Assembly: GCA_946410125.1 (NCBI GenBank)
Contig: CAMJZF010000019.1
Coordinates: forward strand, 1-32,962
DNA: 32,962 nt
Direction: 5' to 3'
Source: an uncultured Prevotellaceae bacterium
GTDB lineage: Bacteria; Bacteroidota; Bacteroidia; Bacteroidales; Muribaculaceae
The notes beneath the pieces are model-generated. The model saw nothing but the letters and a program-made list of their open reading frames with translations. It had not been told where the DNA came from and made no database searches. Shown piece by piece: positions 1 through 32,962 of this stretch. The translations under genes and the position numbers were made by a program. Positions within the stretch are counted from its first letter, which is position 1. The number at the start of each line of letters is the position of its first letter.

Positions 1-1897
1 GATAAATATAAGGAACTGAGAGTATTTCATCATATACTCCAAAGTTGGAATTAGTACCCACATAATAGAGGTTGCCGCTGTCGTCGGTGGCGAGGTCATT
101 GATGATGAGACCAGCATCGGTTCTCAACAGAGTCTTGTTCTTATAGACCTTGGTGCTCACCCAGTTATCGCAGTTATCGGTATTATTATCCCTAAAGGCC
201 GAAGTGTAGTACACATCATTGTCCTTGGTGACCCACATGTGAGGAATACCGGCTATGTAGCGGGTGGTACCAGATTTCGGGAACACGCAATATTTTTTTG
301 AAGCACCGGTAAGGCCATCTTTATAGGTGTTGAGGTATCCGCCACCGTGGACACCCGTTCCCTTGAGGATAACAGCAGTGCCCGAGGCATATTCTGTATA
401 GGAATTTGACACGTCTTTGCGCATCATCACAAAGGCAGTGCTGCCATGCACAATCACTTCGTTGGCACTGGTGTAGCTTGCTCGTCCGCTCAAGTACATG
501 CTCTTGTTCTCCCAGTTTCGCCACAAGATGGGCTTGTTGTCAGCGGTTTTACCTGCAACCCACACGGTGGGGTCCACCTTCACCTCGTAGATGTAGGTGC
601 AGTTGAGATTGTCCCTGGTCTTGAACTTGATGGTGAGAGTGGTGGTGCCTACTTTGTGGGCCGTGACATTCACCTGGGTGTTGTCATAGCCAATCTCGAG
701 GATTCCATTGGTCGACGAGGTGACGCTGGTCATTGTGCCTTTGTCGTCACTCGTATCGCCATTCCAGGGGCGGAAGATAATGTTAGTGCCCACGTTAATA
801 TTCACATCCTGCGCACTGGTGCTGCCAGCATTGAGTCGGTAGCTCTGCCGCTCGTCGTAGTTGTAGTATTGCATGTAGAGGTCGCGGTTCCAACCGTTTT
901 GCCAGGGCGAGTAGAGCGAAGTCAGGGAGCGGCCTTGACTGAGGTCGTCTTGCATGTAGTTCCACCAGTAGGCATATCCATTACTCTTGGCATAGTTGAG
1001 CGTGAGCCAGCCGTCAGTGCGAGTTCCTTTCTTCCACACACCGTATGCATGGCCGCGGTGCTGGCTATCGATGTCGATGACCGGCGCACGGCTGCTCGTC
1101 TGGAATGAGCCATAAGCATAGAAAGGCTGCCACCTAATCTGTGTGAGAGCATCGAGATGGGTCACACTGCCGTAGAAGTAGTCGCCTTCGTAGGCGGCAT
1201 TGACATCGACCCTCGAAACCCAATGATAAAGGATAATGTCGTTAATCTTGATATAAAACTTGCCGTTTTTGGGGATTACCGTGTAGTTGGCGGCACGGTT
1301 CACGCAAGCCACATCGCCCTTGAGTGGAATGTAGTCGTAATAGGAGTTGGCCAGGTCGGCATGCTGCACATAGGCTGCACACAGCGTGCCGCCAATTGTC
1401 TTGAAACCCTGCTTGTTGCTGCCCTGCACGTCTTGCAGTATCCACTTGCCGCCAGTGCGCACCATAGCATAAACGTTTTGGCACGCCTCAGAACTGGAGT
1501 AGTCGGGATCGACGGCGATAAAGATCACATCGCCATTAACCCACTGGTGATTGTAGTCGTCAGGGTTGTAATTGCTTTGGTTGTAAGGGATGAAATCCTG
1601 CATAGTGATTACGCTGCCGCCGGTTGTGATGGGGCCATTGAGCAATATGTCATATACGGCAGTGACATCGGCACTGGTCACATAACCGTCGCCGTTGATG
1701 TCGGAAGTGGCACGGTAGGTGTTGTTGATGCCTAACAGCACGTCGTAGATGGCTGTAACGTCGGCACTGGTCACATATTCATCTTGATTTACGTCACCCA
1801 CAAGTGTGCCCTCGTCAATGACATAGTCGCTGGTGTTCACCGCCATTGCACAAAGTGCAAAGGTCAATCCCAAAACAAATGTAACAATCCGTTTCAT
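1..1897 (-). CDS. Secreted protein with N-terminal dockerin-type repeats (3' end outside window)
   Basis: At least 632 codons are open from the ATG at 1897 to the left edge, where the gene continues. Residues 1-19 form a signal peptide (basic start, hydrophobic core, CAMA before the likely cut). Residues 34-57 and 65-88 are two copies of a dockerin type I F-hand: DVNQDEYVTSAD and DINGDGYVTSAD place D/N/D/D at loop positions 1, 3, 5 and 12, which is a calcium-binding pattern. About 100-330 is rich in W, Y and N. About 345-420 resembles a bacterial Ig-like (BIG2) strand pattern (VTAHKVGTTTLTIKF). The visible C-terminal part has propeller-like stretches (HMWVTKDNDVYYTS, INDLATDDSGNLYYVG). The role is unknown; a surface or extracellular scaffold or sensor is an inference. 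Dockerins usually lie at C-termini, so the N-terminal place is odd. It has its own promoter at 1935-1965. Confidence 0.85.
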   Translation of the reverse strand, partial: MKRIVTFVLGLTFALCAMAVNTSDYVIDEGTLVGDVNQDEYVTSADVTAIYDVLLGINNTYRATSDINGDGYVTSADVTAVYDILLNGPITTGGSVITMQDFIPYNQSNYNPDDYNHQWVNGDVIFIAVDPDYSSSEACQNVYAMVRTGGKWILQDVQGSNKQGFKTIGGTLCAAYVQHADLANSYYDYIPLKGDVACVNRAANYTVIPKNGKFYIKINDIILYHWVSRVDVNAAYEGDYFYGSVTHLDALTQIRWQPFYAYGSFQTSSRAPVIDIDSQHRGHAYGVWKKGTRTDGWLTLNYAKSNGYAYWWNYMQDDLSQGRSLTSLYSPWQNGWNRDLYMQYYNYDERQSYRLNAGSTSAQDVNINVGTNIIFRPWNGDTSDDKGTMTSVTSSTNGILEIGYDNTQVNVTAHKVGTTTLTIKFKTRDNLNCTYIYEVKVDPTVWVAGKTADNKPILWRNWENKSMYLSGRASYTSANEVIVHGSTAFVMMRKDVSNSYTEYASGTAVILKGTGVHGGGYLNTYKDGLTGASKKYCVFPKSGTTRYIAGIPHMWVTKDNDVYYTSAFRDNNTDNCDNWVSTKVYKNKTLLRTDAGLIINDLATDDSGNLYYVGTNSNFGVYDEILSVPYIY

Positions 1898-1934
1898 AAT
1901 ATGTGGTTTTTTAAGTTGTTCCTGTGGATTTTTG

Positions 1935-1965
1935 CAAAATTATCAAAAAATCAGTGGCAAAACAA
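1935..1965 (-). promoter_or_regulatory. Bacteroidota promoter of the dockerin-repeat gene
   Basis: On the minus strand TTG (1965-1963) is followed 20 bp later by TAATTTTG (1942-1935), an exact TAnnTTTG -7 element. The expected transcript start near 1928 leaves a leader of about 30 nt before the ATG at 1897. Confidence 0.75.
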
Positions 1966-2037
1966 GTTTTTTTGTTGCTTTTAGTGGAAATATATTATAA
2001 AATGCAACAAAAGATGCTTTTTTAGCACATGGTGGGT

Positions 2038-3864
2038 TTAAAACTTCTGCATGTCGACAAGGTGCTTGTAGGTGCCACCAAGGGCAATAAGCTCGTCGTG
2101 GCAGCCTTGTTCCACTACCTTGCCCTCGTGCATGACCACGATAAGGTCGGCATTCTTGATGGTCGACAGGCGATGGGCTATCACCAGTGTGGTGCGGCCG
2201 TGCATGAGGTTGTCGAGTGCCTCCTGAACGAGGTGCTCGCTCTCGGTGTCGAGTGCCGAGGTTGCCTCGTCAAGGATGAGGATGGGCGGGTTCTTGAGGA
2301 TGGCTCGCGCAATGCTAATGCGCTGGCGCTGGCCGCCCGAGAGCTTGCAGCCACGGTCGCCAATGTTGGTGTCGAAGCCCTGTTCGGTTGCCATGATAAA
2401 GTCGTAGGCGTTGGCAATGCGAGCAGCCTGCTCCACCTGGTCGCGCGTGGCGTTCTCCACGCCAAAGGCAATGTTGTTGTAGAACGAGTCGTTAAAGAGT
2501 ATCGCCTCCTGGTTCACGTTGCCCATCAGTCCTCGCAGGTCGGCGACGCGGTAGTTGCGCAGGTCCACTCCATCAATTGTGATGCAACCCTCGTTCACGT
2601 CGTAGAAGCGTGGCAGCAGGTCGGCGATGGTGGTCTTGCCCGAGCCGCTCTGTCCCACGAGGGCGACAGTCTTGCCGCAGGGAATGTCGATGGTCACGTC
2701 GTCGATTACCCAAGCGTCCTCGTAGCGGAAACGCACGTTCCTGTACTTGATGCCTTGCTTGAATTCTTTAAGTTCGGCTGGGTGCTCAGGGTCAGTGATA
2801 GGGTTCTCGGCATTCATTATCTTGTCGATGCGCTGCATCGAGGCAAGGCCGCGCTGGATGTTGTAGCTGGCTTTGGAGAAGTCCTTGGCTGGGTTGATAA
2901 TGCTGTAGAAGATTACCATGTAGTAGATGAACTTGGGAGCGGTGATTGCGCTTGTGCCGCCAAGAATAAGCGTGCCGCCAAACCATAGCACGATGGCTAT
3001 GGTGGCAGTGCCCAAGAACTCGCTCATGGGGTGGGCGAGCTCATAGCGGCGGTTCATGCGTCGCGAGATGTTGCGGTATTTCTCGTTCTCGCCGGCAAAG
3101 CGGTTCATCACTTTGCCCTCGGCATTGAAGGCCTTGATGATGCGCAGGCCGCCAATGGTTTCCTCAATGTTCGACATAATGGTGCCAAGCTGGTTCTGCT
3201 GCTCGAGCGACACGCGCTTGAGGTATTTTCCCACACGCCCCATCACCAGGCCTGCAATGGGCAGCAACACAAACACAAATAGTGTCAGCTGCCAGCTCAC
3301 GAAGAGCATCATTGCCAGGCACACCACTATCATGATGGGATTCTTGAACATCATGTCGAGCGACATCATCACCGAGTTCTCGACCTCGGTAACGTCGCCG
3401 CTCATGCGTGCCATCACGTCGCCCTTGCGCTCGCTCGAGAAGAAACCGATGGGCAGCGACACCATTTTGTTGTAAATCATGGCTCGCAGGTCTCGCACAA
3501 CGCCCGTGCGCAACGAAATCATGAAGTAGGCGGCCATGTAGGCAGCACCGGTCTTGAGGCCCGTCATTACCACAAGGGCAGCGGCAATGCATGCCAGCGC
3601 GGTGCTCTTGCCGCTGGTGGCGATGATGGTCTGCACGTAGTAGTAGAAGTTGTTGACCACCACCTTGTCGATGCTTGCCGAGCCCCATGGAGTGTAGCTG
3701 TAGGTTGCCGTGTTGATGCCGAAGAGCATCTCTAAGATGGGTATGATCAAGGCAAAGGAGAACAATGTGAGAAGCGCGGCGAGAATGTTGAAGATGACAT
3801 TCATCACCAGCTGCTTCTTATAGGGTGGCACAAACCGCCTCAATATCTTGAAAAAACCGTTCAT
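2038..3864 (-). CDS. ABC exporter, fused permease and ATPase (MsbA/MdlB-like)
   Basis: 608 aa, the usual length of a half-size type IV ABC exporter. The membrane domain spans about residues 18-345 with helices near 18-48, 85-117, 175-210, 283-303 and 312-325. The nucleotide-binding domain follows (about 370-608): Walker A GQSGSGKT at 404-411, signature LSGGQ at 508-512, Walker B ILILDE at 528-533, D-loop SALD and switch His564 (VIAHRLS). All ATPase residues are intact, so it should work as a homodimer in the inner membrane. Lipid, lipid A-core or drug export are the family's known substrates; which one applies cannot be read from sequence. It lies 99 bp downstream of the CofE-like gene in the same direction, with a terminator-like hairpin between them, and no clear promoter of its own was found. 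Confidence 0.93.
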   Translation of the reverse strand: MNGFFKILRRFVPPYKKQLVMNVIFNILAALLTLFSFALIIPILEMLFGINTATYSYTPWGSASIDKVVVNNFYYYVQTIIATSGKSTALACIAAALVVMTGLKTGAAYMAAYFMISLRTGVVRDLRAMIYNKMVSLPIGFFSSERKGDVMARMSGDVTEVENSVMMSLDMMFKNPIMIVVCLAMMLFVSWQLTLFVFVLLPIAGLVMGRVGKYLKRVSLEQQNQLGTIMSNIEETIGGLRIIKAFNAEGKVMNRFAGENEKYRNISRRMNRRYELAHPMSEFLGTATIAIVLWFGGTLILGGTSAITAPKFIYYMVIFYSIINPAKDFSKASYNIQRGLASMQRIDKIMNAENPITDPEHPAELKEFKQGIKYRNVRFRYEDAWVIDDVTIDIPCGKTVALVGQSGSGKTTIADLLPRFYDVNEGCITIDGVDLRNYRVADLRGLMGNVNQEAILFNDSFYNNIAFGVENATRDQVEQAARIANAYDFIMATEQGFDTNIGDRGCKLSGGQRQRISIARAILKNPPILILDEATSALDTESEHLVQEALDNLMHGRTTLVIAHRLSTIKNADLIVVMHEGKVVEQGCHDELIALGGTYKHLVDMQKF

Positions 3865-3888
3865 TAATAGCTTGAAATCTCTTTGTAG

Positions 3889-3947
3889 AAAAATATTACC
3901 GCCACATCACAAGGGGGACATTTCCTCTTTTAAGGGTGGCGGTAATA
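3889..3947 (-). terminator. Terminator-like hairpin after the CofE-like gene
   Basis: A 12-bp perfect stem (3894-3905 with 3936-3947, arms TATTACCGCCAC/GTGGCGGTAATA) closes a 30-nt loop. On the minus strand it is followed by five T at 3893-3889. It lies between the CofE-like gene and the ABC exporter, so it may stop or attenuate transcription into the exporter. Confidence 0.65.
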
Positions 3948-3963
3948 GATGCTTTAGGGGGTG

Positions 3964-4656
3964 TTAGGCTTTTCTCACCACAGCGACGGGAGTCTGCTGG
4001 CTGTTCTGACCCAGTGGGTTGTCCTTGAACAAGGCGCACAGGAACTTGTCGTTGAGCTCCTTGCTCGACTTGCCCAGGATGTGGGCGCCAATGTCGTTGG
4101 CATCGATGATGATAACCTCGTTGCCAAGGCGCTGCTTCATCTCGCGGGCTACCTGATGTGGCTTGTCGGGAGCCTTCTTGGCATAGCCGTTGTAGGGTGG
4201 GATAACTCCGTCGGCAGGACCGTCGATGGCACGTGCGCGATAGCCACACACCTTATAGAAAGCGCCGCGAATGCCAAAGGGCTTGGTTACGGCAGCTGCC
4301 ACACACCCCAGGAACAGGCGTGGCAGACCCACGTCTTCCAGAGCGAGCTGCATGGTGTAAGGACTGCTGATGCCAATGCCGTGAGGTGATTTGTAAACAA
4401 ACTTCACGAGGAACTTGGCGAGCCAGCTTGGATTCATCTCGCTGATGGGATAGGCACGGCCTTGCGAGATGGCGACGATTTTCTCGCTTACAAAAATCAT
4501 GTCGCCTGGCTGGCGCACTTCTTTAGTATACTCGTCAAGTACATCACCCAGGTTGTCATCCTTGGTTACCAGCTTGGTCTTGCAAGGAATGCGCATATAT
4601 TCTACACCGTCAACTGTAATGTTGAGTTGTTTGCCTTCGTTAGCTTTAATCTCCAT
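3964..4656 (-). CDS. CofE-like gamma-glutamyl ligase family protein (F420-0 ligase fold)
   Basis: 230 aa, close to the length of the CofE core domain. The start region (MEIKANEGKQLNITVDGVEYMRIPCKT) and the stretch RQPGDMIFVSEKIVAISQGR (about residues 48-67) match the F420-0:L-glutamate ligase family, in which this region helps bind metal and nucleotide. ADGVIPPY and the VIIIDANDIGAHILG segment (about 185-199) are also family-like. True CofE adds glutamate to coenzyme F420-0 using GTP. Bacteroidales are not known to make F420 and no F420 genes are here, so the real substrate is probably another amide or peptide acceptor. It is expressed from its own promoter (4704-4735), back to back with the zinc-ribbon gene. 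Confidence 0.8.
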   Translation of the reverse strand: MEIKANEGKQLNITVDGVEYMRIPCKTKLVTKDDNLGDVLDEYTKEVRQPGDMIFVSEKIVAISQGRAYPISEMNPSWLAKFLVKFVYKSPHGIGISSPYTMQLALEDVGLPRLFLGCVAAAVTKPFGIRGAFYKVCGYRARAIDGPADGVIPPYNGYAKKAPDKPHQVAREMKQRLGNEVIIIDANDIGAHILGKSSKELNDKFLCALFKDNPLGQNSQQTPVAVVRKA

Positions 4657-4703
4657 AATGAATGTTTTTTATTGTCGTTCTTTTTGTATCTTTTTTTCGC
4701 TGA

Positions 4704-4735
4704 CAAAAGTAATTATTATTACTTAAAAATACAAA
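4704..4735 (-). promoter_or_regulatory. Promoter of the CofE-like gene
   Basis: Minus strand TTTG (4735-4732), 20 bp, then TACTTTTG (4711-4704), an exact TAnnTTTG. The predicted leader is about 40 nt to the ATG at 4656. Confidence 0.72.
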
Positions 4736-4783
4736 TATAAGTAAGTTTAGTTCGGCTCGATAATATTTTTTTAATCAAAATTA

Positions 4784-4814
4784 TTGCGTATTTGTAACAA
4801 AACTTGTACTTTTG
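4784..4814 (+). promoter_or_regulatory. Promoter of the zinc-ribbon gene
   Basis: TTG at 4784-4786, a 20-bp spacer, then TACTTTTG at 4807-4814. It is divergent from the promoter at 4704-4735; the two do not overlap. The leader to the ATG at 4847 is about 26 nt. Confidence 0.72.
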
Positions 4815-4846
4815 TCCATTAGCTTTAGGTAATAATTAATAGAATA

Positions 4847-5428
4847 ATGTTGTTTGAATGTCCGCAATGTGGCAAGGTTATTGAAATGACGCTCGAAGAA
4901 CTCGCTTTGAGCAGGAAAGTTGTGGTGTGTCCGCAATGCCTTAACGAGTTCTTGGCTCAGGATGTCGACATCCCGGTGTCGATGCTCAGGACGAGTGTTG
5001 CCTCCAAGAGCACGCAAAAGCAGCTCTATTGCCACAGCTGTGGCGAGTCGTTGCCAGTGGCGGGGCTCAAGTTTTGTCCGTATTGTGGGGCTCCGCAAAA
5101 TCTTGCCGCGGTAGCCGCGTCGGAGGAGAAAAAAGTCATTGCCCAGGAGACTCAGCCAAGCACTCAGGCAATGGGCGACAATAGCCTTAAGAGCAACGAG
5201 GACAAAGCTGTGGTAGAGGATGATGCCTACGACATAATGTCGCATCTTCCACTCATCAGGCCACTGCCACGGTTGAGGAGCAAGCGCGAGGTGATGGGGT
5301 CGCCGCTCACAAGGGCTATTTGCTACATTCTCATCGTTATTCTTATTGTTATCTTTGTCTTTATCCTTTACCTCTCCAACTTTGATGAGGACGGCACGGT
5401 GGCACGCTCAATAGGGATTAACATATAG
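4847..5428 (+). CDS. Zinc-ribbon protein with C-terminal membrane anchor
   Basis: 193 aa. Residues 5-31 form an MJ0042-like zinc ribbon (CPQC at 5-8, CPQC at 28-31). Residues 62-80 form a second ribbon (CHSC at 62-65, CPYC at 77-80). A polar linker rich in S, E, K and Q covers about 90-150. One strongly hydrophobic helix at about 153-176 (ILIVILIVIFVFILYL) is followed by a short acidic tail. The layout suggests a tail-anchored inner-membrane protein with both ribbons in the cytoplasm. Ribbons like these may bind nucleic acid or protein; nothing here says which. It is a single-gene unit: own promoter upstream and terminator at 5512-5535. Confidence 0.82.
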   Translation: MLFECPQCGKVIEMTLEELALSRKVVVCPQCLNEFLAQDVDIPVSMLRTSVASKSTQKQLYCHSCGESLPVAGLKFCPYCGAPQNLAAVAASEEKKVIAQETQPSTQAMGDNSLKSNEDKAVVEDDAYDIMSHLPLIRPLPRLRSKREVMGSPLTRAICYILIVILIVIFVFILYLSNFDEDGTVARSIGINI

Positions 5429-5511
5429 AGTGGAGTGAAATAAACACCCCTAATAGGGTTGCCTAATGACCGATTAGGGATAGAAGAAGAGAGTGAAGAT
5501 TTGAGATACCG

Positions 5512-5535
5512 AAGCTGCTGCAAGGCAGCTTTTTT
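5512..5535 (+). terminator. Intrinsic terminator of the zinc-ribbon gene
   Basis: A 7-bp stem AAGCTGC/GCAGCTT with a 6-nt loop, running into a T6 tract on the plus strand. It ends the single-gene unit 84 nt after the stop codon. Confidence 0.75.
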
Positions 5536-5588
5536 CATGTCGTCTCAAGAAATCATCCATCTCTCCTCAAACTTATCTTCTATAAAAA

Positions 5589-6902
5589 TTATTTTTGCCT
5601 GAAGAACAGGTTGATAGGCGTGCCGCAGAAGTCCCACTTCTCGCGTATTTTGTTTTCGAGATAACGCTTGTAGGGGTCTTTTATCCATTGCGGCAGATTG
5701 CAGAAGAATACAAACGAAGGCACTCTCGCTTCCTTGAGCATGGTGATATACTTGATTTTTATGAACTTGCTCTTGGTTGCTGGTGGTGGCACCGCGGCAA
5801 TAGCTTCCTGAAGAACATTGTTGACTTGAGAAGTAGAAATCACGGTCTTGCGCTTTTTGTAGACCGCAATGGCCTCTTCAAGCACCTTGAGGATGCGTTG
5901 CTTGGTGAGTGCCGAGCCAAAGATGATGGGGAAGTCGGTAAAGGGGGCAAAGCGTTCGCGTATGGTATTCTCCATGTAGGTGATTGCCTGTTGCGATTTC
6001 TGTTGTACAACATCCCACTTGTTGACGAGAACCACAAGTCCCTTGCGGTTCTTCTCGATGATGGAGAAGATGTTCACGTCCTGCGACTCGATGCCTCGGG
6101 TGGCGTCAATGATAAGGATGCACACATCGCTGTTCTCAATGGCGCGGATGCTGCGCAACACCGAGTAATACTCGATGTCCTCGTTAACCTTGTTCTTCTT
6201 GCGAATTCCAGCGGTGTCAACAAGATAGAAGTCAAATCCAAACTTGTTGTATCGCGAGTAGATGCTGTCGCGCGTGGTGCCGGCGATGTCGGTAACGATG
6301 TTGCGCTCCTCATCCATGAGTGAGTTCACGAGCGACGACTTGCCAGCATTGGGTCTTCCCACAATGGCAAAGCGTGGCAATTCCTCTTCGGGCTGGTCGT
6401 TGCTCTTCTTGGGCATGAGGCGATAGACCTCGTCAAGAAGGTCGCCCGTGCCGGTGCCGTTGATTGCCGAGATGGCAAATGGCTGGCCAAGTCCCAGCGC
6501 ATAGAACTCGCTCTCGCCGTAATATCCCTGATTGTTGTCGTCCTTGTTGACAACTACCACAACAGGCTTCTTGCCACGTCGCAGGATTTGTGCCACGTGG
6601 TCGTCGAGGTCGGTGATGCCGGTCTTTATGTCTACCATAAAGAGGATTACGTCGGCCTCCTCAATTGCGAGATATACCTGCTTGTTGATTTCGCTCTCAA
6701 ACACGTCGTCGCTGCCCTCGACCCATCCGCCGGTGTCGACAACGCTCATTTCCATGCCGTTCCACTCCATGATGCCATATTGGCGGTCGCGGGTGGTGCC
6801 ACTGGTGTCGTTCACGATGGCGGCACGTGTCTTGGTCAGGCGGTTAAAGAGGGTGGACTTGCCCACATTTGGGCGTCCTACTATTGCTACTAATCGTCCC
6901 AT
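5589..6902 (-). CDS. der: Ribosome-assembly GTPase Der (EngA)
   Basis: 437 aa, the standard Der length. There are two tandem GTPase domains: G1 GRPNVGKS at 9-16 with DTGG at 56-59 and NKDD at 119-122, then a second G1 GRPNAGKS at 182-189 with DTAG and NKWD. A KH-like C-terminal domain follows (about 350-437). Der binds the 50S subunit late in its assembly and is essential in most bacteria. It is the last gene of the run that begins with DUF177 and lies 98 bp after era, a gap filled by a 10-bp-period repeat array. No promoter was found in that gap, so it is probably read from upstream. Confidence 0.97.
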
Positions 6903-6937
6903 ATTTATCGTTGTTATTCTTTATGTTTTTTCTTAAT

Positions 6938-7005
6938 TATTCCAGCTATTCCCAGTTATTCCAGCCACTCTTAGCTATTCATAGCTATTCTTAGCCACTC
7001 CTATT
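6938..7005 (-). repeat. 10-bp-period tandem array between era and der
   Basis: About seven degenerate units of the form TAGCYAYTCY as read on plus (TTAGCTATTC, ATAGCTATTC, TTAGCCACTC). The era stop codon (7001-7003) lies inside the array. In the direction of transcription the units read GAATAGCTAA. It belongs to the same family as the arrays at 18471, 19236 and 22311. Confidence 0.75.
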
Positions 7006-7885
7006 CAATATATCCAAATTGCCGCAGCTTGTTCTCCTGGTTGCGCCAGTCTTTCTCCACCTTGACATATAGTTCAAGATACACACGTTTCTCAAAGAAT
7101 TTCTCTATGTCTTTGCGGGCTTCGATGCCCACATGCTTGAGTTTCTTGCCTTGATGCCCAATGATGATACCCTTCTGGCTGTCACGCTCAACGTAGATTA
7201 CCGCCATGATGTGGATCGACTTGTCGTCTTCGGTAAACTTCTCCACTATGACCTGTGTGGCATAGGGCACTTCCTTGTCGTAGGTGAGGAGGATCTTCTC
7301 GCGCACAATCTCGGTGACAAAGAATCGTGAATTGCGGTCGGTGAGGGCGTCCTTGCCAAAGTAGGGAGGGCTCTCGGGCAGCAGTTCCACGATGCGCTGC
7401 ATGATGTTGTCGACGTTGAACTTGTGCAATGCGCTGGTGGGGTAGATTTCGGCTTGAGGCAACAGCTCTTTCCACTGAGCAACAAGTTTTTCCAGCTCCT
7501 GTTGCCCGCCTTGAAGCAGGTCAATCTTGTTGATGACAAGCAGCACAGGAATTTTCTCTTTAGCCACCTTGTCGAGGAAATCTTGGTTCTTGGTTGGAGT
7601 TTCTACAACGTCGGTGACGTAGAGAAGGATGTCGGCGTCGATGAGTGCTCCTCGTGAGAAGTCGAGCATCGACTCCTGAAGCTTGAACTTTGGTTTTAGC
7701 ACTCCAGGGGTGTCGCTGAAAACAATCTGATAGTCATCGCCGTTTACGATGCCCATGATGCGGTGGCGGGTAGTCTGCGACTTGCTGGTGATAATGGAGA
7801 GTCGTTCTCCCACCAGCAGGTTGCTTAACGTTGACTTTCCAACGTTGGGGTTGCCTACTATGTTTACAAATCCAGCTCGGTGCAC
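7001..7885 (-). CDS. era: GTPase Era, 16S rRNA-binding
   Basis: 294 aa, the usual length. G1 GNPNVGKS is at 11-18, DTPG at 58-61 and NKID at 119-122. The C-terminal KH domain carries GIIIGHQGKKLK (near 240-250), which binds the 3' end of 16S rRNA during 30S assembly. The start is GTG at 7885: an in-frame TAA lies three codons upstream, and the resulting N-terminus MHRAGFVNIVGNPNVGKS matches the family exactly. It lies between fabH and der. A strong hairpin with a T run sits upstream (7985-8042), so era may get only part of the upstream transcription. Confidence 0.97.
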   Translation of the reverse strand: MHRAGFVNIVGNPNVGKSTLSNLLVGERLSIITSKSQTTRHRIMGIVNGDDYQIVFSDTPGVLKPKFKLQESMLDFSRGALIDADILLYVTDVVETPTKNQDFLDKVAKEKIPVLLVINKIDLLQGGQQELEKLVAQWKELLPQAEIYPTSALHKFNVDNIMQRIVELLPESPPYFGKDALTDRNSRFFVTEIVREKILLTYDKEVPYATQVIVEKFTEDDKSIHIMAVIYVERDSQKGIIIGHQGKKLKHVGIEARKDIEKFFEKRVYLELYVKVEKDWRNQENKLRQFGYIE

Positions 7886-7984
7886 GGTTTTTTAGTGTTA
7901 AGTTATAAAAGTTGTGTGTTAAGTGTGTTGATAATGATCTGCTTCTTCGGCACGGTGTATGGCACGATTCTGCATTATACATTT

Positions 7985-8042
7985 AAAAAATGCCCCTCTA
8001 CACTCTCTCTTGTGTTTGTTCAAGAGTGTACAGGCGCATTTT
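7985..8042 (-). terminator. Long hairpin with T run between fabH and era
   Basis: Arms 7987-8012 and 8021-8042 pair imperfectly: AAAATGC/GCATTTT at the base, TACACTCT/AGAGTGTA or CTCTTG/CAAGAG near the loop. On the minus strand the hairpin runs into T6 at 7990-7985. It looks like an intrinsic terminator or attenuator inside the fabH-era gap. Confidence 0.6.
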
Positions 8043-8063
8043 CTGATGACTTTCGTCAGGGCT

Positions 8064-9059
8064 TTAGATTGCCCAAACGATGTACTCGGCTCCCCAGGTG
8101 AATCCTGCTCCAAAGGCAGTGAGAACAATCTTGTCGCCTTTCTTGAAGCGGTGCTTGTTCTCGTCAAGGCACAATGGGATGGATGCAGCACTGGTGTTGC
8201 CGCGGTGCTGGATGTTGACAAGAATCTTGTTCTCGTCAATTCCCAATCGGCTGCCCACGGCCTCAATGATGCGCAGGTTGGCCTGGTGGGGCACAAACCA
8301 ATCGATGTTTTCGTTGGTGAGGTTGTTGCGCTTCATTATGTCGCGGGTCGAAGTGAGCATGTCGACAACGGCATGGCGATACACTGCGCGTCCCTCTTGG
8401 TACACAAAGTGCTCGCGGGCTTCAACGGTCTCGTGTGAGGCGGGTTTTGCCGAGCCACCGGCCTTATATACCAGGTGCTCAAGGCCACTGCCGTCAATGT
8501 GATAAACGCCGTCGATAATTCCCACACTGGTATCCTCGGTCGGCTCAATGAGCACGGCTCCGGCAGCGTCGCCAAAGAGTGGACATGTGGCGCGGTCTTG
8601 GTAGTCGGTCATGCTTGTCATCTTCTCGGCACACACTACAATGATTTTCTTGTAGAGTCCCGATTTGATGTAGGCATTGGCAGTATAGGTGCCAACTACA
8701 AAACCGGCGCACGCAGCCTGTATGTCAAAGCCGTAGCATTTCCTGTCGGCGCCATCCATGCCACAATTGTGCATGATTACCGATGCCGTTGAGGGAAAGC
8801 GGTAATCGGGGTTGGATGTTACACAAATCAGTAAGTCTACGTCTTCGGGTTTTGTGCCTGTCTCCTTCAGCAGTTTAGTCACTGCCTGAATGCCGAGGTA
8901 GGACGAACCCTTGTTCTCCTTAAGCACGCGACGCTCCTTGATTCCCACGCGCGTGGTAATCCACTCATCGTTGGTGTCTACCATGTGAGAGAGCTCCTCG
9001 TTGTCGAGAATGGTGTCGGGTATATAGGATGCTATGCCTGTAATCTTTGCGTTAAGCAT
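8064..9059 (-). CDS. fabH: 3-oxoacyl-ACP synthase III (KAS III)
   Basis: 331 aa, typical for FabH. It condenses an acyl-CoA primer with malonyl-ACP to begin fatty acid synthesis in the cytoplasm. The Cys-His-Asn triad is complete: Cys117 (QAACAGF), His258 (VPHQANLRI) and Asn288 (RGNTSAAS). The start MLNAKITGIASYIPD agrees with the family. It lies 158 bp after rpmF, with a long-stemmed hairpin in the gap. The rpmF-fabH link (membrane lipid supply next to ribosome parts) is conserved in many bacteria. Confidence 0.97.
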   Translation of the reverse strand: MLNAKITGIASYIPDTILDNEELSHMVDTNDEWITTRVGIKERRVLKENKGSSYLGIQAVTKLLKETGTKPEDVDLLICVTSNPDYRFPSTASVIMHNCGMDGADRKCYGFDIQAACAGFVVGTYTANAYIKSGLYKKIIVVCAEKMTSMTDYQDRATCPLFGDAAGAVLIEPTEDTSVGIIDGVYHIDGSGLEHLVYKAGGSAKPASHETVEAREHFVYQEGRAVYRHAVVDMLTSTRDIMKRNNLTNENIDWFVPHQANLRIIEAVGSRLGIDENKILVNIQHRGNTSAASIPLCLDENKHRFKKGDKIVLTAFGAGFTWGAEYIVWAI

Positions 9060-9107
9060 AATTGTGTTTTAGTGAAGTGTTGTTTCTTTTTGTAATGTCA
9101 AGAAAAT

Positions 9108-9174
9108 CAATCCTAAATATACCATCTCTTGATGCTTCTTCAGCAAGAGACGTGAGAGTGTATATTTAGGATTG
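9108..9174 (-). other. Long-stem RNA hairpin between rpmF and fabH
   Basis: A 15-bp perfect inverted repeat (CAATCCTAAATATAC at 9108-9122, complement at 9060 + 100, that is 9160-9174) encloses a second 7-bp stem (9125-9131 with 9144-9150) with a 12-nt loop. On the minus strand only a weak ATTTTCTT follows, so it is either a weak terminator or a processing or stability element. Confidence 0.6.
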
Positions 9175-9217
9175 TCTTGTCATTTTTTTGACAAATGAGT
9201 GCTAACAGTAGAATTTG

Positions 9218-9403
9218 TTATACAGCAGCCTCATCATCAAACACCTTCTTGCCACGGTAGTAACCGCACTCGGGGCAAACAGTGTGATAAACATGCCATG
9301 CACCGCAGTTGCTGCAGCGGGCAATTGTTGGAGCAACAGCCTTATCGTGAGTTCTTCTCTTGGCTGTGCGAGTCTTTGATTGTCTACGTTTAGGATGTGC
9401 CAT
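9218..9403 (-). CDS. rpmF: 50S ribosomal protein L32
   Basis: 61 aa, the normal length. It begins MAHPKRRQSKTRTAKRRTH, the basic L32 start, and holds a zinc ribbon with CSNC at about 30-33 and CPEC at about 43-46, the zinc-binding form of L32. It is part of the large ribosomal subunit. It starts 8 bp after the DUF177 stop, the classic yceD-rpmF pair, so the two should be co-transcribed and perhaps translationally coupled. Confidence 0.98.
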   Translation of the reverse strand: MAHPKRRQSKTRTAKRRTHDKAVAPTIARCSNCGAWHVYHTVCPECGYYRGKKVFDDEAAV

Positions 9404-9411
9404 TTTTAAAT

Positions 9412-9999
9412 TTATTTTTTATTGTTTTTGTTGTCAACTAATTGCTGGAGGGCTGCCCAGCGAGGGTCGATGCTCGCTCCAGTGTCTTGGTCAGTGTCGC
9501 GATGGGTGGGAGGTTCACTAAAGTCCTCGTCGCTGTCGTAGCCGCGTGCCGCGTGCTCCTCAAGCCGGCCAAGCATGTCCTCGTTGCACTCTCCTGGGGA
9601 ATGAGTGTGCATCATTGGAATAGTGAGCAAGACGGTGTCGCGTACTATCGGCTCCAAGTCGAGTGTCCTCCACGACGACGGGATTATGAGCACGTTGTCG
9701 GTGCTGTCGTCCAGTGCGTCGCCCATTTTAACGGTAAGGTGGTAACTGGTATCTACAATGTGCTCCATATCGTCGAGGCAACGGTCGCATGGAATTGTAA
9801 TAACACCATTGCACACGAAGTCGAGCTCATAGATGCCCTCCTGGTGATGAGCCACGTTTAAGGCGACATCAACACTTCCGGAGCGCACTTCGGAGGCCTC
9901 GATTTCGTTGAAAAACTCGCCGTTCAGACGGTACTTAAATTCCTGTTTTCCAAACGGTAAGCTCGAAATGGATAACTTCATTTCAGCCAATGTTTCCAA
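9412..9999 (-). CDS. DUF177 (YceD-like) protein linked to 23S rRNA maturation
   Basis: 195 aa, within the family range. The core motif IPCDRCLDDME (about residues 89-99) holds the family's CxRC-type site, and an acidic C-terminal stretch (SDEDFSEPP) follows. YceD/DUF177 proteins are linked to 23S rRNA processing or accumulation and are encoded next to rpmF, as here. A promoter at 10022-10052 gives a short leader of about 15 nt to the ATG at 9999. A second in-frame ATG at 9981 (MKLSISSLPFG) fits the family alignment about as well, so the start is uncertain by six codons. Confidence 0.92.
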   Translation of the reverse strand: METLAEMKLSISSLPFGKQEFKYRLNGEFFNEIEASEVRSGSVDVALNVAHHQEGIYELDFVCNGVITIPCDRCLDDMEHIVDTSYHLTVKMGDALDDSTDNVLIIPSSWRTLDLEPIVRDTVLLTIPMMHTHSPGECNEDMLGRLEEHAARGYDSDEDFSEPPTHRDTDQDTGASIDPRWAALQQLVDNKNNKK

Positions 10000-10021
10000 C
10001 TATTTGTCGTTAAAATCGGCG

Positions 10022-10052
10022 CAAAGATAAGAACATTCTTGCTAATAATCAA
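10022..10052 (-). promoter_or_regulatory. Promoter of the DUF177-rpmF-fabH-era-der run
   Basis: Minus strand TTG (10052-10050), 20 bp, then TATCTTTG (10029-10022), an exact TAnnTTTG. No other convincing promoter was found between here and der. Confidence 0.75.
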
Positions 10053-10450
10053 CGTTTTTGCCACGTTTTTTGTTTTTTTAGCCAAAAAAATCCCTTTTGC
10101 CGTGATTGCTCATGCTGTTTTGGACTGGTGGTTTTCCCAAAAAAAATCGCGAGACCGAGGAATTTACCACAAATTCAACTCGGCCTCAATACTATTGCAA
10201 ATAAAAAGAGTAAATGAAGTTATTCTAAATCAAATCAATAAGCCTAACAGAAAAGTAAATTTTCTCAAACTTCTTTCGTTTGTAACTAAATTATATAACC
10301 AATCATTAAACCTAAATCATAATTGAGTGTAGTGTATATTTCTCAACCTATGGATTGCTTCTTTTTGCCCCCTAAACAACGCTGTGGGCAAAGTACTGCA
10401 TTAAGGTGCCGTGGTTTTAACGTTTTTTAATCTTTTTGACAGAGATTGTC
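10053..10450. other. AT-rich intergenic region without a supported gene
   Basis: About 400 bp between the ends of two minus-strand units. A 95-codon plus-strand frame exists but has no family features, no promoter and AT-driven composition. I see no strong terminator for the anti-sigma gene; only a weak GACA/TGTC stem is near its stop codon. Confidence 0.5.
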
Positions 10451-11818
10451 TTAAAAGTCAATGGAGAGGCCCATCTGCAGGTTGAAGTTGAGCGGATGCT
10501 CGTTGCGCTGGGTGTTGAGCGGCATGGTGGTGATGTAGTGCGAGAGCTTGGGCTGAACATAGATGCCTATGTTGCGCGTGAAGTTATATTGCAGTCCTGC
10601 GGTGGCATGAACTGACCATTGCAGGCGCTTGATGGTGAGGCTCTCGTTGTTGAACTTTGCCGAAACAACCCTCTCGACCAGGCCTTCGCCGCCTATAAAG
10701 GTGCTCAACCCCTTGTAGCGCCAGAAGTTCCATTTAACGCCAAAAGGAATGCCCACGAGCTTGATGCTCTGGTTGAACTCGGGGGCTCCGTTGTCGGGAG
10801 TTACGCCGCTCGACATTGACGTGAAGTTTAGTCCCACGTTGGCATAGAGGTTGCCCACAATGCGCTTGCTCAAGGTCACGCCCACGGTGATGGGCATGTG
10901 GTGGTGGTATTCATAGTTGACAGGTGGTGCCACGCTGGGTGCCATGCCCGGAGCCACGGGCGCAAGCATCATGCCGGAATTGCTTGGAGCAGGTGGCGAC
11001 AGCAATGCCGCCGCCGAGCCGTTGACGGTGCTGTTGCGGTCGCCAGAGATTAGCCCGTTGCCGTAGGCCGCCATTGCCATTGTGGGCTCTTCGTCGCGAT
11101 TGTGAATGGCCATCTTTTCTCTTGCGGCGCGCCTGGCATTGGCATCATAGACGAGGTATTGCTGATAGGTACTGTCGGTATAGGTGTTCCAAGGCTGCAT
11201 GGCGTCTTGGTTCATGGCGTTGTCATATTCGGCATACAGTTCTTCGAGGGCCTGCATGGTCTCTATGTCGTAGAAGTACTCGTCGGGGTTGAACTCGTTG
11301 GCTATAAGTTCTTCTTCCTCTTCTTCGGGATATAGCTGTAGTTGACTTTCATAGTCACGCACCTCTTCATAGTGTCTTGGCGAGTCCTTGGCGGGTGCGC
11401 CGCCCTTGGCCCTGATGACCTTGGGGGCAGGCTTGGCTTTAGCCGGCGATGGGGTGTTTTGTGCAATCAGCGTTGGCGATGTGGTGGTTGTGGCTTCCTC
11501 CACTGTTTCGCCACCGGGTTCCGTTGCCGGTTTCTCCACGGTGGCAGTGGGCGTTTGGGCTATTCTGTTAGGCTCTGGATTGTCATTGTCAATCAAGAAG
11601 AACCCCGTTGTCACAGCTATGGCAACGGCGGCAGCCGCGGCAATGCCTTTCCACATGCGTGGAGCGACAATGGCGCGCTTGGCAGGCACGGGAGCCTGCT
11701 CCTGCTCTGGCAGAGACTGGGCAATCGCCTGCCACATGCCCTCGGGAACGTCGCGTGTGGCTTGGTCGGCTTTTTGCTTTATAGCCTCAATCCAGTTGTT
11801 ATTTATGTCGTTGCTCAT
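10451..11818 (-). CDS. Putative dual-membrane anti-sigma factor with C-terminal outer-membrane barrel-like domain
   Basis: 455 aa. Residues 1-56 are a short cytoplasmic part (NNNWIEAIKQKADQA, PEGMWQAIAQSLPE) of the kind that binds sigma. Residues 57-76 are a single inner-membrane helix. Residues 77-304 are a low-complexity P, E, T and A-rich linker with an acidic EEEEEE patch. Residues 305-455 are alternating beta strands ending in LSIDF, with a terminal Phe typical of outer-membrane barrels. The gene overlaps the ECF sigma gene by 20 bp, strongly suggesting a sigma/anti-sigma pair. The whole would span inner membrane, periplasm and outer membrane. Dual membrane-spanning anti-sigma factors (Dma) are known from Bacteroides thetaiotaomicron, where they affect vesiculation; membership here is inferred from architecture only. 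Confidence 0.78.
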   Translation of the reverse strand: MSNDINNNWIEAIKQKADQATRDVPEGMWQAIAQSLPEQEQAPVPAKRAIVAPRMWKGIAAAAAVAIAVTTGFFLIDNDNPEPNRIAQTPTATVEKPATEPGGETVEEATTTTSPTLIAQNTPSPAKAKPAPKVIRAKGGAPAKDSPRHYEEVRDYESQLQLYPEEEEEELIANEFNPDEYFYDIETMQALEELYAEYDNAMNQDAMQPWNTYTDSTYQQYLVYDANARRAAREKMAIHNRDEEPTMAMAAYGNGLISGDRNSTVNGSAAALLSPPAPSNSGMMLAPVAPGMAPSVAPPVNYEYHHHMPITVGVTLSKRIVGNLYANVGLNFTSMSSGVTPDNGAPEFNQSIKLVGIPFGVKWNFWRYKGLSTFIGGEGLVERVVSAKFNNESLTIKRLQWSVHATAGLQYNFTRNIGIYVQPKLSHYITTMPLNTQRNEHPLNFNLQMGLSIDF

Positions 11819-12401
11819 AACGTGTTGTGTCGTATTCTTGTTCTTGATTCTTGATGCGTTGCTTAATCTTGCGTGCCAGCAGGGCTTTGGCTCTTGAAAG
11901 CTGTGACGACGATGTCTTCTCGCTGATGCCTAACTGCTGTGCAATTTCTTGATGAGAGAAACCATCTAAGCAGTAGAGGTTGAAAATCGTGCGATATCCG
12001 TCGGGAAGTTCGGCAATCATCTCCATGATGTCATTGATGCTTAGGCTTGCTACCTCTTGGGTGGTTTCTTCGTCAACATCGTCGGGCGGGTCGCTAAGGG
12101 TCTCGACGGGGACTGTAGTTGACTTGAGCCGCTTCTTGTGCCTTAGGAAATTAAGCGACTTGTTCACGGCAATGCGCGTCACCCAAGCTCTTAGTGAGCC
12201 GTCTCCTTCCCAGTGGAAACTGTGGATGGTGCCATAGATGGTGATGAAGGTGTCTTGCAGCACATCCTTGGCGTCATCGTCGTCTCCTACATATCGGAAG
12301 ATCGTTGCCATCAACTGAGGAGAGAACATGTCAAAGAGCGCATGCTGAGCACTGGCAATGCCCTGCTTGCAACCTTGGCTAATATCTCGTTCGCTCATCA
12401 T
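11799..12401 (-). CDS. ECF-type RNA polymerase sigma factor
   Basis: About 200 aa from the start chosen here. Region 2 (about residues 17-92: ALFDMFSPQLMATIFRYVG, DDAKDVLQDTFITIYG, LRAWVTRIAVNKSLNFLR) recognises the -10 element and binds core polymerase. Region 4 (about 135-185: LPDGYRTIFNLYCLDG, HQEIAQQLGISEKTSSSQLSRA) is the -35-binding helix-turn-helix. An in-frame ATG at 12422 exists, but it lies only about 9 bp from the -7 box at 12431-12438 and would leave almost no leader, so the ATG pair at 12401/12398 (MMSERD) is preferred. The 3' end overlaps the anti-sigma gene by 20 bp. Confidence 0.93.
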   Translation of the reverse strand: MMSERDISQGCKQGIASAQHALFDMFSPQLMATIFRYVGDDDDAKDVLQDTFITIYGTIHSFHWEGDGSLRAWVTRIAVNKSLNFLRHKKRLKSTTVPVETLSDPPDDVDEETTQEVASLSINDIMEMIAELPDGYRTIFNLYCLDGFSHQEIAQQLGISEKTSSSQLSRAKALLARKIKQRIKNQEQEYDTTRYEQRHK

Positions 12402-12428
12402 GATGTGGCAATTTCTAAACACATGAAG

Positions 12429-12446
12429 TGCAAAATTACTGCATCA
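12429..12446 (-). repeat. 18-bp direct repeat, copy at the sigma promoter
   Basis: Minus strand TGATGCAGTAATTTTGCA; it contains the -7 box. The second copy (12577-12594) differs at one base. Confidence 0.7.
12431..12438 (-). promoter_or_regulatory. -7 element of the ECF sigma gene
   Basis: Minus strand TAATTTTG, an exact TAnnTTTG. No good -33 was found, so activation or a different sigma may be needed. It sits in one copy of an 18-bp direct repeat (see 12429-12446 and 12577-12594). Confidence 0.55.
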
Positions 12447-12576
12447 TTTCAGGAAAAAAAATTTTTTTCTCAAAAAAACGTCTTGGGCGACATTGCTGTG
12501 AGCGTTAGGGTGGGGCTCTCGGGCGCTTGCCGGGCAGTCAATAATCAATGAACTTTCTTATCCTAAACACTCAACT

Positions 12577-12594
12577 TGCTAAATTACTGCATCA
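12577..12594 (-). repeat. 18-bp direct repeat, upstream copy
   Basis: Minus strand TGATGCAGTAATTTAGCA, 17 of 18 bases equal to the copy at 12429-12446 and in the same direction, 148 bp upstream of it. Confidence 0.7.
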
Positions 12595-12621
12595 AAATGG
12601 CAAAAAAATCACATTATAATT

Positions 12622-12660
12622 AAAAAATGGAGGCAAATAGGGTAGATACCTATTTGCCTC
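12622..12660 (-). terminator. Second terminator after the lipoprotein gene
   Basis: A 12-bp perfect stem (GAGGCAAATAGG/CCTATTTGCCTC, 12630-12641 with 12649-12660) with a 7-nt loop, followed on the minus strand by CATTTTTTAATT. It is the second of two terminators in tandem. Confidence 0.75.
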
Positions 12661-12677
12661 AGCTTTAACGGTAAAGC

Positions 12678-12716
12678 AAAAAAGAAAGCTGCTCTCCACC
12701 TCGTGGAAAACAGCTT
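12678..12716 (-). terminator. First terminator after the lipoprotein gene
   Basis: A 14-bp stem (12686-12699 with 12703-12716; AAGCTG and CCAC pair exactly, the middle uses G-U pairs) with a 3-nt loop, then TCTTTTTT on the minus strand. Confidence 0.8.
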
Positions 12717-12740
12717 CAAATCTTTTTAGCTTGTTGCAAA

Positions 12741-12995
12741 TTATTTTGCTACGCTATCAGTCTTCTGAGCCTCAGCAGCTGGATCTACTGCAGGAGCAGC
12801 AGCGTCAGCCTTTGCTTCCTCAGCGGGAGCGGCCTCAGCCTTTGTAGAATCGGCAGCAGTGCTGTCAACTTGCTCTACAGCAGCAGTTGTATCAACGGCA
12901 GTAGTGTCAGTTGAAGCAGAACCCTCTTGAGTACCAGTGCAAGAGAACATAGATACGCTAGCGATAACAGCAACTAATAAAACTAACTTTTTCAT
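12741..12995 (-). CDS. Small Ala/Thr/Asp-rich lipoprotein
   Basis: 84 aa. A type II signal peptide (MKKLVLLVAVIASVSMFSC) puts the lipidated Cys at residue 19, so the mature part is about 66 aa. It is low-complexity, made of A, D, T, E, S and K (STDTTAVDTTAAVEQVDST), and is likely disordered. No catalytic domain is present. Such short acidic lipoproteins are common in Bacteroidota and their role is unknown. It is a single-gene unit with its own promoter, a 68-nt leader and two terminators in tandem, which suggests strong expression. Confidence 0.85.
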   Translation of the reverse strand: MKKLVLLVAVIASVSMFSCTGTQEGSASTDTTAVDTTAAVEQVDSTAADSTKAEAAPAEEAKADAAAPAVDPAAEAQKTDSVAK

Positions 12996-13069
12996 TTCTT
13001 TAATTTTTAAAAATAATAAAACAATAAATAATTTTTCTTTCTGAATTTTGTGTGTTTCGAAAAACGGTG

Positions 13070-13099
13070 CAAATTTATATCAAAAAATTAATATGCAAA
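13070..13099 (-). promoter_or_regulatory. Promoter of the small lipoprotein gene
   Basis: Minus strand TTTG (13099-13096), 18 bp, then TAAATTTG (13077-13070), an exact TAnnTTTG. Confidence 0.68.
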
Positions 13100-13288
13100 T
13101 CTTTTTTTTCTTTTTTTTTAGTGCTTTTTTTTGCCAAATTTTATAATTTAACAAATATTCACCAACTTACAAATTATCACATACTTGTAAATCAGGCATT
13201 TGATTGAAGAAAAATAGTTGCAATCCCTATAATGTTAAATTGTGTTTAGAAATTAATAATCTATTTTTTTGCCCTAAAAAAACGATTT

Positions 13289-14947
13289 TTAGCGATATAG
13301 GAAGCGTTTTATGCTGCGCTTTGGAGTTTTCTCAAATTCGTTGACCATAATCTCGATTTGAGAAATGCGTTCGTAGGGTGCCACAAGCTTATTAAGCTCT
13401 GACTTAACCGTTTCCATGTGACCGGGCAACTGGTCGCGGGTAATGCCGTCGCGGTCCATTGAGTCATAATCGGGATAGACGAGGGCAACGAGCTTGCGGT
13501 CACGCTCCACTACAAGACTTTCGCTCACATAAAGCATGTTGTTGAGCTTGGCTTCTATTTCCTCAGGATAGATGTTCTGGCCATTGGCTCCTAAAAGCAT
13601 GGTCTTGAGGCGACCGCGAATGAAGATTGTGCCGTCAGCACTCAGGGTGCCCATGTCGCCGGTGTGCAGCCAACCGTCCTCGTGCAGCACCTTGTCGGTT
13701 GCCTCGGTGTTGTGGAAGTATCCTTTCATCACGTTCTCTCCCTTGACGCAAATCTCCCCGGGAATGTTCTCGGGGTCATCGCTCAGAATCTTGCACTCCA
13801 TGATGCCGGGCAACACTCGGCCTGCGCTGTGAAGCACAAACTCACGCCACGGGGTGTGGCTCACCAGTGGTGCACACTCGGTCATGCCATAGCCCACGGT
13901 GAAGGGGAACTTGATTTTATATAGGAATTCTTCTACCTCGGCATTGAAGGGAGCGCCGCCAACGATTACTTCCTCAAACTGTCCGCCAAATGCCTCGATT
14001 AGGCGCTCGCGAATGCGGTCATAAATTTTTCGGTCAAGATAGGGGACTGCCAGTGCCCAGCGCAGTTTGGTCTTGCTAATCATGGGCACTATCATCTTGC
14101 TGTAGATTTTCTCAAGCACCAGTGGCACGCATATTACCAGGTGAGGCTTGATTTCCTGCATGGCTTTGACAATCACCTTGGGGGCGGGAATGCGGCCAAG
14201 CAGGGTGATGTGTGAACCCACGGCAAGCGGGGTAAGCATGTCGAAGGCGCAGCCATAGGCATGAGCCAGGGGCAGGAACGACACGCAGCGGGTGCCGCGG
14301 CGGTGCAGTTGCGAGTTGATGCCATACACGATGTTGCCCGCCAGGTTGTTGCCGGTGAGCATCACGCCCTTGCTGAAGCCGGTAGTGCCGCTGGTGTAGT
14401 TTATCTCCATGAGCTTGTCGTTATCGCGCTCTATATAATTAATACAGGCGGCGTTGAAGCCTTTGGGATAGGCTTCGGCCATAAGGCTGTCGATTTTCTC
14501 GAGCACTTCTCCGGCGGTTTCTTCTTCTTTCTGGGCAAGGAGCTTGCCGCTGTCGAGTGAGAACGCGGCGCGGATGTGGCGCATGTTGTCAAAGTCAAAC
14601 GACTCCCAGATGCTGTTGCTGGCAAAGAGTATCTCGGCCTCGCTGTGGTTGATGATGTGCTGGGCGTCGCGCGGATTGAATTCTTGAAGGATAGGGACTA
14701 TTACGGCTCCGTAGGTAATGGTGCCTATAAACACGATTACCCAGCTTGGCGTGTTCTTGCCAATGAGGGCAACGCGGTCGCCTGGCTTGATGCCACACTC
14801 TTTATATATAATGTGTAAGCGGGCAATGCGCTCGGCAAACTCACCGTATGTCAGGGTTTGCTTGGTGTTATAGTCACTCAGGGCTGGTAGTTCCCAGTTG
14901 TTGCGGAAGCTCTCCTCAAAAATCTTGATTGTGTTTTCCTTCATCAT
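13289..14947 (-). CDS. Long-chain acyl-CoA synthetase-like AMP-forming ligase
   Basis: 552 aa. It is an ANL-superfamily adenylating enzyme of the cytoplasm or inner membrane face that activates a carboxylic acid, most likely a fatty acid, with ATP and joins it to CoA. Seen: the P-loop-like YTSGTTGFSKG at 184-194, GYGMTE at 352-357, HTGD at 428-431, GRLK at 445-448, IYPEEIEAKL at 459-468 and a C-terminal TPKRSIKRF with the catalytic lysine region. The order matches FadD/AAE-type enzymes. Substrate chain length cannot be read. It has its own promoter and is divergent from glgB; the pairing may be positional only. Confidence 0.9.
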   Translation of the reverse strand: MMKENTIKIFEESFRNNWELPALSDYNTKQTLTYGEFAERIARLHIIYKECGIKPGDRVALIGKNTPSWVIVFIGTITYGAVIVPILQEFNPRDAQHIINHSEAEILFASNSIWESFDFDNMRHIRAAFSLDSGKLLAQKEEETAGEVLEKIDSLMAEAYPKGFNAACINYIERDNDKLMEINYTSGTTGFSKGVMLTGNNLAGNIVYGINSQLHRRGTRCVSFLPLAHAYGCAFDMLTPLAVGSHITLLGRIPAPKVIVKAMQEIKPHLVICVPLVLEKIYSKMIVPMISKTKLRWALAVPYLDRKIYDRIRERLIEAFGGQFEEVIVGGAPFNAEVEEFLYKIKFPFTVGYGMTECAPLVSHTPWREFVLHSAGRVLPGIMECKILSDDPENIPGEICVKGENVMKGYFHNTEATDKVLHEDGWLHTGDMGTLSADGTIFIRGRLKTMLLGANGQNIYPEEIEAKLNNMLYVSESLVVERDRKLVALVYPDYDSMDRDGITRDQLPGHMETVKSELNKLVAPYERISQIEIMVNEFEKTPKRSIKRFLYR

Positions 14948-14985
14948 AGCTCGTGAAGATTTTTATCTGCAATTATTTTAGGCTA

Positions 14986-15016
14986 CAAAATTACCTAAAA
15001 TTTCTAAATATGCAAA
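14986..15016 (-). promoter_or_regulatory. Promoter of the acyl-CoA synthetase gene
   Basis: Minus strand TTTG (15016-15013), 19 bp, then TAATTTTG (14993-14986). The leader is about 32 nt to the ATG at 14947. It lies back to back with the glgB promoter, five bases apart. Confidence 0.72.
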
Positions 15017-15021
15017 AAATG

Positions 15022-15052
15022 TTGCAATCGTCGTTGATTTTTGCTATTTTTG
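15022..15052 (+). promoter_or_regulatory. Promoter of glgB
   Basis: TTG at 15022-15024, 20 bp, then TATTTTTG at 15045-15052. Because transcription starts near 15058, upstream in-frame ATGs (14953 and later) cannot be the start, and the leader is about 140 nt. Confidence 0.75.
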
Positions 15053-15198
15053 CACCTAATAAAAAGGTTGCTGGTTTAGTGAAATCGGTTTACTGCTCTT
15101 GGCATGTGCTTTTGGCTTGCCGGGAGTTACCATTAAGAAAAATGAACCTACCTTTGTCACGATTTTTTCACGACAACTTTACATTAAGATATAATATT

Positions 15199-17265
15199 AT
15201 GAAGAAAAAAACACTCTCCATTATCAAGGACGACCCTTGGCTGGAGCCTTTTGAGGAGGCGATTGTGGGTCGCCACAACGATTTCCTGCGCAAGGAGGAG
15301 GAACTCACTGCCGGTGGCGGTGACCTCGTCGACTTTGCCAACGCTTATAACTATTACGGGCTGCACCACACCTCCCAGGGATGGGTGTTCCGCGAGTGGG
15401 CTCCTAATGCCACCCAGATTTTCTTGATTGGAGATTTTAACAACTGGACCGAGTGTGCGCCTTATCGATTAAAACGCCTCGATTGTGGCAACTGGGAAAT
15501 AGCCTTGCCCGAGCGGGGCATGAAGCATGGCGATCTCTTCAAGCTCTCAATCCACTGGGAAGGTGGGCAGGGTGAGCGCATTCCTGCCTATGCCACACGT
15601 GTGGTCCAGGACGACAACACTAAGATTTTCTCGGCGCAGGTGTGGAACCCTGCCAAGAAATATGAGTTCAAGACCAAGAATTTCAAGCCTAATGTGAAGC
15701 CGTTGCTCATCTATGAGTGCCACATTGGCATGGCGCAGAACAAGGAGGCGGTGGGAACCTATGAGGAGTTCCGAACCAATGTGCTGCCGCGCATCCATGC
15801 CGACGGCTACAATGCCATCCAGATAATGGCTATTCAGGAGCATCCTTATTATGGCTCTTTTGGATATCACGTGTCGAGCTTCTACGCTGCTTCGAGCCGA
15901 TTTGGCACTCCCGAGGAGCTCAAGCACCTCATCGATGATGCCCACTCGCTGGGGATTGCCGTGATTATGGACATCGTTCATTCTCATGCCGTGAAAAACG
16001 AGGTTGAGGGTCTGGGACGGTTCGACGGCAGCTACGACCTCTATTTCTATGGTGATGGCAAGCGCGAGCATCCGGCATGGGACTCGTTATGCTTCGACTA
16101 TGGCAAGAATGAGGTTCTCAACTTCTTGTTGAGCAACTGCAAGTTCTGGCTTGAGGAATATAAGTTCGACGGTTTCCGTTTCGACGGCGTCACCTCTATG
16201 CTTTATTATAATCATGGGCTGGGGCAGGCTTTCGGCAGCTATGACGACTATTACAATGGCAATCAAGACACTAACGCCATTACCTATCTCACTCTTGCCA
16301 ACAAGCTCATTCATCTCGTTAATCCCAAGGCAATAACCATTGCCGAGGAAATGAGTGGCATGCCGGGGCTGGCACGCAAGGTGAAGGACGGCGGCATTGG
16401 CTTTGACTATCGCATGGCTATGGGCATCCCCGACTATTGGATTAAGACCATCAAGGAACAAAAGGACGAGTACTGGAAGCCCACTTCCATTTTCTGGGAA
16501 CTCACCAACCGACGCGCCGACGAGAAGACTATCTCCTATGCCGAGAGTCACGACCAGGCGCTTGTGGGCGACAAGACCATCATCTTCCGCCTTATCGACA
16601 AGGAAATGTACTGGCACATGATGACCGGCGACGACAACGGCGTGGTGAGCCGTGGCATGGCTCTGCACAAGCTCATCAGGCTCGTTACGGCTTCTACCAT
16701 CAATGGCGGCTACCTCAACTTCATGGGCAACGAGTGGGGGCATCCCGAGTGGATCGACTTCCCCCGCGAGGGAAACGGGTGGAGCCACAAGTATGCCCGC
16801 CGCCAGTGGGACCTCGTCGACCGTGAGGACCTCAAGTATCAGTTCCTCAACAACTGGGACAACGACATGATTCACCTCATTGGCGGGGTGCACAACTTCC
16901 AGGCTTTGCCCATACGCAAGCTATGGGACAAGGACGATGACCAGGTGCTTGCCTACATGCGCGGCAATCTTGTCTTTGTCTTCAACTTCAATCCTGTGAA
17001 GTCGTTCAGCGACTATGGCTTCCTGGCTCCGGCTGGTGAGTATCATGGGGTGATCGACAGCGACAATGTGCGATATGGTGGATACGGCAATGTTGACGAA
17101 GGAGTGAAGCATTTCACTCAGCCCGACCCGTTATATGACAATGCGGGGCTCGGATGGCTCAAGCTCTACATTCCTGCACGCTCTGCTCTCATCCTCCGCC
17201 TCCAACCGTCAAAGGCAAAGCCCGCTAAGAAAACCGCGACAAAACAAAGAAAATCCAAATCATGA
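15199..17265 (+). CDS. glgB: 1,4-alpha-glucan branching enzyme, eukaryote-like type (GH13_8)
   Basis: 688 aa from the ATG at 15199. It moves alpha-1,4 chains to make alpha-1,6 branches in glycogen in the cytoplasm. The N-terminus (KDDPWLEPFEEAIVGRH) and the CBM48 segment (GLHHTSQGWVFREWAPNA, FLIGDFNNW) match the eukaryote-like branching enzymes of Bacteroidota. The GH13 catalytic residues are Asp329 (FRFDGVTSM), Glu383 (AEEMSGMPG) and Asp452 (ESHDQ). The frame is open upstream to 14953, but that extension covers the promoter and lacks family similarity, so it is not used. The C-terminal tail is Lys-rich (KPAKKTATKQRKSKS), which is unusual and could aid binding to an acidic partner. It is divergent from the acyl-CoA synthetase gene and upstream of the LOG gene. 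Confidence 0.96.
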   Translation: MKKKTLSIIKDDPWLEPFEEAIVGRHNDFLRKEEELTAGGGDLVDFANAYNYYGLHHTSQGWVFREWAPNATQIFLIGDFNNWTECAPYRLKRLDCGNWEIALPERGMKHGDLFKLSIHWEGGQGERIPAYATRVVQDDNTKIFSAQVWNPAKKYEFKTKNFKPNVKPLLIYECHIGMAQNKEAVGTYEEFRTNVLPRIHADGYNAIQIMAIQEHPYYGSFGYHVSSFYAASSRFGTPEELKHLIDDAHSLGIAVIMDIVHSHAVKNEVEGLGRFDGSYDLYFYGDGKREHPAWDSLCFDYGKNEVLNFLLSNCKFWLEEYKFDGFRFDGVTSMLYYNHGLGQAFGSYDDYYNGNQDTNAITYLTLANKLIHLVNPKAITIAEEMSGMPGLARKVKDGGIGFDYRMAMGIPDYWIKTIKEQKDEYWKPTSIFWELTNRRADEKTISYAESHDQALVGDKTIIFRLIDKEMYWHMMTGDDNGVVSRGMALHKLIRLVTASTINGGYLNFMGNEWGHPEWIDFPREGNGWSHKYARRQWDLVDREDLKYQFLNNWDNDMIHLIGGVHNFQALPIRKLWDKDDDQVLAYMRGNLVFVFNFNPVKSFSDYGFLAPAGEYHGVIDSDNVRYGGYGNVDEGVKHFTQPDPLYDNAGLGWLKLYIPARSALILRLQPSKAKPAKKTATKQRKSKS

Positions 17266-17296
17266 TCGACTTGGTTTGATTTACCTTGCGACACGT

Positions 17297-17346
17297 GACT
17301 GACAACTTGAAACTGATAACTGACAACTGTATAACTTACAACTAAA
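17297..17346 (+). repeat. 7-bp-period tandem array between glgB and the LOG gene
   Basis: Seven units of AACTGAY type: GACTGAC, AACTTGA, AACTGAT, AACTGAC, AACTGTAT (one base longer), AACTTAC, AACTAAA. The last unit touches the ATG at 17347. Confidence 0.8.
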
Positions 17347-17883
17347 ATGAACATCGTTGTTTATTGCTCGGCCTGTTCCAATCTACCACAGGAGGTCATC
17401 GACATTGCCACAGCGTTGGGGCAATGGATAGGGCAGGGCGGACACACCCTCGTCTACGGTGGCGTTAACGCCGGCCTGATGCACGTCACGGCACAGGCTG
17501 CTGTCCATGCCGGTTGCAAGAATGTGGTGGGCATCGTGCCCGAGATTTTCCAGCATCGTGCCGACCCGCTATGCACCAAGCTCATTCTTGCCACCGACCT
17601 CAACCACCGCAAGGCTAAGCTTATTGCCGGTGGCGACGTGTTTGTGGTCTTGCCCGGTGGCTTGGGCACCATCGATGAGTGGGTGTCTACCCTCTCGCAG
17701 CTGGTGGTGGAGGGCAGCGACCGTCCCGTCGTTGTGGTGAACTATCACGGCATGTTCTCGGCTCAGGCTCAGCAACTGCATGCCACCGCTCAGTCGCTGT
17801 TTGCCCGCTCCAGTGGCATCGACCGTTCAATCCTCGTCGGCACCTCACAAGAATTAATCACTCAATTATCTAAATTCCTTTAA
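17347..17883 (+). CDS. LOG-family protein (cytokinin riboside 5'-monophosphate phosphoribohydrolase-like)
   Basis: 178 aa, the usual LOG length. It has a Rossmann-type nucleotide-binding fold: LVYGGVNAGLM near residue 36-46 and the hallmark PGGLGTIDE at 103-111, which holds the catalytic Glu. Plant and bacterial LOG proteins split the N-glycosidic bond of nucleoside monophosphates such as AMP. They were long labelled lysine decarboxylases, which is wrong. The bacterial role is unclear; nucleotide turnover is likely. It lies 81 bp after glgB and 30 bp before the adenosyltransferase in the same direction, so it is probably co-transcribed with the latter. Confidence 0.9.
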   Translation: MNIVVYCSACSNLPQEVIDIATALGQWIGQGGHTLVYGGVNAGLMHVTAQAAVHAGCKNVVGIVPEIFQHRADPLCTKLILATDLNHRKAKLIAGGDVFVVLPGGLGTIDEWVSTLSQLVVEGSDRPVVVVNYHGMFSAQAQQLHATAQSLFARSSGIDRSILVGTSQELITQLSKFL

Positions 17884-17913
17884 CTCCATTTATTCCTTTA
17901 TACTCTTTATTTT

Positions 17914-18474
17914 ATGAAATCTAAAGTTTACACTCTCACAGGCGACAAAGGCACCACCTCACTGGTTGGCGGCCAACGTGTTGCTAAAGATGATATCCGT
18001 GTCGAGGCCTACGGCACTGTCGACGAACTCAATGCCCACATCGGTCAGGTGGTGCATGCCATCAAGGGCGAAGACCCCGATGTGGACAAGCTCCTCTTTA
18101 TGGTCCAGAACAAGCTTTTCAACATCGGGGCTTATCTGGCTACCGAGCAGACCGATGCCGAGTCGCCAGTCTATGGACTTAAGGAAGACGACATCAAGGC
18201 CGTTGAGGCGATGATCGACCGCCTCGACGAGAACCTGCCTCCAATGCGGGGCTTTATCTTGCCTGGCGGATGCAGCGCCGCGGTGCTCTGCGACCTGTGC
18301 CGCACTGTTACACGTCGGGCCGAGCGGCGCGTGGTGACTCTCGCAGCACAAAAACCGCTCAACCCCATGGCACAGCGTTTCCTCAACCGTCTTAGCGACT
18401 TCTTCTTTATCCTCGCCCGCCACTGTAATGTCTCCCACAACATCCAGGAAGTCCTCTGGGATAAGAGTATCTAA
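17914..18474 (+). CDS. Cob(I)alamin adenosyltransferase, PduO type
   Basis: 186 aa, normal for the PduO/MMAB family. It transfers the adenosyl group of ATP to cob(I)alamin to make adenosylcobalamin, the cofactor of methylmalonyl-CoA mutase and similar enzymes; Bacteroidales use it in propionate formation. Seen: the N-terminal ATP site TGDKGTTSLVGG (residues 9-20), VEAYGTVDELNAHIG, then CRTVTRRAERRV and FLNRLSDFFFILAR in the helical bundle. It comes 30 bp after the LOG gene. The stop codon TAA is already part of the first unit of the tandem array that follows. Confidence 0.95.
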   Translation: MKSKVYTLTGDKGTTSLVGGQRVAKDDIRVEAYGTVDELNAHIGQVVHAIKGEDPDVDKLLFMVQNKLFNIGAYLATEQTDAESPVYGLKEDDIKAVEAMIDRLDENLPPMRGFILPGGCSAAVLCDLCRTVTRRAERRVVTLAAQKPLNPMAQRFLNRLSDFFFILARHCNVSHNIQEVLWDKSI

Positions 18475-18590
18475 GAGCAACTAAGAGCAACTAAGAGCAA
18501 CTAAGAGTAGCTAAGGAAGCTTAGGTCGCTTAGGTATCTTAGGTATCTATTCCTAGCTATTCTTAGTTACTCCTAGCTATTCCTATCCTA
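18471..18590 (+). repeat. 10-bp-period array after the adenosyltransferase
   Basis: It begins at the stop codon with three exact copies of CTAAGAGCAA (18471-18500), then CTAAGAGTAG, then decayed CTTAGGTAT-like units, then reverse-complement-type units (CTATTCCTAG, CTATTCTTAG, TTACTCCTAG). The two halves are roughly inverted, so the RNA could fold into one long imperfect hairpin. Confidence 0.85.
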
Positions 18591-18607
18591 ATTTAAAACA
18601 AAAAACA

Positions 18608-19234
18608 ATGAACAGCATTTTAACAACCCCTGGTGATTACAAGAATCTTCTTGCCTATCACAAGGCTAAGTGTGTTTTTGATGGGACAAACTATTTTACT
18701 CATCGTTTTTATAGAGCTGGCGACAGAACGATAGGACAGATGCAGCAGGCTGCTCGTTCGGGGAAGCAAAATATTATTGAAGGTAATGTAGATGGTGCAA
18801 CATCCACTTATTCCAATATGCATCTCTTGAATATTGCCATGGGTAGCCTTGATGAGTTAAAGGAAGATTTTGAAGATTTTCTACGAGTCAATGGTCTGCA
18901 ACGATGGGAGTTGAACAGTGATAAATGTATCCAGGCAAGAAATGTGTGTGCAAGGCACAATGAGCCTGAATATTATCTTAACGCTTTTGAAAAACGCTCT
19001 GCCGAGACTATTGCCAATATCATGATTGTGATAATAATGCAGTGTATTGCGCTTACCGGGCGCTTACTGGCAAGCCGAAAGAAACAATTCCTCGAAAATG
19101 GTGGAAAAAAAGAAGAGTTGTATAAGGCAAGAGTAGAGTATCGCAAAAGCCAACATTATTATACCTACGAAACACAACAGCAAGCTCATGAACCCGAAAT
19201 CTCTTATGGAATCCAAGACGAACTCCCCTTCTAA
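18608..19234 (+). CDS. Four-helix-bundle suffix-domain protein
   Basis: 208 aa, almost wholly helical. RFYRAGDRTIGQMQQAARSGKQNIIEG (about residues 33-60) matches the conserved segment of the four-helix-bundle family, whose members include proteins encoded in 23S rRNA intervening sequences and accessory proteins of diversity-generating retroelements. A helical SLDELKEDFEDFL and a hydrophobic IANIMIVIIMQCIALTG (about 136-152) follow. The C-terminus ends in a polar tail. No function is known for this stand-alone form and no reverse transcriptase or rRNA is nearby. The gene is more AT-rich than its neighbours and lies between two arrays of the same repeat family, which suggests it was gained separately. 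Confidence 0.8.
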   Translation: MNSILTTPGDYKNLLAYHKAKCVFDGTNYFTHRFYRAGDRTIGQMQQAARSGKQNIIEGNVDGATSTYSNMHLLNIAMGSLDELKEDFEDFLRVNGLQRWELNSDKCIQARNVCARHNEPEYYLNAFEKRSAETIANIMIVIIMQCIALTGRLLASRKKQFLENGGKKEELYKARVEYRKSQHYYTYETQQQAHEPEISYGIQDELPF

Positions 19235-19235
19235 T

Positions 19236-19365
19236 CTAAAAGCAACAAAGAATAGCTAAGAGTAGCTAAGAGTAGCTAAGAGTGTCTAAGGTCGCTATTC
19301 CTAGCTATTCCTAGCTATTCCTAGTCACTCCTAGTTACTCCTACCCACTCCTATCACTCCTGTCC
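19236..19365 (+). repeat. 10-bp-period array after the four-helix-bundle gene
   Basis: It starts with CTAAAAGCAA just after the stop codon, then AATAGCTAAG and AGTAGCTAAG units (19251-19289), a short spacer near 19285-19302, and reverse-type units CTATTCCTAG, CTAGTCACTC, CTAGTTACTC, CTACCCACTC. The halves can pair, giving an imperfect hairpin of about 30 bp. Confidence 0.85.
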
Positions 19366-19381
19366 TGCAATCGTTTGCGCA
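19366..19381 (+). promoter_or_regulatory. Candidate operator upstream of the X25 gene
   Basis: TGCAATCGTTTGCGCA, a near-palindrome (GCAATCGTTTGC) like LacI-family operators. Its AATCGTTTGC is the exact reverse complement of GCAAACGATT in the site at 22383. It lies 54 bp before the -7 box. Confidence 0.45.
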
Positions 19382-19434
19382 TTTTTTTTGGTGAAATGTG
19401 CATTTTTTTCATTCCCACACATTATTATAAAATA

Positions 19435-19442
19435 TATTTTTG
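19435..19442 (+). promoter_or_regulatory. -7 element of the X25/LRR gene
   Basis: TATTTTTG, an exact TAnnTTTG, with no clear -33. The leader is about 68 nt to the ATG at 19517. Confidence 0.55.
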
Positions 19443-19516
19443 CGAGCTATTTAGCATAAGGAATAAAAACTTATTTTACCAAAACAATATTTACTTACAA
19501 TAAAAAACGAAAAAAA

Positions 19517-21046
19517 ATGAAAAAATCTTTACTTAAAAATTTCTCGAGAACTCTACTCCTTCTCGCATGCGCCTTCACGGCTAATTACGCCTGGGCAGAT
19601 GCCGAGGCCTCGGCATCTGATGTTTATTCAGTTGCCGGAAATAACGTTGATATATTTGGTGCAGCATGGAATATTTCAGAAACAGCACCAACTATGACGC
19701 TTGAGAACGGGATTTATCAATGGACTTCAGGTGAGTTTGTTGTTACAAATAATTATGGTGTTCGCTATAAAGTTGTAAAAAATCATAGTTGGGAGAATAG
19801 TTGGGGTGGTAATTATGACGGTGACGACCATAATCAGGGATATGACATAAGCAGCTCTGGTCGTTACACTATGACATTCTTCTTTAACCCAACTACATCT
19901 GCTGTTTATGCTGAGCTGCACGACATTTTCACTGTTGCAGGAAGTAGTACTGAATTATTTGGAGCATCATGGGATCTTAATGTTATGGCCAATGACATGA
20001 CTTATAATGGCAATGGTATTTGGACATGGACTAAAAAATGTGTTAAGCTGACTGCCGGCAACATTGAATTTAAAGCTGTAAAAGGACGTGATTTTAACTA
20101 TGGCAAATGGCCAGCTGGCGACAATTATAATTTAAATATCCCAAGTGATGGTGTTTATAATGTAACTATTACTCTTAATCTTAATAATAATGAAGTTTCT
20201 GTAAATCTCGATAAGCTTTTGGCTAACGATGCTACCAACTTCCCAGATGAAGAATTCCTTTTTTATCTCTCAGGAAATTACCCAGAGATGACAGCAGACG
20301 GCTATTGGTCGCCAGAAGAATTGGCTTCGATGGTAACTTTGGCTTGTCCTAATTTTGGTATTAAATCTCTCAAAGGAATTGAGCATTTCACCGCATTGGC
20401 TAATTTGGATTGTTCAGGTAATAAGTTGACTTCACTTGATTTGACAAGTAATACTGCTCTTACAAGCCTAAATGCCAGCAATCAAACTGTAAGTTTTGAG
20501 AATGTGGTAACAAAACAAACACTCCCAAATGGAAAGAATATCTACTTTATTTGGTTGAATAATCAACATAATGGAAATGATCCTTGGTTCTGTGGTGTAA
20601 TAGATGATTATGAAGGTGTAACATCTAACTTTGATTTGAGTCGTGTTACTTGGGGCGAAGGTTGTGAAGTATATCATGGCACATATGTTGAACCCTCTCA
20701 GACAAGTTTGCAGGCTCTCTCTGGTGATATAGAAGATTCTAATTGGATTGCTGGCGATATTTTGCTTGTTGATGCAGTAACTGATAATAATGGTTCGTTT
20801 GCATACAAATATGACACTGGTGCAGCAAATGTGAGTGGGGATAGTAAATCATTGGATGTTAATGTTACTTGGCAAGGTTCCAATACTATTACAGCAATCG
20901 ACTCAGTAAATGTAAAAAGTGAACTTAAGGCTATCCGTTACTATAATATGATGGGTGTTGAGAGTGCTAATCCATTCCAGGGTGTGAACATCGTTGTTAC
21001 CGAGTACACCGACGGCAGCCGCACTACCGCTAAGGTTGTTAAGTAA
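19517..21046 (+). CDS. Secreted protein with two X25-like starch-binding modules, LRR segment and T9SS-like tail
   Basis: 509 aa. Signal peptide 1-27 (cut after NYAWA). Residues 35-133 and 136-232 are two copies of a module with VAGNNVDIFGAAWN / VAGSSTELFGASWD at the start, W-containing strands (KNHSWENSWGG), and TFFFNPTTSAVYAEL / TITLNLNNNEVSVNL at the end. This matches the X25-type module found beside amylase and pullulanase domains. Residues 286-325 form a short leucine-rich stretch (LANLDCSGNKLTSLDLTSNTALTSL). Residues 471-509 (IRYYNMMG, TEYTDGSRTTAKVVK) look like a type IX secretion C-terminal tail. It has no catalytic domain; binding starch at the cell surface for the enzymes downstream is an inference. 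It is AT-richer than its neighbours. Confidence 0.75.
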   Translation: MKKSLLKNFSRTLLLLACAFTANYAWADAEASASDVYSVAGNNVDIFGAAWNISETAPTMTLENGIYQWTSGEFVVTNNYGVRYKVVKNHSWENSWGGNYDGDDHNQGYDISSSGRYTMTFFFNPTTSAVYAELHDIFTVAGSSTELFGASWDLNVMANDMTYNGNGIWTWTKKCVKLTAGNIEFKAVKGRDFNYGKWPAGDNYNLNIPSDGVYNVTITLNLNNNEVSVNLDKLLANDATNFPDEEFLFYLSGNYPEMTADGYWSPEELASMVTLACPNFGIKSLKGIEHFTALANLDCSGNKLTSLDLTSNTALTSLNASNQTVSFENVVTKQTLPNGKNIYFIWLNNQHNGNDPWFCGVIDDYEGVTSNFDLSRVTWGEGCEVYHGTYVEPSQTSLQALSGDIEDSNWIAGDILLVDAVTDNNGSFAYKYDTGAANVSGDSKSLDVNVTWQGSNTITAIDSVNVKSELKAIRYYNMMGVESANPFQGVNIVVTEYTDGSRTTAKVVK

Positions 21047-21070
21047 TTAGAAAATACAAGTATAAGCACT

Positions 21071-21108
21071 AGCCCCCCTCTCAATCTCCCCCCTCAAGGG
21101 GGAGAGGC
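21071..21108 (+). repeat. REP-like element, left copy of an inverted pair
   Basis: A 38-bp C/G-run element (AGCCCCCCTCTCAATC... ending GGGGGAGAGGC) with an internal CTCCCCC/GGGGGAG hairpin. An inverted copy lies at 21250-21282. Confidence 0.7.
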
Positions 21109-21142
21109 ACTGAGGCCTACACAGGCTGGGAGGCTCCCATAC

Positions 21143-21182
21143 ACAACAGCCCCTTCTCATTCAACCGAGAAGGGGCTGTTGT
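21143..21182 (+). terminator. 16-bp perfect hairpin after the X25 gene
   Basis: Arms 21143-21158 and 21167-21182 pair perfectly (ACAACAGCCCCTTCTC and its complement) with an 8-nt loop. The sequence after it on plus is ATTATATTATT rather than a pure T run. It most likely ends the X25 gene's transcript. Confidence 0.65.
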
Positions 21183-21199
21183 ATTATATTATTCATGAT

Positions 21200-21231
21200 A
21201 ATTTGTGGTCAATTCCCGGTAATTTGTGTTG
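21200..21231 (+). repeat. Short 10-11-bp-period repeat
   Basis: Three units AATTTGTGGTC, AATTCCCGGT and AATTTGTGTTG. The 12-mer GGTAATTTGTGT (21218-21229) occurs again at 21433-21444, next to the end of the deacetylase gene. Confidence 0.5.
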
Positions 21232-21249
21232 AGAAAACATGCGCAGCCA

Positions 21250-21282
21250 GCCTCTCCCCTTGAGGGGGAGATTGAGAGGGCT
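21250..21282 (-). repeat. REP-like element, right inverted copy
   Basis: A 33-bp inverted copy of 21071-21108; the two differ only in the lengths of their C/G runs. The pair encloses about 140 bp that hold the hairpin at 21143-21182. Confidence 0.7.
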
Positions 21283-21450
21283 GTGGGGGATTATTATTTT
21301 GTATTTTAATTTTAGAGCCGCAGGCTCAATAATTTTAAGCTCCGCCAGGAGCGCCCCTTCCTGCATCTAAGGATATAGTTTTTAATCGTCATTAATCGTT
21401 TGAGAAAAACCGAGAGGGGGCTGGTCCTTATTGGTAATTTGTGTGAAAAA

Positions 21451-22200
21451 CTAAATGCCCGAGAGGCTGTCGCTGTGCAGTGCAAACGCCTCGGCGGCAC
21501 CACAGCGGCTCTCAATGCCACGGAACTTCTCCATTGGCGTGTGCCATTCGTCATATAAAGGCTTCATGTTCTGGCTTACGTGGCAGAAACAAGCCTCATG
21601 TTTGCGCTCTGCCACTGCCTCTATGTTCACCCAGTGCGTTGGGTGGAACATCTGAGTCTGCTCGCCAGTCATCACCTCAAAGTAGTAGAGCTTGAAACGG
21701 CGGTCGAGACGGCGCCAGGCATCCAGCACCAGCGTGCCGCACACCGCATGGTCGCGATGAGCGTCAATGGGCCAGTGAGTGAGAACCACGTCAGGGTTCT
21801 CACGGTCAATCAGTTCGCGCATCTCGCGGTATCGGTCCAAGTTCACCTCGGTGTTGCCGTCAATCTGACTCATGAAGATGTGTCGCGCGCCGGTAACCTT
21901 GCATGCGTTCTGGCTTTCCACCACGCGTATCGCCGCCGCCTCGTCGTGGCTCTTGCCAGCTATGCCCGCCTCGCCACGTGTGAGGTAGACACACACCACC
22001 TCATGCCCTGCATCGGCAAGCAGGCACATCGTGCCACCGCATCCTGTCTCGGGGTCGTCAGGGTGAGCCCCAATCACCAATATCTTGCGGCGTTGCCTTG
22101 TGTTTTCACTGCCTGCAGCACGTCCTGCCACAGGAATTCCTAAAACGGTAGCTCCCAGGGCCGCCGTCCCAACAGTCTTTATCATCTCTCGCCGGTTCAT
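21451..22200 (-). CDS. Tat-exported PIG-L (LmbE-like) deacetylase
   Basis: 249 aa from the ATG at 22200. Residues 2-30 (NRREMIKTVGTAALGATVLGIPVAGRAAG) are a twin-arginine-type signal. The metal and catalytic sites are present: AHPDDPE at 45-51 and HWPIDAHRDH at 142-151, the family's zinc-binding His/Asp set. PIG-L family enzymes remove acetyl groups from N-acetylglucosamine-type conjugates; the substrate here is unknown. An earlier in-frame ATG at 22254 overlaps the -7 box (22252-22259) and gives no useful signal, so 22200 is the start. It is divergent from malQ and shares the region with the repeat array at 22311, so co-regulation is possible. Confidence 0.88.
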   Translation of the reverse strand: MNRREMIKTVGTAALGATVLGIPVAGRAAGSENTRQRRKILVIGAHPDDPETGCGGTMCLLADAGHEVVCVYLTRGEAGIAGKSHDEAAAIRVVESQNACKVTGARHIFMSQIDGNTEVNLDRYREMRELIDRENPDVVLTHWPIDAHRDHAVCGTLVLDAWRRLDRRFKLYYFEVMTGEQTQMFHPTHWVNIEAVAERKHEACFCHVSQNMKPLYDEWHTPMEKFRGIESRCGAAEAFALHSDSLSGI

Positions 22201-22251
22201 GTCTTGTAAAGGAATTAAAAGGAGTAAAAGGGTAGTTTCAGATAGTTTTTG

Positions 22252-22259
22252 CAAAAATA
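22252..22259 (-). promoter_or_regulatory. -7 element of the PIG-L deacetylase gene
   Basis: Minus strand TATTTTTG. The only TTTG upstream is 26 bp away, too far for a normal -33. It rules out the upstream ATG at 22254. Confidence 0.5.
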
Positions 22260-22310
22260 ATGAAAATACATGAATAAAAAAATAACAAAGAAATGTTTTT
22301 CACCCCCACC

Positions 22311-22380
22311 TATCCACTCCTATCCATTCATAGTTATTCCTATCCACTCATAGTCACTCTTAGCCACTCCTATCCCTCCC
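22311..22380 (+). repeat. 10-bp-period array between the deacetylase and malQ
   Basis: Seven units in exact 10-bp register: TATCCACTCC, TATCCATTCA, TAGTTATTCC, TATCCACTCA, TAGTCACTCT, TAGCCACTCC, TATCCCTCCC. Unlike the other arrays it lies between divergent genes. Confidence 0.85.
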
Positions 22381-22382
22381 TC

Positions 22383-22398
22383 TGCAAACGATTTCACA
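22383..22398 (+). promoter_or_regulatory. Candidate operator upstream of malQ
   Basis: TGCAAACGATTTCACA directly after the repeat array. GCAAACGATT is the exact reverse complement of part of the site at 19366-19381, and it lies 54 bp before the proposed -7, as that site does. Confidence 0.45.
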
Positions 22399-22451
22399 CT
22401 TTTTTCCACCTTATTATAATAAATCTTTAATATAAATAGTTTAAATATTAG

Positions 22452-22459
22452 TAACTTTA
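22452..22459 (+). promoter_or_regulatory. Possible -7 element of the malQ operon
   Basis: TAACTTTA, seven of eight bases of the expected pattern spelled TAnnTTTG except the last; no good -33. A second weak choice is AATCTTTA at 22422-22429. Confidence 0.35.
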
Positions 22460-22498
22460 CTCACAGAAAAAACTTATAAATCAAAATACATAAAACTT

Positions 22499-25180
22499 AT
22501 GAAACTAATTTTCAATCTTGACTATCAAACTATCTTTGGCGAAGAGATTGTGCTGCACATCGATGACAGCAAGCTCGACTTCCTGGATGCAACCCACAAG
22601 ATGACCACTATCGACGGTCGTCGATGGATTTGCGAGGTGTCTTATCCTGGGGTGAGCGGGCGCCACATTGATTACTACTACAGTGTGAACCGCGGCGACG
22701 AGGAAATGAGGCACGAGTGGCAAACGGTTCCCCATCGTCTCGTGTTCTCCTGTGCCAAGGCTAAGCGATACACCATCTATGACCACTGGCTCGACCTGCC
22801 CGAGGATAGCTACCTCTACAGCAGCGCCTTCACCGACTGCCTTGCCGAGCGGCCGCTGCGCAAACTTGCCAGCACAGGCTATGGCAAGACGGCGATAATC
22901 AACGTGCGTGCTCCACAGCTCGCCGGCAATCAGCACTTAGTGCTGTGTGGCGAGGGACCCGCCCTGGGCGACTGGAGCGCAAAGCGTGGCCTGGAGATGA
23001 CCGAAATCACCCACAACCAGTGGACCATTAAGCTCAACACTTCAAAGTTGGCAGGCAACCGCATCGTCTTCAAGTTTGTTGCTGTCGACGACAAGGGCAA
23101 CATCTGCTGGGAAGAGTGCGACAACCGCAGCATCGAGCTGCCCACTCTCGCTACTGGCGAGGTGGTGTGCTATGAGCTGCCACAGGCCACCTTCCCACTG
23201 CCGGCGTGGCGTGTAGCCGGTACGGTAATCCCCATCTTCTCGCTGCGCAGCAAGCAGAGCTGCGGCGTGGGCGACTTTGGCGACCTCAAGAAGATGATCG
23301 ACTGGATGGAGCGCACAGGGCAGCGCGCCCTGCAGGTGCTACCCATCAACGACACCACTATCACCAAGACCTGGACCGACAGCTATCCTTACAACAGCAT
23401 TTCTATCTATGCGCTGCACCCCATGTATGCCGACCTGCGCCAGCTCCCTGCCCTCAAGGATGTGGAGAAAATGAAGGAGTATCTGGCTCAGGGCAAGGAA
23501 CTCAATGCCTTGCCACAGGTCGACTATGAGCGTGTCAATGAGCTTAAGCTCAACTACCTGCGCGACGTGTGGGAGCAGGATGGCGAGAAGATTGTCAAGG
23601 GCAACGACTACAAGAATTTCTATAATGCCAACAAGCGCTGGCTCGTGCCTTATGCCGCCTTCTGTGTCTTGCGCGACAAGTACGGCACTGCCAAGTTCAG
23701 CGAGTGGCCTAACCATCGACAGTTCACCCCCACCCTGAAAAAGAGCGTGGAAGACCCGTCTACCGACATGGGCAAACAGGCGGCTTTCTGGATGTTTGTA
23801 CAGTTTGAGCTGAGCACGCAGATGAAGTCAGCCCACGATTACGCCCGCAGCAAGCACGTCATTCTCAAGGGCGACATTCCCATCGGCATCAGCCCCAACG
23901 GATGCGACGCTTGGGTAGAACCCAACTACTTCAACATGAACGGGCAGGCTGGAGCGCCACCCGATGCCTTCAGTGCCGACGGGCAAAACTGGGGCTTCCC
24001 CACCTACAACTGGGACGAAATGCTCAAGGACGGATGCAAGTGGTGGGTACAGCGCTTCCAGAACATGAGCGAGTATTTCGATGCTTATCGCATCGACCAC
24101 GTGCTTGGATTCTTCCGCATCTGGGAAATTCCCATCAGTTCGGTTCAAGGCTTGCTGGGACAGTTCTCGCCAGCCCTTGGCATGACTCGCGAGGAAGTTG
24201 AGGGCTACGGACTGCATTGGCAAGAAGATTTCTTCCTTAACCCGTTCATCGCCGACTGGATTATCGACCGCGTCTTCGGACCTCACGCCCAGCGAGTGCG
24301 CGACACCTTCCTGCTGCACTCTCACGACGACATCTGGAAGATGCGTCCCGAGTTTGACACCCAGCGTAAGATTGAGGCAGCCTTTGCCGGCAAGACTGGC
24401 GATGACGACAAGTGGGTGCGTGATGGCTTGTTCTCTCTCATCAACAACGTGCTCTTCGTGCGCGACCGCAAGGACCCCAACAAGTTCCACCCACGCATCA
24501 CAGCTCAGCTCTCGCTCATCTACGAAGCTCTGTGGGACAGCGACAAGGAGGCTTTCAACCGTCTTTACAACGATTATTACTATCGCCGCAACAACCGCTT
24601 CTGGTATCACGAGGCAATGAAGAAGCTGCCGCGCCTGGTGCAGGCAACACGCATGCTGGTGTGTGCCGAGGACCTTGGCATGGTGCCCGATTGCGTGCCC
24701 TGGGTGATGAACGAGCTTAAGATTCTGAGTCTCGAAATTCAGTCGATGCCTAAGGACAACAAGCTCAAGTTTGGAAACCTGCAAGCCAATCCTTACCGCT
24801 CGGTGAGCACCATCAGCACCCACGACATGAGCACCTTGCGCCAGTGGTGGGATGAAGATTGGCAACTCTCGCAGGAATATTACAACGAAGTGATGTGGAA
24901 GTCGGGACCTGCGCCTCATCCTCTACCTGGATGGCTCGCACGCGACATCGTGGCACAACACCTCTACAGCCCATCGATGCTGTGCTTGATAAGCCTGCAG
25001 GATTGGCTCTCGATTGATGAGCAGCTGCGCTTGCCCGATGCCGATGCCGAGCGCATCAATGTGCCTGCCAACCCACGCCACTACTGGCGTTACCGCATGC
25101 ACATGACCATCGAGGACTTGATGGAGAACAGCGATTTCAACGCTAAGATTAAGCAACTCATTGCTCAAAGCAACCGATAG
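22499..25180 (+). CDS. malQ: 4-alpha-glucanotransferase (amylomaltase, GH77) with CBM20
   Basis: 893 aa, the long Bacteroidota form. No signal peptide, so it is cytoplasmic. It moves maltosyl or glucosyl chains between maltodextrins and frees glucose. The N-terminal part has carbohydrate-binding modules: about 1-105, and a clear CBM20 at about 125-230 (GEGPALGDWSAKRGLEM, VFKFVAVDDKGNICWEE). The GH77 domain covers about 245-885 with nucleophile Asp533 (YRIDHVLGFFR), acid/base Glu724 (CAEDLGMVP) and Asp776 (STHDMSTLRQWW). It is the first gene of the four-gene alpha-glucan run and is followed 89 bp later by the GH97 gene, with a 9-bp-period repeat in the gap. Confidence 0.96.
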   Translation: MKLIFNLDYQTIFGEEIVLHIDDSKLDFLDATHKMTTIDGRRWICEVSYPGVSGRHIDYYYSVNRGDEEMRHEWQTVPHRLVFSCAKAKRYTIYDHWLDLPEDSYLYSSAFTDCLAERPLRKLASTGYGKTAIINVRAPQLAGNQHLVLCGEGPALGDWSAKRGLEMTEITHNQWTIKLNTSKLAGNRIVFKFVAVDDKGNICWEECDNRSIELPTLATGEVVCYELPQATFPLPAWRVAGTVIPIFSLRSKQSCGVGDFGDLKKMIDWMERTGQRALQVLPINDTTITKTWTDSYPYNSISIYALHPMYADLRQLPALKDVEKMKEYLAQGKELNALPQVDYERVNELKLNYLRDVWEQDGEKIVKGNDYKNFYNANKRWLVPYAAFCVLRDKYGTAKFSEWPNHRQFTPTLKKSVEDPSTDMGKQAAFWMFVQFELSTQMKSAHDYARSKHVILKGDIPIGISPNGCDAWVEPNYFNMNGQAGAPPDAFSADGQNWGFPTYNWDEMLKDGCKWWVQRFQNMSEYFDAYRIDHVLGFFRIWEIPISSVQGLLGQFSPALGMTREEVEGYGLHWQEDFFLNPFIADWIIDRVFGPHAQRVRDTFLLHSHDDIWKMRPEFDTQRKIEAAFAGKTGDDDKWVRDGLFSLINNVLFVRDRKDPNKFHPRITAQLSLIYEALWDSDKEAFNRLYNDYYYRRNNRFWYHEAMKKLPRLVQATRMLVCAEDLGMVPDCVPWVMNELKILSLEIQSMPKDNKLKFGNLQANPYRSVSTISTHDMSTLRQWWDEDWQLSQEYYNEVMWKSGPAPHPLPGWLARDIVAQHLYSPSMLCLISLQDWLSIDEQLRLPDADAERINVPANPRHYWRYRMHMTIEDLMENSDFNAKIKQLIAQSNR

Positions 25181-25192
25181 ATTATTAAGAAG

Positions 25193-25237
25193 TTCTAGAA
25201 TTTCTGGAGTATCTGGTTTTTCTGGAACTTCTATTTT
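25193..25237 (+). repeat. 9-bp-period tandem array between malQ and the GH97 gene
   Basis: Five units: TTCTAGAAT, TTCTGGAGT, ATCTGGTTT, TTCTGGAAC, TTCTATTTT. Confidence 0.75.
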
Positions 25238-25248
25238 AAAATATATAA

Positions 25249-27477
<2,229 letters not shown>

Positions 27478-27494
27478 ACCCAAATTATATTTTC

Positions 27495-27550
27495 TCGATT
27501 ACTCGATTACTCGACAGCTCGATAGCTCGATTACTCGACAGCTCGAAATT
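27495..27550 (+). repeat. 8-bp-period tandem array before the pullulanase gene
   Basis: Seven units in exact register: TCGATTAC twice, TCGACAGC, TCGATAGC, TCGATTAC, TCGACAGC, TCGAAATT. Same family as 29544-29591. Confidence 0.85.
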
Positions 27551-27565
27551 TAGGAAAGAAAAATC

Positions 27566-29536
27566 ATGAAAAAAATACTTTTAACAGCAACAATTGCTTT
27601 GACTATGGCAACAGCAGCCGCTCGCGACTATAACTTTAACGAAATGACCTATTCACCCAAGGCTACTACCTTCTTCCTGAACACCAACGACGACGCTCAG
27701 GCTGTTACAGTGCGCATCTACGATGCTGGAAAAGACGGGAACATGCTCAAGAAGATTAACCTCAAGCGCGTCAAGGGTAGCGTGGATGAATGGACTGGCA
27801 AGGTGAAAGGCGACCTCAAGGGTAAGTTCTACACCTTCGACGTGAAATATAATGGCGTCTTTATGGGTGAGAACCCTGGCATCTTTGCCCGTGCGGTGGG
27901 TGTGAACGGCAAGCGTGGTGCCATCATCGACCTCGCCGAGACCAACCCCGACGGGTGGAACACCGATGCAAGGCCACATTTAGCTCTCAAGGATCACGTT
28001 ATCTACGAAATGCATCACCGCGACTTCTCGATAGCTCGCAACATCAATCTTGATCCCAAAATTACCGTTAAGCGGGTTAGCTCTGAATACCCGGGCAAGT
28101 TCATGGCTCTCACCGAGCCCTGGGCAATTGGTCACTTGACCGACCTGGGTGTGAATGCGGTGCATGTGTTGCCATCTTACGACTATGCCTCAATCGACGA
28201 GACTCGTCTCGAACAGAATCGTTACAACTGGGGCTATGACCCACTCAACTACAATGTGCCGGAGGGCGGTTACTCGACCAACCCCTACGACCCGGCAACA
28301 CGCAACCGCGAGTTCAAGCTCATGGTGCAGGCGCTGCACCGTGCGGGTATTCGCGTGATTCTTGATGTGGTGTATAACCACACCTATAGCATCGACGATG
28401 GTAATTTCCAGAAGACATGTCCAGGCACTTTCTACCGCAAGAACGCCGATGGCTCGTGGAGCAATGGCAGCGGCTGTGGCAACGAGACTGCCAGCGACCG
28501 GGAAATCATGCGTCAGTTCATGCTGGCAAGCGTGAAATACTGGATTGATGAGTATCACATCGACGGCTTCCGCTTCGACTTGATGGGCGTGCACGACATC
28601 GAGACTATGAACAAGATAGCCGACATGGTACACAGCATCGACCCCTCTATGCTCGTCTATGGCGAGGGGTGGAGTGCTGGCTCTTGTGCTTATCCTGCCG
28701 ACAAGCTGGCAATGAAGGCCAATGTAAAGCAGATGCCGGGCATCGCTGCCTTTAGCGACGACATTCGTGACGCTCTGCGAGGGCCATGGGACGGCGACGA
28801 CAAGGCTGCCTTCCTGGGCGGTTTGCCGGGCTTTGAGGAAAGTCTCAAGTTTGGCATCGTGGGGGCCATTCAGCATCCTCAGGTCAACTATTCTAAGGTT
28901 AACTACAGCAAGGAACCTTTTGCCCTCGAGCCTACTCAAATGATTTCTTATGTGAGCTGTCACGACGACATGTGCCTTGTCGACCGTCTGCGGGCAAGTG
29001 TGCCAGACGTCAAGGGTAATGACAAAGAGCTTATAAAGCTCGACCTGCTGGCTCAAACTGCCGTCTTCACCTCGCAGGGCATTCCTTTCATGCTCAGCGG
29101 TGAGGAACTGCTGCGCGACAAGAAGGGTGTCCACAACAGCTTCGAGAGCCCCGACAGCATTAACCGCCTTGACTGGAACGGACGCATCAAGCATCCCGAG
29201 GTGTTCAACTACTACAAGGACCTCATTGCACTGCGCAAGCATCACGAGGGGTTCCGCTTGGGTAGCGCCGACCTTGTGCGCGAGCACTTGGAGTTTCTCA
29301 AGGGGGGTGATTGTCTCGTGGTTTATCGCCTCAAGAACTTGAAGCAGGTGGGCGACAGTTGGAACAACATTATCGTGATACTCAATGCCAACAACGAGAA
29401 GAAGACTGTGAAACTGCCCAAGTCGCGTTACACCATAGTGGGCGACGGCGGTGTCATCGACGAGAATGGCTTCTATACCCTCACCACCGACGAAATCATT
29501 GTCCCATCTCGCTCGGCAATCATTATGCACGATTAA
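27566..29536 (+). CDS. Exported type I pullulanase (GH13_14)
   Basis: 656 aa. Signal peptide about 1-19 (TATIALTMATAAA). Residues about 20-120 are a CBM48-like domain. The pullulanase hallmark YNWGYDP lies near 222-228. The GH13 catalytic set is Asp338 (FRFDLMG), Glu367 (YGEGW) and Asp467 (SCHDD). It cuts alpha-1,6 links of pullulan, starch and limit dextrins and so removes branch points for the GH97 and neopullulanase next to it. The location is periplasmic or cell surface; no lipobox is seen. Near residue 445 a five-residue unit VNYSK occurs twice in tandem. It is the third gene of the run, 88 bp after GH97 and 73 bp before the last enzyme. Confidence 0.93.
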   Translation: MKKILLTATIALTMATAAARDYNFNEMTYSPKATTFFLNTNDDAQAVTVRIYDAGKDGNMLKKINLKRVKGSVDEWTGKVKGDLKGKFYTFDVKYNGVFMGENPGIFARAVGVNGKRGAIIDLAETNPDGWNTDARPHLALKDHVIYEMHHRDFSIARNINLDPKITVKRVSSEYPGKFMALTEPWAIGHLTDLGVNAVHVLPSYDYASIDETRLEQNRYNWGYDPLNYNVPEGGYSTNPYDPATRNREFKLMVQALHRAGIRVILDVVYNHTYSIDDGNFQKTCPGTFYRKNADGSWSNGSGCGNETASDREIMRQFMLASVKYWIDEYHIDGFRFDLMGVHDIETMNKIADMVHSIDPSMLVYGEGWSAGSCAYPADKLAMKANVKQMPGIAAFSDDIRDALRGPWDGDDKAAFLGGLPGFEESLKFGIVGAIQHPQVNYSKVNYSKEPFALEPTQMISYVSCHDDMCLVDRLRASVPDVKGNDKELIKLDLLAQTAVFTSQGIPFMLSGEELLRDKKGVHNSFESPDSINRLDWNGRIKHPEVFNYYKDLIALRKHHEGFRLGSADLVREHLEFLKGGDCLVVYRLKNLKQVGDSWNNIIVILNANNEKKTVKLPKSRYTIVGDGGVIDENGFYTLTTDEIIVPSRSAIIMHD

Positions 29537-29543
29537 AAAAAAT

Positions 29544-29591
29544 TCGATTATTCGACTGCTCGACTGCTCGATTGCTCGATAACTCGATAAT
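29544..29591 (+). repeat. 8-bp-period tandem array before the neopullulanase gene
   Basis: Six units in exact register: TCGATTAT, TCGACTGC twice, TCGATTGC, TCGATAAC, TCGATAAT. Same family as 27495-27550. Confidence 0.85.
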
Positions 29592-29609
29592 TCTATAAAA
29601 AATAACTAT

Positions 29610-31520
29610 ATGAAAAAGATATTGTTAATAGCTTTGACCGCTTTGTGGGTGGCTGGTGCTTGGGCAATTCCCAAGGCTCCGATTTTCAAGGTCAACCGCA
29701 TTGAGCCCACCAACTGGTTTGTTGGCATGAAGGATCCATCGCTACAGCTTATGGTATATGGTGCTGGAATTCGTGACGCACAAGTTTCTACCGATTATGC
29801 CGGGGTGAAAATCGACTCGGTGGTGCGGCTTGATAGTCCCAACTATCTGCTCGTGTACCTCAACACCGCCGGTGCTAAGCCTGGTACAATGGAGCTCAAG
29901 TTCACTAAGGATAAACTCACAATGATAGTGGACTATGAGCTTAAGGTACGAGAAATGAGTGGTGACCGTCGCATGGGATTTACTAATGCCGACGTGCTCT
30001 ACATGCTCATGCCCGACCGTTTTGCCAACGGCAATCCTGCCAACGACCGTGTTCCGGGAATGCGAAGCCAGGTGTGCGACCGCAGTAAGCCAAGCTACCG
30101 TCATGGTGGCGACCTGGAGGGCATTCGTCAGCACTTAGATTACCTCACCGACCTGGGTGTGACAGCCTTGTGGTTCACTCCGGTGCTTGAAAATGACTCT
30201 CCCGAGAGTCCTTGGAACGACACCTATCATGGCTATGCTACTACCAACTACTATCGTGTTGACCCACGCTTTGGCACTAACGAAGACTATCGCCGTCTCG
30301 TTGACGAGGCTCACAGCAAGGGTCTTAAGGTGGTGATGGACATGATTTTCAACCACTGCGGCTTTGAGCACCCCTGGGTGGCCGACATGCCCAGCCGTGA
30401 CTGGTTCAACTCTCACGAGTGGCTCAAGGAGTCGAAGGGAACAAGCGACTCGCGTGGCACCAGATTCATGCAGACGAGCTACAAGCTGGCTCCAGTCTTG
30501 GACCCCTACGCCAGCGACTTTGACAAGAAGCAGACGGTTGAAGGCTGGTTCGTGTCGACTATGCCCGACCTAAACCAGAATAATCCTCACGTTATGAACT
30601 ACCTTATCCAGAACAGCATTTGGTGGATTGAGACGGTGGGCATCGACGGCATTCGCATGGACACCTATCCATACGCTTTCGCCGGACCCATGGCGCGCTG
30701 GATGAAGACTATCGACAACGAGTATCCCAACTTCAATGTAGTGGGGGAGACCTGGTTTGAGCAACCGCCTTACACTGCTGCCTGGCAGCGCGACAGCAAG
30801 ATTGCTAAGGAAAATAGTTATCTGAAGACCGTGATGGACTTCTCGTTCTATGCCTGCATGGATTCGGCTCGCATTGAGACTACCGACGGCCAGTGGCGAG
30901 GCTTCAATCGCGTTTACAACAGCCTGGTTTTCGATTACCTTTATCCCAACCCAAGTAGCGTGATGGCGTTCATCGAGAACCACGACACCGACCGCTATCT
31001 CAAGGACGGCAAGGATGACCTCACCTTAAAGCAGGCTCTTGCGCTGCTTCTCACCGTGAACCGCATTCCGCAGCTCTATTACGGCACCGAGGTGTTGATG
31101 AACGGTACTAAGCGCATTACCGATGGCAACGTGCGCAAGGACTTCCCTGGCGGCTTCCCAGGTGACACTCACAACGCTTTCACTGCCCAAGGTCGCACTA
31201 AAGAGGAGAACGACATGTTCAACTGGCTGCGTGCCTTGCTGCACTGGCGCAAGGGTGCTGGCAATGACGTGATTACCAAGGGTAAGCAGACTCAGTTCCT
31301 GCCTCACAATGGCATCTATGTGGTGGCTCGTCGTTACAACGGCAAGACCGTCATGACCATTGTGAACGGCACTAATGCCAATGCCACCATGCCCGTGAAG
31401 CGCTACGCCGAGATCATTGGCAGCGCAATCACAGCCCGCGACATCCCCACCAGCTCTCACATCAGCCTCGTGAGCGACATCACACTCACCCCACGACAAA
31501 CGCTAATCCTTGAATTTTAA
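29610..31520 (+). CDS. susA: Exported neopullulanase / alpha-amylase family enzyme (GH13, SusA-like)
   Basis: 636 aa; SusA is of similar length. Signal peptide about 1-19 (LTALWVAGAWA). Residues 25-115 are the Ig-like N-terminal domain of cyclomaltodextrinases and neopullulanases (RIEPTNWFVGMKDPSLQLMVYG). The barrel carries the full GH13 set: Asp351 (GIRMDTYPY), Glu380 (VGETW) and Asp459 (ENHDTDR). It splits alpha-1,4 links of pullulan, starch fragments and cyclodextrins, most likely in the periplasm. It is the last gene of the run, followed by a terminator hairpin and then the convergent LuxR gene. The symbol rests on similarity to SusA and its neighbour SusB, since susC and susD are not in the window. 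Confidence 0.9.
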   Translation: MKKILLIALTALWVAGAWAIPKAPIFKVNRIEPTNWFVGMKDPSLQLMVYGAGIRDAQVSTDYAGVKIDSVVRLDSPNYLLVYLNTAGAKPGTMELKFTKDKLTMIVDYELKVREMSGDRRMGFTNADVLYMLMPDRFANGNPANDRVPGMRSQVCDRSKPSYRHGGDLEGIRQHLDYLTDLGVTALWFTPVLENDSPESPWNDTYHGYATTNYYRVDPRFGTNEDYRRLVDEAHSKGLKVVMDMIFNHCGFEHPWVADMPSRDWFNSHEWLKESKGTSDSRGTRFMQTSYKLAPVLDPYASDFDKKQTVEGWFVSTMPDLNQNNPHVMNYLIQNSIWWIETVGIDGIRMDTYPYAFAGPMARWMKTIDNEYPNFNVVGETWFEQPPYTAAWQRDSKIAKENSYLKTVMDFSFYACMDSARIETTDGQWRGFNRVYNSLVFDYLYPNPSSVMAFIENHDTDRYLKDGKDDLTLKQALALLLTVNRIPQLYYGTEVLMNGTKRITDGNVRKDFPGGFPGDTHNAFTAQGRTKEENDMFNWLRALLHWRKGAGNDVITKGKQTQFLPHNGIYVVARRYNGKTVMTIVNGTNANATMPVKRYAEIIGSAITARDIPTSSHISLVSDITLTPRQTLILEF

Positions 31521-31550
31521 ATACTAAAACTTCTGAATACTAAAACTTGC
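31520..31550 (+). repeat. 16-bp tandem duplication after the neopullulanase gene
   Basis: AATACTAAAACTTCTG followed by AATACTAAAACTTGC, starting at the last base of the stop codon. Confidence 0.7.
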
Positions 31551-31561
31551 ATTTACACAAA

Positions 31562-31594
31562 ACTGGGCGGCCACCCTAATCGTGACCGCCCAGT
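31562..31594. terminator. Bidirectional terminator between convergent genes
   Basis: A 13-bp stem with one mismatch (ACTGGGCGGCCAC with GTGACCGCCCAGT) and a 7-nt loop. TTTTG follows on the minus strand and CTTATAAAAATTTT on the plus strand. It serves the neopullulanase gene and possibly the LuxR gene. Confidence 0.7.
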
Positions 31595-31789
31595 CTTATA
31601 AAAATTTTGACCTATATGCCAATATTTTCCTGAAAATAGTGTAAATAATTTGGTGGAAACAAAAATTATTACGGAATTATCGTAACGGATTTTGCGTAAT
31701 GGGATAATGGTATGAAAGCAGAACATTAAGCAGCATCTTCATTATATTTTCCTTGATGATAGTTTTCATTTAGGATATATTGTTTAGCT

Positions 31790-32545
31790 CTATATCATCC
31801 CCGAATTGGTGGCGAGGGTGAGGGCTTCGGTGATGGAGCGGGTGCCTAAGCGTTCAAACATCACTCGCTTGTAGGTTTTCACCGTGTCAATCGAGCGGTT
31901 CATCGTGTCGGCAATCTGCGCCACGGTGAGGCCTTGAGCCGAGAGGATCAGCACCTGCCGCTCCTGCGGCCGCAGCTTAACAGTTTCCTTGGTTATCCAG
32001 CGGTGGTAATCAAGCGAATACTCCCAGTAGGATGGCGCACCTTTCTTGCGTAGCTCGATGTGCCCGGGCTCGCTGTGTGACGAGAGCGACACCACGCACA
32101 TCGAGAGCCACAGTCGGCCGTCGTCGGCAAGGGCAAATGGGGTCATCTTATGGTTGATGAGAAACCGTTTCTCGCCATCCTCGATGTGGAAATCATAGCT
32201 TATGAAGTAGCCATTGCGTTCCTCCACAGGGATGCTGTTGAACTTCTTAAATCCAGCCGTGTTGATTTCAAGCAGCATGGCTTGCTCGGCTTCGGGCACA
32301 TGCTCAATGTAGAACTGATAGCCCATCTTCTTCATTTGCTCGGCAGTGTGACCACCCAGGAAAAGCGGATTACTTGCCACATGCAGGAACTCGCGCTTGA
32401 AATAGTCTATCACATATATGCTCTGGTAGGTAGCATTGGCCATCGCGTCAACGGCACGCTTGAGCATCTCGATGTGGGCATAACGGTCACCACTGAGCTC
32501 ACTCACGCTATTCTCCTCAAAAAAGAAATCCTCAACTCTTGCCAT
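31790..32545 (-). CDS. PAS-like LuxR-family transcriptional regulator
   Basis: 251 aa. Residues about 40-160 resemble a PAS sensor fold (YQSIYVIDYFKREFLHVASNP, GYQFYIEHVPEAEQ, FHIEDGEKRFLINHKMTPF). Residues about 190-251 are a LuxR/GerE helix-turn-helix: LRPQERQVLILSAQGLTVAQIA, then MNRSIDTVKTYKRVMFERLG. No membrane segment, so it is a soluble one-component DNA-binding protein. It faces the alpha-glucan genes convergently. It could control them in place of a SusR-type membrane regulator, but it could equally control what lies beyond the right edge. The upstream region holds a strong palindrome (32648-32669). Confidence 0.88.
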   Translation of the reverse strand: MARVEDFFFEENSVSELSGDRYAHIEMLKRAVDAMANATYQSIYVIDYFKREFLHVASNPLFLGGHTAEQMKKMGYQFYIEHVPEAEQAMLLEINTAGFKKFNSIPVEERNGYFISYDFHIEDGEKRFLINHKMTPFALADDGRLWLSMCVVSLSSHSEPGHIELRKKGAPSYWEYSLDYHRWITKETVKLRPQERQVLILSAQGLTVAQIADTMNRSIDTVKTYKRVMFERLGTRSITEALTLATNSGMI

Positions 32546-32613
32546 AATAGGTGTTTAGGTTTTGTTTAACTAATTTCTGCAACCATTGGTTGCCGAAATA
32601 TTTTTTTCTACCA

Positions 32614-32621
32614 CAAAGGTA
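32614..32621 (-). promoter_or_regulatory. -7 element of the LuxR-family gene
   Basis: Minus strand TACCTTTG, an exact TAnnTTTG; only a weak TTTA lies at the -33 place, 19 bp upstream. The leader is about 60 nt. Confidence 0.6.
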
Positions 32622-32647
32622 CTATAATTATTTTGGTTGTTAAAGTC

Positions 32648-32669
32648 TTTCACACCCTAAAGTGTGAAA
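32648..32669. promoter_or_regulatory. Palindromic operator candidate upstream of the LuxR-family gene
   Basis: TTTCACAC-CCTAAA-GTGTGAAA, a perfect 8-bp inverted repeat with a 6-bp spacer, 27 bp upstream of the -7 box. A weaker copy (TTTCAC-CCTTTA-GTGTG) lies at 32700-32716. Confidence 0.6.
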
Positions 32670-32716
32670 ATACTTGTTGTTTGCTTTTGGTCTGCAACAT
32701 TTCACCCTTTAGTGTG

Positions 32717-32962
32717 CGTCTAATTCAAAAAGGCCTATCTAAATTTGCTTGTAGAATAATTTACCCCCAACGACTATGGAAAAGACATTACCAAGGTTAA
32801 TGAATAATAAAACGTTTAAAAACAAGCGCAAGTAGTAGAATTATGCTTACCTTTGCGAAAACATACACCTTTTTCGATGAGATAATTCTTGTATATAATA
32901 CATGCGACTATGTCTTTCATGAGTTGCGCATGTTTACATGCCACATGTAAAGAAAAAGATTG
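32717..32962. other. Right-edge intergenic region with a plus-strand -7 element
   Basis: No gene is supported; a 19-codon frame at 32776 has no features. TACCTTTG at 32848-32855 on plus fits the -7 pattern without a good -33 and probably serves a gene beyond the edge. Confidence 0.45.

Follow-up and report, generated by a model that had tools for sequence, protein, structure and literature searches.

A Dma-type sigma/anti-sigma pair in a ruminant gut bacterium with a predicted promoter, regulon and small RNA arm

Anti-sigma factors of the Dma (dual membrane-spanning anti-sigma) class are described as combining an N-terminal head, one helix, a long tether and a C-terminal barrel, with an adjoining ECF sigma gene (PMC13088901). 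Further features of the class are binding of the sigma factor by the head, intrinsic disorder of the tether, a sigma factor of group ECF21, a location in both membranes and control of vesiculation. In the text of that report available to us, the outputs in Bacteroides thetaiotaomicron are nigD1 for Dma1 and PUL and operon genes for Dma2. The EcfO-Reo system has been proposed as a sensor of outer-membrane stress, with a regulon that includes nigD genes (PMC9308784, PMC13114119; available sections). The signal sensed by Dma factors and their action on the envelope are left open in the accessible parts of PMC13088901 and PMC13114119. A description of the regulatory arm of a Dma pair (promoter, regulon and sRNA) was not found in the literature searched.

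The window, i.e. the whole 32,962-nt stretch of DNA that was analysed, comes from a ruminant gut bacterium, whose sensor appears to connect the cytoplasm with the outer membrane and whose putative sRNA may silence a cell-wall-cutting enzyme. For this system, comparative genomics yielded a predicted promoter sequence, a small set of likely regulon members and a candidate sRNA together with a specific mRNA as its predicted target.

Gene pair, protein architecture and class membership

The ECF sigma factor gene (11799..12401, minus strand) encodes 200 amino acids, and its identity was upheld by Pfam matches to regions 2 and 4 (Sigma70_r2, 8.9e-15; Sigma70_r4_2, 5.7e-18). It is followed by the Dma-type anti-sigma gene (10451..11818, minus strand, 455 amino acids, coordinates including the stop codon), which was recognized by its open reading frame (ORF) and architecture. 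Both ORFs lie on the minus strand and begin with ATG, and the initially annotated overlap of 20 bp was confirmed. The overlap had been taken to support a functional pair. It is present in the window but not conserved among relatives: the junction is a 20-bp overlap in 6 of 17 window-type loci, an overlap of 4-11 bp in five and a gap of 5-14 bp in six. The exact overlap was therefore set aside as evidence, whereas adjacency is conserved, with a sigma-like ORF directly before the anti-sigma ORF, or forming one long ORF with it, in 42/42 loci (a count that holds two same-record pairs, L003/L015 and L010/L017). In L042, the sigma match lies within a long ORF on the other strand. In L010 (4001-5459), which shares its record with L017, a break within the linker divides the anti-sigma gene into two ORFs, owing either to gene disruption or to faulty assembly. 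The window also contains a small Ala-rich, lipoprotein-like ORF (12741-12995) that lies upstream of the sigma gene and gave no match in a Pfam search; some relatives have similar coding sequence ahead of their sigma gene.

The 455-residue anti-sigma protein matched no family above the curated cut-off in Pfam and NCBIfam profile searches, and in respect of a sigma-binding N-terminal domain it gave only a sub-threshold NCBIfam anti-sigma match (28.1 bits, cut-off 100). The single hydrophobic helix, previously placed at residues 57-76, was recovered by the structure model (53-74) and by a hydropathy peak at about 58-76, and is given here as an inner-membrane helix of residues 53-76 (11591..11662, minus strand). 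Since the full-length model was poor (its mean pLDDT was 47.5, and Foldseek returned nothing at E 0.001), residues 246-455 (10454..11083, minus strand) were modelled alone. This structure prediction, which had been suggested as a check on the C-terminal part, gave an eight-stranded barrel whose closest known structure is OmpA. The barrel-like domain of the initial annotation thus stands as a prediction, and the terminal Phe is present in the sequence, but the domain does not start at residue 305: the first strand comprises residues 247-256, so that the barrel would begin near 247 and the linker would span residues ~77-245, i.e. ~170 instead of the 228 residues first proposed.

The linker had been described as disordered. 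Its residues 77-173 are variable (mean column identity of 0.31-0.40 among ten close orthologs) and unstructured in the model. The distal block of residues 174-245 (11084..11299, minus strand) is conserved, with mean column identities of 0.90 (174-210) and 0.81 (211-245) in the same orthologs, and was modelled as helices, at low confidence only. The initial annotation proposed that a single chain would connect the outer membrane to the sigma factor without the usual protease relay. These data bear on a different mode of action, in which a Dma-like protein is cut in its linker and the sigma factor is freed by ordinary regulated proteolysis, with no intact two-membrane chain during signalling. 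Other anti-sigma factors usually release their sigma factor by proteolysis, and the length and variability of residues 77-173 would suit a linker that is cleaved. Residues 174-245, however, show almost the same conservation as the barrel, an indication that the distal linker serves some function, and we regard cleavage as possible but on balance unlikely.

As far as sequence and model allow a test, the window protein agrees with the Dma class throughout: it has a predicted C-terminal barrel, one helix behind an N-terminal head and an adjoining ECF sigma gene. On these grounds, the pair may be filed as a new member of the known Dma class, within which it belongs to a separate clade. The separate subgroup suggested earlier was supported by a tree of 39 barrel ends, in which the 13 window-type rows formed one clade (99/93), joined by two sister rows (100/99). 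Seven rows with a fused sigma region also grouped together (93/88); the deeper order of the tree is unsure owing to long branches, and L010, L015 and L042 were left out of it (L010 was also left out of alignment A1, and L056 of alignment A4). Fused arrangements occur in the same genus: in eight loci (L028, L029, L034, L035, L039, L040, L041 and L042), one long ORF encodes sigma region, helix and barrel-like end together, with the sigma region seeming to pass straight into the helix.

The window-type profile matched 80 of the 101 genomes of the genus. A full-length window-type Dma protein was present in 16 of them and, split into two ORFs, in a seventeenth (G010); these 17 genomes are referred to as carriers. 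Seven further genomes gave intermediate profile matches (E 3.7e-62 to 2.1e-51). Because the acyl-CoA synthetase of the other carriers and of the genome G067 is 91-94% identical to that of the window, as opposed to at most 84% in the rest, the carriers probably form one clade, as judged from sequence. The counts given below are therefore not independent, and the co-occurrence of motif, sRNA and Dma protein may reflect shared descent.

Promoter motif and predicted regulon

Two copies of a bipartite motif, GCAGTA-N14-GTGTTTA, lie upstream of the sigma gene as predicted promoters (proximal copy, 12416..12442; distal copy, 12564..12590; both minus strand), and a conserved element with this motif recurs upstream of the sigma gene among relatives. 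A third copy with one mismatch (TTGTTTA; 10373..10399, minus strand) precedes an sRNA-like block behind the anti-sigma gene, and the same variant precedes four carrier genes whose secreted products start with MNYKLL (MNYKLL genes). These are the only three sites at ≤2 mismatches in the whole window. In its own genome, a search for exact GCAGTA-(12 to 18)-GTGTTTA sites returned five, all with a gap of 14 (reversed control, 2). Extended with this gap to the 101 genus genomes, the search gave 77 sites in 20 genomes (reversed control, 5), with 71 sites in 17/17 carriers and six in 3/84 non-carriers (four in G067 and one each in G085 and G093). A simple promoter scan of the window was not above shuffles. 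At 12428-12442, the proximal motif overlaps a box resembling TAnnTTTG, the -7 element recognized by the primary sigma factor of Bacteroidota, so that two sigma factors may compete there.

Sequences were fetched for 59 of the 77 sites; the remaining 18, by position, all lie before the sigma gene. As classified by short text patterns, 54 of the 59 fetched sites precede one of six recurring units: the sRNA (14), an OmpA-like lipoprotein (13), a DUF4251 protein (12), the MNYKLL secreted protein (11), a protein with a sub-threshold MG2 match (3) or the sigma gene (1); something else follows the other five. Fisher values for the motif-site classes (1.4e-16 and 2.1e-17) were set aside, given the probable kinship of the carriers. 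The lipoprotein is of the YiaD type (204.9 bits, cut-off 175) and the DUF4251 assignment is likewise above its cut-off (77.7 bits versus 27), while family searches with the MNYKLL protein gave no match. Orthologs of the latter are present in 86/101 genus genomes. The motif stands before them at 0-2 mismatches in 16/16 orthologs from sRNA-bearing genomes (0, 1 and 2 mismatches in 11, 4 and 1 cases); in the other genomes, the best motif had 4-5 mismatches, equal to shuffle level, in 7/7 loci with a located start among 14 non-carrier loci. Single motif copies before other lipoprotein-like ORFs, in L159 (G067) and L141 (G011), are possible species-specific regulon members.

The motif could also be read by a different sigma factor or regulator shared by the clade, in which case the regulon would not belong to this pair. 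The probable common descent of the carriers would allow for this. Against it, the exact motif precedes the sigma gene in 15/17 carriers, as autoregulation would give, and lies behind the Dma gene in many; moreover, the outside genome G085 unites a sister-like Dma protein, the motif and the sRNA. Control by another regulator is considered rather improbable.

Conserved sRNA-like block and its predicted target

The anti-sigma stop codon is followed by the third motif, ~220 nt of sequence and, at its end, a terminator hairpin. The sRNA-like block was delimited to 10143..10366 (minus strand), directly behind the anti-sigma gene; both ends are estimates, the start having been set by analogy at roughly seven bases past the motif. 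It contains a near-invariant 46-nt core (10188..10233, minus strand) and the hairpin (10151..10187, minus strand; 16 pairs), after which a T run follows. In 15 aligned sequences, conservation reached 1.0 and 0.99 in the motif boxes, 0.60 in the spacer, 0.53 in the middle, 1.0 (rounded) in the core and 0.99 in the stem, so that the core stands out from its surroundings. The stem shows three two-sided changes, all in a single divergent row (L056). A simple terminator scan was not above shuffles and its matches did not include the proposed hairpin; the block as a whole folds no better than shuffles (z -0.71; 42/200 as good), and an Rfam search of 9900-12760 returned no family, only one sub-threshold plant miRNA match.

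A covariance model found one copy each in 19 of the 101 genus genomes, comprising the 17 carriers, G067 (72% complete; window-type Dma protein not found) and G085. Applied with strict filters to 393 genomes drawn from the order, a sample that seems to contain no other carriers, the model found the own genome only. The exact motif and the sRNA are both absent from six other genomes that have a sister-like Dma match. The counts thus document conservation within one clade and in a single genome outside it, rather than numerous independent gains. In G085 (L056), the gene order is sigma gene, sister-like Dma gene, motif, NigD-like gene (NigD_C 6.2e-07, above cut-off) and a variant of the sRNA, which possibly represents an older arrangement.

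Alternatively, the block may be nothing but the untranslated end of an mRNA together with its terminator. It does lie behind the Dma gene in 11/19 genomes, and behind the NigD-like gene in G085, and its overall folding is not unusual. But in 8/19 genomes the block is not beside the Dma gene, a motif of its own is situated 145-207 bases before the core at 0-2 mismatches in 18/19 copies, also away from the Dma gene, and the core is conserved above its surroundings. A mere mRNA end therefore appears quite unlikely, and the block is treated as a candidate sRNA. In the literature searched, no sRNA was found to be described as controlled by a Dma or ECF21 factor; the available text of PMC10861873 suggests the reverse direction, in that the sRNA BTnc353 may regulate BT_4721.

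When the reverse complement of the core was searched against its own genome with 16-mers, one of the sites was the start of an NlpC/P60 gene, where the match extends further. The search gave six sites (including the core itself) versus four in the control, and thus no excess of pairing sites. The protein matches NLPC_P60 (4.3e-25) and Spr/MepS chains (2.8e-19), and its family has a match in 99/101 genus genomes. Pairing was compared at the best 30 NlpC/P60 loci, 17 from sRNA-bearing genomes and 13 from others, with z-scores computed against single-base shuffles; G010 (gene cut by the contig end) and G085 (no match) fall outside the 17 testable of the 19 sRNA-bearing genomes. Pairing of the core with the gene start reached z -3.3 to -9.6 (-24.1 to -43.9 kcal/mol) in 16 of the 17 sRNA-bearing loci. 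The seventeenth, L234, scored 0.7 with the start chosen by the script and -6.0 with an inner start; re-choosing was applied to this failing locus alone, and the 13 loci without the sRNA, with starts as given by the script, ranged from -1.9 to 1.9 (0/13 pairing).

As controls, 22 gene starts of the window gave one value of -4.4 and otherwise -2.2 or weaker, and 48 starts behind motif sites gave -2.5 at best. The value of -4.4 belongs to the start of the acyl-CoA synthetase gene (window position 14947, minus strand). Of 30 loci for this gene, the 17 with a located start were compared: the 11 of carrier type scored from -3.4 to -0.8, the six others from -0.3 to 1.9. This trend is weaker but has the same direction, so that either base composition or a second target is possible.

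The complementarity might accordingly be a side effect of AT-rich start regions combined with common descent, as unrelated starts attain z-scores of -3 to -4 and pairing sites are not enriched in the own genome. Yet the same start codon is covered in all 17 testable sRNA-bearing genomes (L234 after re-choosing) and in none of the 13 others, and the starts behind motif sites reach -2.5 at best. Although it deserves some weight, this explanation is doubtful, and the NlpC/P60 mRNA is retained as the predicted target.

Proposed mechanism and comparison with known systems

The gene pair, the shared motif, the recurring genes behind it, the conserved block and the complementarity are all seen in the sequence. 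They are best explained by a Dma-type outer-membrane sensor with its own regulon plus an RNA arm, which we hold to be somewhat more probable than its failure; the barrel, the use of the promoters, the sRNA and the repression are predicted parts of this model. By analogy with the Dma class, the barrel would reside in the outer membrane and the cytoplasmic head would hold the sigma factor at the inner membrane. A disturbance of the outer membrane would then free the sigma factor, leading to transcription from GCAGTA-N14-GTGTTTA promoters. The predicted regulon comprises the pair's own operon, the YiaD/OmpA-like lipoprotein, the DUF4251 protein, the MNYKLL secreted protein and the sRNA, whose core is predicted to pair over the start codon of the MepS-like NlpC/P60 mRNA and block its translation. 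Under envelope stress, the joint effect could be that the outer membrane is tethered to the wall to a greater extent while the wall is cut less. If true, the Dma sensor class would be tied to the cell wall by a link open to direct testing.

Among the described systems, as far as the available text of the reports goes, Dma1/Das1 and Dma2/Das2 of B. thetaiotaomicron (PMC13088901) share with the window pair an N-terminal head, the helix, a long linker, the barrel (predicted for the window) and the adjoining ECF sigma gene. The window type adds the conserved linker block, the predicted promoter and the predicted sRNA, and is set apart from them by description, not by sequence. Dma3 of the same species, in the accessible part of that study, is comparable to the eight same-genus loci with sigma and barrel in a single ORF, whereas the window pair consists of two genes. 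EcfO-Reo of Phocaeicola vulgatus and Bacteroides fragilis resembles the window pair in having a large, periplasm-spanning anti-sigma factor with a barrel end (PMC9308784, PMC13114119; available sections). The NigD-like gene behind the Dma gene of G085 recalls the nigD regulon given for EcfO-Reo and Dma1 in these texts; neither the flanks of the window pair nor the classified motif sites of carriers yielded a NigD-like gene. Beyond this group, the Sigma-E-dependent sRNAs MicA, RybB and VrrA of Proteobacteria, as far as their consulted descriptions go, show features that are proposed for the window system as well: an envelope-stress sigma factor, a terminator-bearing sRNA and pairing at the start codon, the latter being predicted for the window. 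Targeting of omp mRNAs and dependence on Hfq are further traits of these sRNAs. No sequence kinship with them is claimed, and the target predicted here is the mRNA of a murein endopeptidase, not an omp mRNA. If true, the arrangement would represent convergence with the stress sRNAs of Proteobacteria.
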